From assembly GCF_000527035.1 (NCBI RefSeq), contig NZ_AZUK01000001.1, positions 2,306,001 through 2,370,000 of the forward strand: 64,000 bases of DNA. Reading direction: 5' to 3'. The notes below the pieces were generated by a model that ran no database searches, was not told the DNA's origin, and saw nothing but the letters and a program-made list of their open reading frames with translations. Origin of the DNA: Tolumonas lignilytica. GTDB taxonomy: Bacteria > Pseudomonadota > Gammaproteobacteria > Enterobacterales > Aeromonadaceae. The translations under genes and the position numbers were made by a program. Of this stretch, positions 1 to 64,000 are shown one piece after another (the stretch's first letter is position 1; each line of letters starts with the position of its first letter).

Positions 1-1
1 T

Positions 2-718
2 GCGCTGGAGATCCAGGGGAAAAACCTCGCCGATGTACGCATTGTCTGTATGGGGGCCGGGGCTGCAGCCGTGGCTTGTATGGATCTGTTGATCGTCTGT
101 GGCGCCAAACAGGAAAATATCTACATGCTGGATCGTAAAGGTGTGATCCATTCCGGCCGCACCGATATCAATGAACACAAACGTCGTTTCGTCAATGATT
201 CTGGCCTGACCACACTGGCACAGGTCATGGATGGTGCAGATGTGTTCGTGGGTGTTTCTGGGCCGAATGTATTGGCTGCCGAACTGGTAAAAACGATGGC
301 ACCCAATCCGGTCATTTTTGCCTGTTCCAACCCGGATCCTGAAATTCAGCCGGAACTTGCTAAAGCTGCGCGTAGTGATTTGATCATGGGAACTGGTCGT
401 TCCGACTATCCGAATCAGGTGAATAATGTTATTTGCTTCCCGTTCCTGTTCCGTGGGGCGCTGGATGTTCGGGCTCGGCGTATCAACAGTGCCATGAAGC
501 GTGCGGCCGTGGAAGCTATTCGCTCCATCGCGAAGGAACCTGTACCTGCTGAGGTATTGCATGCGGCAGGTGTCTCTGCGTTGACCTTTGGTGTTGATTA
601 CGTGTTACCGAAACCGATGGATCCGCGTTTATTACCGCGTGTGGCCCGTGCCGTTGCATTGGCAGCGGTGGAGTCGGGTGTGGCGCGTATTGCGTTAGCT
701 GATAATTACATGCTGTAA
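2..718 (+). CDS. Malic enzyme (malate dehydrogenase, decarboxylating), C-terminal part
   Basis: Oxidatively decarboxylates malate to pyruvate with NAD(P)+, in the cytosol. The reading frame is open from base 2, so the N-terminal malate-binding part lies outside the window. What is visible is the NAD(P)-binding domain: a dinucleotide-binding GAGAAA loop early on, then SGPNVL, ACSNPDPEI and TGRSDYPNQVNN, which are malic enzyme signatures. The protein ends at ADNYML without the phosphotransacetylase-like extension of long MaeB enzymes, so this is the short form of roughly 420 residues. Cofactor preference cannot be read reliably. A hairpin terminator follows 28 bases after the stop. Confidence 0.9.
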   Translation, partial: ALEIQGKNLADVRIVCMGAGAAAVACMDLLIVCGAKQENIYMLDRKGVIHSGRTDINEHKRRFVNDSGLTTLAQVMDGADVFVGVSGPNVLAAELVKTMAPNPVIFACSNPDPEIQPELAKAARSDLIMGTGRSDYPNQVNNVICFPFLFRGALDVRARRINSAMKRAAVEAIRSIAKEPVPAEVLHAAGVSALTFGVDYVLPKPMDPRLLPRVARAVALAAVESGVARIALADNYML

Positions 719-745
719 CGAGAATATCGTTAGAAATAAAAAAGA

Positions 746-767
746 AAAGCCGCCAAAAGGCGGCTTT
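746..767. terminator. Bidirectional intrinsic terminator between malic enzyme and porin genes
   Basis: A perfect 9-bp stem AAAGCCGCC/GGCGGCTTT with a 4-base AAAA loop, flanked by A-rich sequence on the left and T-rich sequence on the right. It lies between the converging malic enzyme (plus) and porin (minus) genes and can serve both. Confidence 0.85.
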
Positions 768-793
768 GAATTTTATCCCGGAGTCTGGAAAGA

Positions 794-1909
794 TTAGAAA
801 TCGTAACGCACAGCCAGTTGGTAGTCGTTTTTGTAATCAACACCATTAGCGGTTGTTGCAGAATAACCTGTTGCAGATGCATTCACACCGTTGTCTTTAT
901 TGTTGATACGGTATTCAGCCATAACACGCAGATTTTTGTTGAATTTGTACTGAGCGCCCAGAGTGTAGTAGTCAACAGCATTAACATCTGCACTACCACT
1001 CACTTTCTGCTTCATTTTGTTATAAGTGCTCATCAGGCCGAAACCGTTGGCAAAGTTATAACCTAATGCTGCTTCAGTCCCAGTGATATCAACTGCATTG
1101 GTACCAGAATAGAAGAAGTTAGAACCTTTGTCGTAGTTCAGCGCGGCATACCAAGATTTGTCATCAAATTTCGCGCCGATGATCCACAGTTTGGCATCGC
1201 CTTCACCAGTCACTTTGTGTTGTGCCGCATTATAACCAGTACCTACAGAGAATCCTGATGGGTGGTTGTAGCTAACCGCAGCGCCATAAGCAGCGACATT
1301 GGCAGTAGTTTCGCTAGTAGATGCACCAGAGACAGTGCTGTTTACATCGGTGCCGTTGCTGTCAAATTTATAGTCAGCATCAAACTGTACATTGTTGAAT
1401 GTACCGGTATATTTCAGCATTTCGCCTGCACGGTAAGTACCGTATTGGTCTGCTTTGATACCCAGACCATCGTTACCGTAACCATCAGTCAGGGCAACGT
1501 CAGTCCATGCGGCCATAGTGCCGACTGCACCGTATTGACGGCCAAAAGTAACAGTACCGAAGGTGTCATCTTTCACACCACCGTAAGCCAGACGAGTGGT
1601 TACGTTGCTGCTGTTTTCTTTAACGTCAGTTTCAGTAGATTGTGATTTGAACTGAGCTTCATAAACACCAATGGCTTTCTGAGTGCTGCTGATTGCAGTT
1701 TCGCCTTTAGCACCCAAACGGATGTAGTTGTTAGAGCCGTATTTTTCGCTCTTTTCGGTGCCATTGTTTTTGGTGCCCAGGAATTGACCTGCATAAGCAC
1801 GACCGGTCAAATCAATTTTAGTGCTGTCTTTGTTATAAACTTCAGTTGCATTCGCTTGAGTTGCAGTTGCTACCAGAACAGCCACGGCCACAGCAGTTAA
1901 TTGTTTCAT
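794..1909 (-). CDS. General porin, outer membrane trimeric beta-barrel
   Basis: Outer membrane diffusion channel of the Gram-negative porin superfamily (OmpC/OmpF-like). The chosen start gives a signal peptide (MKQLTAVAVAVLVATATQANA) with cleavage after ANA. An adjacent ATG one codon upstream is equally possible; an AAGGA ribosome site lies 3 bases before it and 6 before the chosen one. The open frame extends 17 codons further up, but that stretch is not signal-like. Alternating hydrophobic residues, many Gly/Asn/Tyr/Thr, few Cys and a terminal Phe (AVRYDF) fit an outer membrane barrel recognised by BAM. The constriction-loop motif is like FGTVTFGRQYGA. Family assignment is firm; substrate preference is unknown. 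Confidence 0.88.
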   Translation of the reverse strand: MKQLTAVAVAVLVATATQANATEVYNKDSTKIDLTGRAYAGQFLGTKNNGTEKSEKYGSNNYIRLGAKGETAISSTQKAIGVYEAQFKSQSTETDVKENSSNVTTRLAYGGVKDDTFGTVTFGRQYGAVGTMAAWTDVALTDGYGNDGLGIKADQYGTYRAGEMLKYTGTFNNVQFDADYKFDSNGTDVNSTVSGASTSETTANVAAYGAAVSYNHPSGFSVGTGYNAAQHKVTGEGDAKLWIIGAKFDDKSWYAALNYDKGSNFFYSGTNAVDITGTEAALGYNFANGFGLMSTYNKMKQKVSGSADVNAVDYYTLGAQYKFNKNLRVMAEYRINNKDNGVNASATGYSATTANGVDYKNDYQLAVRYDF

Positions 1910-1912
1910 CAT

Positions 1913-2403
1913 CGATCCTTCATTTTTTTGTGAGGGTTGAGTTGCCCCTGAGTAATTCCGCAATGAATACTAAGGGGGTAAAATGACAGTTTTGTTACCG
2001 CTTGATTAAGCTTTTGTTGTGGTAGTGTCTTATTTATTCGTTTTAGCTAAAGCTAAATAAGTCACAATAGATTGTGATTTTTTATTTACTTTATTAGGGA
2101 TAATGTTTTTATTTTTATTAATTATTTTAAATTTAATTTTTTAAATTAATTAAATTTGACTTTTAATTATTTAATTAATCGATAGGTTTGATTTTTTAGT
2201 AAAAATATATTCATGTTTATTAAAAACCAGGAATAACTATTTCCTGTTTGAAATAAAATGAAGCACATGAGATGCCAGAGATAACCGGGCGACAACATAA
2301 AGATATCATTTTCAGGTTGCTCGGCAGCTACCCGCAAATGTGGTAAACTCCCGCCCATTCTGCTGCTGGGCAGCAATTTTCAAAGCATCTGCAGGTATCC
2401 CTA
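1913..2403. promoter_or_regulatory. Divergent porin/glpX control region with an extreme AT-rich block
   Basis: This 491-base gap separates the divergent porin and glpX genes. About 2040-2230 is almost pure A/T with repeated TTAATT/AATTAA words, typical of bent DNA or H-NS-type binding; that role is inference. For glpX I see an extended -10 element (TGG then TAAACT, 2341-2349) with a poor -35. A small hairpin follows (TGCTGC/GCAGCA, 2361-2375) with TTTT at 2377-2380, in the glpX leader. I see no convincing gene here. Confidence 0.45.
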
Positions 2404-3411
2404 ATGAGACGTGAACTGGCAATTGAATTTTCCCGAGTAACTGAAGCGGCTGCCCTTGCTGGCTATAAATGGTTGGGGCGTGGTGATAAAAACCTGGCTG
2501 ATGGCGCTGCGGTGGAAGCCATGCGCTATGTGCTGAACCAGATTGAAATCGATGGTGAAATCGTCATTGGCGAAGGCGAAATTGACGAAGCGCCTATGCT
2601 GTATATCGGTGAAAAGGTTGGTTGTGGCGGTGATGGAGTTGATATTGCTGTTGATCCGATCGATGGTACCCGCATGACAGCAATGGGGCAGAACAACGCG
2701 GTGGCTGTGTTGGCCGCAGGTGATAAAGGGTCATTCCTGAAAGCGCCTGATATGTACATGGAAAAATTAATTGTTGGTCCACGTGCGAAAGGTGTGATTG
2801 ACCTGAATCGGCCATTGGCTGAAAACATTGTGGCTGTTGCCCGCGCACTGGATAAACCGCTGCACCGTCTGAGCGTCATTACCTTGGCAAAACCGCGTCA
2901 TGACGCAGCCATTAAAGAAATGCAGGATATGGGTGTGCGTGTGTTTGCGATCCCTGATGGTGATGTGGCGGCTTCGATGCTGACGTGCCTGCCAGATAAT
3001 GAAATCGATATGCTGTATTGTATCGGTGGTGCGCCAGAGGGGGTCATTTCCGCGGCCACGGTGCGTGCGTTAGATGGCGATATGCAAGGCCGTCTATTGC
3101 CGCGGCATAAAGTGAAAGGCGATACACCAGAAAACCGTGTATTGGGCGAACAGGAAATTTCACGTTGTCAGCAAATGGGCATTGATGTTGAATCGGTGCT
3201 GACACTGAAAGACATGGCGAAAACCGATAACGTGATCATTTCTGTCACAGGGATCACTAAAGGTGATTTACTGGAAGGGATCACCAGTGATGGCATGCTG
3301 GCGACGACAGAAACGCTGCTGATCCGTGGTAAATCACGTACTATCCGCCGGATCCATTCAACACATTACCTGCAACGTAAAGATGCGCAGATCCAGAAAA
3401 TCATTTTCTGA
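2404..3411 (+). CDS. glpX: Class II fructose-1,6-bisphosphatase GlpX
   Basis: Hydrolyses fructose-1,6-bisphosphate to fructose-6-phosphate in gluconeogenesis, in the cytosol. At 335 residues it has the normal GlpX length. The metal- and phosphate-binding signatures are present: GEGEIDEAPM at residues 56-65 and DPIDGTR at 84-90, followed by the TAMGQNN and APDMYMEKL stretches typical of GlpX. No glpF or glpK is linked, so the gene appears monocistronic. The next gene converges on it. Confidence 0.95.
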   Translation: MRRELAIEFSRVTEAAALAGYKWLGRGDKNLADGAAVEAMRYVLNQIEIDGEIVIGEGEIDEAPMLYIGEKVGCGGDGVDIAVDPIDGTRMTAMGQNNAVAVLAAGDKGSFLKAPDMYMEKLIVGPRAKGVIDLNRPLAENIVAVARALDKPLHRLSVITLAKPRHDAAIKEMQDMGVRVFAIPDGDVAASMLTCLPDNEIDMLYCIGGAPEGVISAATVRALDGDMQGRLLPRHKVKGDTPENRVLGEQEISRCQQMGIDVESVLTLKDMAKTDNVIISVTGITKGDLLEGITSDGMLATTETLLIRGKSRTIRRIHSTHYLQRKDAQIQKIIF

Positions 3412-3434
3412 TCGGCAAAAAGTCTGTTAACAAA

Positions 3435-3464
3435 CTGAACATCAGCCATTGTGCTGGTGTTCAG
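3435..3464 (-). terminator. Hairpin between glpX and panM
   Basis: A 12-bp stem CTGAACATCAGC/GCTGGTGTTCAG with one G-T type mismatch and a 6-base loop, between converging glpX and panM. On the minus strand it is followed by TTTGTT, so it looks like a weak panM terminator. There is no good T-run on the plus side. Confidence 0.5.
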
Positions 3465-3473
3465 TCAGTCAAA

Positions 3474-3860
3474 TTACAAATCAAGATACCACTGGCTGCC
3501 ATCGGCATAAAAGCCAGCCTGTCGTAAAAAAGCCTGCAAACCGGCCGATTCATGTTCAGCAACCTGACTGAGATCGATGCTGATCCGCGGCTGACCTTGT
3601 TCAATTAACTTGCGTAAGGTATCGGCTAACAAATAACGGCCAATTCCACGACGACGTGTTAAATCCCGCACTGCAAAAAAACACAACTGATCATTCTGAC
3701 TAATGGCTAGCCCAACAACACGATCATTGAACGTTGCCAAATGCCAATCACCTAAAGCATGTGCAGTGTCGATGGTGAGTTGGTGAGCTAGTAACAATTT
3801 ACTGAGACTGTCTTGCCATAATGGCAACACCTCATGGGAGTGATGAACGGTCAAACGCAT
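3474..3860 (-). CDS. panM: PanM (PanZ)-like GNAT protein, PanD maturation factor
   Basis: Small GNAT-fold protein of 128 residues. In enterobacteria PanM (PanZ) binds CoA/acetyl-CoA and triggers self-cleavage of the aspartate decarboxylase zymogen PanD in pantothenate synthesis. The match to E. coli PanM, by recall, rests on the FNDRVVG region and the CoA-binding loop LTRRRGIGRYLL (about residues 67-78), plus near-identical length. It lies alone on the minus strand downstream of gltD with a terminator between them, so it likely has its own promoter. It could instead be a generic GNAT acetyltransferase. Confidence 0.75.
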   Translation of the reverse strand: MRLTVHHSHEVLPLWQDSLSKLLLAHQLTIDTAHALGDWHLATFNDRVVGLAISQNDQLCFFAVRDLTRRRGIGRYLLADTLRKLIEQGQPRISIDLSQVAEHESAGLQAFLRQAGFYADGSQWYLDL

Positions 3861-3903
3861 GTTAATGATCCAGTTACAAATAAAATGCAGTGTAACACTA
3901 AAT

Positions 3904-3934
3904 AAAAAGCCCCATCAGCAGGACGGGGCTTTTT
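3904..3934 (-). terminator. gltBD intrinsic terminator
   Basis: A 10-bp stem AAAAAGCCCC/GGGGCTTTTT around an 11-base loop, 18 bases past the gltD stop. Read on the minus strand it ends in a T-run. It separates gltD from panM. Confidence 0.85.
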
Positions 3935-3951
3935 TACGCTTCAGCTTGAGC

Positions 3952-5418
3952 TTAACGCGGTAACAGGCTGGAACCCATCAGGAACGCATCCACTTCACGG
4001 GCACATTGACGGCCTTCGCGAATAGCCCAGACCACCAGTGACTGACCGCGGCGGATATCGCCAGCAGCGAACACTTTTGGTACTGAGGTTGCGTAGCAGC
4101 CTTCACCATCGGTAGTGGCATTGACATTACCGCGGGCATCTTTGGCTACACCAAATGCATCCAGCACTTTCGCCAGTGGGTTAGTAAAGCCCATGGCCAG
4201 GAATACTGCATCGGCTTTCAGTTCAAATTCAGAACCTGGAACTTCGACCAGTTTACCGTCTTTGAATTCAACCTTGACCAGTTTCAGCGCTGTCAGCTTA
4301 CCGTTTTCACCGATAAACTCTTTGGTAGAAACCGCAAACTCACGCACACAACCTTCTTCATGAGAAGAAGAGGTGCGCAGTTTCAGTGGCCAGTATGGCC
4401 AGGTCAGCGCTTTGTTTTCCTGCACAGGCGGTTGCGGCATTACTTCCAGTTGCGTCACAGACGCAGCACCGTGACGGTTGGAGGTACCTACGCAGTCAGA
4501 ACCTGTGTCACCGCCACCGATCACCACAACGTGTTTACCTTTCACGTTGATTGGATTGGCACCATCACCTGCAACTTCTTTGTTTTGCGGGATCAGGAAT
4601 TCCAGTGCGAAATGGATACCGCTCAGCGCACGGCCAGGAACCGGCAGATCGCGTGGCGTTTCTGAACCACCCGCCAGAACAACGGCATCGAATTCAGCAT
4701 CCAGTTGCGCCGGAGTGACCACAGCCTTGGCATCGTTGGCAACACCGGCAGGCAAGTCGTTATTCAGTGCAACCAGTGTGTTGGTTTTGAATACCACACC
4801 TTCCGCTTCCAGCTGTGCAGTACGACGGTCAATGACGCTCTTGTCCAGTTTGAAATCAGGAATACCGTAGCGCAGCAGACCACCGACACGGCTGTTTTTC
4901 TCAAACACAGTCACGTCATGACCGGCACGAGCCAGTTGCTGTGCAGTGGCCAGACCCGCAGGGCCTGAACCAACAACAGCCACTTTTTTGCCGCTCTTAA
5001 CTGCAGCCGGTTGTGGTTTTACCCAGCCATTTTCCCATGCGGTATCAATGATGAAACGCTCGATTGACTTGATGCCAACAGGATCAGCATTGATGCCCAG
5101 CGTACAGGCTGCTTCACAAGGGGCCGGACAAATCCGGCCTGTGAATTCTGGGAAGTTGTTCGTAGAGTGCAGCACTCGGATTGCCATCTCGGCTTTGCCA
5201 CGGTAAACCAGATCATTCCAGTCAGGAATGATGTTGTTCACCGGACAGCCATTGTTGCAAAACGGAATACCGCAATCCATGCAACGGGCGCCCTGGGTAG
5301 AAGCTTCCTGCACCGTCAGAGTAGGTACAAACTCGCTGTAATGTTTCACACGCTCCTCAACGGGAGCGTAGTGTTCCTTCACGCGATCAAACTCGAGAAA
5401 ACCGGTTGGCTTACCCAT
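3952..5418 (-). CDS. gltD: Glutamate synthase (NADPH) small subunit GltD
   Basis: Beta subunit of GOGAT. It takes electrons from NADPH through FAD and passes them via Fe-S clusters to GltB. Its 488 residues show an N-terminal cysteine-rich ferredoxin-like region ([14 protein letters not shown], then CPAPCEAAC), an FAD-binding GSGPAGLA loop near residue 150, an NADPH-binding GGGDTGSDC loop, and a C-terminal [17 protein letters not shown] flavin motif. The start ATG overlaps the gltB stop by one base (TAATG), indicating translational coupling. The N-terminus ([12 protein letters not shown]) differs from enteric GltD and resembles the form found in other bacterial groups. Confidence 0.95.
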
Positions 5419-8400
5419 TACGCAATCTCCTTTTCCTGCGGTGCAGCAGTCATTTCCTTCAGAGCACGACGGTACTCATTTGGATAAACTTTTACAAACT
5501 TACCACGGTAAGTATCCCAGTCAGCCAGAATCGCTTGTGCGCGAGGGCTACCAGTGTATTTCGCATGTTGCGCGATCAGTGCTTTCAGATGGTCTTCATC
5601 ACTCTGATCGGTGTGCCATGGATCATCTACGGACTGCTCTGCGGTCGGTAAGACTTTTTCCAGGGTAACCATCGACAGGTTGCAACGGTTCGCGAAAGAG
5701 TTGTCTTCGTCCAGCACATAGGCAAGACCACCAGACATACCGGCTGCAAAGTTACGACCGGTCTGGCCCAGAACCACAACGGTACCACCTGTCATGTATT
5801 CACAACCGTGGTCACCAACACCTTCCACAACGGCGGTAGCACCGGAGTTACGGACAGCGAAACGCTCGCCACCGACACCACTCAGGTAGGCGTGACCAGA
5901 GGTCGCACCGTACATGACAGTATTGCCGATGATGGTGTTTTCGTGAGTCTTACCAGTGAAGTTGGCATTTGGACGTACGATGATACGACCGCCAGACAGA
6001 CCTTTACCAACGTAGTCGTTACCTTCACCAACCAGTTCCAGTGTGACACCTTTAGCCAGGAACGCGGCAAAACTCTGACCAGCAGTACCATTCAGAGTGA
6101 CATGAATGGTGTCATCCGGCAGACCGGCACCACCGAAGCGTTTGGCAACTTCACCAGACAGCATGGTACCGACCGTACGGTTGATATTTTTCACTGGTAA
6201 TTCAATGCGCACTGGCTGACGGTTTTCCAGTGCTGGCATAGCTTGTTTCACCAACTCTTGATCCAGTGCTTTTTCCAGCGCGTGATCTTGAGTGCCGGCA
6301 TGCAGGCGAGGTTCATCAGCACCTACTGCTGGTTGATAGAATACATTGCTGAAATCCAGGCCTTGTGCTTTCCAGTGTTCAACACCGGCACGTTTGTCCA
6401 GCAGATCAGAACGACCAATCAGATCTTCAAATTTACGGATACCCATTTCAGCCATCAGTTCACGCACTTCTTCCGCAACGAAGAAGAAGTAGTTCACGAC
6501 GTGTTCTGGTTGACCGGTGAAGCGTTTACGCAGTTCAGGATCCTGAGTGGCAACACCAACTGGGCAGGTATTCAGATGACACTTACGCATCATGATACAG
6601 CCTTCAACCACCAGCGGTGCGGTTGCAAAACCGAATTCATCCGCACCCAGCAGAGCACCGATGATCACGTCACGGCCGGTCTTGATCTGACCGTCAACCT
6701 GCACGCGGATACGACCACGCAGACGGTTCAACACCAGCGTTTGTTGTGTTTCGGCCAGACCCAGTTCCCATGGCGAACCCGCATATTTGATGGAAGACAG
6801 CGGCGATGCGCCGGTACCACCATCATGGCCCGCGATAACCACGTGATCCGCTTTCGCTTTGGATACACCCGCAGCGACGGTACCAACACCCACTTCAGAC
6901 ACCAGTTTCACAGACACAGAAGCTGATGGGTTGGCGTTTTTCAGATCGTGGATCAGCTGAGCCAAATCTTCGATCGAGTAAATATCGTGGTGTGGTGGTG
7001 GAGAAATCAGACCTACACCCGGTACAGAGTGACGCAGTTTACCGATATATTCGGAAACTTTATCACCAGGTAACTGACCACCTTCACCTGGTTTAGCACC
7101 CTGCGCCATCTTGATCTGGATCTGGTCGGCATTCACCAGATATTCAACGGTGACACCGAAACGACCAGATGCAACCTGTTTGATAGCTGAACGTAAGCTG
7201 TCACCCGCCTGCAGTTCCAGATCACGCTCAATACGTGATTTACCGATAATGTCAGACAGCAGGGTAGGCTGACTCACAGGGATGAAACGGTTCGCATCTT
7301 CGCCACCTTCACCGGTGTTAGATTTACCGCCGATGCGGTTCATCGCTACAGCCAGCGTGGTGTGAGCTTCGGTAGAAATCGAACCCAGCGACATCGCACC
7401 AGTCGCGAAACGTTTAACGATCTCTTTCGCTGATTCCACTTCTTCCAGCGGAACTGGTTCAGCCGCTTTCTTGATCTCAAACAGACCACGTAACGTCAGA
7501 TGACGTTTAGTCTGGTCGTTGATGATCTTGGCATACTCTTTGTAGCTCTCGTATTTGCCGCTACGGGTAGAGTGCTGCAGTTTAGCAATGGCATCCGGTG
7601 TCCACATATGGTCTTCGCCACGGATACGGAACGCATATTCGCCGCCAGTTTCCAGCATGTTTTCCAGTACCGGATCGGCAGAGAATGCCGCTTCGTGCAT
7701 GCGGATCGCTTCTTCAGCCACATCAAACAGACCGATACCTTCGACCTTAGATGGTGTACCAGAGAAGTATTTATCAACAAATGCCTTCTTCAGACCCACA
7801 GCTTCGAAGATTTGCGCGCCAGTGTAAGACATGTAAGTGGAGATACCCATCTTCGACATGACTTTGCACAGACCTTTACCGACTGCCTTCACGAAGTTAG
7901 CAACGTATTTCTCTTCTTTCGCTGCGTCGCCGCCTGCCATTTCACGCAGGGTTTCCATGGCCAGCCATGGGTGAACGGCTTCGGCACCATAGCCACCGAG
8001 CAGGGCGAAATGATGCGTTTCGCGGGCAGAGCCGGTTTCAACCACCAGACCGGTGTTGGTACGCAGACCTTTTTTCACCAGATGTAGGTGAACGGTTGAC
8101 GTCGCCAGCAATGCAGGAATGGCAATGTGGTCACGATCAATGTTGCGGTCAGAGATCAGCAGGATGTTGGCACCACCACGTACTGCATCTTCGGCTTCTG
8201 CGGCCAGAGACGCCAGACGGGCTTCAACACCTTCTTTACCCCAAGCAACCGGGTAGCAGATATTCAGCTCATGCGAGCGGAATTTGCCATTGGTGTATTG
8301 CTGAATATTGCGGATCTTCTCGATCTTGGCGGCATTCAGGATTGGCTGAGCCACTTCCAGACGGATCGGTGGATTGATGTCGGCATTGTTCAGCAGGTTT

Positions 8401-10052
8401 GGACGTGGGCCAATGAAAGACACCAGCGACATTACCATCTCTTCACGGATCGGGTCGATCGGCGGATTGGTTACCTGCGCAAACAACTGACGGAAGTAAT
8501 TGAACAGCACTTTATTCTGACTGGACAGTACCGGCAAGGCGGCATCGTTACCCATGGAACCGATCGCTTCTTCACCTTTTTCTGCCATTGGGGTCAGCAG
8601 AACTTTGGTGTCTTCCATGGTGTAACCGAACGCTTGTTGATAATCCAGCAGAGACGCTTTTTTATCGAAAGGCTGTGCTTCGCCAGGAATTTCATCAATG
8701 TTGATACGAACTTTGCTCAGCCATTCGCGATATGGTTTAGAGCTGGCCAATGAATCTTTCAGTTCTTTATCGTCAATGATGCGGCCTTGTTCCATGTCGA
8801 TCAGGAACATCTTGCCTGGCTGCAAACGCCATTTTTGCGCGATACGCGAATCTTCGATTGGCAGTACGCCAGACTCAGAAGCCATGACTACCAAGTCATC
8901 TTTAGTCACTAGATAACGGGCTGGGCGCAGACCGTTACGGTCCAGCGTAGCACCAATCTGACGGCCGTCGGTGAAGGCAACCGCAGCTGGGCCATCCCAT
9001 GGTTCCATCATGGCGGCATGATATTCGTAGAACGCGCGACGGTTTTCATCCATCAGGGAATGTTTTTCCCACGCTTCCGGAATCATCATCATCACGGCAT
9101 GTGCCATGGAGTAGCCACCCATGATCAGCAGTTCCAATGCGTTGTCGAAAGACGCAGAGTCTGACTGACCTGGATAAATCAGCGGCCATACTTTATCTAA
9201 GTCAGCACCCAGCACCGGAGAGGTGACTGAACGCTCACGGGCACGCATCCAGTTCACGTTACCACGCACGGTATTGATTTCACCGTTGTGCGCGATCATG
9301 CGGAATGGATGTGCCAGATCCCATGTTGGGAAGGTGTTAGTGGAGAAACGTTGGTGAACCAGCGCCAGCGCAGACACACAGCGTGGGTCAGCCAGGTCGT
9401 TATAGTAAACGCCTACCTGATCGGCCAGCAGCAGACCTTTGTAGTTCACAGTACGTGCAGAAAATGATGGCACGTAGAATTCGTAGCAGTGTTTGAGTTT
9501 CAGAGCACGAATGGCATGAGATGCACGCTTACGGATGATGTAGAGTTTACGTTCCAGCGCATCGGTCACCAGTACATCTGGGCCACGGGCAACGAAAATC
9601 TGACGAATAACCGGTTCTTTGGCTTTTACTGCCGGAGACATAGGCATGTCACGGTTCACCGGTACATCACGCCAGCCCAGCACGACCTGGCCTTCACCGC
9701 GTACCGCACGTTCGATCTCTTCCTGGCAAGCCAGACGAGACGCCGCTTCCTGCGGCAGGAACACCATACCAACGCCGTATTCACCTGCCAGTGGCAGCGT
9801 AATACCTTGTTTGGCCAGTTCTTCGCGATACAGTTGATCAGGGATTTGAATCAGAATACCTGCGCCATCGCCTTGCAGCGGATCAGCACCCACTGCACCA
9901 CGGTGGTCGAGGTTCTTCAGGATCAACAAACCCTGTTCGACAATGCTATGACTTTTTTGACCCTTCATATGGGCCACAAATCCGACACCGCACGCATCAT
10001 GTTCGTTTACGGGGTCATACATCCCTTGTCGTTGGGGTACCGCCGGTTCCAT
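5418..10052 (-). CDS. gltB: Glutamate synthase large subunit GltB
   Basis: Alpha subunit of GOGAT. It converts 2-oxoglutarate and glutamine to two glutamates. About 1544 residues: an N-terminal class II glutamine amidotransferase domain whose catalytic Cys is in [10 protein letters not shown] (residue 21), a central domain, an FMN/2-oxoglutarate synthase domain with the 3Fe-4S motif [12 protein letters not shown], and a C-terminal beta-helix with repeated Gly motifs ([21 protein letters not shown]). The start is either ATG at 10052 or GTG at 10055; GAGAGGA lies 8-11 bases upstream. The residues before the Cys are a short propeptide by family precedent. It is co-transcribed with gltD. Confidence 0.96.
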
Positions 10053-10102
10053 CACGTTATTAATCCTCTCTGTAGATACGCGTCCATCCGCAGTCGTTAA
10101 AA

Positions 10103-10127
10103 AAAGCTGGCTTAGGGGGCCAGCTTT
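10103..10127 (-). terminator. Intrinsic terminator inside the gltB leader (possible attenuator)
   Basis: A perfect 9-bp stem AAAGCTGGC/GCCAGCTTT with a 7-base loop. Read on the minus strand it is followed at once by a run of T, so it is a textbook terminator oriented with gltB. It lies about 50 bases upstream of the gltB start and 26 bases after the predicted transcription start. There is no gene between promoter and terminator, which suggests conditional termination. Confidence 0.7.
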
Positions 10128-10159
10128 ATCGTTTTAACTCTGAGGGCTCGTAACCAAAA

Positions 10160-10188
10160 AATATACTGTGATTTTCGCCCCAATTCAA
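10160..10188 (-). promoter_or_regulatory. Predicted sigma70 promoter of gltBD
   Basis: On the minus strand: -35 TTGAAT (plus 10183-10188), a 17-base spacer, and -10 TATATT (plus 10160-10165). Expected start near 10153. It is the best-scoring pair I see by eye upstream of gltB. Confidence 0.6.
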
Positions 10189-10258
10189 GGCAATAGAATA
10201 GGGGTTCAAACAAGGCTCTTGTGTGCAAAAATAATTAAAAATCATATAGATATTAATT

Positions 10259-10294
10259 ATCACCAAAATAGTGCAAAAGATTTTTATATTGCAC
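10259..10294. promoter_or_regulatory. NtrC-like box and overlapping inverted repeat upstream of gltB
   Basis: Bases 10259-10275 match the NtrC consensus TGCACCAAAATGGTGCA at 14 of 17 positions. Overlapping it, GTGCAA (10271-10276) and TTGCAC (10289-10294) form a perfect inverted repeat with 12 bases between. Both lie about 75-110 bases upstream of the predicted gltB -35. I found no GG-N10-GC sigma54 element nearby, so the binding factor is uncertain (NtrC, Nac-like or other). Confidence 0.4.
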
Positions 10295-10554
10295 GAACTG
10301 ATTGCATTTCATGGTGAGTATAGATGACTTTATGCCTTCTTATGGATAAATATCCTTAACATTTTCCATATTGTGGACGTAACATCTGTTAAGCAAGGAA
10401 ATGCATAAATATTCACCTGTTTTGGGGGTTTGTAATGATGTAATTAACTTGTAACAAAAATAGGCATCGAGCATGGCTATGCGATTCATTGATCTTGCGT
10501 AATATCCATTCATTCTGTATCGGTATTTGCTTCTGTATTAAGAAAGCCGCTTTA

Positions 10555-10560
10555 TATAAT
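10555..10560 (+). promoter_or_regulatory. gcvA -10 element
   Basis: A perfect TATAAT lies 35 bases before the gcvA start. The -35 is poor: TCTGTA at 17-base spacing, or TTGCTT at a too-long 22. The rest of 10295-10554 shows no gene. Confidence 0.45.
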
Positions 10561-10595
10561 GGATATCAATTCTGCAAGAAAAGATGTGATTTCCT

Positions 10596-11504
10596 ATGTT
10601 GCGAAGGCTCCCGCCACTGAATGCGCTAAAAGCTTTTGAAGCTGCAGCCCGTCATCTTAGTTTTACCAAAGCGGCGGAAGAGCTGTTTGTCACGCAAGCC
10701 GCAATCAGTCATCAAATTAAGACACTGGAAGAGTTTCTCGGTTTAAAGCTGTTCAGGCGGCGGAATCGGAGTCTATTGTTGACGGAAGAGGGGCAGGGTT
10801 ACTATCAGGACATCCGTTCTATCTTCAGCTCTATCGGTGAGGCAACCGAACGTCTGATGGCCCGCAGTGCCAAAGGTACACTGACCGTTACGATGCAGCC
10901 CAGTTTTGCTATCCAGTGGTTAGTGCCACGTCTGATGTTATTCAGCCAGCTGCATCCGGAAATTGATGTGCGTATTAAGGCGGTCGATCAGGACGATGGG
11001 ACCCTGGTCGATGATGTGGATATAGCAATTTATTATGGCGACGGTCATTGGCCGGATTTGCAGCTATACAAACTGCATTCCGAATATCGTATTCCTGTTT
11101 GTGCGCCCTCTTTATTACAAAGCAAGCAACTAGCGGTGGCGAATGATCTGGTCAACTTTACGTTGCTGCATGATGGTTCCCGCCGTGACTGGGCGCGCTG
11201 GTTGCAGGATGCGGGCGTGTCTATACCAAATGCTGGACAAGGGCCGATCTTTAGCCATTCAACCATGGTGTTACAAGCAGCAGTCTTGGGGCAAGGAGTG
11301 GCGTTGGGGCACAGTTTACTGGCTCGCCCTGAAATCAAGGCGGGACGATTGATTTGTCCGTTACCCCAAACGCTGAACAGTCATAAAGCCTATTATCTGG
11401 TGATGGCGCCCGGTCATGATTCGTTGGGTAAGGTTGCCGCTTTTCGAGACTGGATCATGGCGATGGTACAGCAGGAAGAAGATGAGTTTGGTTCGATGCT
11501 ATGA
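10596..11504 (+). CDS. gcvA: GcvA, LysR-type regulator of the glycine cleavage system
   Basis: DNA-binding regulator that in E. coli activates or represses gcvTHP according to glycine and purine supply. The 302 residues start with an HTH domain nearly identical to E. coli GcvA (RLPPLNALKAF, then AEELFVTQAAISHQIKTLE), followed by a LysR substrate-binding domain (about 90-295) with the GcvA-like SFAIQWLVPRL and GPIFSHSTMVLQAA stretches. The gcv operon is not in this window. The gene is next to rlmM as in E. coli, without the intervening ygdD. The ribosome site is weak. Confidence 0.93.
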   Translation: MLRRLPPLNALKAFEAAARHLSFTKAAEELFVTQAAISHQIKTLEEFLGLKLFRRRNRSLLLTEEGQGYYQDIRSIFSSIGEATERLMARSAKGTLTVTMQPSFAIQWLVPRLMLFSQLHPEIDVRIKAVDQDDGTLVDDVDIAIYYGDGHWPDLQLYKLHSEYRIPVCAPSLLQSKQLAVANDLVNFTLLHDGSRRDWARWLQDAGVSIPNAGQGPIFSHSTMVLQAAVLGQGVALGHSLLARPEIKAGRLICPLPQTLNSHKAYYLVMAPGHDSLGKVAAFRDWIMAMVQQEEDEFGSML

Positions 11505-11586
11505 TTACATACTAAAAAAGCAGCATCTTTGCCTGCTTCAGTGTATGGTGTCGCCTTTTTCAAGGTGAGTGAGGGGAGAAGCGTAA

Positions 11587-12687
11587 ATGAACCACCTGAT
11601 GTTCTATTGTCGTCCGGGATTTGAAAAAGATATGGCCGCGGAGATCCAGGATAAGGCAGTGGCACTGGAGTGTTTCGGCTTTTCCCGTGTCATCGATAAC
11701 AGTGGCTTTGTCTTGTATGAATGTTATGGCGAGCAGGATGCTGAAAAGCTGGCACGCCGTTTACCATTTCGGGAGCTGATTTTTGCCCGCCAGATGCTGG
11801 TCGTGTTCAAGCAATTAAGCGGGATGGATCTGCAGGATCGTATTTCGCCAATTATTGAAGCCCTGGAAGGGATGCCGGAATTCGGTGAACTGCGGGTAGA
11901 AACAGCGGATACCAATGAAGCCAAGGAATTATCGACCTTCTGCCGTAAATTCAGCGTGCCATTACGTCAGGCGTTACGTGCTGCCGGTAAATTGACGCAG
12001 GAAGAAAACGAGCGGCGTCCGGTGCTGCACCTCTTTTTCCTGAAAAATGATGCCGTATGGCTTGGATATTCTTATCCGAACAATAATTCGCCTTTCCATA
12101 TGGGGATCCCGCGGTTGCGTTTCCCATCGGATGCTCCCAGCCGTTCGACCCTGAAACTGGAAGAGGCATTCTATATGTTCATTCCGGTGGAAGATGACGA
12201 AATCCGCTTATGCTCGGGTCTGACCGCTGTAGATCTGGGGGCCTGCCCGGGTGGTTGGACTTACCAGCTGGTTAAACGCGGCATGATGGTCACGGCGGTG
12301 GATAACGGCCCAATGGCCGAATCGTTGATGGAAACCGGCCAGGTTAAACACGTGCTCGACGATGGTTTTAAATATCGTCCGACCAAGAAAAATCCTTACT
12401 GGCTGGTGTGTGACATGGTGGAAAAGCCGGCCCGTATTACCCATCTGATTGCCCAGTGGTTTCGCGAAGGATACTGTCAGGAAGCGATTTTCAATCTGAA
12501 GTTGCCGATGAAAAAACGCTATGCCGAGGTAGAACATAACCTGGCTGTCTTGAAAGAGTGGTTATCTGAGCTGGAAGGTGACTATGTCATTCAGGCGAAA
12601 CAGTTGTATCACGATCGTGAAGAGATCACCGTGCACGTCTATGATGAGCGGAAACTAGCACGGCGCCGTTCCGGTGCATTCAATTGA
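11587..12687 (+). CDS. rlmM: 23S rRNA 2'-O-ribose C2498 methyltransferase RlmM
   Basis: Uses SAM to methylate the ribose of C2498 in 23S rRNA before 50S assembly. The 366 residues are full length: an N-terminal THUMP-like region starting [16 protein letters not shown], then a Rossmann methyltransferase domain with the SAM loop [14 protein letters not shown] (about residue 217), the VDNGPM strand, and the conserved [11 protein letters not shown] and LYHDREE segments of RlmM. A good ribosome site (GAGGGGAG) precedes the ATG. A strong terminator follows. Confidence 0.96.
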
Positions 12688-12697
12688 GATGACATTA

Positions 12698-12724
12698 AAA
12701 ACGGCGCTATTTCAGCGCCGTTTT
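12698..12724. terminator. rlmM intrinsic terminator
   Basis: A perfect 11-bp stem AAAACGGCGCT/AGCGCCGTTTT with an ATTTC loop. It lies between converging rlmM and the chemotaxis gene and can work in both directions. Confidence 0.9.
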
Positions 12725-12765
12725 CTCTAATGTGACTTTTTTCATTGGTGATACAGTTGCGTGGA

Positions 12766-14088
12766 TTAACGGGTGTGCGCAGAGTTATTCACGAGATGCC
12801 CGACCGTTTCTGATACATGAACGGCACCTTTTAGTATTTCCTGAATGATCCCCGCTGCTTCCGTGATCAGCCGCGAATTGTCTGAAGCCTGAGCGGTAAC
12901 TTGCGTCATGGCAACTTTCGCACTCGTAACCAGTTGGTTGTTCTTCAATACCATTTGATCAATTTCACCGGTTGATTGGGTTGTTTTTGCTGCCAGATTG
13001 CGGACTTCATCGGCAACGACCGCAAATCCTCGTCCTTGTTCACCCGCGCGGGCGGCTTCGATAGCGGCATTTAATGCCAACAGGTTGGTCTGTGCAGCAA
13101 TGGAGCCGATAGTGGTGACAATTTTGGAGATCTCGGCCGACTGGGTGTTCAGTTCCTCAACCAAATTAAAGGAATTCTCGATTTCGTTGGCAATTTGATC
13201 GGCGGTATTGACGGCCTGTTCGAGAATGATTGCTCCTGATTCTGATACCTGCGCCGTTTCTACAGAGGTGCTGTGTGCTATTTCAGCCGCTTTTTGGATT
13301 TCGAGTTGTTCATTGATCCGTTTGGTGACGTCGGCGGCAATTTTAACGACTTTGACTACTTTACCTTTGGTATCAAAAATCGGGTTGTAAGTGGCCTCCA
13401 GCCAGACGGTATCGCCGGATTTTGTCAGGCGCTGAAACAGATCGCTTTTAAATTGGCCTGAACCCAGCTCACGCCAGAAACCGGGATTTTTCTGTATAAA
13501 ATCATCAGTACAGAAAATACGGTGATGTTTGCCCACAATTTCAGCCAGTTTATAACCCATGATATCCAGAAAATTCTGATTGGCGGTGACAATTTCGCCA
13601 GATGGAGTGAATTCAATCAGGGCATTGGAGCGATCAACCGCATTGAGCAGTGCGCCCTGTTGGATGAGTTGTTGATATTTATCGGTAATATCCGCAGCAA
13701 ATTTAAATACGCGGGTCACATGTCCTTGTTCAGTGACTGGAACATAGGTTGCCTCAATCCAGATATCAGACCCATCTTTTTTCTTTCTGAGGAACTGGCC
13801 TGATTGTGGTCTTCCAGCGGCTAGTTCACTCCAGAACTTCTTATAGTCCGGACTATGCACAAAATCATCGTGACAGAAAATCCGATGATGTTTTCCGATA
13901 ACATCTGAGCGAGCATAGCCGCCGAGAGCGGATAAAAAAGCATCACTGGCATTGATGATCGTGCCGTCGCTGGTGAATTCAATTGTTGGGCAATGTGCTG
14001 TCATTGCATTGAGAATGGCCTCGACTTTTTTGAGCGTGGCTAACTGAAGCTCAGATTGGCTGTCATTTTTTTTATTTCTGAAAAACAT
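12766..14088 (-). CDS. Soluble chemotaxis transducer with two PAS domains (BdlA-like)
   Basis: Cytoplasmic methyl-accepting chemotaxis protein of about 440 residues with no membrane segment. Two PAS domains (roughly 25-130 and 145-250) share near-identical blocks, [12 protein letters not shown] and [12 protein letters not shown], and [18 protein letters not shown], so they arose by duplication. The C-terminal signalling domain (about 265-440) carries the conserved hairpin tip ([20 protein letters not shown]) that contacts CheA/CheW. This architecture resembles Pseudomonas BdlA, which controls biofilm dispersal. The sensed cue (redox, oxygen or energy) is inference. The start is ATG 14088; a TTG one codon upstream is less likely. 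It lies where E. coli has the fuc operon. Confidence 0.88.
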
Positions 14089-14282
14089 CAAAACCGCCGA
14101 ACAAAAAATAACCAGGCAGTTATCACTATAGATGACGATTAATTTCTTTCCATAGGGATGAATACGGGTATTGTTTGTAATTTGATCTTTGGTAGAAAAA
14201 TCTATGTTAAATCGATTCCGCAGTGGCAGTTGTTTTTCTAAAGAGTGCCGAATGAGGGTAATATGTTGTGCGGATGGCTATT

Positions 14283-15077
14283 CTAGCAAATAGCCTTATC
14301 GAGAGGAGGGTAGCGCAAATCCCGCAGATTGAACCCCAGTGGAATATCGTCTTTCAGGCGAACCAGCTGTTGAGCCAGCAGGCAGACATCGCGGTTTTGC
14401 TGCACCAGTTGTACTTTCTTATTCTGGCTGCTGTCTGCATTTAATAACTGCATCAGGGTGCCGTATTCGGTAAGCAGTTGTTGAGCTGTTTTTTCTCCGA
14501 TACCGGCGACGCCTTTGATGTTCATGCCGCTGATACCGGTCAACGCCCAAAAATCCACTAATTGAGCAGGTTGCAATCCATATTGCTGTTGTACAAAGGC
14601 ATGATCCAGCCAGCGTTTATTGAAGTAATCGCGGATCTGCAAACCCTGATCCAGCAACTGGCAGAAGCCTTTATCGGTGGAGATCAAGGTGACCTGATGC
14701 TGATGGCTCATCAGCGGTTTGGTCAAAGTCGCGATTAAATCGTCAGCTTCGTCAGTTTCCGAGACCAGTGAATCGATCCCTAATTTAAACAGTGAATCTT
14801 GCAGCTGATTTAAACCTTGCCGCAATCCTTCCGGCATTGCGGTACGGCCTTCTTTATAGGCTGGATATAGCTCCTTTCGCCAACCGGGGCTTTCACTGTC
14901 AAAAACAGCAATGACGTGGCTGGGATTGGCTTCCTGTAAGATGGTTCTGACTGCGCGCTGCATGGTGATATCGGTGGCAGCCAATTGTGCTGCCACATCA
15001 TCAGGTTGCTGTTTACTCTGGACGGAGTGAATGCGCCGGATCAAATTCAGCGCATCCAGTATTAGCAGGTGGGCCAT
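14283..15077 (-). CDS. xni: Flap endonuclease Xni (ExoIX)
   Basis: Structure-specific 5' flap endonuclease related to the 5' nuclease domain of DNA polymerase I. The 264 residues begin HLLILDALNLIRRIHSVQ, as in Xni. Further marks are the metal-site cluster DEADDLIATL, STDKGFCQL, and a helix-hairpin-helix segment NIKGVAGIGEKTAQQLL for DNA binding. As in E. coli Xni, it lacks the polymerase domain. It ends 3 bases downstream of ppnN, so the two are probably co-transcribed. Confidence 0.94.
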   Translation of the reverse strand: MAHLLILDALNLIRRIHSVQSKQQPDDVAAQLAATDITMQRAVRTILQEANPSHVIAVFDSESPGWRKELYPAYKEGRTAMPEGLRQGLNQLQDSLFKLGIDSLVSETDEADDLIATLTKPLMSHQHQVTLISTDKGFCQLLDQGLQIRDYFNKRWLDHAFVQQQYGLQPAQLVDFWALTGISGMNIKGVAGIGEKTAQQLLTEYGTLMQLLNADSSQNKKVQLVQQNRDVCLLAQQLVRLKDDIPLGFNLRDLRYPPLDKAIC

Positions 15078-15080
15078 AAA

Positions 15081-16433
15081 TCAGAGTTGAATTTCATAAC
15101 AAGGTTCATAGGTGGAACCGGGTAGCTTCATGCGATGCTGTGCTACAAAATCCTGCAACAATTTGTCTATCAGTTGCATGAGTTTCTGTTCACCCGATAA
15201 CTTGAAGGGACCATGCTGTTCAATGGCTTTGATACCTTTGTCTTTAACATTACCGGCCACAATACCGGAAAAGGCTTTACGTAAATTACAGGCAAGATCT
15301 TCAGGCGGTTGTTCCAGATGCAGATCGAGCTTGGCCATATTTTCGTGTGTCGGTTCAAAGGGTTGTTGAAAATCTGGCGGAATATGAAGTGACCAGTTAA
15401 AGGAGTAAGCATCACCAATGGCTTTACGGAACTCGCGAATATGACCCATGGATGTTTTCATGGACTGACCCACGGCTTCGGCATCACCAATAATGATTTC
15501 ATAGTGGCGTGCGGCGGCATCACCAAGCGTCGCTCTGACAAAGGCATCCAAAGATCGGAAATAGGGTTCACTGCTTTTCGGACCGGTCAGGATCAGTGGT
15601 AACGGCTGATGTTGGTTGGCCGGATTCATCAGTATGCCTAGAATATAGAGTAATTCTTCTGCGGTGCCGACACCGCCGGGGAAAATCACAATCCCGTGTC
15701 CCAGTCGTACGAAGGCTTCCAGACGTTTTTCAATATCCGGCAAAATGACCAGTTCCGTGACAATCGGATTAGGCGGTTCCGCCGCGATGATGGAGGGTTC
15801 GGATAACCCGATATAGCGGCGATGAGGGAATCGCTGGTTGGCATGACCTACTGCCGCCCCCTTCATCGGGCCTTCCATGGCTCCTGGACCACAGCCGGTG
15901 CAAATATTCAGATCTCTGAGCCCCAGATGATAACCAACCTCACGGCAATAATGATATTCCTCGTCATTGATGGAGTGACCACCCCAGCAAACAACGACAT
16001 TCGGAATTTCGCCGGTCCGGACAGTATGCGCATTGCGCAAAATAGAAAAAACCAGATTGGTGATATGGCTGGAATTGCTGAGATTCAGACCAATTTCTGC
16101 TTCCAGTTTGCTGACATAGAGGATGTCGCGCAGGACAGAGAACAGATGTTCCTGTAAGCCGCGGATAATTTCTCCGTCAACAAAGGCCGAAGTCGGGGCA
16201 TTAAACAGTTCCAGTTTTACCCCTCGTTCGCGGCTGATGATGTTGACCGAAAAATTCTGATATTTTTCGAGTATTTCCTTTGACGAGTCGGTTTTACTGC
16301 CACTATTGAGCACAGCCAGCGTGCAATTGCGATAGAGCTGGTAAATTTCGCCAGCCGCCGCTTGCTGGAGATCGTCGACCTCCAGCTGGGACAACAGTGC
16401 CATGCTGCCAACAGGGTTTACATAGGTGATCAT
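15081..16433 (-). CDS. ppnN: Nucleotide 5'-monophosphate nucleosidase PpnN
   Basis: Cleaves purine and pyrimidine monophosphates to base and ribose-5-phosphate. In E. coli it is stimulated by (p)ppGpp. The 450 residues match YgdH/PpnN throughout: an N-terminal DUF4478-like domain, a central LOG-type Rossmann domain with [13 protein letters not shown] and [13 protein letters not shown], and a C-terminal domain ending [11 protein letters not shown]. It lies between xni and the diguanylate cyclase gene, 15 bases away from the latter. Confidence 0.95.
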
Positions 16434-16448
16434 GGTTTTATCCGGGTA

Positions 16449-18095
16449 TTAAAGAGTAATAACGATGCGATCACGACCAGAATTTTTTGCTTCATACAGC
16501 GCCTTATCTGCACGTTCAAAGGCATCTGTAATTCGGTCGCCACTACGGAACAAGGTTGCACCAATAGAAATACTGATGGAGATCCGTTCATCTTTAAAAC
16601 GAAACGGGATCCCCTTGATGACATTGCGTAATTTATCCAACGGTAATTGGATGGCGTTTTCATTGATGCCAGGTAGCAGCACCACAAATTCCTCACCACC
16701 AAAACGGGCAACAAAATCAGTATCACGCAATGCGGTACCGAGTGCTCTGGCTATCACTTTTAAGGCTTTATCACCTGCCAAGTGGCCAAATTGATCATTG
16801 ATCAGCTTGAAATGATCAACATCGACAATCGCCAGACATAACGGTGATTGATAACGCATCCAGCGTTTATATTCTAATGCAAGGCGTTCATCCAATGCCG
16901 ACCGATTGTGCAACTGGGTGAGCGTATCCACTTGCAGCCGTTGTTGCTGGCGGTTGAGTCTGTTTTTGTAATTGATCGCATCTTCTTCGGTGTTTTTGAG
17001 CTGTTCAGTCAGTAAGGTAATTTGATCCATCAACTCCTGTTCCCGGCGTTGACGCAGGGATCGCTCTTGTAACACGGCATCCATGATGAGCAGATGAGCC
17101 GGAATGATGCGCTTTAATTCATCCAGCGAATTGTTTTCTGCAACTGACTGACGCATCTGACGTATCTGATCGGTCAGTTTCTGATCCTGCCCTTGCTCTT
17201 CCCGGGCCAGTTCCTTGGCGGTATCCAGATAACTGGTGATATCGGCGTTGCTGAGCTGGAGTTTTTCGCTGATGGTATGCACAAACGCATAGGACTGCGC
17301 TCGTTCATAACGCGCACCTTCGATGATGAGCGCGACCAGTTCTAAACAGAGTGCAGGCAAATCCTGGCAGTTAATGCCGTTTAATAGTTGACGGCGGATG
17401 CCGGCCAGTTTTTCTCCGGTTGGCCCTTGAAAATCCAGTTCTGTGATTAAGCGCTGTAATTCATCATGGATTTTAGTCAACAGACCCGGGTCGATGCTGG
17501 AGAGTGATAAGGCGATATCATCGACACCGGCCAAATAGGTGGTAGGGATAGCCGATTTTGCGGTGGTGCTGCTCTGTTCTGTGTCAGTGTGCGTAACCTC
17601 ATTCGGGCGCAGCATCAAAGCGCGAAGCGCCATTTGATAAATTTCCAGCAGCCGGAAGATCCGTTGTTGGTGTTCACCAAAGGTGTAAGGTGTTTCCTGA
17701 GCTGCGAATTCGCGGGCTTCGCGACGTACTTTTTCTGGAAGAATGGCGTTACGGATGAGTTCATTGGCATTACTTTTTACCTGTTCACCCGCGCGCTGCA
17801 ATAATTGCTCCTGAATAACGCCAAAACGGGTCAGGAGTAATTCAATGGCATTAATATCATCATTAATTTGCTCAATGGCAGTGTGTTTTTCCAGATGTGG
17901 CTTAAGTCGTGCCATCCGGTTGTCTAATTCCCGATCCAGCCCGCGGCAAGCGAGCATCAGACGGGAAATTAATGTGTCCAGCGTTTGCCTATCTTGATCA
18001 GACGATTCTGCCAATGCCTGAAGCTCGAGCTCTTTTTGTTCCAAGCGAGTTTTCAGTTGGGTCAACCGGAAGTTAGCAGTGGCAATATCGTCCAT
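16449..18095 (-). CDS. Cytoplasmic diguanylate cyclase with long coiled-coil N-terminus
   Basis: Predicted to make c-di-GMP from two GTP. The 548 residues have an N-terminal alpha-helical region of about 380 residues, rich in Glu/Gln/Leu heptads with no membrane segment, then a GGDEF domain with an intact active site GGEEF (466-470). An inhibitory RxxD site (RDTD, 457-460) lies exactly five residues before it, so feedback control by c-di-GMP is expected. No PAS, GAF or EAL domain is seen. It follows the TPR/decayed-GGDEF gene by 59 bases on the same strand and precedes ppnN, so an operon is plausible. The input signal is unknown. Confidence 0.9.
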   Translation of the reverse strand: MDDIATANFRLTQLKTRLEQKELELQALAESSDQDRQTLDTLISRLMLACRGLDRELDNRMARLKPHLEKHTAIEQINDDINAIELLLTRFGVIQEQLLQRAGEQVKSNANELIRNAILPEKVRREAREFAAQETPYTFGEHQQRIFRLLEIYQMALRALMLRPNEVTHTDTEQSSTTAKSAIPTTYLAGVDDIALSLSSIDPGLLTKIHDELQRLITELDFQGPTGEKLAGIRRQLLNGINCQDLPALCLELVALIIEGARYERAQSYAFVHTISEKLQLSNADITSYLDTAKELAREEQGQDQKLTDQIRQMRQSVAENNSLDELKRIIPAHLLIMDAVLQERSLRQRREQELMDQITLLTEQLKNTEEDAINYKNRLNRQQQRLQVDTLTQLHNRSALDERLALEYKRWMRYQSPLCLAIVDVDHFKLINDQFGHLAGDKALKVIARALGTALRDTDFVARFGGEEFVVLLPGINENAIQLPLDKLRNVIKGIPFRFKDERISISISIGATLFRSGDRITDAFERADKALYEAKNSGRDRIVITL

Positions 18096-18154
18096 CTATT
18101 TAGTCCAAAAGTTCTCATTCATTCCAGGGCAAACATGCTCAAACTGGCGGTTCA

Positions 18155-20395
18155 TCAGGGTTCAGCTCTATCCTGTGAGGGTAAGAGCAACGCAGTCCAG
18201 TCAATGTTATTGGCATGCTTCTCGGAGCAGCTGACTTTTACCAATCCTTTGGTTATTGCGTCTATCGTTCGGGTTCTCAATTCGCCGTTAAAAAAAGCGG
18301 CCTGCTGATAATCAATAGCAAATAATTCAACCCAAACATTCTTGCATAATTTAGTTGATAATTGCATGGCTCCCGCGAGGGCTATGCCACAAATTTCTAA
18401 TGTTTGCAGCGGTTTCAGGGCATTTACTGATTTACTCAGGAAAGGATACTGTACTTTGCCGCAAATAACGCGTTCATCCAGTCCATATTTGCGCATAATC
18501 ACACCGATACGATTTTCTATCCGCACGATGATTTCGTGGTATTGGTTGGTAGCGTCTTCAGGGATAGTACAGAGAATCAGGCGATCAGGGAGCAGATAAA
18601 AGTTGCATTGTTCCGGCATGCGCTGACGGATAGCATGTGAGACCTGACGCAGGATAGATTGTGCTTTTTTCAACCCCACCTGACATTCTAAATCTGTCAG
18701 TCCATTAACTCTGAACAATAACATGACGGTAGCGGGGAACGGCACAGTGGTACCAGGCTGTAATGCAACTTGGTGTTTACCGAACTCCTTTTGTAGCAAA
18801 TAGGCTGAACCCAGGTTGGTAACCGGATCGTAATCAATCGCTTGCTGCAGTTGTTGCTGTTCCTGACGAAGGAAGCGAAGCTTGCGGATATGCCACAGCA
18901 AACCCACTCCCATAATTGTCATGATCAGGGCGGCACTGATGCCGACCTTAAAGTACCAGTTTAATTCACCATCAAGACGCCGTTTTTCGTTATCCAATTC
19001 TTGCAGACGTTGCGACTGATCCAGCCGGGTATAATTGGCAAAAAAATCAGTTTGTGGGCTGGGGTTGCTGGCGTCAGCATCGTGCTGGCTGTTGCTGTAT
19101 AACTTGTAATTGAGTAAGGCTTTGTCGAATTGGCCATTGTTTTCATAGGCAAGCGATAACAAGCGGTACAATTCTGTTTCCAGACTTTTTTGTTCCGGAA
19201 TCGGGGTATTCAGCATCTGCTCCAGCAACACAATGGCCCGGACCGGATTATCTTGTTGGTCATATAATTCAGCCAGTGCTAACAGAGACAAGCGTTCGTA
19301 ATAAGGCAGATGTTGACGTTGAAACAGCTCATAGGCGGCGGTCAGATAGGTTTGTGCTTCATTGTAGTGATGCAACTGCTCATAAGTCTTACCGATTTCC
19401 AGATGTAGCCTTGCCAGATCCTGTGGGCGGGCAGTGTGTTTATATACCCCTGAGGCATTCAGCAATAAGGCGAGCGCCAGATTGGTGTCATGGGCCTCTC
19501 GCTTCAACTGTGCCAGATGAATGATGGCATCAGCCTGCCAACTGTCATTACCAATTTGTTGTGTAATATCCAGTGCTTGCTCGGCGTAGTCGATGGCGTT
19601 GGGCAGGTCTTGTTCCTGAGCAAATAATGCGCTGATCCGGGTTGTTAACTGAAGCTGTAACTGTAATTGATGGATTTTTTCCGCTTGTTGCAACGATTCA
19701 TGATAGGCCAGCAGACTGTGCTCATCCTGATTCGTCAGGTGCAACAGATCGCCTTCCAGCATATCAGCCCAGACTGTAAGTACTGCATTGGGATGCGTCA
19801 GCAGCAATGTTCGCACTTGTGACAGCATCTCGCGGGCCAGTTCCGGCAGTTGCCGGTGAATGGCCAGTGCGGTGTTGAGTAAACCCACATAAATGGGCAG
19901 TTCACTGTGAGGGTTATCGCTGTTTTGTAACAGGACATTGAGTCGTTGCCATGCATGATGGGCGGGGATCGGTTTATTGATATCCAGCCCCAGAATGGCG
20001 ACCTGGCTATACAGGCTGATACTGGCCAGATCATCAAAATGCTGACGGGTAGCTATCTCTTCGGCATACACCAGCGAGTCTAATGCTTCGCTGTATTGTT
20101 CCTGCCGTGCATAGCAGTTGCCATTGATGATCAGCGCCTGGACCTGTTGCCGGCTGGTGCGTAACATTAAATTATCACGCAACCGTGCAGGTAGATTTCC
20201 TCGGGCTGTTCTGCCTGGCAATAACGGGTTGTTTTGCAGTTGTTGCATTGACTCGGTGAGCTGAATGCAACGATCCGGATTGGAAAGACCGATTTGCTGA
20301 GCCTGCTGCAGAATGTCAGGCAAGTCGGTGTTGTCCATATCCGGCAACGGTACGCTGAGTCCATTCAACAGAAAAACCAGAGGCAGTAACGTCAT
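18155..20395 (-). CDS. Exported TPR protein with transmembrane segment and degenerate GGDEF domain
   Basis: A 746-residue protein that I cannot name. An N-terminal signal-like segment (MTLLPLVFLLNGLSVPLP) leads to about 400 residues of TPR-like helical repeats (repeated ALxxxxxAEEIA/LAxLY patterns), expected in the periplasm. A single membrane helix (about 483-503, VGISAALIMTIMGVGLLWHI) follows, then a short coil and a cytoplasmic GGDEF-fold domain. The domain entry motif is DPVTNLGSAYLL, but the catalytic GGDEF position reads LLPDR (about 601-605), so it should not make c-di-GMP. It may bind GTP or c-di-GMP, or control the neighbouring cyclase; this is inference. Confidence 0.8.
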   Translation of the reverse strand: MTLLPLVFLLNGLSVPLPDMDNTDLPDILQQAQQIGLSNPDRCIQLTESMQQLQNNPLLPGRTARGNLPARLRDNLMLRTSRQQVQALIINGNCYARQEQYSEALDSLVYAEEIATRQHFDDLASISLYSQVAILGLDINKPIPAHHAWQRLNVLLQNSDNPHSELPIYVGLLNTALAIHRQLPELAREMLSQVRTLLLTHPNAVLTVWADMLEGDLLHLTNQDEHSLLAYHESLQQAEKIHQLQLQLQLTTRISALFAQEQDLPNAIDYAEQALDITQQIGNDSWQADAIIHLAQLKREAHDTNLALALLLNASGVYKHTARPQDLARLHLEIGKTYEQLHHYNEAQTYLTAAYELFQRQHLPYYERLSLLALAELYDQQDNPVRAIVLLEQMLNTPIPEQKSLETELYRLLSLAYENNGQFDKALLNYKLYSNSQHDADASNPSPQTDFFANYTRLDQSQRLQELDNEKRRLDGELNWYFKVGISAALIMTIMGVGLLWHIRKLRFLRQEQQQLQQAIDYDPVTNLGSAYLLQKEFGKHQVALQPGTTVPFPATVMLLFRVNGLTDLECQVGLKKAQSILRQVSHAIRQRMPEQCNFYLLPDRLILCTIPEDATNQYHEIIVRIENRIGVIMRKYGLDERVICGKVQYPFLSKSVNALKPLQTLEICGIALAGAMQLSTKLCKNVWVELFAIDYQQAAFFNGELRTRTIDAITKGLVKVSCSEKHANNIDWTALLLPSQDRAEP

Positions 20396-20471
20396 AGATT
20401 TATCTTTTCGTCAGATTTCTGTTGGTTAGTGAGTTTTGATTATGCGATATCTCACACTGATTATCTGTCGT

Positions 20472-21323
20472 TTATTGCCGGATTAAACGCATATTTGCCG
20501 GCGCGGGTTCCCAATTACTGCGGAATGGGTTGATGTCCAGACCGCCGCGACGTGTGTAACGGGCATATACCGTAAGTTTTTCCGGCTGACAATGGTGTTG
20601 CAAATCAACGAAGATGCGTTCAACACACTGCTCATGAAACTCGTTATGCTGACGGAACGAAATCAGATAACGCAGCATTTTCTCGCGGTTGATTTGCGGG
20701 CCGCGATAGTGAATGACCACACTGCCCCAGTCGGGTTGCCCGGTCACCAGACAGTTGGATTTCAGCAGATGACTGTGCAGGGTTTCTTCAACCAGCGTGT
20801 TGCTATCACCGGCCTGTTCCAGCCAATCACTCGAAAAATGGTAATCATCGATCACGATATCCAGATCATCGATACATTCGCCAGGGAAGGTGTGGATATG
20901 GTGCGCCGCTTCTGACAAAGGATAGAGGGTGACTTTAACCGTTCCCTGCGCACATTGGCTCAGATCTTGTTCCAGCGTATGACGCACCGTGGTCAGATCG
21001 GCAAAGCGAGTCTGATTGAAGCTATTCAGATACAGTTTGAACGATTTGGATTCGATGAGATTGACGCTTCCGGCATCAATTCTGACTTCACCGATGGCGA
21101 CGACCGGTTTGCCTTTGTTGTTGAGCCAGGAGAGTTCATACAAGGTCCATAAATCTTCGCCGTGAAAAGGCAGGATATTGGCCAGATTTAATGCATCCCG
21201 GTTTAATTGTCGGGGAACAGGTTGTAACAGTTCCGGGCAATATTCTGCGACATAGTCTGTTTTTTGACCGAGTGTCAGGTTAGCCAGAAGCGGGTTATTT
21301 TCATAAGGGGATGCATGAGACAT
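20472..21323 (-). CDS. queF: NADPH-dependent 7-cyano-7-deazaguanine reductase QueF
   Basis: Reduces preQ0 to preQ1 in queuosine tRNA modification. The 283 residues match the long two-domain (YqcD-type) form. The catalytic Cys is at residue 191 ([14 protein letters not shown]) with the conserved Asp at 198. The NADPH-side motif [15 protein letters not shown] lies at 91-105. It is divergent from syd, as in E. coli. Confidence 0.96.
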
Positions 21324-21374
21324 GGGCGGTTCGCTCAGTTAAAATCCAAGTATCTTTAATTGTCGGGAAAAACC

Positions 21375-21944
21375 GTGACTGATCAAGTTATTTGCGCACT
21401 ATCTGATGTATTTGCACGCTGGTTCGCCTACCAACAGCAACGCGGGATCCAAGTTTGCTGTGCCAGTGATGAAAAACGACCTTCCCCGTGTCGGTATGAT
21501 GCGGCAAATAAAGCGTTGTGGAAGCCATGGCAACGGCCGGAACCGGCTAATCTGCAGAACATCGCTACTGCATTGGACTGCCCATTTCATCCTACCATTC
21601 ATAGTTACTACGGATGGGGATTTGCAGGGACTATTACGGTGTCCTTTAAGGGATTGGCTGTGAGCTTAGTGCAACCCTGGAATGAAAAGGATTTTGAGCA
21701 GTTGCAGAAAAATCTGGTGGCGCATGTCTTGATGCTGCGTCGTTTAAAGCTACCCGTCACCTTGTTTCTGGCTACCGTGCCGAACGAATTGCAAGTGATC
21801 AGTCTGAATAATGAAACGGGCGAAGTGTTGCTGGAACAACTGGGCCAGTCCACCCGTTGGGTGCTGGCCAGATCATTACCGGAGTTTTTGCAAAAACTGT
21901 CGCCACTGGCGTTGAAACCGGAAGCGGGTGCGTTATCCGCCTAA
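21375..21944 (+). CDS. syd: Syd, SecY-interacting protein
   Basis: Peripheral inner membrane protein that binds SecY and disrupts faulty translocons in E. coli. I chose the GTG at 21375 because GGGA lies 6 bases upstream and the resulting N-terminus (MTDQVICALSDVF) aligns with E. coli Syd. A TTG at 21360 would add five residues. The 189 residues contain the Syd patterns HPTIHSYYGWGFAG, QPWNEKDFEQLQKNL and TLFLATVPNELQVISL. Its 3' end overlaps the converging next gene by 12 bases. Confidence 0.92.
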   Translation: MTDQVICALSDVFARWFAYQQQRGIQVCCASDEKRPSPCRYDAANKALWKPWQRPEPANLQNIATALDCPFHPTIHSYYGWGFAGTITVSFKGLAVSLVQPWNEKDFEQLQKNLVAHVLMLRRLKLPVTLFLATVPNELQVISLNNETGEVLLEQLGQSTRWVLARSLPEFLQKLSPLALKPEAGALSA

Positions 21945-22250
21945 CTGTTCCAGCAGGCTGACACGTTTGGCTAACATGATCACTTGTTGCTGTAGTTGTT
22001 CGACCTGTTGCTGCAGACGCTCCAATGAGGGTTCGGTGTTCTCTGCGGCTGTGTTTTCAGCGGAAGCGTTTTCTGTCTGCCCTGGCATCCCTAATGATTG
22101 ATAGGCTTGCGGATCTTGTTTCCAGCGTTGAATGGCGCTGATCAGTGTCGCCATTGGAACAGGCTGACGCAGACGTGCTTTCACTAACGCGGTGGTGGGT
22201 GTTTGACCATTGGCGGCCAGTTGGTTGGCGATACGAAATATTTCGTCCAT
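21933..22250 (-). CDS. Small protein with KfrA-like N-terminus and leucine-zipper tail
   Basis: A 105-residue protein of unknown role. Residues 1-45 (IANQLAANGQTPTTALVKA, ending at a Trp-Lys pair) resemble the helical DNA-binding N-terminus of KfrA-type proteins. A linker rich in Glu/Asn/Ala follows (about 55-75), then a heptad-repeat coiled coil (LQQQVEQLQQQVIMLAKRV) that should dimerise it. A small DNA-binding protein is likely but unproven. It overlaps syd tail to tail and follows the DUF3301 gene by 30 bases on the same strand. Confidence 0.65.
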   Translation of the reverse strand: MDEIFRIANQLAANGQTPTTALVKARLRQPVPMATLISAIQRWKQDPQAYQSLGMPGQTENASAENTAAENTEPSLERLQQQVEQLQQQVIMLAKRVSLLEQLGG

Positions 22251-22280
22251 CAGAATGAAGCTCCCAAAATAAATCTGTTT

Positions 22281-22709
22281 TCAGTGTCGTTGCCGGGGGA
22301 AGGGAATGACATTGTTCGTACCTGTCGTCGCAGGTGGTGGCGTATCGTGATGTTCATGCGGGGTTGGCATATTGATGACGATGCCCTGTGTACCATTATG
22401 CTCTGGTGTTTCTGTAGCAATCGGGTTCACACGAAAAATGGGTTGCTGTAGCCCGGTCAGATAGAGTTCCCCTTCCGCTTTGTTCACGCCATCGGCACTG
22501 TATTCAAATACGAAGGCATTGGCTTTTTGTATGAGGCGAGACAGGAGCAATGGAATGCCAAAGGATAAACGCGCAATACTCAGTAATTGCAGGTCGGCAT
22601 TCAGGCAATAGCGGCGGATCAAGTGTTCTGCTAATTCAGATTGCTGACGACGTTGCCAGGCTTCTGCACCGATCAGGCAGATTAAAAATAACAGCAACAG
22701 GTCAGTCAT
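22281..22709 (-). CDS. DUF3301 family membrane-anchored protein
   Basis: 142 residues. One N-terminal hydrophobic helix (LLLLFLICLIGAEAW) anchors it. A conserved DUF3301-like core follows (RRYCLNADLQLLSIARLSF, then FEYSADGVNKAEGELYLTG), and then a disordered His/Pro/Thr tail ending in IPFPRQRH. The family is known beside syd and truC in other gammaproteobacteria. No function is established. Confidence 0.75.
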   Translation of the reverse strand: MTDLLLLFLICLIGAEAWQRRQQSELAEHLIRRYCLNADLQLLSIARLSFGIPLLLSRLIQKANAFVFEYSADGVNKAEGELYLTGLQQPIFRVNPIATETPEHNGTQGIVINMPTPHEHHDTPPPATTGTNNVIPFPRQRH

Positions 22710-22786
22710 AGTTTCTTTAACTCAGTAAAAAACTGCGGTAGTGATATATTAGCCGGAATTTAAGCGTAACAGGAAATCGGTGTGTT

Positions 22787-23122
22787 ATGTCACGACAAGT
22801 GATGTTTTTGTTGAAAGAGCTGGAGCTGACTTTGCAGCGTTTAGAGTTATGGCAGGATGAAATGCCATCGGAAGACGCATTGGCCAGCACCCAGCCGTTT
22901 GCAGTTGATACACTGGAATTTCATCAATGGTTACAGTTCATTCTGCTGGTTCGTTTTCGCAATATGCTGGCCACCGGGCAAGCCTTACCAACTGCGGTGG
23001 CTATCTACCCGATGGCGACCGAAGTTTATAAGAATAAACTCAAAGAACATGCCTTGTTGTTGGATGTTTTGGCTCGGTTGGATGAAACACTCAGCGGGAA
23101 ACCGGTCGAACGTCTGCAATGA
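22787..23122 (+). CDS. yqcC: YqcC family protein
   Basis: 111-residue small cytosolic protein of the YqcC (DUF446) family, function unknown. The match is to the STQPF-MDT-E-WLQW pattern (here STQPFAVDTLEFHQWLQF) and the PLPGA/ALPTA region. Its stop overlaps the truC start by 4 bases (ATGA), so the two are translationally coupled. The pair is conserved in E. coli, hinting at a link with tRNA pseudouridylation. Confidence 0.88.
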   Translation: MSRQVMFLLKELELTLQRLELWQDEMPSEDALASTQPFAVDTLEFHQWLQFILLVRFRNMLATGQALPTAVAIYPMATEVYKNKLKEHALLLDVLARLDETLSGKPVERLQ

Positions 23123-23847
23123 AATTAGAGATTCTGTATCAAGATCAACATCTGGTCGCGATCAATAAACCGGCCGGGTTGCTGGTGCATCGCAGCTGGC
23201 TGGATAAAGGCGAAACGCAGTTTGCCATGCAGATGACCCGTGATCAGATCGGTCAACATGTCTATACGGTGCATCGTCTGGATCGACCGACCTCAGGGAT
23301 TCTGCTGTTTGCTCTGGATCCGGAAACGGCCCGCTTGCTGACCGATGCCTTTGCCGGACACCGGATGCAGAAAGCTTATCTGGCATTGGTCAGAGGCTGG
23401 GCTCCGCTGCAAACATTTCTCGATTACCCATTAAAGGAAGAATTGGATCGGATAGCGGATAAATTTGCAGATCAGGACAAACCGGCACAACCTGCGAAAA
23501 CTCATCTGCGTTGTCTGGCGCGGGTAGAACTACCGTTTGCGGTCTCGGCACGGCATCCTAGCAGTCGCTACAGTCTGGTGAAATTGTTGCCCCTGACCGG
23601 ACGCAAACACCAGCTCAGGCGTCATCTGGCGCATCTGCGTTATCCTATCGTGGGGGATACCTCGCACGGGGATGGCAAGCATAATCGTTTTTTCCGCGAA
23701 CAATTCGGCTGTGATCGGCTGATGCTGCACCATCATCAACTGCATTTCCGACATCCGCATTCGGGTGAGCTGATTGCCATTCAGGCTCCGTTGGACGAGC
23801 GCTGGCAGCAACGGCTGACGGAGTTTGGCTGGAGTCTGTCGCTTTAA
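23119..23847 (+). CDS. truC: tRNA pseudouridine(65) synthase TruC
   Basis: Isomerises U65 to pseudouridine in certain tRNAs. The 242 residues belong to the RsuA/RluA family: the catalytic Asp is residue 55 in VHRLDRPTSG, with the later RKHQLRRHLAHL motif in place. There is no S4 domain, as usual for TruC. It is coupled to yqcC. Confidence 0.94.
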   Translation: MKLEILYQDQHLVAINKPAGLLVHRSWLDKGETQFAMQMTRDQIGQHVYTVHRLDRPTSGILLFALDPETARLLTDAFAGHRMQKAYLALVRGWAPLQTFLDYPLKEELDRIADKFADQDKPAQPAKTHLRCLARVELPFAVSARHPSSRYSLVKLLPLTGRKHQLRRHLAHLRYPIVGDTSHGDGKHNRFFREQFGCDRLMLHHHQLHFRHPHSGELIAIQAPLDERWQQRLTEFGWSLSL

Positions 23848-23881
23848 TTGCTTGGTTAAGCCTAAAGATAGCATTTCAACA

Positions 23882-23909
23882 GACACCTCGGTTGATATAC
23901 CAAGGTGTC
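23882..23909. terminator. Hairpin between truC and the converging small gene
   Basis: A 10-bp stem GACACCTCGG/CCAAGGTGTC with one mismatch and an 8-base loop, in the short gap between converging genes. There is no clear T-run, so it is a weak or factor-assisted terminator at best. Confidence 0.45.
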
Positions 23910-23925
23910 GTCAGCAATAACGTCA

Positions 23926-24261
23926 CTATTTGGCCGCGAGAAAACCAATATCCTTTTCACGGTAGGGTTCTTCATCGTGATTGAATTCGCGACCAGGGAA
24001 AGCTGCCAGCGATTCGACCTGGTGCCAGGGAATAAAGATGGCGGCATGATAGACATCGGGTGGGGTGGAGAAGAAATCCTGTGTTTGCCACTGTTTGTTT
24101 TCAACCCAGATCCCAGCAGTTTCTACTCCAGCCAGCCGGACATAATATTGCGAGCAATCGGGATCATTCGGTTGAATCAATGATTCGGCGCTTTCTACAT
24201 AACCGGGCATGAATTTAACTAAAACAATTTTTCCGACGTATTCAATCATGAGATGACTCAT
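23926..24261 (-). CDS. Hypothetical protein downstream of the nir cluster
   Basis: A 111-residue protein that I do not recognise. The ATG at 24261 has an excellent ribosome site (AAGGAG, 7 bases away), which excludes the 14-codon longer frame. The protein is acidic and rich in aromatic residues with no signal or membrane segment. The segments GKIVLVKFMPGYVE, GIWVENKQW and AAIFIPWHQVESL suggest a small beta-barrel. It is on the same strand as nirC, 210 bases downstream with a hairpin between, so it is probably a separate unit. Confidence 0.6.
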   Translation of the reverse strand: MSHLMIEYVGKIVLVKFMPGYVESAESLIQPNDPDCSQYYVRLAGVETAGIWVENKQWQTQDFFSTPPDVYHAAIFIPWHQVESLAAFPGREFNHDEEPYREKDIGFLAAK

Positions 24262-24430
24262 AATCAACTCCTTGTTCTGTGAAGAATTTATTGTTCGCAA
24301 CACGCTGCTTCTTCTTCATCACAGACGACCGATGAGCCGGCAAGAACAGACAGTGGATCCTTCTTAAAGCATAGATTCAGTTAAGGCAGGCAGGTAAAAC
24401 ATTTTTCTGAAACAGAAAGAAGGGTCACAT

Positions 24431-24462
24431 TGTTGCTGCCATCCGCAGGCATGGCAGCAACA
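24431..24462 (-). terminator. 12-bp perfect inverted repeat downstream of nirC
   Basis: TGTTGCTGCCAT and ATGGCAGCAACA form a perfect stem with an 8-base loop, starting 10 bases past the nirC stop. On the minus strand it is not followed by a T-run, so it could stabilise mRNA ends rather than terminate. The rest of 24262-24430 shows nothing I can name. Confidence 0.5.
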
Positions 24463-24471
24463 GGGAATGGA

Positions 24472-25278
24472 TTAAACGCGTTGTGTACCGCGAACGGAAG
24501 CCGTGCTCGTTACCCGTTGCGCGTGTGGTGTGGCATACCAGTAGCCTAAGCCCATGAACAAGACGCCAGAGACTGTATTGCCCAGTGTCACCCACAACAG
24601 ATTGTGGCCGATGCCAGCAAGAGTGTAATCCGGGGTATGTGCACCAAACCAGGAAAGAGCAAACAGTGTCATATTGGCAATCGAGTGCTCGTAGCCGGAA
24701 GCGATAAAGGCCAGCAGACACCACCAGATCGCGATGAATTTCGCTGAACCTTCCACCCGCTGGCACATCCAGATAGCCAGACAAACCAGCCAGTTACACA
24801 GCATCCCTTTGGCAAACAGCACCAGTGCTGGCGCGGTGGTTTTCGCCAGTGCGACTTTATGCAGCAGACTACCGTCAACTGGCAAGATCTGTCCGCCACC
24901 GCCCAGATAGAACAGATAGGCTACGCCAATCGATCCGAGCAGATTGCCGGTCCAGGATTGCGCCAGAATACCGGTGGCTTGCAACGTATTCAGTTTGCCG
25001 GTTTTGACTCCAAAGGTTAGGAACATGGTATGGCCGGTGTAAAGTTCGGCGCCTGCAATGATCACCAGGGTCAGTGCAATCCCGAAGGTAGCGCCCATTA
25101 CCAATGGCCGGATGGTCGGCTCGACCAGATTTCCCAGCGTGAAAATCAAGATGATCCCGAGGCCGACATACGCGCCAGCCATCAAGCTGCCGATCCAGAA
25201 ACTCATCGGGTTGTTTCCCGCTGTATTCTTGATCCTTGCTGCCACGGCAGCGCATTTTTCGATGGTTTCCTGATACAT
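24472..25278 (-). CDS. nirC: Nitrite transporter NirC (formate/nitrite channel family)
   Basis: Inner membrane pentameric channel of the FNT family that passes nitrite in or out. The 268 residues have six hydrophobic segments and the FNT motifs: an AGAYVGLG stretch in helix 1, the broken-helix GAELYTGHTMF segment, KGMLCNWLVCLAIWM, and the central GYEHSIANM with its conserved His. It starts 2 bases after nirD. The neighbours nirB/nirD support nitrite rather than formate as substrate. Confidence 0.93.
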   Translation of the reverse strand: MYQETIEKCAAVAARIKNTAGNNPMSFWIGSLMAGAYVGLGIILIFTLGNLVEPTIRPLVMGATFGIALTLVIIAGAELYTGHTMFLTFGVKTGKLNTLQATGILAQSWTGNLLGSIGVAYLFYLGGGGQILPVDGSLLHKVALAKTTAPALVLFAKGMLCNWLVCLAIWMCQRVEGSAKFIAIWWCLLAFIASGYEHSIANMTLFALSWFGAHTPDYTLAGIGHNLLWVTLGNTVSGVLFMGLGYWYATPHAQRVTSTASVRGTQRV

Positions 25279-25280
25279 GA

Positions 25281-25610
25281 TTATCTCTCCTCCTTGAGTT
25301 CAATACGGCCGTTGGTGACTCGTGCGGCATAGGCTGCGACAGAAAACTCTGTGTTTTCCAGACAGGTGCCATCTTTCAGGTTGAAGTGCTGTTTTTTCAA
25401 CGGGCTGGCGACATACCATTCATTGTGCAAGTCGGCCAGAATACCGCGTGACAGGACGCTCGCCTGATAGAACGGGTCGATGTTATCAATGGCATACACC
25501 TGATCATTGTCCAGTGGGCGGAAAATAGCGACTTGCTGGCTGCCCAGCAACGCGCAGACGCCGGTGCCGGGAATGATGTCGCTCAGTGCACAGATATCGG
25601 TCCAGCTCAT
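25281..25610 (-). CDS. nirD: Nitrite reductase small subunit NirD
   Basis: Small subunit of the cytosolic NADH-dependent nitrite reductase. Its 109 residues form a Rieske-like beta fold (CALLGSQQVAIFR, YAIDNIDPFYQASVLSRG, SPLKKQHFNLKDG) but lack the Cys-His pairs of real Rieske clusters, as is normal for NirD. Its start overlaps the nirB end by 4 bases (ATGA). Confidence 0.95.
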   Translation of the reverse strand: MSWTDICALSDIIPGTGVCALLGSQQVAIFRPLDNDQVYAIDNIDPFYQASVLSRGILADLHNEWYVASPLKKQHFNLKDGTCLENTEFSVAAYAARVTNGRIELKEER

Positions 25611-28156
25611 ACCGGTTCCTCCAGAGAAATGTTGTAAGTCGGAATACGTTCTTCCGGTCTCGCCGGACGGTGCTGGTGGCGTTCAGATACAAATTGCACC
25701 AGTGGATCGGGCTGTGCGCTGTTGATGAAATGACGGAAGCGCAGCTGTTGTTGTTCGCTATCCAGCGTGTTTTTCCACTCGCAGCTATAAGTTTCACGGA
25801 TCGCCGCCATATCCTGTTCCAGCTCGGCACAAATATTGAGCTTGTCGTCAATGATGACGGATTTCAGATAGTCCAGACCGCCTTCAAGGTTGTCCAGCCA
25901 ACTGGCGGTACGCTGCAGCTTGTCAGCCGTACGCACATAGAACATCAGGAAGCGGTCGATGTAGCGGATCAGCGTTTTTTTATCCAGATCGGCGGCCAGC
26001 AAGTCGGCATGGCGTGGTTTCATCCCACCGTTACCGCAAACATACAGGTTCCAGCCCTTGTCGGTAGCAATCACTCCCACGTCTTTACCCTGTGCCTCGG
26101 CACATTCACGGGTACAGCCGGAAACACCAAATTTCATTTTGTGTGGCGAACGGATGCCTTTGTAGCGGTGTTCCAGTTCTACACCTAAACCTACACTGTC
26201 CTGCACACCGTAACGGCACCAGGTGCTGCCGACGCAGGTTTTCACCATCCGTAGTGACTTGGCATAGGCATGACCGGTTTCAAAGCCGGCATCGATCAGG
26301 CGTTCCCAGATGGTCGGCAGATCTTCTTTGCGGGCACCGAACAGACCGATACGTTGTGCACCGGTGATTTTGGTGTAGAGGTCATAATCACGGGCCACTT
26401 CGGCGACAGCCATCAGACCCTGCGGGGTGACTTCTCCGCCCGGCATCCGCGGGATCACGGAGTAAGTCCCGTCTTTTTGCATGTTACCCAGGAAGGTGTC
26501 GTTGGTGTCCTGCAGCGGGGTATGCGCCGCTTTCAGCACATATTCGCCCCAACAGGTAGCCAGAATAGAACCGATAGCCGGTTTACAGACATCGCAACCA
26601 TGCCCATGACCGTGTTTACTGATCACGTCATCAAAGGTTTTCAACTGGCCAATTTTGATCAGATGGAACAGTTCCTGACGGGAGAAGGCGAAATGTTCAC
26701 ACAGGTGATTTTTCACCTCAATGCCCTGACGGGACAACTCAGCATTCAGTACCTGAGTGATTAACGGTACGCAGCCACCGCAACCGGTACCAGCTTTGGT
26801 TTCGGCTTTGATCGCCGCGACGGTGTGACAACCGGCTGCCACCGCTTCTGCTATGCGGCCTTTGGTGACGTCAAAACAGGAGCAGATCTGGGCACTGTCT
26901 GGCAGGGCATCGACACCCAGTGTCGGTTTCGCACCGGCATGCGCAGGCAGAATCAACGTATCAGGATGTGCTGGCAGCGGCATATCGTTCAGTTTCATCT
27001 GCAGCAGATTGCCGTAATCGGTGGTATCACCGACCAGCACCGCACCCAGCAGTTTGGCGCCATCGCTGCTTACCACAATTTTCTTATAAACCCCGGCGGC
27101 ATCATCCTGATAGACATAGCTCAGGCTGTCCGGCGTGCGACCGTGCGCATCACCAATACTACCCACTTCGACGCCCAGTAGTTTCAGTTTGGCACTCATG
27201 TCGGCACCGGTGAACGCATTGGCATTGCCGAGCAGATGATCAACCGCGACCTGTGCCATTTTGTAGCCGGGCGCGACCAGACCGAAGAAGCGGCCATGCC
27301 ATGCAGCACATTCGCCAATGGCATAAATGTGTTCGTCGGCGGTGACGCAGTGATCATTAATTTCGACACCGCCACGTTCTGCAATCGGCAGATCACAGTA
27401 ACGGGCGAGGGTATCCTGCGGACGGATACCGGTTGAGAACACCACCAGATCCACATCCAGCACACTACCATCGGCAAAACGCATCTGGTGATGACCTTCT
27501 TTGCCCTGATAATGCGCGATTTCACGGGTATTTTTGCTGGTATGTACGGTAACGCCCATGCCTTCGATCTTACGGCGCAGCATTTCGCCGCCCTGACGAT
27601 CCAGTTGTTCCGCCATCAGCACCGGGGCGAACTCGATAACATGCGTTTCCAGACCCAGCGCTTTCAGGGCGCCGGCAGCTTCCAGACCCAGCAGACCACC
27701 ACCAACAACAACACCGTTTTTAGCCTGTTTGGCGGCTTCACGGATCGCTTTCAGATCTTCGATGGTGCGGTAAACAAAGCATTCATGGTGGGCGCTGCCA
27801 GCGATATTCGGTACCCAAGGGTAAGAGCCGGTAGCCAGCACCAAGGTGTCATAAGGCAATGTCTGACCTTTGTTGGTTTCGATAACCTGTTTGCTGCGAT
27901 CAATCAGTTTGACGGCTTCATTCAGGAATAGCTTGATACCGTGTTTTTCATAAAAACCCGGTTTAACCAGACTCAATTCGGCGGCGGTGTGATGCGAGAA
28001 ATAAGAAGAAAGATGCACGCGGTCATAGGCTTCGCGTGGTTCTGCACCAAAAACGGTGACTTCGTACTGACTGAGGTCGGCTTTATCCACCAGTTCTTCC
28101 AGATAGCGGTGACCAACCATGCCGTTACCAACAACGATAATCCGATGTTTCTGCAT
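25607..28156 (-). CDS. nirB: Nitrite reductase (NADH) large subunit NirB
   Basis: Reduces nitrite to ammonium in the cytosol with six electrons from NADH. The 849 residues carry, in order: an FAD/NAD pyridine-nucleotide oxidoreductase domain (GNGMVGHRYLEEL at the start, GGGLLGLEAAGAL near 155), a BFD-like 2Fe-2S domain (CSCFDVTKG, then GTGCGGCVP), and a sulfite/nitrite reductase domain with the 4Fe-4S/siroheme cysteines (CVGSTWC, then GCTRECAEA). It lies 3 bases after hcr, so it depends on the upstream hcp-hcr promoter. cysG for siroheme is absent here, unlike the E. coli nirBDC-cysG operon. Confidence 0.97.
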   Translation of the reverse strand: MQKHRIIVVGNGMVGHRYLEELVDKADLSQYEVTVFGAEPREAYDRVHLSSYFSHHTAAELSLVKPGFYEKHGIKLFLNEAVKLIDRSKQVIETNKGQTLPYDTLVLATGSYPWVPNIAGSAHHECFVYRTIEDLKAIREAAKQAKNGVVVGGGLLGLEAAGALKALGLETHVIEFAPVLMAEQLDRQGGEMLRRKIEGMGVTVHTSKNTREIAHYQGKEGHHQMRFADGSVLDVDLVVFSTGIRPQDTLARYCDLPIAERGGVEINDHCVTADEHIYAIGECAAWHGRFFGLVAPGYKMAQVAVDHLLGNANAFTGADMSAKLKLLGVEVGSIGDAHGRTPDSLSYVYQDDAAGVYKKIVVSSDGAKLLGAVLVGDTTDYGNLLQMKLNDMPLPAHPDTLILPAHAGAKPTLGVDALPDSAQICSCFDVTKGRIAEAVAAGCHTVAAIKAETKAGTGCGGCVPLITQVLNAELSRQGIEVKNHLCEHFAFSRQELFHLIKIGQLKTFDDVISKHGHGHGCDVCKPAIGSILATCWGEYVLKAAHTPLQDTNDTFLGNMQKDGTYSVIPRMPGGEVTPQGLMAVAEVARDYDLYTKITGAQRIGLFGARKEDLPTIWERLIDAGFETGHAYAKSLRMVKTCVGSTWCRYGVQDSVGLGVELEHRYKGIRSPHKMKFGVSGCTRECAEAQGKDVGVIATDKGWNLYVCGNGGMKPRHADLLAADLDKKTLIRYIDRFLMFYVRTADKLQRTASWLDNLEGGLDYLKSVIIDDKLNICAELEQDMAAIRETYSCEWKNTLDSEQQQLRFRHFINSAQPDPLVQFVSERHQHRPARPEERIPTYNISLEEPV

Positions 28157-28159
28157 AAA

Positions 28160-29209
28160 TTAAAGCTCCAGTTCCAAATCTGAGTTGGCGCGGCTGCTGC
28201 ACGCCAGAATATAACCTTGCAGCTTATCTTCTTCGGTGAGTGGGCCTGGCTGGGTACTGATATCTTCCACGCTGCCACTGATCACTTTGCACTTGCAGGA
28301 ACCGCAGATCCCGGAACGGCAGGCACCGATAATGGGTAATTGCAGTGACTCCAATGCTTCCAGCACGGTTTGTTGATTGCTGATGTCGCTGCTGGCACCA
28401 AAGCCCGGAACATCCAGGCGGAATTGCTGGTTGCTATCTGATGTCTCTGCAGTCAGCGGTGTGGCAGGTGCGAACGATTCCTTATGGCTGTTTGCCATCG
28501 GGAAGCCACGGTTTTGCAGCATTTGTTCTACAGCATCCATATACACTGACGGGCCACACATAAAGTTATGGCAATCAGTCAAGTCTGGAACCAAGGCTTG
28601 GAACAGTGCCGGATTCAAAAAGCCCTGATAGCAAGGGAAGGCATTCGTGACGGTATCGAGGATCAGGAACAATTTGAACTGTGGATGTGTCGCAGCCATG
28701 GTCATCAGTTCATCACGGAAGATGATGTCATCGGCATGACGCGCACTGTAGAGAAAGAAAATTTCGGTCGGATGTTTGTTATCCAGCAGCCAGCGTGCCA
28801 TCGACATCATCGGCGTAATGCCACTACCGGCACTGCACAACAGAATTTTGGCTGAACTATAATCGGCTGGCAGGAAGAATGCGCCAGTTGGATGCTGGGC
28901 CGTTAATGTGTCACCGGCATGGAAATGATCCAGCAGCCAGTTGGAAACCAGACCATTAGCAACCCGTTTAACCGTCACCGCTAAATCGGCTGAACGGCTG
29001 GGCGAGGAACAGAGTGAATAGGCACGGCTGTGCGGTTGCCCGTCAATATCCACTGTCAGTAGCAGAAATTGTCCCGGCTGATAAGAAACGGCCAGCGGTT
29101 GCAATGGACGAAAAACAAAGGTGGCGGCATCTGCTGTTTCCTGGCGACGCTCAATGCAACATAGCGGCTGGGCGCCTTGCCATACGGCAGGTTGAGAAGA
29201 AAAAGTCAT
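28160..29209 (-). CDS. hcr: NADH oxidoreductase Hcr, electron donor to Hcp
   Basis: Passes electrons from NADH to hybrid-cluster protein. I chose ATG 29209 because AGGAA lies 8 bases upstream; the open frame begins 19 codons earlier. Of about 349 residues, the first two thirds are a ferredoxin-NADP reductase fold (RAYSLCSSP for FAD, LLCSAGSGITPMMS for NADH, MCGPSVYMD). The last 90 are a plant-type 2Fe-2S ferredoxin domain (CRSGICGSCKCKV and a final Cys in ILACSS). It lies between hcp and nirB. Confidence 0.94.
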   Translation of the reverse strand: MTFSSQPAVWQGAQPLCCIERRQETADAATFVFRPLQPLAVSYQPGQFLLLTVDIDGQPHSRAYSLCSSPSRSADLAVTVKRVANGLVSNWLLDHFHAGDTLTAQHPTGAFFLPADYSSAKILLCSAGSGITPMMSMARWLLDNKHPTEIFFLYSARHADDIIFRDELMTMAATHPQFKLFLILDTVTNAFPCYQGFLNPALFQALVPDLTDCHNFMCGPSVYMDAVEQMLQNRGFPMANSHKESFAPATPLTAETSDSNQQFRLDVPGFGASSDISNQQTVLEALESLQLPIIGACRSGICGSCKCKVISGSVEDISTQPGPLTEEDKLQGYILACSSRANSDLELEL

Positions 29210-29244
29210 ACTGAATTCCTGTCGTGATATCAATCGGCCGGGCA

Positions 29245-29261
29245 GGGCTGCGGCGCAGCCC
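29245..29261 (-). repeat. GC-rich hairpin between hcp and hcr
   Basis: GGGCTGC and GCAGCCC with a 3-base loop, a very stable short stem in the 68-base hcp-hcr gap. No T-run follows. It could protect the hcp mRNA end or reduce read-through into hcr-nirBDC. Confidence 0.5.
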
Positions 29262-29277
29262 CGCACACGGTTTATTC

Positions 29278-30939
29278 TCAGGCGGCGAGAATATCTTTCA
29301 GATCCTGTTCCACTGTGGTGATGGTTTTCAGATCGAAGTTTTCACTCAGGAAGTTCAGCAGGTTTGGTGTCAGGAAGCCCGGTACAGACGGGCCGACACG
29401 AATGCCTTTAATGCCCAGCGACAGCAGCGTCAGCAGGATCACAATGGCTTTCTGTTCAAACCAAGACAGCACCAGCGACAGCGGCAGATCGTTCACACCA
29501 CAACCAAACGCGTCGGCCAGCGCCAGCGCCAGCTGAATAGCAGAATAGGCATCGTTACACTGGCCGACGTCGAGCAAGCGTGGAATACCGTTGATGTCAC
29601 CGAATTCCAGATCGTTGAATTTGAATTTGCCACATGCCAGCGTCAGGATCAGGCTGTCTTGCGGTACGGCTTTCGCCATTTCGGTGTAGTAGCCACGCTC
29701 CTGCTTATCACCATCACAACCCCCGATCAGGAAGAAGTGTTTGATGTTGCCGGCTTTCACCTGATCGATCACCGCCGGAGCTGCAGCCATCAGCGCATTG
29801 CGGGCAAAACCGGTCATGGTGTAGTGCGGAATTTCATCGTAAGGGAAACCTTCCAGTGACTCAGCCTTCGCAATGACGGCACTGAAATCATCACCTTCCA
29901 GATGCGTCACACCCGGCCAGCCGACGATGCTGCGAGTAAAGATACGGTCAGCATATTTACCGACATTCGGGTTGATGATGCAGTTGGAGGTCATCACGAC
30001 AGCGCCTGGGAATGCGGCAAACTCTTTCTGCTGGTTCTGCCAGGCGGAACCGTAGTTACCGACCAGATGCGGGTATTTCTTCAGCAGTGGGTAAGCATGT
30101 GCTGGCAGCATTTCACCGTGCGTATACACGTTGATGTTTTTGCCTTCGGTCTGTTGCAGAATTTTTTCAAGATCGTGCAGGTCATGGCCGGAAACCAGAA
30201 TGGCTTTACCTGCAATCGGCTTCATGTTCACTTTGGTTGGCTCAGGGTGACCGAAGGTTTCGGTTTCGCCTTTATCCAGCATCGCCATGACTTTGAAGTT
30301 CATCTGACCGATCTGCATTGCACAATCCAGCAGCGGTTGCATTTCGGTAGGCTCTGTACCGAGGAAGGCCATGATTTGGTGATATTCAGCACCGATCTCA
30401 TCTTCTTGTTGACCCAATACGCGGGCATGTTCCATGTAAGCCGCAGCCCCTTTCAGTCCATACAGACACAGCAGACGCAGACCCAGAATATCTTCGCCAA
30501 TCGCCGCTTTATCACGGTTTACTGCCGCATTCGGTGCCCATGCCAGCAGCTCGGCTTTATCAGCCGTCATGATCAGGGCTGCAGGGCCGGTTGCCACTTC
30601 CGGTGCTTTACCTGCCAACAGACAGGCCGCTTCATAGCGGGATTTCAGTGAATCACGATTCTGTTGGGCTTCATTGATGAAGGCAATGATGCGGGCCGCA
30701 TCGAAGTTCACGTTGGTCAGCGTAGAAAACAGTGCCTGACAGACATAGGCATCAATGTCACGATCAACGATGCCAACAGAGCGGGCCTTCAGGGCATAGT
30801 CAGAAACACCCTGCAGCAGATAAATCAGCACATCCTGTAAGTCAGAGACTTCTGCAGTCTTACCACACATGCCCATGGTGTAGCTGCAACCTTTAGCAGC
30901 CGGAGTAGAGATAGTCTGTTCACACTGAATACAAAACAT
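29278..30939 (-). CDS. hcp: Hybrid-cluster protein Hcp (NO/hydroxylamine reductase)
   Basis: Fe-S-O cluster enzyme. In E. coli it acts as a high-affinity NO reductase and protein S-nitrosylase; older work calls it hydroxylamine reductase. The 553 residues begin with four Cys (3, 6, 18, 25), the CX2CX11CX6C spacing of the class with a 2Fe-2S cluster. The hybrid-cluster ligands lie in [44 protein letters not shown] and [12 protein letters not shown] good ribosome site (AAGGAACAACC) precedes the ATG. It is the first gene of hcp-hcr-nirB-nirD-nirC. Confidence 0.97.
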
Positions 30940-30981
30940 TGGTTGTTCCTTGCGTTGATTAGCCAGTATGAGAATAGCTAT

Positions 30982-30998
30982 ATCAAGGGGTGTGCCAA
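30982..30998 (-). promoter_or_regulatory. Sigma54-type -24/-12 promoter of hcp
   Basis: On the minus strand the sequence is TTGGCACACCCCTTGAT. The -24 box (TTGGCAC) is perfect and the spacing is right. The -12 box reads TTGAT instead of TTGCT, one mismatch. Expected start about 30971, giving a 32-base leader to hcp. Confidence 0.65.
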
Positions 30999-31051
30999 TA
31001 TTTTATATTATTGATTAATAATGGATTTGTTGGTTTGTGCTTATACTTGAA

Positions 31052-31107
31052 GTCAAAAAGACACAGTGTTTTTTCTGTGTCTTTTTGACCTTATGTGTCT
31101 TTTTAAC
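31052..31107. promoter_or_regulatory. Three NorR-like GT-N7-AC boxes upstream of hcp
   Basis: GTCAAAAAGAC (31052-31062), GTCTTTTTGAC (31079-31089) and GTCTTTTTAAC (31097-31107) each fit the GT-N7-AC core bound by NorR. Their centres lie about 86, 113 and 131 bases upstream of the predicted sigma54 start, a normal enhancer range. The first two also form a perfect 15-bp inverted repeat (31052-31066 with 31075-31089) that could double as the envC terminator. Confidence 0.5.
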
Positions 31108-31111
31108 TCGG

Positions 31112-32344
31112 CTATTTGCCCAGCAATAAAAGTGGATTGACGGGCTTGCCAGCCTTGCGAATTTCAAAATACACACCGGTTGCACCAGCACTACCACTGT
31201 TGCCGGCACTGGCAATCACTTCGCCACTGTTGACGTGCTGGCCGACGTGTTTGTTCAAATTCTGGTTATTACCATACAGACTTAAGTATCCGCGACCATG
31301 ATCGATCACCAATACATTGCCAAAACCATCCAGCCAGTCAGCAAACACCACATCCCCGCTGCCAGCCGCTTTAACCGGTGTACCGCTTCCGGTCTTGATC
31401 AGAATACCTTTCCAGGCTACCTCACCGGTACGGGTCTCTCCGAATTTACGGATCACCGGTCCATGCACCGGCCAGCTCATGCGACCGGATTTACCCAGTC
31501 CTTGCAGATCGTTTTTCGCCAAACGGGCAGCTTCCTTACGGGCAGCCGCTTCTTGCGACTTGCCTTCCTGCCGGGCTTTTTCCCGCGCTTTGGCTAAGGC
31601 TTCCTCTTTCTGACGGCGTCGCTCTTCTTCCATGCGTTTACGCTGTTCTTCAATTTTCTGCAGCATGGCTTTTTCTGCCTGTTGCAGCTTGGTCAGTTGC
31701 TGCTGATCCGATTGCAGCGATTCGTGCATTTCCTGGGCTGTTTTTTCCCGTTGCTGCTGTTTTTGCTGCAAAGACTGTTGATCCAGCTTCTGATCATCAA
31801 TCAGCGCCCGCAGTTCCTGACTGCTTTCACTGGTGTCTTGCTTGTTCTGGAGTAATTCCGCTTTCGTTGCATCCAGCTGTTTCAGAACGTGTAAACGTGC
31901 CTGATTCATATAACCGTAATAGTCCATGGTGCGACCCACGGCAGCCGGATCTTGCTGATTGAGTAAGAGTTTCAGATAGTCATGCTGGCCCATTCGATAG
32001 GCTTCATCGAATTGTTCGGCAAGCAAATGCTTTTGCTGGCGCGACTGCGCTTCCAGTTTGGCCCGCTGCGCATCCAGTTGTTGTAGCTTGTTTCTGACTT
32101 TATTGAGTCTGCTTTGGGAGTATTGTAATTTTTGATTAGCCGCAGCAATGGCTTCTTCATCCGCTTTAAGTTGCTGTTGCAATGAAGCCAGGTCTTTTTT
32201 CTGAACCTGTATAGCTTGCTGTTTTTGCTGGATTTGTTCTCGTACGCTAGATAGCGAGGAGTTTACATTTTTTGTATCTTCCGCCTGTATGGCGGCGCTA
32301 AAAAACAACGCGCCGACCAACAGGCCGACGCGATTGTATTTCAT
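31112..32344 (-). CDS. envC: EnvC, activator of septal murein amidases
   Basis: Periplasmic division protein that activates AmiA/AmiB under FtsEX control. Start ATG 32344 gives a signal peptide (MKYNRVGLLVGALFFSAAIQA); the open frame begins eight codons upstream. About 410 residues: a long coiled coil rich in Gln/Lys/Glu, then a C-terminal LytM (M23) domain from about residue 290. The zinc ligands are missing, as in EnvC: the HxxxD site reads WKGILI and the HxH site reads YFEIRK. It is 33 bases downstream of gpmI, as in E. coli. Confidence 0.93.
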   Translation of the reverse strand: MKYNRVGLLVGALFFSAAIQAEDTKNVNSSLSSVREQIQQKQQAIQVQKKDLASLQQQLKADEEAIAAANQKLQYSQSRLNKVRNKLQQLDAQRAKLEAQSRQQKHLLAEQFDEAYRMGQHDYLKLLLNQQDPAAVGRTMDYYGYMNQARLHVLKQLDATKAELLQNKQDTSESSQELRALIDDQKLDQQSLQQKQQQREKTAQEMHESLQSDQQQLTKLQQAEKAMLQKIEEQRKRMEEERRRQKEEALAKAREKARQEGKSQEAAARKEAARLAKNDLQGLGKSGRMSWPVHGPVIRKFGETRTGEVAWKGILIKTGSGTPVKAAGSGDVVFADWLDGFGNVLVIDHGRGYLSLYGNNQNLNKHVGQHVNSGEVIASAGNSGSAGATGVYFEIRKAGKPVNPLLLLGK

Positions 32345-32377
32345 AGGAAACAACTGCTCTGCCCTCATGGGCGAGAA

Positions 32378-33916
32378 TTATTTCAGAACCATCAGTGGCT
32401 TACCAGTCATTTCGGCTGGGATTTCCATGCCCATCAGTGTCAGCATGGTTGGCGCCAGATCAGACAGTTTACCGCCTTCAACCGCAGTTGCTGCACGGCC
32501 CATGTAGATCAATGGCACTGGCAGGTTGGTATGTGCAGTGTGTGCCTGACCGGTTTCTTCGTTGGTCATCTGTTCAGCGTTACCGTGGTCAGCCGTGATC
32601 AGACATTCACCACCGACTTCCTGCAGTGCAGCAACAACACGGCCGATAGAAGTATCAACAGCTTCACACGCTTTAACCGCAGCATCGAAATCACCGGTGT
32701 GACCGACCATGTCGCCATTCGGGTAGTTACAGACGATCACGTCATATTTACCACTCTTGATGGCTGCAACCAGTTTGTCGGTCAGCTCGCCTGAGCTCAT
32801 TTCTGGCTGCAGGTCGTAAGTGGCCACTTTCGGGCTGGCAATCAGTTCACGATCTTCACCAGGGAAGCACTGTTCTTCACCACCGTTGAAGAAGAAAGTC
32901 ACGTGGGCATATTTCTCAGTTTCAGAAATGCGCAGCTGGGTCTTGTCGTGTTTGGCCAGCCATTCACCCAGGGTGTTGGTCAGTGCTGTTGGCGGATAAG
33001 CACAAGAAGTTTTGATGTCAGCCGCATATTCAGTCAGCATCACGAAATCAACCAGTTTTGGCTGTTTGTTGCGAACAAAACCTGTGAAGTCAGCATCAGT
33101 GAAGGTACGAGTGATTTCACGCGCACGGTCAGCACGGAAGTTCATGAAAATCAGCGCATCGCCGTCTTCCAGCACAGCAGCATCAGTACCGATCACGCTG
33201 GCTTTCACGAATTCATCGTTTTCACCGCGCTCGTAAGCCGCAGCCAGTGCTGCAGTTGCATCGGCGTAGTTAGCGAACGCAGATTTACCTTCACACAGCA
33301 GGTCATACGCTTCCTGAACACGTTCCCAACGGTTGTCACGGTCCATGGCATAGTAACGACCCACCATAGAAGCGATACGGCCTTTGCCCAGTTTCTTGAA
33401 CAGGGCATCGAATTTCTCGATAGATTCTTGCGCAGAACGAGGCGCTACATCACGGCCGTCCAGGAACGCGTGGAAGTACAGCTTGTCAGCACCGCGCTGC
33501 GCAGCCAGTTCCAGCATACCCATGATGTGGTCTTCATGGCTGTGAACGCCACCTGGTGACATCAGACCCATCACGTGAACCGCTTTACCTGCAGAAACAG
33601 CCGCATCAACGGCTTTGCACAGGGCTTCGTTTTTGAAGAAATCGCCATCGCGGATTTCTTTGGTAACACGGGTCAGTTCTTGATAAACAACTCGGCCAGC
33701 ACCGATGTTTACATGACCCACTTCAGAGTTACCCATCTGGCCGTCAGGCAGACCGACGTCCATACCAGAACCGGAGATCTGAGTGTTGGCATATTTAGCG
33801 CACAGCGCATCCAAATTAGGTGTGTTGGCTGCGGCAACGGCATTGCCTTCTTTTTTATCGCTGTAACCCCAACCATCCATGATGATCAGCGCCAGTGGCT
33901 TTTTAGCTGTAGACAT
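32378..33916 (-). CDS. gpmI: Cofactor-independent phosphoglycerate mutase GpmI (GpmM)
   Basis: Interconverts 3- and 2-phosphoglycerate in glycolysis with Mn2+. Start ATG 33916 (MSTAKKP) follows GAGG and matches the family; the frame is open 12 codons further. The 512 residues are full length. The metal-site DGWG lies near residue 14, the phosphorylated Ser is residue 64 ([14 protein letters not shown]), and the second metal site is [10 protein letters not shown]. It precedes envC on the same strand. Confidence 0.96.
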
Positions 33917-34119
33917 TGTGTGTGGCCTCTTTTTGGGAATTTCCGAAAACAAGTTCGACTGCGTTTAATTCTACAATATCTGTGGGATTAGTCACCTTTT
34001 CACCACATTTCATCCCGCATTTCACGGAAGGAATTTTCATTGCCGGGGGAATACTGTAAATCTACCGGTTCACATGTAATACTGTTGCGATTATTTTCAG
34101 TTGTTGTTGGGAAAAAAGA

Positions 34120-34551
34120 ATGCAGGAATATATTGATTTTGCTATGCGTCACGAGATGTTGGTGCTGGCGTGGATTGGTTTGGCAACGGCGGTGGTTGCC
34201 TCCGCAGTGAAAGGGGCATTATCACCGGTAAAACAGATCGATCATCAGGCAGCGGTTGCCTTGATCAATAAACAGGATGCGCTCATTGTCGATGTGCGTG
34301 CCCAAGATGAATTTGCCCGTGGTCACATTGCCAACTCTCATCATATTCCACTGGCTCAGATCGAGCAGGGAAATACCACCGAGATTGATAAACATAAAGA
34401 GAAGCCGGTTATTATCGTTTGCGAAACGGGCTCTCGTGCTGAAACAGCGGCAACGAAATTGTCAAAATCAGGTTTTACCCAGGTTTATTTATTGCGTGGT
34501 GGTTTGACTCAGTGGCGTTCCAGTAACTTACCAGTCACGAAAAAACGTTAA
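34120..34551 (+). CDS. yibN: YibN-like membrane-anchored rhodanese
   Basis: 143 residues: an N-terminal membrane helix (about 13-30), then a rhodanese domain with the catalytic Cys at 101 (VIIVCETGSRA) and the entry motif IVDVRAQDEFARGHI. It is a likely sulfurtransferase with no known partner. It precedes secB-gpsA as in E. coli, but grxC, which lies between yibN and secB there, is absent. Confidence 0.9.
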   Translation: MQEYIDFAMRHEMLVLAWIGLATAVVASAVKGALSPVKQIDHQAAVALINKQDALIVDVRAQDEFARGHIANSHHIPLAQIEQGNTTEIDKHKEKPVIIVCETGSRAETAATKLSKSGFTQVYLLRGGLTQWRSSNLPVTKKR

Positions 34552-34604
34552 TCTTAATTATCAAATAACAGCCGACAGGCAATTCTTATATCAAGGGCAT
34601 TAAA

Positions 34605-35078
34605 ATGACAGAAGCAGTAAATAACACCGAAGCGCAGCCAGAATTTCAAATTCAACGTATCTATATCAAAGATGTCTCTTTTGAAGCACCGAATACCCCG
34701 GTTGTGTTCCAAAAAGATTGGCAGCCTGAAGTTAAACTGGATATGGATACTCAGACTCAGGTATTGGGTCAGGATGTTTATGAAGTTGCATTAACATTGA
34801 CCGTGACCTGCAAGCTGGGTGAAGAAACTGCGTTCCTGTGTGAAGTTAAACAAGCCGGTATCTTCACTGCGGCTAATCTTGACGCACAAAGCCTGGCACA
34901 TTGCCTGGGTGCTTTCTGCCCGAACATTCTGTTCCCTTATGCTCGTGAAACCATCGCCAGTCTGGTCAGCCGTGGTTCTTTCCCACAACTGAATCTGGCA
35001 CCGGTCAACTTTGATGCGCTGTTTGCTTCCCACATTGCGCAACTGGAAGCGGAACAGGCGCAAGCAGGCGTGCAGTAA
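34605..35078 (+). CDS. secB: Protein export chaperone SecB
   Basis: Tetrameric cytosolic chaperone that keeps preproteins unfolded and hands them to SecA. The 157 residues show the SecB marks: [17 protein letters not shown], a long beta-sheet region, [28 protein letters not shown] (the SecA-binding and dimer region, described in shortened form), and [12 protein letters not shown]. Ribosome site AAGGG. It overlaps gpsA by one base. Confidence 0.96.
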
Positions 35079-36082
35079 TGAGTTCTTCTGTTGCACTGAG
35101 CGTGATTGGGGCGGGGTCTTATGGCACCGCCCTTGCCATTTCATTGGCACGCAAAGGTCAGCCGGTATTGTTGTGGGGTCATGACCCGCATGAAGTGGAA
35201 CGTCTGCAGCAAGAACGCTGTAATCAGGTTTTTCTGCCTGGAGTCGCTTTTCCTGATTCATTAGAAGTGACGAATGATCTGGCGTATGCCGTTTCAGCCA
35301 GTCGAGATTTACTGATCGTTGTGCCCAGTCATGTATTTGGCGAAGTATTACAGCGGATCAAGCCATTTTTGCGTTCGGATACGCGGGTTGCCTGGGCAAC
35401 CAAAGGGTTAGAACCCGAACACGGGCGCTTGCTCGGTGATGTGGCGAAAGACATATTGGGCGATCAGACGCCACTGGCGGTGTTATCAGGCCCTACGTTT
35501 GCCAAGGAGCTGGCGGCTGGAATGCCAACGGCTATCGCTGTTGCCGGAACCGATGAGCAGTTTACGGCTGATATGTCGGCCTTGATGCATTGCGGTAAAT
35601 CATTTCGTGTCTACACCAACCCTGATTTTATCGGTTTGCAGATCGGGGGGGCAGTGAAGAATGTCATTGCCATCGGTGCCGGGCTGTCTGACGGTCTTGG
35701 TTTTGGTGCCAATGCCCGAACCGCATTAATTACCCGTGGATTAGTTGAACTGCAACGGCTGGGTTTATCTCTCGGTGCTGATGCCAAAACCTTCATGGGC
35801 ATGGCCGGGCTCGGTGATCTGGTGCTGACGTGCACCGATAATCAATCCCGTAACCGCCGTTTTGGTCTTGCATTAGGGCAGGGGAAAACGGTGGAACAGG
35901 CCATGACCGAGATTGGTCAGGTGGTTGAAGGTTACCGTAATACCAAAGAGGTGCATGCACTGGCTGCACGTCAGGGCGTGGAAATGCCTATTTGTGAACA
36001 GATTTATCAGATCCTGTATCAGGGAAAATCAGCTCAGGAAGCGGCGTTGACGCTGCTGGGGCGTGATCAGAAAGGTGAGTAA
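35078..36082 (+). CDS. gpsA: Glycerol-3-phosphate dehydrogenase [NAD(P)+] GpsA
   Basis: Makes sn-glycerol-3-phosphate from dihydroxyacetone phosphate for phospholipid synthesis. The 334 residues have an N-terminal Rossmann loop [10 protein letters not shown], the conserved SGPTFAKE segment, the catalytic Lys region [13 protein letters not shown], and the C-terminal TEGY-like [11 protein letters not shown]. Translationally coupled to secB (TAATG). A strong terminator follows. Confidence 0.96.
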
Positions 36083-36099
36083 TTTCTCTGCCCGCTACC

Positions 36100-36125
36100 A
36101 AAACGCCAGCATTTGCTGGCGTTTT
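36100..36125. terminator. secB-gpsA intrinsic terminator
   Basis: A perfect 11-bp stem AAAACGCCAGC/GCTGGCGTTTT with an ATTT loop and a T-run. It lies between converging gpsA and nfuA. Confidence 0.9.
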
Positions 36126-36151
36126 TTATGAAAACAATTTCTACTGAAAAA

Positions 36152-36730
36152 TTAATAGAACGAATGTTCACCCCGAGCATGTTCGGTGGCATCTTTCACA
36201 CCTTTCAGCTCGTTTGGAAACAGTTCAAGTAATTGCTTTTCGATGCCCTCTTTCAGCGTAACATCGACCATGGAACATCCGTTGCAACCGCCACCAAACT
36301 GCAGAATGGCAATCCCGTCGTCAGTCAGTTCCGTCAGGGTAACTCGGCCACCATGTGCCGCCAGAGACGGGTTGACTTGTGATTGCAGCACATATTCCAC
36401 GCGTTCGGCCAGCGGAGCGTCATCATCCACCTTGCGCATTTTGGCGTTCGGTGCTTTCAGTGTCAGTTGTGAACCCATCTGATCGCTGATGAAGTCAATG
36501 GCGGCGTCTTCCAGAAAAGGGGCGCTGTTCGGATCGATGATGGCATCAAAACCATCGAATGGCTGATGGGTATCTTCCGGTTCGACCGCATCAGGTGGAC
36601 AATAAGACACACCGCACTCCGCATTCGGGGTGCCCGGATTCATAACGAATACGCGGATATGGGTATTTTCCGCCTGTTTTTCCAGCAGCTTGCGGAAGTG
36701 GGCTTGAGCGCTTTCGGAGATTGTGATCAT
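36152..36730 (-). CDS. nfuA: Fe-S biogenesis protein NfuA
   Basis: Carrier that delivers 4Fe-4S clusters to apoproteins under stress. I chose ATG 36730 because AGGA lies five bases upstream and [12 protein letters not shown] aligns with E. coli NfuA. The 192 residues have an A-type-like N-domain (with ECGVSYC) and a C-terminal Nfu domain with the cluster-binding CNGC (Cys 149 and 152). Downstream of comF in the same direction. Confidence 0.95.
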
Positions 36731-36800
36731 CGCCATCCTCTAATCCTGACTAAATAGCTAAGGTATTATCATACGCTGCAATGCGTATATCTCACAACAC

Positions 36801-37520
36801 TTATTCACCGTGCAGTTGCGTTCTGCAGATTGCCCAGACATCTATGCGTTGGCAACCACTTTCTTTCAAAAGTCGTACCAGCGCGGTGACCGTTGCTCCC
36901 GTGGTGACAACATCATCTAAGAGGGCAACATGCTGATAGTGATGCGGTCTGATCTGAAATGCATCCTTGAGATTGCTTTGTCGCAGAACCCTGGATAAAC
37001 CGGCCTGAACTTTGGTGGCCCGTTTACGTTGTAACAGCTGCATATCAACCGGAATATTCAGATATTTGTTTATCGGGCGGGCGAGTTCTTGTGCCTGGTT
37101 ATAGCCCCGCTGCCATTGTCTTCGCCAATGAAGGGGAACGGGCAGGATAACTTCGGGTTTCGGTTCTTCTTCTGGATAGAGCTCAGCCAGCATCTTACCG
37201 AACAAGACAGCAGGCAATGGCCTATGCTGATACTTGAGCTGGTGGATTAGCCCAATCAGTGGAAATTGATAATCTGCCAGGATATGCAGGAAATCCCATA
37301 CCGGTGGTTGCAGTTGGCAATGGCCACATATGTTTTCTTTGCCGGCCATGGGCGTGCCACATAATCGGCAGTGATGATCCAGCAGGGGCAGTTCTTCGGC
37401 GCAATAATGACAAAGCAGAGCCTGATCGGTTGCTTGGCGACAAAATAAACAAATTCCCTGCAGCGACTGAGGTGCCAGCGGGGAAAACAGGCGTAGAAAT
37501 CGGTTGAACATGGCAGTCAT
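36801..37520 (-). CDS. ComF/GntX family phosphoribosyltransferase-like protein
   Basis: 239 residues. The N-terminal zinc-finger region has several CxxC pairs (CLFC, CHYC, CRLC, CGHC). The C-terminal PRTase fold has a PRPP loop LLDDVVTTGATV. In naturally competent bacteria ComF acts in DNA uptake; in E. coli the homologue is GntX (YhgH). It precedes nfuA as in E. coli, but bioH, normally adjacent, is 2.5 kb away here. A second start at 37511 is possible. Confidence 0.9.
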   Translation of the reverse strand: MTAMFNRFLRLFSPLAPQSLQGICLFCRQATDQALLCHYCAEELPLLDHHCRLCGTPMAGKENICGHCQLQPPVWDFLHILADYQFPLIGLIHQLKYQHRPLPAVLFGKMLAELYPEEEPKPEVILPVPLHWRRQWQRGYNQAQELARPINKYLNIPVDMQLLQRKRATKVQAGLSRVLRQSNLKDAFQIRPHHYQHVALLDDVVTTGATVTALVRLLKESGCQRIDVWAICRTQLHGE

Positions 37521-37693
37521 GACAGAAGAGATCGATGTGCTTACTGTAATGAAATAACTCCCCGGAGGGTGCCTGTCGTTACTTTCGGGCTAGGGATATA
37601 TGACCTGAAAAACTTTGTCACAAATTCACATAAACTGGTGATAAATGCGGTCTACGCTAAATTAACTACACGTGTAATGTAATGGAGAAAAAC

Positions 37694-38110
37694 ATGAAAA
37701 CACGTCAAATCGGGTTGGTATTACTCGGCGCAGTGTTACTCCCTGTTTTAACATCACCAGCGTATGCAGACCGCTATCGCGAACACCCCCGTTACTATCG
37801 GGTGATGCCTCCCGGCTATAAAACCGTGATTGCGGCTGGGGTCACCTATTTTGTTCTGGATAACCTGTGGTACATGATGCACGGTGATCGTTATGAGCAA
37901 GTTCAAGCACCAACTAATGTGACGGTCATTAATAATCCTCCAGTAGTGGCCTCACCTCCGGTTATCATCAATCCACCTGTTGTGACCAACCCCAACCTTT
38001 CTCCGATGACGGTCATCGATGTCAGAGGTATTCGTTATTACCTCAAAGAAGGCCGCTATTATCGCAGAGATATCAACGGTCAATATCTGGAAGTTACTCC
38101 TCCTATTTAA
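37694..38110 (+). CDS. Small exported DUF6515-like protein
   Basis: 138 residues from ATG 37694, which has GGAG six bases upstream (the frame is open four codons earlier). A signal peptide (MKTRQIGLVLLGAVLLPVLTSPAYA) leads to a Tyr/Arg-rich stretch (RYREHPRYYRVMPPGYK). A hydrophobic segment and a Pro/Val/Asn-rich linker follow, then a C-terminal module with GIRYYLKEGRYYRRDINGQY. This fits the DUF6515 family of envelope proteins, function unknown. It sits alone between comF and amtB, followed by a bidirectional terminator. Confidence 0.75.
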   Translation: MKTRQIGLVLLGAVLLPVLTSPAYADRYREHPRYYRVMPPGYKTVIAAGVTYFVLDNLWYMMHGDRYEQVQAPTNVTVINNPPVVASPPVIINPPVVTNPNLSPMTVIDVRGIRYYLKEGRYYRRDINGQYLEVTPPI

Positions 38111-38182
38111 TGGTGAGATTCAACGCACACGTTGATGTCTCCACAGCTTAGTTATTTCTGAAGGCTTTTAATCAGGCAATAA

Positions 38183-38206
38183 AAAAGGCACCCGAGGGTG
38201 CCTTTT
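38183..38206. terminator. Bidirectional terminator between the DUF6515 gene and amtB
   Basis: A perfect 11-bp stem AAAAGGCACCC/GGGTGCCTTTT with a two-base GA gap (a 4-base loop if the last pair opens), with A-run and T-run on its two sides. Confidence 0.9.
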
Positions 38207-38223
38207 AAATGGATGGTGAAATC

Positions 38224-39732
38224 TTAGTTGTTGTAAGCACGTTCGCCGTGAGAAGTCAGGTCCAGACCTTCGCGTTCTGCTTCCACAGGAACACGCAGAC
38301 CTACCAGCTTGTCAACGATGAAGTAACCAACAATAGACACCAGACCAGACCAGATAATAGAGGTTGCTACTGCAATGGCCTGAATTTTCACTTGGTCAGG
38401 GATGGAGTAAGTAGGCGCAACAGCATTGGCCACGTAATCCCATACACCTGTACCGCCCAGATCTGGTGAAGCAAATACACCGGTCAGGATCGCACCCAGC
38501 ATACCGCCAATACCGTGCACACCAAATACGTCCAGAGAATCGTCAACGTTCAGCATGCGTTTCAGACCGTGTACGCCCCACAGGCAAACAACACCAGCCA
38601 GACCACCGATCACGATACCGCCCATGACACCGACGAAACCGGCAGCAGGAGTAATGGCAACCAGACCAGCAACAGCACCAGACGCAGCACCCAGCATAGA
38701 AGGTTTGCCTTTCAGCGCCCATTCTGCAAAAGTCCAGGTCAGAGTTGCAGCAGCAGTTGCAGCCCAAGTGTTCACGAATGCCAGCGCAGCCGTACCGTTA
38801 GCTTCCAGTGCAGAACCGGCGTTGAAACCGAACCAGCCGAACCACAGCAAGCTTGCGCCAATCATAACCATAGTCAGGCTGTGTGGCGCCATGGACTCGC
38901 GGCCAAAACCGACACGTTTACCCAGGAAGTAGGCACCGACCAGACCAGAAACCGCAGCGTTGATATGAACGACTGTACCACCGGCGAAGTCCAGAGCACC
39001 GTGCTGGAATAACCAACCACCAGTTGCATTGGCAGCATCGGCTGCAGCTGCACTTGTGTAGGCATCAGGACCAGCCCAGTACCACACCATGTGTGCCATT
39101 GGCACATAAGACAGCGTGAACCAGAACACGATGAACAGCAGTACGGCAGAGAAGCGGATGCGTTCAGCGAAAGCACCCAGAATCAGACAGCAGGTAATGG
39201 CTGCAAACGCACCCTGGAATGCGACATAGATAAATTCGGAAACACCGATACCCTTGTTGAAGGTCGCTGCAATAGAATCCGGAGTCACCCCTTTAAGGAA
39301 CGCTTTGCTCAAGGTGCCGAAGAAAGCATTTCCTTCTGTAAAGGCCAGGCTATAGCCATAGATAACCCACAGCACAGTAACCAGACTGAATACCATCAAT
39401 ACCTGGATCAGCATGGAAAGCATATTTTTGCTGCGCAGCAAGCCGCCGTAGAACAGCGCAATGCCAGGAATAGACATCAGAATAACAAACGCAGAACATA
39501 CCATCAGCCATGCGTTATCGCCTTTATTAACGGTGTCAACAGGCGCAGCTGCTGGTGTTGCAGCCGCTGCAGCGGGTGCCGCAGTGGCCGTAGCAGCAGG
39601 TGCTGCTGTAGTTGCAGCCGGAGCTGCGGTTGCGACTGAGGTGGATGCTGCTGGTGCGGCATCTTCACTCCATGCTGGTGTTGCCAGCCCGAAAGCCCCC
39701 ACCAGCGCCAAGATTGCAAACAATCGTTTCAT
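38224..39732 (-). CDS. amtB: Ammonium transporter AmtB
   Basis: Inner membrane trimeric channel for ammonium. Start ATG 39732 gives a signal peptide (MKRLFAILALVGAFGLATPAWS); the frame is open 14 codons more. About 502 residues with 11 membrane helices and the family marks: MSIPGIALFYGG, ALDFAGGTVVHINAA (first pore His) and DVFGVHGIGG (second pore His). Odd point: about 45 residues rich in Ala, Pro and Thr lie between signal peptide and first helix, where E. coli AmtB has almost none. There is no glnK next to it. It has its own sigma54 element. Confidence 0.95.
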   Translation of the reverse strand: MKRLFAILALVGAFGLATPAWSEDAAPAASTSVATAAPAATTAAPAATATAAPAAAAATPAAAPVDTVNKGDNAWLMVCSAFVILMSIPGIALFYGGLLRSKNMLSMLIQVLMVFSLVTVLWVIYGYSLAFTEGNAFFGTLSKAFLKGVTPDSIAATFNKGIGVSEFIYVAFQGAFAAITCCLILGAFAERIRFSAVLLFIVFWFTLSYVPMAHMVWYWAGPDAYTSAAAADAANATGGWLFQHGALDFAGGTVVHINAAVSGLVGAYFLGKRVGFGRESMAPHSLTMVMIGASLLWFGWFGFNAGSALEANGTAALAFVNTWAATAAATLTWTFAEWALKGKPSMLGAASGAVAGLVAITPAAGFVGVMGGIVIGGLAGVVCLWGVHGLKRMLNVDDSLDVFGVHGIGGMLGAILTGVFASPDLGGTGVWDYVANAVAPTYSIPDQVKIQAIAVATSIIWSGLVSIVGYFIVDKLVGLRVPVEAEREGLDLTSHGERAYNN

Positions 39733-39831
39733 TGTAGATATCTCCCTGATAATACCGTGTCCTGATCTCGACAATCGGAGGTCTGAGAACTCGTTGGTCG
39801 GACGAGGATGTCACTAACCTGATATTTCCTT

Positions 39832-39848
39832 CGCAGGAATTATGCCAA
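39832..39848 (-). promoter_or_regulatory. Sigma54-type -24/-12 promoter of amtB
   Basis: On the minus strand TTGGCATAATTCCTGCG has the invariant GG and GC exactly 10 bases apart. Expected start about 39821, giving a leader of about 90 bases. Confidence 0.65.
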
Positions 39849-39896
39849 CCTGGATCACATTAAAAATGGCTCAAAAATAACATTCCTGCCTGTGCT

Positions 39897-39965
39897 ATGA
39901 GCAAAATGGTGCAGACGACGCACATCAATGAGGCGTTGATAGATTATTGTGAACTTATTTGGTGC
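39897..39965. promoter_or_regulatory. Two NtrC-like boxes upstream of amtB
   Basis: Bases 39897-39913 match TGCACCAAAATGGTGCA at 13 of 17, with the whole right half perfect. Bases 39950-39965, read on the minus strand, match at 12 of 16. They lie about 85 and 135 bases upstream of the predicted start, as expected for an NtrC enhancer. This region also contains the bioH upstream sequence. Confidence 0.55.
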
Positions 39966-40080
39966 GCAAAAAGTAAACAAGATCCACGATGCGCCAACTT
40001 AACGAAAGCAATCATATTCGCTTCGGTGGAACAGGCTGGGTATCATGTTGTTATCTGAGGCAAGTGCTGATGGATGAATA

Positions 40081-40845
40081 ATGAGTGTTTATATTGAACA
40101 GCTAGGTCGCGGGCCTGATTTGGTGTTACTGCATGGATGGGGATTAAATGGTGCAGTGTGGCAGGAAGTGATTCCGTATCTTCAGCAGCACTACCGGTTG
40201 CATTTGGTCGATCTGCCGGGATTTGGCCATAGTCGTGACATGGTCATGAGCAAGTATGACTTAAGCGCGTTGAGTGAAACCGTATTGGCTGAGTTACCGC
40301 CACAATTTCATGTGCTGGGCTGGTCCATGGGCGGATTACTGGCATTACGTATGGCGCTCGATCATCCTGCCCGCATTCAGCGCTTAATTCTGACTGCCAG
40401 TTCGCCCTGTTTTTTACAACAAACTGATTGGCCAGGTATCCGGGCTGAGGTATTAGCCGGATTCAATGCTTTATTACAGCAGGACACCCGAAAGACGATA
40501 GAGCGTTTTCTGGCTATTCAGTCGATGGGCAGCGCCACGGCAAAAGAAGATATCCGACGGTTAAAACAGGGGTTGCAGCTACGCCCTGACGCGATGCCTA
40601 TCGCGCTCAGTGCAGGCTTGGATTTGTTACAGTCGGTGGATCTTCGTGCGCAGTTATCCCAACTGCAGTGTCCGGTTCTGGGCTTATATGGGCGACTCGA
40701 TAGTTTGGTTCCTGTTGCGGCAGTCACTCAGATTGAATCTTTAATTCCCGATTGTTGTTCAGTTGTTTTTGCGCAGGCAGCGCATACGCCGTTTATTTCG
40801 CATGCCCAGCAGTTTGCTCTGGAACTACAGACTTTTTTAGGCTAA
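40081..40845 (+). CDS. bioH: Pimeloyl-ACP methyl ester carboxylesterase BioH
   Basis: Removes the methyl group from pimeloyl-ACP methyl ester in biotin synthesis. The 254 residues form an alpha/beta hydrolase with nucleophile Ser 82 ([12 protein letters not shown]), an Asp in [10 protein letters not shown] and a His in AAHTPFISH. The oxyanion motif LLHGWGLN and the ASSPCFL segment match E. coli BioH closely. It is divergent from amtB. Confidence 0.94.
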
Positions 40846-40929
40846 AAAATGTGCGACAAACGTTGTTATTATCCGCGTTTGTCATCGATAATTAATACAG
40901 GCTGATTAACGAGTGTCGGAAGCATTTGC

Positions 40930-41208
40930 ATGAATATTAATAGCGCGTTTTCCTCTGGCGTGTTCGGATTACAGAAAGCAACAGCACAGATGGACAGTGC
41001 AGCCAGCAAAATTGCTCAACAAACGCTACCTTCAGCTGGCAGTGCTCAGGCTTCTGGCAGTGCTCAGGGGGTATCTGTGCAGCAGAATGACTCGTTGCCT
41101 GATTCTCTGGTGCAGTTGAAAACAGCCGAGATACAAGGCAAGAGCTCTGTGGCGGTGATCAAACGCGCTGATCAGATGCTGGGTTCGTTACTGGATATTC
41201 ACGTGTAA
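40930..41208 (+). CDS. Flagellar rod-like mini-protein (92 residues)
   Basis: I cannot name this protein. Its first 30 residues (SAFSSGVFGLQKATAQMDSAASKIA) look like the N-terminal helix of flagellar rod/hook proteins. Its last 30 (LVQLKTAEIQGKSSVAVIKRADQMLGSLLDI) look like their C-terminal helix. Only a short Ser/Ala/Gln-rich linker joins them; no central domain exists. Ribosome site GGAAG. It ends 5 bases before the next gene, with which it probably forms an operon. Confidence 0.7.
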   Translation: MNINSAFSSGVFGLQKATAQMDSAASKIAQQTLPSAGSAQASGSAQGVSVQQNDSLPDSLVQLKTAEIQGKSSVAVIKRADQMLGSLLDIHV

Positions 41209-41213
41209 TTATT

Positions 41214-42062
41214 ATGAACGTCGCCCCTTCCTATCCCAATTTTGTGCCTTTGGCACTGCAGCCGACCACTGAGGCGGCAAAGCGGGATAATGTCCGGCGG
41301 GAACGCATTCCAGAGCCGGAGGAAAGCAAGGCAGGGCAGACAGATAATCGACAGGATAATTCAACCAGCCCATCTCCGGCTTACATCAATCCGCCTACTA
41401 AAAAACAGTCTGCAGATACCTATTCGCTGGCATCGATAAAAAGCAATGCCAGTCAGTCGCAATCAGATTCGTCCTCGACCTCCTCTGATGCGGTGACGGC
41501 AGCGGCTGATCAATCAAAAGACAAGCAGCAGACTTCGTCTGGTGACAATTCATCTTCTGATTCAGGGCAAGATAAAGAGAAAAATCCAAAAGAACAGCAG
41601 GCCGTTCAGGATCTCAAAAAACGAGATGCCGAAGTTCGGACGCACGAGCAGGCGCATCAATCCGTTGGTGGACAATATGCCAGCGCCCCCTCCTATGACA
41701 TGACGCAAGGGCCGGATGGCAAAAGCTATGCGACCGGAGGGCATGTCAACATTGATGTGTCGCCTGTGCCCAATAATCCTCAGGCCACCATCAATAAAAT
41801 GACGCAAGTGGAAAATGCGGCATTAGCACCGGCCGATCCTTCGTCTCAGGACAGGAAAGTAGCGGCACAAGCGGCGAGCATGGCCATGAAAGCCCGCAGT
41901 GAATTGTCGAAACGGAAATCAGGCAGCGGAAGCACCAACCAAGACAGCGCATCTGGCAACAATACCGCTTCGTCAATGCAACAGCGCAACGACACGATCT
42001 CAAATCGTTATCTCTCCTCAGGCCGTCCGCAACCACAGACGGCCATGAGTATTTACGCCTGA
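41214..42062 (+). CDS. SprA-related putative metalloprotease
   Basis: 282 residues. The first 130 are low complexity (Ser, Asp, Gln, Lys) and probably disordered. A conserved core follows with HEQAH at residues 144-148, an HExxH-type zinc motif, preceded by LKKRDAEVRT and followed by PSYDMTQGPDGKSYATGGHV and an Ala-rich helix. This fits the SprA-related (PF12118) family seen in Shewanella and Campylobacter-type genomes. No signal peptide is visible. Proteolysis is inferred from the motif only. Confidence 0.75.
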   Translation: MNVAPSYPNFVPLALQPTTEAAKRDNVRRERIPEPEESKAGQTDNRQDNSTSPSPAYINPPTKKQSADTYSLASIKSNASQSQSDSSSTSSDAVTAAADQSKDKQQTSSGDNSSSDSGQDKEKNPKEQQAVQDLKKRDAEVRTHEQAHQSVGGQYASAPSYDMTQGPDGKSYATGGHVNIDVSPVPNNPQATINKMTQVENAALAPADPSSQDRKVAAQAASMAMKARSELSKRKSGSGSTNQDSASGNNTASSMQQRNDTISNRYLSSGRPQPQTAMSIYA

Positions 42063-42086
42063 TCCAACATCATTCTGCGATGCAGT

Positions 42087-44396
42087 TTATTTCCGTTTCG
42101 CCTTGGCAAACGCGGCTGCAAATGCACTATTGCTGGAATGCTGCTCGGGCTTGGCATGAGCCTTGTGGTGGTGATGTTCTCTGTGTTTGGCCGATGCCGG
42201 CTCGTGTTGCGTTTTGCCATGATGTGATTTGGTGGTTTCATCATCCAGACGCATGGTCAGGGCAATGCGCTTGCGGGGAATATCCACTTCCACGACTTTG
42301 ACTTTGACAATATCACCAGCTTTCACCACTTCTCTCGGATCGGCGATGTAGCGGTTGGTCAGGGCAGAAATATGCACCAAACCGTCCTGATGAACCCCGA
42401 TGTCAACAAAAGCACCAAAGTTGGTCACATTGGTCACGACTCCTTCCAGAATCATCTCCGGTTTCAGATCTTTTAATTCCTCAACCCCTTCGCGGAAGGT
42501 CGCGGTTTTAAATTCAGGTCGCGGATCTCGGCCCGGTTTATCCAATTCCTGCAAGATGTCGGTGACGGTTGGGATCCCGAAATGTTCATCAACATAGTCA
42601 GCCGGTTTCAACGATTTCAGCAGTCGGCTATTGCCAATCAGTTCCGAAACGGGTTTGTCTAATTGGCGGATTATTTTTTCTACGACCGGGTAGGCTTCCG
42701 GGTGCACTGACGACGCATCCAATGGATTCTTTCCATCCCGAATTCGCAGGAAGCCGGCACACTGTTCGTAGGCTTTCGGGCCTAAACGAGCCACCTTGAG
42801 CAACTCTCGGCGCTCCTGAAAAGCGCCATTTTCATCGCGATAGCTAACAATGTTCTGTGCCAGCGTTTTACTTAAGCCGGAAACGCGGGTCAGTAAGGGC
42901 ACGGAGGCTGTATTCACATCAACGCCGACCGCATTCACGCAATCTTCCACGACGGTATCCAGATTGTGTGCCAGTTGGTTTTGGCTGACATCATGTTGAT
43001 ATTGACCAACCCCGATGGCTTTCGGTTCAATTTTTACCAACTCTGCCAAAGGATCCTGCAGGCGTCGCGCAATCGAGACTGCACCGCGCAGTGAAACATC
43101 GAGTTGTGGGAATTCCTGCGCGGCCAATTCCGACGCGGAATAAACAGACGCGCCCGCTTCACTGACGACGACTTTCTGTGCTTTGCATTGCGGATGACGG
43201 TGGAACATATCGGCAACCAAACGGTCGGTTTCGCGCGATGCGGTGCCATTACCGATACTGATCAATCTGACATTAAATTGTTCACACAAGGCATAGAGGA
43301 TCTCAATCGCCTGATCATATTGGCGTTTGGGTTCAAACGGATAAACTGTATGCACAGCCACGACTTTACCGGTTTCATCGACGACCGCGACTTTTACACC
43401 GGTACGAATACCGGGGTCCAAACCCATGGTGGCCTTCATGCCGGCAGGGGCAGCCATCAGCAAATCTTTCAGATTGCTGGCAAATACCCGGATGGCTTCT
43501 GTTTCGGCTGCATCCCGCAGGCGGCCGATCAGTTCTGTTTCCATCTGCAGGGAAAGCTTAATTTTCCAGGTCCAGTTTACGACACTTTGCAGCCATTTAT
43601 CCGCCGGGCGACCCTGGAACGATAAGTCAAAATAGTGCGCGATCATCTGTTCACAAGGATGAATGTCACCCGTTTGCTCAACATGCAGGCTCAGTGCTAA
43701 AAAACCTTCATTCCGACCACGCAGCATGGCCAGTGTCCGGTGGGATGGGACTTTTGCAATGGCTTCCTGATGATCAAAATAATCGCTGAATTTAGCACCT
43801 TCTGCCTGTTTACCTTCAATGACTTGCGAACGCAGCATGGCCGATTGCCAGAGATAACTGCGTAGTTTTTCCAGCAGCCCGGCTTCTTCGGCAAACCGTT
43901 CCATCAGAATATAACGGGCCCCATCCAGTGCAGCTTTGCTGTCGGTAATTTGGTATTCCGCATTCAGGTATTTTTGTGATTCCTGTTCTGGATCCAGTTC
44001 TGGATCAGCCAGCAAACTTTCCGCCAATGGTTCCAGACCGGCTTCAATGGCGATCTGACCTTTTGTCCGTCGTTTGGGTTTATAGGGCAGGTATAAATCT
44101 TCCAGACGTGTTTTGGTATCTGCAGCCAGAATATCGGCTTTGAGTTCGTCAGAAAGTTTTCCCTGTTCACTGATCGAGGCGAGAATGGTTTGCCGACGAT
44201 CTTCCATTTCACGCAGATAACTTAAACGCTGTTCCAGATGACGCAGTTGAGTGTCATCCAATCCACCTGTGGCTTCTTTACGGTAACGAGCGATAAAGGG
44301 AACAGTGGCTCCGTCATCCAGTAATTGTACGGCTGCAGCCACCTGCTCATTGCTGGCATTAAGTTCATCCGCAATGATTTGATTAATCGAAGGCAT
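42087..44396 (-). CDS. tex: Tex (YhgF) transcription accessory RNA-binding protein
   Basis: Cytosolic nucleic-acid-binding protein linked to transcription and RNA handling. ATG 44396 has GAGGATAAAT upstream; the frame is open four codons more. About 769 residues: an N-terminal helical region, a YqgF/RNase H-like domain ([20 protein letters not shown]), helix-hairpin-helix segments ([18 protein letters not shown] region), and a C-terminal S1 domain ([21 protein letters not shown]). The tail is a Lys/His-rich disordered extension. Same strand as greB, 29 bases downstream. Confidence 0.95.
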
Positions 44397-44425
44397 ATTT
44401 ATCCTCATGTTTCACGCCGTTATTT

Positions 44426-44905
44426 TCAGACGAACGGCTGGTATTGTATTTTATTGATGTACCACTCTTTCTCACCGGAAGGCGTATTAACCCGCACTTC
44501 GTCATCAACCTGTTTACCAATGAGTGCGCGGGCCATCGGGGAATCAATCGTGATATAATTATTTTTGGTATCTATTTCATCTGTACCGACAATCCGGTAA
44601 TGAACGATATCACCCTGGTCGTTTTCAAGTTCCACCCAGGCCCCAAAATAGACCTTTCCTTCTTGTTGCGGGGAGTATTCAACAATTTTGAGGGCATCCA
44701 ATCGTTTGGTCAGAAAGCGCAACCGACGATCAATGGCGCGAAGCTCACGTTTCCCTTCCTTGTATTCGGCATTTTCGCTGCGATCGCCTAATGCGGCGGC
44801 TTCTGACACCGCTTGTGTGACTTGGGGGCGCTTCACTTTCCAGAGATACTTGAGTTCATCTTCGAGCTTTTGCCATCCGGCTCGGGTAATGAGATTAGTT
44901 TTCAT
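44426..44905 (-). CDS. greB: Transcript cleavage factor GreB
   Basis: Rescues backtracked RNA polymerase by stimulating cleavage of the nascent RNA. Start ATG 44905; a GTG three codons earlier is less likely. The 159 residues have an N-terminal coiled coil with the catalytic acidic tip (ALGDRSENAEYKEGKRELR) and a C-terminal FKBP-like domain (GTDEIDTKNNYITIDSPMARAL). The YLWKVKRPQVT and long-loop pattern separates GreB from GreA. greB-tex is conserved in E. coli. Confidence 0.94.
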   Translation of the reverse strand: MKTNLITRAGWQKLEDELKYLWKVKRPQVTQAVSEAAALGDRSENAEYKEGKRELRAIDRRLRFLTKRLDALKIVEYSPQQEGKVYFGAWVELENDQGDIVHYRIVGTDEIDTKNNYITIDSPMARALIGKQVDDEVRVNTPSGEKEWYINKIQYQPFV

Positions 44906-45116
44906 TGCCGTCACTCTGATAGAGATTATTCATGTGTGCGCAGCATAAGGGGTTTGTCAGAAATCGCCAAATATCCTGCAAAAACGAGTAATAAAAGTGA
45001 CTCACTTCGCAAACTGATCATTTTTCATAAAAAGGCATTTTGTTGAAAAATCAGCCGCTTTACTGAGGAATGAAAAAAAACGTTAGCAGTTCTTGCTGAT
45101 ACCCTGCGGCAGACGC

Positions 45117-45145
45117 TTGCAAAGGGTCATAGGCCTCCTTACACT
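45117..45145 (+). promoter_or_regulatory. Predicted mraZ (dcw cluster) promoter
   Basis: TTGCAA (45117-45122), a 17-base spacer and TACACT (45140-45145). Expected start near 45152, right where the MraZ boxes begin. The rest of the 336-base greB-mraZ gap (44906-45116) shows no gene. Confidence 0.5.
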
Positions 45146-45151
45146 TCTTAG

Positions 45152-45186
45152 GTGGAAAAAAGTGGGATATTGTGGAGTTCTGTAGA
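45152..45186. promoter_or_regulatory. MraZ operator: four 10-bp-phased GTGGR boxes
   Basis: GTGGA (45152), GTGGG (45162), GTGGA (45172) and GTAGA (45182) follow each other with exactly 10-base spacing. This is the known MraZ target pattern (TGGGN repeated with 5-base gaps) and implies autoregulation of the dcw cluster. Confidence 0.8.
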
Positions 45187-45241
45187 ATGAACCTGCAATA
45201 TTCTTCGGCTGGCAGGATATAACCATACAGCAAGGTGCGGC

Positions 45242-45700
45242 ATGCTACGTGGGGCACACGCAATCACCCTGGATACGAAAGGGCGGTTAGCAGTTCCGAC
45301 TAAGTACAGAGACTGGCTTCGCGAAGAGTGCGAGGGCCAGCTTGTCTGCACCATTGATATTGCAAATCCCTGCCTGCTCTTATACCCACTGAATGAATGG
45401 GAAGAAGTAGAGAAAAAGCTGAAATCCCTTTCCAGCATGAATCCAATTGAACGTCGTTTGCAGCGGTTGTTGTTGGGCTACGCCTGCGAGTGTGAATTGG
45501 ATGGCAATGGCCGGCTGCTATTGTCTGCGCCGTTGCGTCAGCATGCCGGGCTGGATAAACAGATCATGTTGGTTGGTCAATTAAATAAATTTGAAATCTG
45601 GAGTGAGGCTCGCTGGCTGCAGCAAGTGGATGAGGACATTCAGGCATTGCCGGATATGAACTGGGCTACTTCAGACAAGCTGCGTGATTTTTCACTTTAG
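45242..45700 (+). CDS. mraZ: Transcriptional regulator MraZ
   Basis: Ring-forming AbrB-like DNA-binding protein that represses its own dcw promoter. The 152 residues have two SpoVT/AbrB-type halves ([16 protein letters not shown] and [16 protein letters not shown]) and the linker [18 protein letters not shown], as in E. coli. AAGG lies six bases before the ATG. First gene of the cluster. Confidence 0.96.
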
Positions 45701-45718
45701 CACTGGGGATAAATATTA

Positions 45719-46645
45719 ATGGAACATATCACTGTGCTGTTGCAGGAAGCGGTGGACGGGCTGGCTATTCGCCCTGACGGCGTTTACGTGGACGGCACAT
45801 TCGGCCGCGGTGGTCATTCCCGGCTGATTTTGCAGCAGTTGGGCCCTGCTGGTCGTCTGTACGCTATCGATCGTGATCCTCAGGCGGTCGCTGTTGCCAA
45901 GACATGGCAAGATCCCCGATTTGAAATTATTTCCGGCCCCTTTTCTTCATTGCACGACTATATGGCAGAGCGAGGCCTGTTAGGCAAAGTTGACGGTTTG
46001 CTGCTGGATCTCGGCGTTTCATCACCACAACTGGATGAAGCCGAACGTGGTTTTAGCTTTATGAATGATGGTCCGCTGGATATGCGCATGGACCCATTGC
46101 ATGGAGAGAGTGCGGCAGATTGGTTGGCTTATGCGGAAGCAGATGATATTGCATGGGTGCTGCGGACCTATGGCGAAGAACGTTTTGCCAACCGCATTGC
46201 GCGGGCTATTGTTGCGGACAGAGCGACAACACCTTATACCCGAACCAAACAATTGGCCGACATGATTGCCCGTGTCGTCCCGATCAAAGAAAAGCATAAG
46301 CACCCGGCCACACGTAGCTTTCAGGCATTACGTATTCATGTAAATCAGGAATTGAAAGAGATTGAACAGACATTGCAGGCATCTTTGTCTGTTCTGGCTC
46401 CGGGGGGACGTTTGGCTGTGATCAGCTTCCATTCACTGGAAGATCGTCTGGTTAAGCAGTTTATTCGTCAGCAGGAAAAAGGTGTGCAACCACCGAAAGG
46501 ATTGCCAATCACGGAAGATCAGATCCGGAAAACACAAACACTGCGTTCGGTTGGTAAAGCCATCAAACCCGGGGACAGTGAAGTCTCTGAAAATGTGCGC
46601 TCACGTAGTTCCGTGTTACGTGTTGCTGAGCGTTTGGGAGGTTGA
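45719..46645 (+). CDS. rsmH: 16S rRNA C1402 N4-methyltransferase RsmH (MraW)
   Basis: Methylates N4 of C1402 in 16S rRNA using SAM. The 308 residues start [13 protein letters not shown] and carry the SAM loop [10 protein letters not shown], then [21 protein letters not shown] in shortened form, the [11 protein letters not shown] stretch, and [15 protein letters not shown]. Start is 18 bases after mraZ. It ends just before ftsL. Confidence 0.96.
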
Positions 46646-46647
46646 GG

Positions 46648-46959
46648 ATGGAACGTCGGCTGAATCTTGCCTTCTTGATTTTAATGGATCTGAAACGGCA
46701 TCTGTTTCAGGTCATTTTAGGTTTGGCGATTTTGGGCTCTGCCATGACCACCATTGTGGTAACTGACGACACTCGCACAGTAACTGCCGAACTAAACAAA
46801 CTACAAAGTGTTAGCGATGACTTGGAAGTCGAATGGCGGCATCTGGTCTTGGAACAAAATGCGTTAGCTGAACATTCACGCGTTTCTGATATCGCCAAGG
46901 TAAAACTGGAGATGAAACGGCCTAAACCTCTCGAAGAAAAGATGATTAGCCTACCATGA
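46648..46959 (+). CDS. ftsL: Cell division protein FtsL
   Basis: Bitopic membrane protein of the FtsQLB complex. ATG 46648 has GGGAGG six bases upstream; the TTG at 46642 overlaps rsmH and is less likely. The 103 residues have a short cytoplasmic tail, one membrane helix (about 22-38) and a periplasmic coiled coil ending EWRHLVLEQNALAEHSRV, the FtsL signature. Its stop overlaps ftsI by 4 bases. Confidence 0.93.
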   Translation: MERRLNLAFLILMDLKRHLFQVILGLAILGSAMTTIVVTDDTRTVTAELNKLQSVSDDLEVEWRHLVLEQNALAEHSRVSDIAKVKLEMKRPKPLEEKMISLP

Positions 46960-48716
46960 AAGCAAATACTAAAAGAAATAATAAAAAGTACGATACTGGT
47001 GTCGCTCCGTGGCGCTTCGTCCTGCTGCTTGGCTTCATCTTGATTGGCTTTTGCGGATTGGTGGCGCGTACTGCCTGGATACAAGTTATTCAGCCTGACC
47101 GTCTGCGTCAGGAAGGTGATATGCGTTCGTTACGTACAACTGCAGATCCATCCAATCGCGGTATGGTGACTGATCGCAATGGGGAAGAACTGGCCGTTTC
47201 GGTTCCAGTGGAGGCGGTCTGGGCTGACCCGAAAGAAATTCATGATGCCGATGGCTTAAAAAATACCGCAGCGTGGATGGCGTTAGCCGATGTGCTGGGT
47301 CTTGATATGCGCAAATTGACCGCCAGTGTGGCTGATCCTAAACGGCGGTTTGTCTATTTGCAGCGTCAAATTACCCCTTCTGTTGCAGACTATATCTCTA
47401 AATTAAAATTGCCGGGTTTGCATCTGCGTCAGGAAACCCGTCGTTATTATCCAAGCGGTGAAATCAGTGCCCATCTGGTCGGTAATACCAACATTGATGG
47501 TGCAGGGATCGAGGGCATCGAGCGTTCATTTAATGATTGGCTGAGTTCGACTCCTTCTGAGTATAAAATTCGGAAAGATCGGCAGGGACATGTCATCGAG
47601 AACATTGGTGTCGTTAAAGAAGGCAAGAAAGCGAACGACTTGGTGCTGAGTATTGATGAGCGTCTGCAGGCCATTGCCTACCGTTCGTTGAAATACGCAA
47701 CCGAAGTGAACAAAGCGACTTCGGGCTCGTTAGTCTTGCTGGATGTGGCAACCGGCGAAGTATTAGCAATGGTGAATACACCGTCATATAACCCGAATAA
47801 CCGCGAACAGTATGAAAGCTTCCGTGCCCGTAACCGTGCGGTAACAGATACATATGAACCAGGCTCTACGGTAAAACCGATTGTGGCGATGAGTGCGCTG
47901 GAGCATGGTGTTATCAACTGGAAGGAAATTTTGGACACCCGGCCTTTTGCGGTCGGCGGACATATTGTGACTGACAGCCATCATATGGCCTCTGGCGGGT
48001 TATACGATATTCTGCGGTATTCCTCCAATATCGGGATGGCGCATATTGCCATGCGCATGCAACCACAATGGATCACTGGCAAAATGGAAGAGTTCGGCTT
48101 AGGTCAGGAATCTGGAACTGGGCTGATGGGGGAAAGTTCAGGCATGATCCCGATGCGCAGTCGCTGGTCAAATATAGAGCTGGCGACATTAGGTTTCGGA
48201 TATGGTCTGCGTGTCACGCCATTACAACTAGCGGGCGCATATGCGGCGCTAGCCAACAAAGGGATTCGTAAACCGGTTTCTATTCTGAAAGTAGCCCATG
48301 CACCGCAGGGACAACGTATTGTCTCGCCTGAAATTGCTGAGCAAGTCATTCATGCACTGGAAGGGGTGGTGGAAGAAGGCGGTACTGGCGGTAAAGCGGC
48401 TGTACCAGGTTACCGGGTTGCGGGTAAAACAGGGACGGCAAAGGTAGCTACCGCAGGCGGATATGGTAAAGACTACGTGGGTACTTTTGCTGGGTTTGCT
48501 CCGGTTAGTAATCCACGATTTGCTATGGTCGTCATCATTAATGAACCTCATGGTGCGTCCTATTATGGTGGTTCTGTCGCAGGTCCTACTTTTGCTGAAG
48601 TTATGAGCAGTGCTTTGCAGTTATATAATGTGCCGCCTGATGCGTTACCTGATTTAAAAGATGAATCCAACACAGCGCAACGCAGTGAGGGAAAGAAAAA
48701 TGCCACTCGCTCTTGA
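46956..48716 (+). CDS. ftsI: Septal peptidoglycan transpeptidase FtsI (PBP3)
   Basis: Cross-links septal peptidoglycan. The 586 residues have an N-terminal membrane anchor (about 20-38), a pedestal domain, and a transpeptidase domain with nucleophile Ser 304 (EPGSTVKP), the SSNIG second motif and KTGTAK third motif. It is target of beta-lactams by family knowledge. Overlaps ftsL (ATGA) and murE (17 bases). Confidence 0.96.
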   Translation: MKANTKRNNKKYDTGVAPWRFVLLLGFILIGFCGLVARTAWIQVIQPDRLRQEGDMRSLRTTADPSNRGMVTDRNGEELAVSVPVEAVWADPKEIHDADGLKNTAAWMALADVLGLDMRKLTASVADPKRRFVYLQRQITPSVADYISKLKLPGLHLRQETRRYYPSGEISAHLVGNTNIDGAGIEGIERSFNDWLSSTPSEYKIRKDRQGHVIENIGVVKEGKKANDLVLSIDERLQAIAYRSLKYATEVNKATSGSLVLLDVATGEVLAMVNTPSYNPNNREQYESFRARNRAVTDTYEPGSTVKPIVAMSALEHGVINWKEILDTRPFAVGGHIVTDSHHMASGGLYDILRYSSNIGMAHIAMRMQPQWITGKMEEFGLGQESGTGLMGESSGMIPMRSRWSNIELATLGFGYGLRVTPLQLAGAYAALANKGIRKPVSILKVAHAPQGQRIVSPEIAEQVIHALEGVVEEGGTGGKAAVPGYRVAGKTGTAKVATAGGYGKDYVGTFAGFAPVSNPRFAMVVIINEPHGASYYGGSVAGPTFAEVMSSALQLYNVPPDALPDLKDESNTAQRSEGKKNATRS

Positions 48717-50169
48717 TCAGTTGTTATCCGCACTGAACATACAGGCGCCAGCCATTGAGTTGACTGATATTCAACTGGATACCAGATTATTGCAGCCTGG
48801 CTCCTTATTTTTGGCGTTGAAAGGGCATGCAATAGATGGCCGTCAGTTTATGCAACAAGCTGAACAACGTGGGGCAGCGGCTATTTTATTTGATAATTTC
48901 GATGCATTTACGCCACCACAACTGAATATTCCATGCATTCCTGTTCCGGCGCTTGCTGAAAAAATCAGTGAACTCGCTGGCCGGTTTTACAATCATCCGG
49001 CAGAAAAATTGGCCTTGGTGGGCGTAACGGGCACCAATGGTAAAAGTACCAGCACACAATTGATTGCCAACTGGGCTGAACTATTGGGCGAGCGCGCAGG
49101 GATTTTAGGTACGTTAGGGAATGGTTTGTTTGGTCAGTTACAGGCGACAGAGAATACAACCGGTAGTGCCATCTCGATTCAACAAGAATTGGCTCGTTTT
49201 GTCGCCGAAAAAGTGTCTATCGCAGCCATGGAAGTTTCCTCTCATGGTCTGGTGCAGCATCGAGTGTCTGCTTTACAATTTGCAGTTGCCGTTTTCACCA
49301 ATCTGAGCCGTGATCACTTAGACTATCACCATACAATGCAGGCTTATGCCGACGCCAAGCGACTGATTTTCAAACAGGCAGCACCAGAGCATTGTATTTT
49401 GAATGCGGATGATGCAACGGCGCGAAACTGGATAGAACACATGCCGCAATCCGTCGTGTATGCCATTGATCAGCGTTTGCCGGATCATTCAGGTCCATTC
49501 GTTTATGCGTCAGACGTAAAATATCATCCGCACGGTATAACTATCAGCATTCACTCTTCATGGGGAGATGGTGTATTATCTGCGCCCCTGCTCGGGAAGT
49601 TTAATGCATCGAATTTATTGGCAGCGTTGGCGGTGATGTTGGTTTTGCAGTACGACTTTGAGACGCTTTGTCAGACGGCCTCCCGCCTGCAACCAGTAAC
49701 GGGTCGCATGGAGTGTTTTGGTGCTCAGCATCAACCATTAGTCGTGGTTGATTACGCTCATACCCCTGATGGTCTGGAAAAGGCATTACAAGCAGCCAGA
49801 CAGCATTGCCATGGACGCTTATTTTGTTTATTTGGCTGTGGTGGTGATCGCGACAAAGGTAAGCGGCCTCAAATGGCAGCTATTGCAGAGCAATGGGCTG
49901 ATACAGTCATCCTGACCGATGATAATCCTCGCACAGAAGATCCTGCGGCCATTATCGCGGATATGCGTGTTGGTTTGCAAAAACCAGAATCCGTTTATGT
50001 CGAACATTCCCGCACTAAAGCAATTCAATTGGCACTATCTCAGGCTGAGGCTGGCGATATTATTTTGGTCGCGGGTAAAGGCCATGAGGATTATCAGATC
50101 ATCGGTAAAGAAAAACATCATTACAGTGATCGGGAAACCGTGATGCAGTTACTAGGAGCAAGATCGTGA
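48700..50169 (+). CDS. murE: UDP-MurNAc-tripeptide ligase MurE (meso-DAP adding)
   Basis: Adds meso-diaminopimelate to UDP-MurNAc-L-Ala-D-Glu. I chose ATG 48700 (MPLALDQLL), with GAGGG eight bases upstream, rather than the frame opening at 48661. The 489 residues carry the ATP loop VTGTNGKSTS and the DNPRTEDP motif, whose DNPR selects meso-DAP over Lys. Overlaps the end of ftsI. Confidence 0.95.
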   Translation: MPLALDQLLSALNIQAPAIELTDIQLDTRLLQPGSLFLALKGHAIDGRQFMQQAEQRGAAAILFDNFDAFTPPQLNIPCIPVPALAEKISELAGRFYNHPAEKLALVGVTGTNGKSTSTQLIANWAELLGERAGILGTLGNGLFGQLQATENTTGSAISIQQELARFVAEKVSIAAMEVSSHGLVQHRVSALQFAVAVFTNLSRDHLDYHHTMQAYADAKRLIFKQAAPEHCILNADDATARNWIEHMPQSVVYAIDQRLPDHSGPFVYASDVKYHPHGITISIHSSWGDGVLSAPLLGKFNASNLLAALAVMLVLQYDFETLCQTASRLQPVTGRMECFGAQHQPLVVVDYAHTPDGLEKALQAARQHCHGRLFCLFGCGGDRDKGKRPQMAAIAEQWADTVILTDDNPRTEDPAAIIADMRVGLQKPESVYVEHSRTKAIQLALSQAEAGDIILVAGKGHEDYQIIGKEKHHYSDRETVMQLLGARS

Positions 50170-51539
50170 TACCAATTTCATTGGCACAAATCGCTGAAGT
50201 AACTGATGGACAGTTACTGAATTGTCAGGATGCTAACCAGATCATTCAGTTAGTTAGCACGGATACACGCACGGTGACTGCGGGTGCTTTGTTTCTGGCG
50301 TTGCAAGGCGAGCGGTTTGATGCTCATCAGTTTGTTGAGCAGGCTGTTGCTCAGGGTGCGGTTGCTTTAGTTGTCTCCCGGTTGATCCCCGCTCTTGATG
50401 TTCCGCAAATATTGGTTGCCGACACCCGCATTGCGCTTGGGCAGATTGGTGCCTGGGTGCGTGAACAGCTTGATCTACAGATTGTGGCCATTACCGGTAG
50501 CTGCGGTAAGACGACGTTAAAAGAGATGTGCGCAGCTATTTTGCAACAGGTCGCGCCTGTCTTGGCGACACAAGGCAATTTGAATAATGAAATTGGCGTC
50601 CCTCAAACCTTGCTGCGCTTAACGCCTAACGAACGTTATGCCGTAGTAGAGCTTGGCGCTAACCATCCTGGCGAAATAGCCTGGACGACTTCCCTGGTCA
50701 GACCCGATGTCGCTGTCATTAATAACGTGGCAGCAGCACATTTGGCGGGCTTTGGCTCATTACAAGGGGTGGCTGTTGCTAAAACAGAAATCTTTTCTGG
50801 CCTATCTGCGCAGGGTACTGCGGTTATCAATGCTGACAGCGAATTCTTTAATTGGTGGCGTGAAATCCTGACTGTAAAAACACTCAGTTTTGGTGTTGGA
50901 AATTCAAAAGCGGATTTTCATGCAGAAAATATTAAACAGAATGAACAAGGTGTTGCCAGTTTCACTATGGTAACGCCGCAAGGTCGGATCGACCTTCAAC
51001 TGCCACTCCCTGGGCTACATAATGTCAGTAATGCGCTGGCTGCAGCGGCTGTGTCCACCGCTTTTGGCTTGTCGTTGACTCAGATTAAATCTGGTTTAGA
51101 CAATATGCGCCCAGTTAAAGGGCGGTTTTGTGTTCAGAAGTTATCCGATGATTTGACACTGATTGACGATACCTACAATGCCAGCGTGCAGTCGGTTATG
51201 GCTGCCATTGATACATTGGCGGTGATGCCCGGTTATAGGGTGCTTGCCTTTGGCGATATGGGCGAGTTAGGGTCTGATGCGGCAGAGTTGCACCGCCAAA
51301 TTGGTGAACACGCGCGTTTGAAACAGCTGGATGCCGTTTTAACTGTCGGTGAATTGTCGCGTCATACTGCAGAGGCTGCCGCGGGGCAACATTTTGTTGA
51401 TAAACCAAGTTTGTATCAGGCGTTGCATCAACTAATGCAACACCAACGACCGATGACTATTCTCGCCAAGGGTGCACGTAGTGCTCGTATGGAAGAGGTA
51501 GTCGCTTTTGTAAAATCCTGTGAGGAACAAACATGTTAG
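50166..51539 (+). CDS. murF: UDP-MurNAc-tripeptide D-Ala-D-Ala ligase MurF
   Basis: Adds D-Ala-D-Ala to complete UDP-MurNAc-pentapeptide. The start is GTG with AGGAGC upstream, overlapping murE by 4 bases. The 457 residues carry the ATP loop [13 protein letters not shown], the [12 protein letters not shown] motif and the [11 protein letters not shown] region of MurF. Overlaps mraY by 7 bases. Confidence 0.95.
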
Positions 51540-52615
51540 TATGGTTGGCGGAGTTGTTATCGCCCCATTTTTCCCTTTTCCATGTGGTCTCTTATCTGAC
51601 CTTCCGGGCGATTATGTCCATTTTAACTGGATTAGGCTTTGCACTCTGGATGGGGCCACGCCTGATCCGTCGTCTGCAACTGTTGCAGATTGGACAAGTT
51701 GTCCGTAACGATGGTCCTGAATCACATTTTAGTAAGGCAGGAACCCCAACAATGGGGGGGATCATGATCCTGCTGTCGATATTCTCGTCTGTCATTCTTT
51801 GGGCTCGCCTGAGTAATCCTTATGTCTGGGTTGTTCTCTTTGTCTTAGTGAGTTTTGGCACGATCGGTTTTATCGATGATTACAGAAAAGTCATTCGTAA
51901 AAATCCGGACGGTTTGATTGCCCGCTGGAAATATTTCTGGCAATCCGCCTCCGCATTGCTGGTGGCTTTTTTCCTGTATGCAACCGCGACGACAGATTCA
52001 CAAACAACCCTGGTGGTGCCTTTTTTCAAAGAAGTGATGCCACAGCTTGGGATCATGTTTATTTTAATGACTTATTTTGTCATCGTCGGTGCATCTAATG
52101 CGGTCAATTTGACCGATGGTCTGGATGGATTGGCGATCATGCCTACCGTCATGGTCGCGGCTGGTTTTGCATTAATTGCCTGGGCAACCGGGAACTACAA
52201 TTTTGCCACTTATCTGCATATTCCCTATGTGGCTAATGCCTCTGAGCTCATGGTGATCTGTACCGCCATTATTGGCGCTGGTTTAGGTTTTCTATGGTTT
52301 AACACGTATCCGGCTCAAGTGTTCATGGGGGATGTTGGTTCTCTGGCACTGGGTGCCATTCTGGGTGTGATTTCCGTTCTGGTGCGACAAGAATTTCTGT
52401 TGTTCATCATGGGTGGTGTGTTTGTCATGGAGACAATGTCGGTCATTCTGCAGGTTGGCTCGTATAAATTACGCGGGCAGCGAATTTTCCGCATGGCACC
52501 TATTCATCATCACTATGAATTAAAAGGCTGGCCTGAACCACGTGTGATTGTGCGTTTTTGGATCATTACATTGGTGCTGGTGTTACTGGGTCTGGTCACC
52601 CTGAAACTGAGGTAA
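51533..52615 (+). CDS. mraY: Phospho-MurNAc-pentapeptide translocase MraY
   Basis: Inner membrane enzyme that makes lipid I from UDP-MurNAc-pentapeptide and undecaprenyl phosphate. The 360 residues have about ten membrane helices and the family motifs [25 protein letters not shown] (catalytic Asp pair), [13 protein letters not shown] and [13 protein letters not shown]. Very close to E. coli MraY along its length. Confidence 0.97.
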
Positions 52616-52622
52616 TTACGGA

Positions 52623-53915
52623 ATGAAGCAGGTTGTCATTATCGGATTGGGCAAAACAGGGCTTTCGTGTGTCAATTATTTTCGCCAACGCGGTATTACC
52701 CCGCTGGTGATGGATACACGGAATAATCCGCCAGGAAAAGAGTCGCTGCCCACTGATTGTCGCCTGCTTACCGGGCCGTTAGATACAGAAGTTTTATTAT
52801 CAGCATCACTGATTGTGGCTAGCCCAGGTATTGCGCTGTCAACACCAGCATTACAGGCTGCCCAAGCGGCTGGAATTGAAATCGTCGGCGATATTGAGTT
52901 GTTTGCTCGTGAAGCGAAAGCGCCGATTGTTGCCATCACGGGTTCTAACGGTAAAAGTACGGTCACATCATTAGTTGGTCTGATGGCAAAAGAGGCCGGT
53001 TATAACGTGGGGGTTGGTGGCAATATTGGGACTCCGGCGCTCGATTTATTACTGGAGCCTGCTGATTTATATGTCTTGGAACTATCCAGCTTTCAATTGG
53101 AAACAACCTCATCATTGCAACCTGCAGCCGCAGTGATTCTTAATCTGAGCGAAGATCATTTGGATCGTTACGATGGTATGGCAGGTTATCTGGCAGCCAA
53201 ACAACGTATCTTTAATCATGCCAAACACATTGTTGTGAATCGTGATGATACGGCGACATTACCGCCTCTGATGTCTTACTGGCAAAGTTTTGGTCTCAAC
53301 AGTACTGCTTATGGTCGAATTCAATGTGATGATGAGTGGTGGTTAAGCATTCATTCCAAACCTGTACTTCCGGTATCTGCACTGCATATTGTTGGTGTAC
53401 ATAACCAGATGAATGCGCTGGCCGCTATGGCATTAGCGGATGCGGTAGGTATTCCGCAGTCAGCACAACTGGCTGTATTGCGATCATTTACCGGATTGGC
53501 CCATCGTTGTCAGTTTGTACGTGACGTCAATGGCGTTCGTTGGATCGATGATTCAAAGGCAACGAATGTGGGTTCTACATTAGCGGCAGTCGCTGGAGTT
53601 GGCGAAAGTGTACAAGGTCGTCTGTGGCTATTGGCAGGAGGACAAGGGAAAGGGCAGGATTTTTCCCCGTTACAACCTTTATTGGCCAGCCAAATTTATC
53701 GCATGGTCTGTTTTGGCCAGGATGCAGATATCCTGATGTCTCTCGCGGAGAATACCCAACGTGCTGCTAATTTAGAGGATGCAGTTCATGCTGTGGCGGC
53801 AGAAGCACAAGAGGGTGACTGGGTATTGCTGGCTCCTGCATGTGCCAGTCTGGATCAGTTTCGGAGTTTTGAGCATCGTGGTCAATACTTTGCTAACTTG
53901 GTGAATGCGTTATGA
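52623..53915 (+). CDS. murD: UDP-MurNAc-L-alanine:D-glutamate ligase MurD
   Basis: Adds D-Glu to UDP-MurNAc-L-Ala. The 430 residues have an N-terminal Rossmann domain ([15 protein letters not shown]), the ATP loop [32 protein letters not shown] and the C-terminal [13 protein letters not shown]. Overlaps ftsW by 4 bases. Confidence 0.96.
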
Positions 53916-55090
53916 CGGGGGTCTTCAACACAGTTATCAAAGCTGTATGGCGTTGGTTTGTGCCTGAACGTCCGTCTTTTTATGATCGCAGCCTCTTGGC
54001 ATTGATGTTTTCACTGATGGCGATTGGTTTGATGATGGTTGCCTCGGCTTCAATTAAAGAAGGGCCCGGTGGTGACATGTTTTATTTTACCAAGCGTCAT
54101 TTGATTTTCTTGGTTATCTGTATTGTGCTAGGCGTTGCTACTCTTTATGTGCCCATTGAACGTTGGAAGGAATGGAGCGGTCGTTTACTGATTGGAGCAT
54201 TAAGTCTTTTATTTGCAGTATTGGCAGTCGGCCGTACAGTCAACGGTGCTAAACGCTGGATTGGGTTTGGTTTTTTTAACATTCAACCAGCTGAACTGGC
54301 CAAGCTGGCTCTCATTGCCTTTATTGCCAGTTATCTGGTTCGTCGCAGTGATGAAGTACGCGGAAATCTTATCGGATTTATCAAGCCGTTGGCGGTGGTT
54401 TTTCTGTTAGCCATCATGTTGTTGGCGCAACCTGATCTGGGATCGGTGATCGTATTATTCGTTTGTACTTTTGGTTTGTTGTTTATTGGTGGTGCCAAGG
54501 TTGTCCAGTTCATCGCTATCATTGCAGCCGGGATTGTTGCATTAGTCGGGCTGGTGGTCTTTGAACCCTACCGTATGCGACGCGTGACATCATTTCTTGA
54601 CCCTTGGGCTGATCCATTCGGCAGTGGTTATCAGCTCACGCAATCTTTGATGGCATTTGGTCGCGGCGGTTTTTGGGGGCAGGGGCTTGGTAATTCAGTT
54701 CAGAAACTGTCCTATTTGCCAGAAGCGCATACAGACTTTGTGTTTGCCATCCTGGGTGAAGAATTGGGTTATTTTGGTGTGTTGGTGGTGTTGCTTCTTC
54801 AATTATTACTGGCAATGAAGGCACTGCAGATTGGGCGAATGGCATTGTTACGTAATAAGTTTTTTGAGGGTTATTTTGCCTGTGGCATTGGTATCTGGTT
54901 CAGTTTTCAGACAGTTGTTAACGTGGGTGCAGCCGCAGGTATGCTGCCGACAAAAGGGCTAACATTACCTTTAGTCAGTTATGGTGGTTCCAGTTTGATT
55001 GCAATCACGATGGCTGTGGCCATTTTATTGCGTATTGATTTTGAACGTCGACTCGATACCAGTCATGTCATTCAGCGGGAGGCCGCATGA
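53912..55090 (+). CDS. ftsW: Septal peptidoglycan glycosyltransferase FtsW
   Basis: SEDS-family membrane polymerase that works with FtsI at the septum. The 392 residues have ten membrane helices. Marks: [30 protein letters not shown], the catalytic Asp region QPDLGSV, and [11 protein letters not shown] near the end. Overlaps murD and murG by 4 bases each. Confidence 0.95.
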
Positions 55091-56154
55091 GTCGCAGCAT
55101 TGTGATCATGGCGGGGGGCACTGGAGGCCATGTTTTTCCCGGTTTGGCAGTCGCACATCGCCTGCAAAATGAGGGGTGGAATATTCATTGGTTGGGAACA
55201 CCGGATCGCATGGAAGCAACGTTAGTTCCAGCAAATGGTTTCCCGATAGAATTCATCAATATCCGGGGATTACGTAATCACGGTATTGTTCGTAAATTAT
55301 TGGCTCCTTTTCAAATTGCTAAAGCAGTGTTGCAAGCACTCCTGATCTTACGTCGTCTCCGGCCAGATATCGTATTGGGTATGGGTGGATATGCAGCTGG
55401 CCCAGGTGGTGTAGCAGCAAAATTGTTAGGTATTCCTCTTGTCTTGCATGAACAGAATGCGGCAGCCGGTTTGACAAACCGTCTCTTGGCCAAAATTGCA
55501 ACACGTATTCTGATGGGGTTCGCTGGCGCATTCCCAACCACCAAACGTTCACGTGTCGTGGGTAATCCCGTGCGCGATGAGTTTCTGTCGTTGGCTCAAA
55601 AGCCACTAAAACATTACGACAGCAGTAACCCGTTAAAAATACTGATCGTGGGGGGGAGTTTGGGCGCTCGACCGCTCAATCAAATCGTTCCCCATGCACT
55701 GGCTAAATTAAACAATATTGATATCCGGCATCAATCAGGTAAAGGTAATGCCGAACTTGTTGGTGATTTATATCAATCGCTGGGTATCTCAACTGTTGCC
55801 GTGACTGAATTTATTTCAGATATGGCTGCTGCGTATGACTGGGCCGATTTATTGATTTGTCGTGCGGGCGCTTTAACGGTGGCCGAAGTGGCGGCTGTTG
55901 GGGTTCCCGCGATTTTTGTGCCGCTTCCACATGCAGTCGATGATCATCAAACCAAAAATGCAGAAAGCTTAACGACACGAGGCGCTGCGGTACTGATGCC
56001 GCAAAAAGAAATGTCAGTCGATACATTGTCAGAATTGATCGCCCGTTGGCAGACTGATCCTAAACAGCTACAAAAGATGGCTCAGCTTTCCCGATCTGCA
56101 GCAATTCTTGATGCGACTGATCGTGTTGTAAGTGAATGCAAGGCACTAATTTAA
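55087..56154 (+). CDS. murG: Lipid II synthase MurG
   Basis: Peripheral membrane glycosyltransferase that adds GlcNAc to lipid I. The 355 residues have a GT-B fold with the Gly-rich loops [14 protein letters not shown] and [20 protein letters not shown], and the UDP-GlcNAc site [21 protein letters not shown]. Translationally coupled to ftsW. Confidence 0.96.
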
Positions 56155-56173
56155 TTAAGAGAACCGAACGTAA

Positions 56174-57622
56174 ATGACAAAGGTTGAGTTAGCCAAATTA
56201 AGAACCATGATCCCGGAAATGCGTCGTGTACGCCGAATTCATTTTATTGGTATCGGTGGCGCGGGAATGGGCGGCATTGCGGAAGTTCTGGCTAATGAAG
56301 GCTATCAAATCAGTGGTTCAGATATTGCCAGTAACCGGGTGACTGAGCATCTGGAATCACTGGGTGCTGATATTCAGATTGGGCATAAATCGGAAAATGT
56401 ACATGGTGCGAGCGTAGTGGTTGTATCTACCGCGATCCATGGGGACAATCCTGAAATTATTGCTGCGCGCGAAATGCGGATCCCTGTGGTGCGTCGTGCT
56501 GAAATGCTGGCTGAATTGATGCGCTACCGTCACGGTATTGCCATCGCCGGTACTCATGGCAAAACAACGACAACCAGCCTTATCGCCAGTATTTATGCGC
56601 AAGCCGGTGCTGACCCTACCTTCGTCATTGGTGGTTTGCTGAATAGTGCAGGCACTAACGCCCGTCTAGGAACCAGTCGTTACCTGATTGCAGAAGCAGA
56701 TGAAAGTGATGCTTCTTTCCTGCATTTACAACCGATGGTGGCCATTGTGACCAACATCGAAGCCGACCACATGGATACGTATGGTGGCGACTTCGCTAAA
56801 TTACGTGCCACATTCCTTGAGTTTCTGCATAACTTACCCTTTTACGGGCTGGCAGTGGTTTGTATCGATGACCCGGTCATTCGTGGTTTACTGGCCGAGA
56901 TCGGACGCTCCACTATTACCTACGGATATAGTGATGATGCTGATGTCCAAGTGCAGGAATTTGTTCAGGAGGGGAGCCAGAGCCGTTTTCAACTCCGGTT
57001 ACAAGATGGATCAATATTACCATTGAGTCTTAATTTGCCTGGACGCCACAATGCATTGAATGCTGCAGCGGCTGTTGCGGTAGCACTGGAAGACTGTATT
57101 TCAACAGCGGCAATTACTGATGCGTTAGCGCAGTTTGCTGGTGTGGGGCGTCGTTTCCAACAATACGGTGAATTTGAGACCGGAGCTGGTAAAGCGTTGC
57201 TGTTAGATGATTACGGTCATCATCCGACAGAGGTACGAGCCACGCTTGCCTCTGCTCGTGCTGCTTGGCCAGATCGTCGTTTAGTAATGATTTTTCAACC
57301 TCACCGCTATACCCGTACACGTGATCTTTATGACGATTTTGCTGAAGTACTGGCAAAAGTAGATGTCCTGATCATGCTGGATGTCTATTCGGCAGGAGAG
57401 GAGGCCATTCCTGGTGCTGATGGTCGTAGTTTATGTCGTTCTATCCGTCAGCGTGGTGTGGTTGACCCTATCTTTGTGGCGACGCCAGGCGAAGTTCCGG
57501 CGGTATTGGCTGAGGTATTAAAAGATGGCGATGTTGTTCTGACACAGGGTGCTGGTAACATTGGTCAGCTTTCCCGTAAGCTAGCTGAGTTGAAACTGAA
57601 CATTAATATGATGAAACAGTAA
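56174..57622 (+). CDS. murC: UDP-MurNAc:L-alanine ligase MurC
   Basis: Adds L-Ala to UDP-MurNAc, the first peptide step. The 482 residues have the N-terminal loop [15 protein letters not shown], the ATP loop [22 protein letters not shown], and [10 protein letters not shown] near 348. In E. coli ddlB follows; here a 119-base gap with a promoter follows instead. Confidence 0.96.
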
Positions 57623-57672
57623 ATTAATCAAATTTACTGATAAAAATGGGGTTGAATAAGTCCCAAACAGTT

Positions 57673-57700
57673 TTGACCGATCTTGGCGTACCGCTATAAT
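57673..57700 (+). promoter_or_regulatory. Near-consensus sigma70 promoter before ftsQ
   Basis: TTGACC (57673-57678), a 16-base spacer and a perfect TATAAT (57695-57700) in the murC-ftsQ gap. It is the strongest-looking promoter in the window and should add transcription of ftsQ-ftsA-ftsZ. Confidence 0.75.
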
Positions 57701-57741
57701 GCGGCGTCAACCTGAATGTGAATATTGGCTAAGGTGAAGAT

Positions 57742-58578
57742 GTGCGACAGGCGCGATTAACCTCCGATGGGCAGGATTCAGCGCCAGTTGGAGGTCGCAG
57801 GCAAAATACGGAAACAACAACACGTACCCGGGGTGAGTTTTTATTTGGGATCGTGTTTTTTGTTTCGGTGGTGATTGGTTTGTGGTCAACCGCGACAGAT
57901 ATACGTCGTTGGTTATTTGATGAAGATAAAATTCCGGTAAGCGGTTTAGTGGTACAGGGCGATCTTGAGTATGTCAATACTGAGGAAATTCGCAAAGTCT
58001 TGGCAACTAACCCACAGACCAACAACTTTTTTAAGTTGGATGTGAATCAACTACAAAAAGAAGTTGAATCATTACCGTGGGTTTATCAGTCATCGATACG
58101 CAAACGTTGGCCTGCACTGTTATATGTGTACATTGTAGAACAAACTCCCTGTGCACTTTGGGGAGATGACAGATTGCTCAGTATTCGTGGTGCGATTTTT
58201 AAGGCGCCGCGAGATAGGCTGAAAAAGACGCTGGTTCAGCTTTATGGACCAGATGACATGGCCGGAAAAATTTGGGATCAATACCAGCAATTCGAAAGAT
58301 TGCTGGCATTAAATGGATACCACGTGACGGCAGTGCGAATGACTAACCGTCATTCGTGGGAGATTAAGCTGGCATCAGGACTGAAATTGATCCTCGGTCG
58401 AAATGATATGCTGGTGAAATTACAACAATTTATTGATGTCTACCCAAAATTGGACAATAGAGAAGCGATCGATTACATCGATCTTCGCTATGACACTGGT
58501 GTAGCTGTCGGCTGGAAACAACAAGAAGGGAGTGGTGATGACCAAAACCCCAGACAGAAATCTGATAGTCGGACTTGA
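57742..58578 (+). CDS. ftsQ: Cell division protein FtsQ
   Basis: Bitopic membrane protein of the divisome that binds FtsL and FtsB. The GTG start has AAGG upstream. The 278 residues have a charged cytoplasmic tail, a membrane helix (about 35-50), a POTRA domain (VSGLVVQGDLEYVNTEEIRK, LPWVYQSSIRKRWPALL) and the beta domain with VRMTNRHSWEIKL. The C-terminus (GWKQQEGSGDD and beyond) overlaps ftsA by 41 bases. Confidence 0.93.
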   Translation: MRQARLTSDGQDSAPVGGRRQNTETTTRTRGEFLFGIVFFVSVVIGLWSTATDIRRWLFDEDKIPVSGLVVQGDLEYVNTEEIRKVLATNPQTNNFFKLDVNQLQKEVESLPWVYQSSIRKRWPALLYVYIVEQTPCALWGDDRLLSIRGAIFKAPRDRLKKTLVQLYGPDDMAGKIWDQYQQFERLLALNGYHVTAVRMTNRHSWEIKLASGLKLILGRNDMLVKLQQFIDVYPKLDNREAIDYIDLRYDTGVAVGWKQQEGSGDDQNPRQKSDSRT

Positions 58579-59794
58579 TATAGGAACAACCAAAATTGCC
58601 GTTTTGGTTGGTGAAGTGCTGCCCGATGGAGAGGTCAATATTGTTGGTCTGGGAACCCATGCTGCAAAGGGAATGGATAAAGGTGGTGTTAACGACTTAG
58701 AGTCAGTCGTTAAATCATTACAACGCGCAGTAGAAGAAGCTGAAATGATGGCACAGTGCCATATTTCATCAGTATTCCTTGGTATTTCCGGAAAACATAT
58801 TGAATGTCGGAATGAAAAAGGGATTGTGCCTATTTCCGACGAAGAAGTAACACAGGATGATGTAGATAATGTCATCCATACGGCGAAGTCTGTTCGGTTA
58901 CCGGAAGAACATCGCGTCCTGCATGTCATCCCGCAAGAATATTCGATTGATTATCAGGAAGGGATCAAAAATCCAATAGGTCTCTCGGGTGTTCGAATGG
59001 GTGCAAAAGTGCACCTGATTACTTGCCATAATGATATGGCGCGGAATATTGAAAAGTGCGTAGAACGTGTTGGATTAAAAGTTGACCAAATCATTTTCTC
59101 TGCATTGGCGTCCAGCTATGCCGTATTAACGGATGACGAAAAGGAATTGGGTGTCTGCGTTGTCGATATCGGCGGCGGCACCATGGATATTGCCTTCTTT
59201 ACTGGCGGTGCCTTACGTTACAGCAAAGTGATCCCTTATGCTGGACAAGCTGTCACCAGTGATATTGCTTATGCCTTTGGGACACCACCGGTTGATGCTG
59301 AAGCAATAAAGATGCGTTATGGCTGTGCATTAGGACGTCTGGTCAGCAAAGAAGACACCATTGAGGTGCCTAGTGTTGGTGGACGCCCGGCTCGCAGTTT
59401 ACAACGACAAACTCTTGCTGAAGTGATTGAACCTCGGTATACCGAATTGCTGGGGATGGTTCATGATGAGATCATGCGTGTTCAGTCTGAACTGAGAGCG
59501 CAGGGTATTAAGCATCAGTTAGCCGCCGGTGTGGTATTAACTGGTGGTGCGGCAGAAATTGAAGGTATCGTTGAGTGTGCTGAACAGGTATTCCAGTGCC
59601 AGGTTCGTATCGGTCACCCAACCAATATTCGAGGCCTTACTGATTATGTGGAAGCTCCGGCTTATGCAACTGCAGTAGGGTTATTGCAATACGGTAAGTT
59701 GCATCAAGGACAAATTGTAGTAGATGTCCGTGAGAAGACCAGTGTTACAAGCTGGTTTAAACGGATCACTAATTGGCTAAAAGGCGAATTCTAG
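58538..59794 (+). CDS. ftsA: Cell division actin homologue FtsA
   Basis: Tethers FtsZ to the membrane and recruits later divisome proteins. ATG 58538 (MTKTPDRNLIVG) has GGGAG upstream; two GTGs just before it are less likely. The 418 residues carry the actin-type phosphate loops VGLDIGTTKIAVLVG and VVDIGGGTMDIAFF, the VLTGGAAEIEG motif, and a C-terminal amphipathic helix (SWFKRITNWLKGEF) for membrane binding. Confidence 0.96.
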   Translation: MTKTPDRNLIVGLDIGTTKIAVLVGEVLPDGEVNIVGLGTHAAKGMDKGGVNDLESVVKSLQRAVEEAEMMAQCHISSVFLGISGKHIECRNEKGIVPISDEEVTQDDVDNVIHTAKSVRLPEEHRVLHVIPQEYSIDYQEGIKNPIGLSGVRMGAKVHLITCHNDMARNIEKCVERVGLKVDQIIFSALASSYAVLTDDEKELGVCVVDIGGGTMDIAFFTGGALRYSKVIPYAGQAVTSDIAYAFGTPPVDAEAIKMRYGCALGRLVSKEDTIEVPSVGGRPARSLQRQTLAEVIEPRYTELLGMVHDEIMRVQSELRAQGIKHQLAAGVVLTGGAAEIEGIVECAEQVFQCQVRIGHPTNIRGLTDYVEAPAYATAVGLLQYGKLHQGQIVVDVREKTSVTSWFKRITNWLKGEF

Positions 59795-59830
59795 TTTTTG
59801 CGGAAGCGAAACAAAGGCGGAGAGATAATC

Positions 59831-60994
59831 ATGTTTACATTTGAACCGGTTGGCAGTCAGGGTGATGATGCGCTGATTAAAGTTATCGGCATCGGTGGTG
59901 GTGGCGGTAATGCTGTTGAACACATGTTGCGCGAAAACATTGAAGGTGTTCATTTCGTTGCAGTAAATACGGATGCTCAAGCACTGCGTAACTCAGGCGC
60001 GGAAACCACTATCCAGATTGGTGCCAATATCACCAAAGGCCTGGGTGCTGGTGCCAATCCAGATGTAGGGCGTGAAGCTGCACTGGAAAACCGCGACGAA
60101 ATTCGTCAAATGCTGAATGGCTCAGACATGGTATTCATTGCTGCCGGTATGGGCGGTGGTACCGGAACTGGTGCTGCGCCAATTGTTGCTGAAGTCGCTA
60201 AAGAATTAGGTATTCTGACGGTTGCTGTTGTTACTAAACCTTTTAATTTTGAAGGTAAAAAGCGCATGAGCTATGCGCTGCAAGGTATTGATGAACTGTC
60301 AAAACACGTTGACTCCTTAATTACCATTCCTAATGACAAGTTACTGAAGGTACTGGGTCGTGGGGTCAGTCTGTTAGATGCATTCAAAGCAGCAAATAAT
60401 GTGTTGCTGGGTGCGGTTCAGGGTATTGCTGAGCTGATTACTCGCCCAGGTCTGATCAACGTCGACTTTGCTGACGTTCGTACCGTTATGCGTGAAATGG
60501 GTACTGCCATGATGGGCACTGGTTCTGCGCGCGGTGATGATCGTGCAGAAGAAGCAGCTGAAAAAGCAATTTCTAGCCCTCTGTTGGAAGATATTGATCT
60601 GGCTGGTGCGAAAGGTATTCTGGTTAACATTACGGCTGGGCTGGATGTGACCATGGAAGAATTTGAAACGGTTGGTAATGCAGTGAAAGCCTTTGCTTCA
60701 GAGAATGCTACCGTTGTTGTTGGTGCCGTGATTGATCCTGCATTGGAAGACGAACTGCGTGTTACGGTTGTTGCTACTGGTATTGGTAACGAACGTAAAC
60801 CAGACATCACATTGGTTAAAAATGCACAGAAATCAGTTGAGCAGCGCCCAATGCGTTCAATGATGCACGAAACTCATGCGCCTCGCTTTGAAGATCGCAT
60901 GGTGCAGCAGCAAACGGTAAACGCTGAACCGCAGCCACGTAGCGAGCCTGATTATCTGGATATTCCAGCATTTTTGCGCAAACAGGCTGATTAA
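59831..60994 (+). CDS. ftsZ: Tubulin-like division GTPase FtsZ
   Basis: Forms the Z ring. Start ATG 59831 (MFTFEPV) follows GGAGAGATAATC; the frame is open 11 codons earlier. The 387 residues carry the GTP signature GGGTGTG at 108-114, the T7-loop [11 protein letters not shown], and a C-terminal tail [14 protein letters not shown] that binds FtsA and ZipA. Starts 36 bases after ftsA. Confidence 0.97.
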
Positions 60995-61120
60995 TATCGA
61001 GTAAGCTAATATTAAGGTGTAGCTGACCGGCTGCACAAAAATTAGCGTCACTATGGCAGCTGTGTTACAGTAGCCCCGATGAGCCATAGCTCAAAAAAGA
61101 TCGGTGTTGAGGGATTTTTT

Positions 61121-62044
61121 ATGATTAGACAACGTACGCTCAAGCAACTAGTTCATGCTACCGGAGTGGGTTTACATTCTGGTCGCAAAGTGTCGCTGAC
61201 GTTTCGTCCTGCGCCGGTGAATACGGGTATTGTCTACGTCAGAACTGATCTGCAACCTGAGGTTGAACTGCGGGCAGACGCTCAATTTGTGCGTGATACA
61301 GTCCTGTGTACTGCTTTGGTCAATGAACAAGGCGTTCGCATTTCTACTGTTGAACATTTGTCTGCGGCTCTGGCCTCTTTGGGTATTGATAACCTGTATG
61401 TCGAAGTCGATGCACCAGAGGTGCCAGTAATGGATGGCAGTGCGCATCCATTTATCTATCTGTTGCAATCGGGTGGAATTGAAGAACAATCCTTACCTAA
61501 ACAATTCATCCGTATTAAGAAGAAAATACGTGTTGAAGATGGTGATAAATGGGCCGAATTTGCGCCTTATCATCGTGGTTTCCGTATGGATTTAAAAATA
61601 GATTTCCGTCATCCGGTTTTCGACAAACAGAACCAGCATTTGGTATTTGATTTCTCTGGCAGCAAATTTGCTAAAGAAATCAGCCGAGCCAGAACATTTG
61701 GTTTCATGAAGGATATTGAATATCTGCACTCTCAAAATTTGGCATTAGGTGGCAGTCTGGACAATGCGGTTGTCTTAGATGATTACCGCGTGCTAAATGA
61801 AGAAGGGTTGCGTTATGAAGATGAGTTTGTGAAGCATAAATTACTGGATGCCATCGGTGATCTGTATATGTGTAATCACACTATTCTGGGCCAGTTTACA
61901 GCTTATAAAACCGGTCACGCCGTAAATAACAAATTATTACGTGCCTTGTTGGCTGATGCTGAAGCTTGGGAAATGGTGACATTTGAAGAAGAAACGGCTA
62001 AATCACCCGTTGCTTATTTCGGTAGCAAACTCGTTTTAGCATAA
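61121..62044 (+). CDS. lpxC: UDP-3-O-acyl-N-acetylglucosamine deacetylase LpxC
   Basis: Zinc deacetylase for the committed step of lipid A synthesis. Start ATG 61121 follows GAGGG; the frame is open 14 codons earlier. The 307 residues carry zinc ligand His 79 (ISTVEHL) and the His/Asp pair in [10 protein letters not shown], plus [10 protein letters not shown] and [13 protein letters not shown]. The E. coli protein is degraded by FtsH through its C-terminal tail; here the tail ends in FGSKLVLA, similar to the E. coli LA end. Confidence 0.96.
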
Positions 62045-62070
62045 GCGCGACATCAATATATCTCTAAAGC

Positions 62071-62098
62071 AAAGCACCGGTTCTCCGCCCGGTGCTTT
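62071..62098 (+). terminator. dcw cluster terminator after lpxC
   Basis: A 10-bp stem AAAGCACCGG/CCGGTGCTTT with an 8-base loop and a following T-rich stretch. It ends the dcw transcript and separates it from secA. Confidence 0.85.
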
Positions 62099-62191
62099 GT
62101 TCTTTTTGTCTGTAACAACAATAGCAGACTCATCAGTTTGGTTGTGGTAATCTGCCTATACCGCGTGTTGGGACATTCCAGACATTCTTCC

Positions 62192-62221
62192 TTGAATACC
62201 CGTTTTTTGTCCCCATATATT
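62192..62221 (+). promoter_or_regulatory. Predicted secA promoter
   Basis: TTGAAT (62192-62197), an 18-base spacer and TATATT (62216-62221). Expected start near 62229. Confidence 0.5.
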
Positions 62222-62249
62222 GCGTAATGACATTTTAGATTCAGAATCG

Positions 62250-62265
62250 CTGCCCACTTGGGCAG
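62250..62265 (+). promoter_or_regulatory. Hairpin in the secA leader
   Basis: CTGCCC and GGGCAG with an ACTT loop, about 20 bases after the predicted start and 32 bases before the secA ATG. There is no T-run, so it is not a terminator. It may matter for translation control of secA. Confidence 0.5.
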
Positions 62266-62297
62266 ACAACAATCAATAGCCTGAGAGTTAGGTAATA

Positions 62298-64000
62298 ATG
62301 ATCACCAAACTATTTACCAAGATCATTGGTAGTCGAAATGACCGTACCGTCAAAGCATTAAAAAAAATAGTCAAACAAATCAACGAGCTTGAACCTAAAT
62401 TTTCCTCTCTGGCTGATGTGGACCTGCAAGCCAAGACTGCAGAATTTCGTCAGCGCCTTGAAACTGGTGAAGAGCTGGATTCACTTCTCCCTGAAGCTTT
62501 TGCAACGGTACGTGAAGCATCAAAACGTGTTTTTGGTATGCGCCATTTTGATGTTCAGATGTTGGGCGGTATGGTACTGAATAATAATCAGATCGCGGAA
62601 ATGAAAACCGGTGAAGGTAAAACCTTGACTGCAACACTGCCTGCTTATCTGAACGCGCTTACCGGGCGTGGTGTTCATATTGTTACGGTGAACGACTATC
62701 TGGCTCGTCGTGATGCGGAATGGAGTCGTCCATTGTTTGCATTTCTTGGCATGACAGTTGGTTGTAATTTGCCAGGTATGAGCCATGAAGAGAAGCAAGC
62801 TGCTTATGCTTGTGATATTACCTACGGAACGAATAACGAATTCGGTTTTGACTATCTGCGCGATAACATGGCATTTGCAGCAGAACAACGGGTACAGCGT
62901 CCACTTTATTATGCATTAGTCGATGAAGTTGACTCTGTGTTGATTGATGAAGCGCGTACGCCATTGATTATTTCCGGCGCCGCAGAAGACAGTTCAGAGT
63001 TATACATCAAAATTAACACTCTGATCCCGTTTTTAACAAAGCAGGATAAAGAAGATTCTGAAGAATATCAGGGTGATGGTCACTATACCGTTGATGAAAA
63101 AGCCCGTCAGGCCTACCTAACAGAAAATGGACAGATTTTCGCGGAAGAGTGGTTAAAGCAACAAGGTCTAATGGATCAAAACGATTCTCTGTTTTCTGTC
63201 GCTAATATTACGCTGTTGCATCACGTCAATGCGGCGTTACGTGCCAACACCTTATTTGAACGCAACGTGGATTATATCGTTAAAGACGATGAAGTTGTTA
63301 TTGTTGATGAACATACCGGACGTACCATGGCGGGTCGTCGCTGGTCTGAGGGATTACATCAGGCTATCGAAGCCAAAGAAGGCGTCAAGATCCGCAATGA
63401 AAACCAAACACTGGCATCCATCACCTTCCAAAATTATTTCCGTTTGTATGAAAAACTGGCTGGTATGACCGGCACCGCCGATACCGAAGCTTATGAATTC
63501 CAACAAATTTATGGTTTGGAAACGGTAGTGTTACCAACCAATCGCCCAATGATTCGTGATGATATGGGGGATTTGGTCTATCTGACGGAGCAAGAAAAAT
63601 ACGCGGCGATTATTGACGACATCAAAAATCGAGTCGCAGAACAACGCCCTGTATTGGTGGGAACTATTTCTATTGAAAATTCGGAATTACTGTCTGATAT
63701 TCTGACGAAAGAAGGTATTGAGCATAAGGTTTTGAATGCGAAGTTCCACGCGCAAGAAGCTCAGATCATTGCGCAAGCGGGTCGTCCAGGCTCAGTCACT
63801 ATTGCTACTAACATGGCAGGTCGTGGTACAGATATTGTGTTGGGTGGTAGCTGGCAGGCAGAGATAGACGCGCTAGAAAGCCCGACAGAACAACAAATTC
63901 TTGAAATAAAGAATGCTTGGCAAGTTCGTCATGATGCGGTGATTGCGGCTGGTGGCTTACATATCATTGGTACTGAACGTCATGAGTCCCGCCGTATTGA
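62298..64000 (+). CDS. secA: Preprotein translocase ATPase SecA (5' part)
   Basis: Motor ATPase that pushes preproteins through SecYEG. The frame runs from ATG 62298 to the window end without a stop, giving about 567 of the usual 900 or so residues. It begins [19 protein letters not shown], with the Walker A motif MKTGEGKT, the [14 protein letters not shown] stretch, the [24 protein letters not shown] region and [10 protein letters not shown]. The missing end lies outside the window. Confidence 0.97.

Follow-up and report, generated by a model that had tools for sequence, protein, structure and literature searches.

A NorR-like, sigma54-type control region before hcp-hcr-nirBDC in Tolumonas lignilytica, two of whose boxes double as a terminator-like hairpin

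The hcp-hcr-nirBDC genes of T. lignilytica very probably (we put the probability at about 0.85) form an NO-induced operon, in which a NorR of the norR1 type acting at three upstream boxes drives a sigma54 promoter, the two boxes nearer the promoter also folding as a terminator-like hairpin. The window, that is, the whole stretch of 64,000 nucleotides that was analysed, contains the five genes together with the envC gene behind which they lie. For NorR binding, the response to NO, co-transcription, termination and the roles of the enzymes, we infer the following course of events. Under NO, the NorR encoded by norR1, which is of the hcp-linked type, would assemble on the boxes at −131, −113 and −86 and would open, by ATP hydrolysis, the sigma54 holoenzyme held at the −24/−12 element, leading to transcription of hcp-hcr-nirBDC. 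Hcp would remove NO, while NirC would import nitrite and NirBD would reduce it to ammonia. Boxes 2 and 3, because they are inverted copies of each other, would give the envC transcript a terminator-like hairpin, which should bar read-through into an operon that is to stay off when NO is absent. Such an overlap of enhancer sites with a terminator-like hairpin would, if true, be an unusual economy of regulatory DNA.

On the minus strand, the stop codon of envC is followed after 4 bp by the three GT-N7-AC boxes, an A/T-rich linker, the element TTGGCACACCCCTTGAT and, 42 bp further on, hcp. The features of this region are given below, where the counts refer to a set of 12 loci, composed of 10 from the same genus (T. 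lignilytica included) and 2 from the sister genus g5.

31112..32368, minus strand: envC, murein hydrolase activator, the co-directional upstream neighbour (NF008644, 299 bits, cut-off 270)
31097..31107, minus strand: box 1, GTTAAAAAGAC, distal NorR-like site, outside the hairpin; core present in 12/12 loci, always 18 bp from box 2
31079..31089, minus strand: box 2, GTCAAAAAGAC, middle NorR-like site, part of the 5' arm of the hairpin; core present in 12/12 loci
31052..31062, minus strand: box 3, GTCTTTTTGAC, proximal NorR-like site, part of the 3' arm of the hairpin; GT-N7-AC core intact in 9/12 loci
31050..31091, minus strand: 17-bp perfect inverted repeat comprising boxes 2 and 3, with an 8-nt loop and a T5 run in the 3' arm (−24 kcal/mol, z = −6.3)
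30982..30998, minus strand: sigma54-type promoter element TTGGCACACCCCTTGAT, with the −24 GG at 30996-30995 and the −12 box TTGAT
30970..30973 (about 30971), minus strand: expected sigma54 transcription start, from the spacing to the −12 element

An earlier note on this DNA had described a sigma54-like element on the minus strand with one mismatch in the −12 box, and three GT-N7-AC boxes at about −86, −113 and −131. Both descriptions are borne out by direct reading of the sequence: bases 30997-30982 of TTGGCACACCCCTTGAT differ from TGGCACNNNNNTTGCW at one position, and the box centres fall at −86, −113 and −131 if +1 is taken at about 30971, which places them 105, 87 and 60 bp from the sigma54 element. 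The reading of the region as a NorR/sigma54 promoter, which the note had drawn from these elements, is well supported on inferential grounds by the conservation of the sites, their geometry and the presence of norR and rpoN in the genome. It is amended in three respects: the core of box 3 is gone in 3/12 loci; boxes 2 and 3 double as a terminator-like hairpin, a point that the note had missed; and the GAT of the −12 box is a conserved feature (see below).

Taken singly, the motifs are uninformative. The sigma54 pattern, with up to two mismatches, has 59 matches in the window versus 53 expected, so that the element alone proves nothing, and single boxes of the form GTC-N5-RAC are likewise at the chance level (58 matches versus 50 expected). 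Single-motif statistics were dropped as evidence, since neither motif exceeds chance. The combined architecture of boxes and sigma54 element, however, is not due to chance. It is matched once in the window. With GTY-N5-RAC boxes it is found 0 times in 48.4 Mb of simulated order-1 Markov sequence, and with any GT-N7-AC boxes the same amount of simulated sequence yields 2 matches at a sigma54 score of at least 10 and 3 at a score of at least 9. The box pair with 18-bp spacing is present at two places in the 3.63-Mb genome (hcp and one other), while a reversed control pattern is found 13 times per strand. At least 161 wide sigma54-pattern matches were obtained in the T. lignilytica genome, 30 of which were made into loci, and among up to 55 stretches of this genome (about 295 kb, counting overlaps) the three-box layout is seen only at hcp and ytfE. 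The genome may hold further NorR targets beyond these two. A separate observation from the same genome is a long tandem repeat at G000:C1:1469439-1474350, where a TGGCACCCTGAGTGCA-like sequence recurs at multiples of 306 bp; it perhaps belongs to a repetitive surface protein.

Conservation singles out the same elements. Hcp matches, some of them partial or distant, were obtained in 30/61 genomes searched, among them 10/11 of the genus (T. lignilytica counted) and 2/3 of g5, and the upstream stretch was read for 27 of the 30 hcp loci. Boxes 1 and 2 with their exact 18-bp spacing, the −24 GG and the −12 TTG are kept in 12/12 loci of the set, while in the three loci where the core of box 3 is lost (GTCTTTTTATC), 13-14 of the 17 hairpin pairs remain. 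Over the 12 loci, 19/21 columns of the box cores and the sigma54 element are invariant (11/12 and 8/9, respectively), compared to 10/102 of the other columns between box 1 and the −12 box. The nine sigma54 columns scored include TGGCA and TTG, which are invariant throughout, and a sixth base, C, which varies. The −12 box reads TTGAT in 9/10 genus members, TTGAC in the remaining one and TTGTA in both g5 loci, the full consensus TTGCW being seen in none of the 12. The GAT of the T. lignilytica −12 box is thus no slip, as it is conserved in 9/10 genus members.

We consider it extremely unlikely that the −24/−12-like sequence is instead a promoter of the sigma70 type and that some unrelated factor binds the boxes. 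A sigma70-like match, TTGGCA-16-TATTCT, does overlap the sigma54 element and scores 9 of 12, such matches being no commoner in the sequence than in shuffles (7 versus 10.7), and the departure of the −12 box from the consensus would also fit. The −10 part of this match, however, is not conserved by eye, whereas the sigma54 GG and TTG are invariant, and TTGAT or TGTA is found at the −12 position of other promoters with NorR-like boxes (L184, L171, L094). A somewhat different alternative, very unlikely as well, is that the repeats are merely the intrinsic terminator of envC, the GT-N7-AC fit being a by-product of a hairpin with A/T tracts and hcp being transcribed from another promoter. This would explain why boxes 2 and 3 make up a 17-bp perfect hairpin with T5 after GACACAG/CTGTGTC, and why the hairpin mostly stays in the three loci without box 3. 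It would not explain the conservation of box 1, which lies outside the hairpin and yet is kept in 12/12 loci at exactly 18 bp, nor that of the sigma54 element. In addition, in g5 the boxes are present with no envC upstream and with T-runs that reach 3 and 1 at most, and a locus with norR beside hcp (L053) shows the same geometry.

Two other regulators were considered for hcp and rejected. For FNR, the sole match to TTGATNNNNATCAA (up to two mismatches) in 24001-31400 sits inside nirB, at 25751, and none of the 12 loci of the genus and g5 showed an FNR palindrome before hcp; one is present there in 11/11 loci of g4, a genus that we take to be Aeromonas because of the similarity of named loci. 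For NsrR, the strict motif ATGNAT-N5-ATNCAT, which alone was scored, is absent upstream of hcp in 27 loci.

Under the NorR/sigma54 reading, the hairpin would be a second function of the proximal boxes. On the envC strand, the stop codon of envC is followed about 50 bp later by the T5 run, which comes after the GACACAG/CTGTGTC part, and by its sequence the structure resembles an intrinsic terminator of envC. A simple terminator scan lists the hairpin on the plus strand only, with a scan total of 16 that is near that of shuffles (13.2). Over the 12 loci, 92.5% of the cells pair and 9/17 pairs show changes on both sides. None of the pairing measures is equalled by any of 500 shuffles or by slid versions, where the structure counted comes from one aligned sequence, a choice that favours it over the slid versions. 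The 3' arm has T5 in 9/10 genus members and T4 in one. Outside the genus most of the hairpins have no T-run, which counts against a general terminator role.

The orientation of the proximal boxes was then compared over a wider set of hcp promoters, in which 33/91 loci pass a filter for an intact box 3 and for GG and T at set −24/−12 positions; the filter removes Paludibacterium L053 and the three loci that lack box 3, and L050/L051, which duplicate L031/L030, were not counted. The inverted identity of the two boxes is higher than the direct one in 28 promoters, lower in 1 and equal in 4; outside the genus and g5 (n = 24) the corresponding numbers are 19, 1 and 4. Over the 13 non-core positions, the mean inverted identity is 9.88 compared to 6.56 for shuffled boxes in the 33 promoters, and 9.54 compared to 7.88 in the 24 (0 of 5000 shuffles in both cases), while the direct identity is not raised over the shuffle at the filtered hcp promoters. 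Swapping boxes between disjoint nearest relatives, with near-duplicate loci dropped so that 15 pairs are left, shows the inverted match to be better unswapped in 10 pairs, worse in 1 and equal in 4; for the direct match, 3 are better unswapped, 8 worse and 4 equal.

A comparable set of other NorR promoters was obtained from 39 norR loci, which reduce to 23 distinct promoters whose targets are not all identified. Here, the inverted identity is above the direct one in 13, below in 7 and equal in 3, and both are raised over the shuffle (inverted 7.83 versus 6.10, direct 7.17 versus 5.78, 0 of 5000 each). The hcp promoters and the others thus differ in degree, since the latter also show some inverted likeness. 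The longest upstream frame, picked mechanically, is a gene in 30/33 hcp loci and is always co-directional, unlike E. coli norV and the ytfE of the genus, which face norR. We suggest, with some reserve and at less than even odds, that the proximal boxes at hcp are kept inverted by compensatory change, serving both as NorR enhancer and as a transcript hairpin that would insulate an NO-only operon from a co-directional upstream gene. The main alternative is a non-functional one, namely that template-switch correction of imperfect palindromes produces the inverted boxes.

Downstream of the promoter, the genes on the minus strand are as follows.

29278..30939, minus strand: hcp, hydroxylamine reductase / hybrid cluster protein, 553 aa (NF003658, 810 bits, cut-off 367)
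28160..29209, minus strand: hcr-like NADH oxidoreductase; all NCBIfam matches below cut-off (GbcB NF058606, 282/500 bits; Hcr NF007964, 231/383)
25607..28156, minus strand: nirB, NADH-dependent nitrite reductase large subunit (NF011565, 1629 bits, cut-off 883)
25281..25610, minus strand: nirD, nitrite reductase small subunit (NF007066, 171 bits, cut-off 135)
24472..25278, minus strand: nirC, nitrite transporter (NF008595, 483 bits, cut-off 293)

The listed start of hcr, GTG at 29266, is probably wrong, and we prefer the ATG at 29209, which is preceded by AGGAA resembling a ribosome site. From hcr to nirC the genes are nearly contiguous, with gaps of 3 and 2 bp and one overlap. Between hcp and hcr there is a gap of 68 bp (29210-29277, minus strand) with GGGGCTGCGCCGCAGCCC, a G+C-rich hairpin-forming stretch without a T-run. 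This is a possible processing or attenuation point inside the operon, and expression downstream of it may be damped. The order hcp-hcr-nirB-nirD-nirC is found in 10/10 loci whose contig reaches nirB, the window included, two further contigs ending inside hcr. Among 80 named hcp loci, a few of which have less than 3 kb downstream and some of which gave no hcr, the two g5 assemblies are the only ones with nirB after hcr.

The genome searches gave no match for narG or nrfA, and a NapA-like match below cut-off lies beside a second nirB, moaA, moeA, moeB and a NarK-type transporter, in a cluster that looks assimilatory. This suggests that the NirBDC of the window plausibly serves nitrite and NO clearance rather than respiration. 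In the second nirB cluster (G000:C1:352001-371000, L209), a kinase-like protein of 575 aa is encoded between nirB and the NarK-type transporter. In E. coli, the genes of NirBD and Hcp belong to separate, differently regulated operons; in T. lignilytica, they seem to share a single operon under NO control. An excerpt of a study on E. coli (PMC9052748) calls Hcp a high-affinity NO reductase and ascribes the reduction of nitrite to ammonia to NirB, and in excerpts of another NirBD and Hcp exert non-redundant control of the NO level during nitrate respiration (PMC6805990). PMC6755692, which also came up, was set aside, as the Hcp in the excerpt concerned is the type VI secretion protein and not the hybrid cluster protein.

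According to the earlier note, the absence of norR from the genome would refute NorR control. In the T. lignilytica genome, however, two norR genes score over the curated cut-off, and there is one rpoN. Two norR genes are present in 11/11 genomes of the genus, and in g5 there are two in G014, one partial in G020 and none in G017 (71% complete), where hcp was not found either. The gene of interest here is listed below.

G000:C1:1275784-1277319 (L018:9769-11337): norR1, 1.06 Mb from hcp

In T. lignilytica norR is thus not next to hcp, whereas the distance between norR1 and hcp in g5 is about 2.3 kb (L191) and about 5.8 kb (L190). The T. lignilytica norR1 adjoins sanA and lipA, as it does in 9/9 genus relatives checked and in G014; the G020 stretch showed neither of these two genes. 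As the simplest history we envisage that hcp-hcr-nirBDC, with its control region, came to sit behind envC in the genus while norR1 kept its place by lipA. The norR1 copy of G020 (L191:4130-5728) gives a family match only for residues 6-445 of 512, its frame ending without the usual DNA-binding end, and may be broken or misassembled.

Kinship and the form of the boxes point to the NorR of norR1 as the one acting at hcp. To 20 hcp-linked NorRs of other genera, norR1 has an identity of 50.6-59.1%, compared to 42.7-47.2% for norR2 and 46.0-49.6% for E. coli NorR, each of the 20 being nearer to norR1. In a tree made by a quick method, with long branches flagged and with L191, L105, L184, L166, L167 and the double L182 left out, a group with SH-aLRT support of 99 joins the 10 norR1 rows of the genus to 20 hcp-linked ones, of which 19 are from other genera and one is from G014, and norR2 lies outside it. 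The norR1 product is thereby grouped with NorRs encoded beside hcp, that is, in the hcp-linked group (Rodionov's NorR2). The positions R75, D96, D99, C113 and D131 (E. coli numbering), some of which we take to bind the sensing iron, are invariant in 6/6 aligned NorRs, those of norR1 and norR2 included. In the sigma54-contact loop, five of the six aligned NorRs, that of norR1 among them, have GAFTGA, and the norR2 product (L019:13531-15078) has GAFSGA.

It is unlikely, although somewhat less so than the alternatives weighed above, that the promoter is NorR-driven but with the ytfE-linked norR2 product as activator, or with both NorRs sharing it. In favour of this, the genome encodes both proteins and the two kinds of boxes share the GT-N7-AC core. 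The ytfE boxes, however, are of the form GGT-N7-ACC in 10/10 loci, which the hcp boxes mostly are not, and the hcp-linked NorRs of other genera group with norR1. With norR1 as the regulator of hcp, the NO regulon seems to be re-partitioned, with NsrR acting on norVW, NorR2 on ytfE-hmp and NorR1 on hcp-hcr-nirBDC. The norVW genes (L019:2813-5383 and upstream; G000:C1 386,813-389,733) are without NorR boxes. By eye, an NsrR-like palindrome of the ATGCAT type lies upstream of them, also in the 5 genus relatives whose norV upstream region was read, and an NsrR-like gene (155.6 bits, cut-off 182) lies nearby.

The closest comparison within the genome is norR2-ytfE-hmp, where a sigma54 element is likewise preceded by three boxes, at spacings of 19 and 25 bp, and norR is divergent. 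It differs in having GGT-N7-ACC boxes, another NorR and an FNR-like site, and in the position of box 3, at 48 bp from the element compared to 60 bp at hcp; its boxes 2 and 3 match 10/17 inverted and 14/17 direct. All three GGT-N7-ACC boxes are found in each of the 10 ytfE loci, 6 of which have one further GT-N7-AC match. In the norR2-ytfE gap (L019:15078-15240), the FNR-like palindrome TTGATCGAAATCAA is placed downstream of the sigma54 element and ahead of ytfE, which suggests additional control by oxygen.

At E. coli norVW, three enhancer sites are essential, as stated in an excerpt of PMC2941729 citing Tucker et al. 2010. The distances from the norVW boxes to the downstream sigma54 element, 106, 85 and 61 bp, are very similar to the 105, 87 and 60 bp of T. 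lignilytica hcp, and the five sensing-domain positions checked are kept. The E. coli system differs in its target genes, in its divergent norR and in its −12 box, CTGCA, and boxes 2 and 3 have an inverted match of 11/17 there, compared to 15/17 at T. lignilytica hcp. In the norR-hcp locus of Paludibacterium (L053), where norR adjoins hcp, the boxes are 105, 86 and 62 bp before the element and the −12 box is TCGCA.

A 2005 study by Rodionov et al. (PMC1274295) predicted that NorR controls hcp in Vibrionales. As far as the excerpts of that paper go, the NorR2-hcp-hcr unit has, like that of T. lignilytica, tandem GT-N7-AC sites and a sigma54 promoter before hcp-hcr, and norR1 belongs to the same NorR group as its activator. 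The Vibrionales have two sites of the form GATGT-N7-ACATC, whereas T. lignilytica has three GTY-N5-RAC sites without that flank; and norR, which is upstream of hcp in the former, lies elsewhere in the latter, where nirBDC is added to the operon. The matches listed from the open-access literature, seen as excerpts and with subscription journals outside their coverage, include no report of NorR control of nirBDC. Compared with the Vibrionales system, the extension of the NorR-hcp unit by nirBDC and the separation of its regulator look new.
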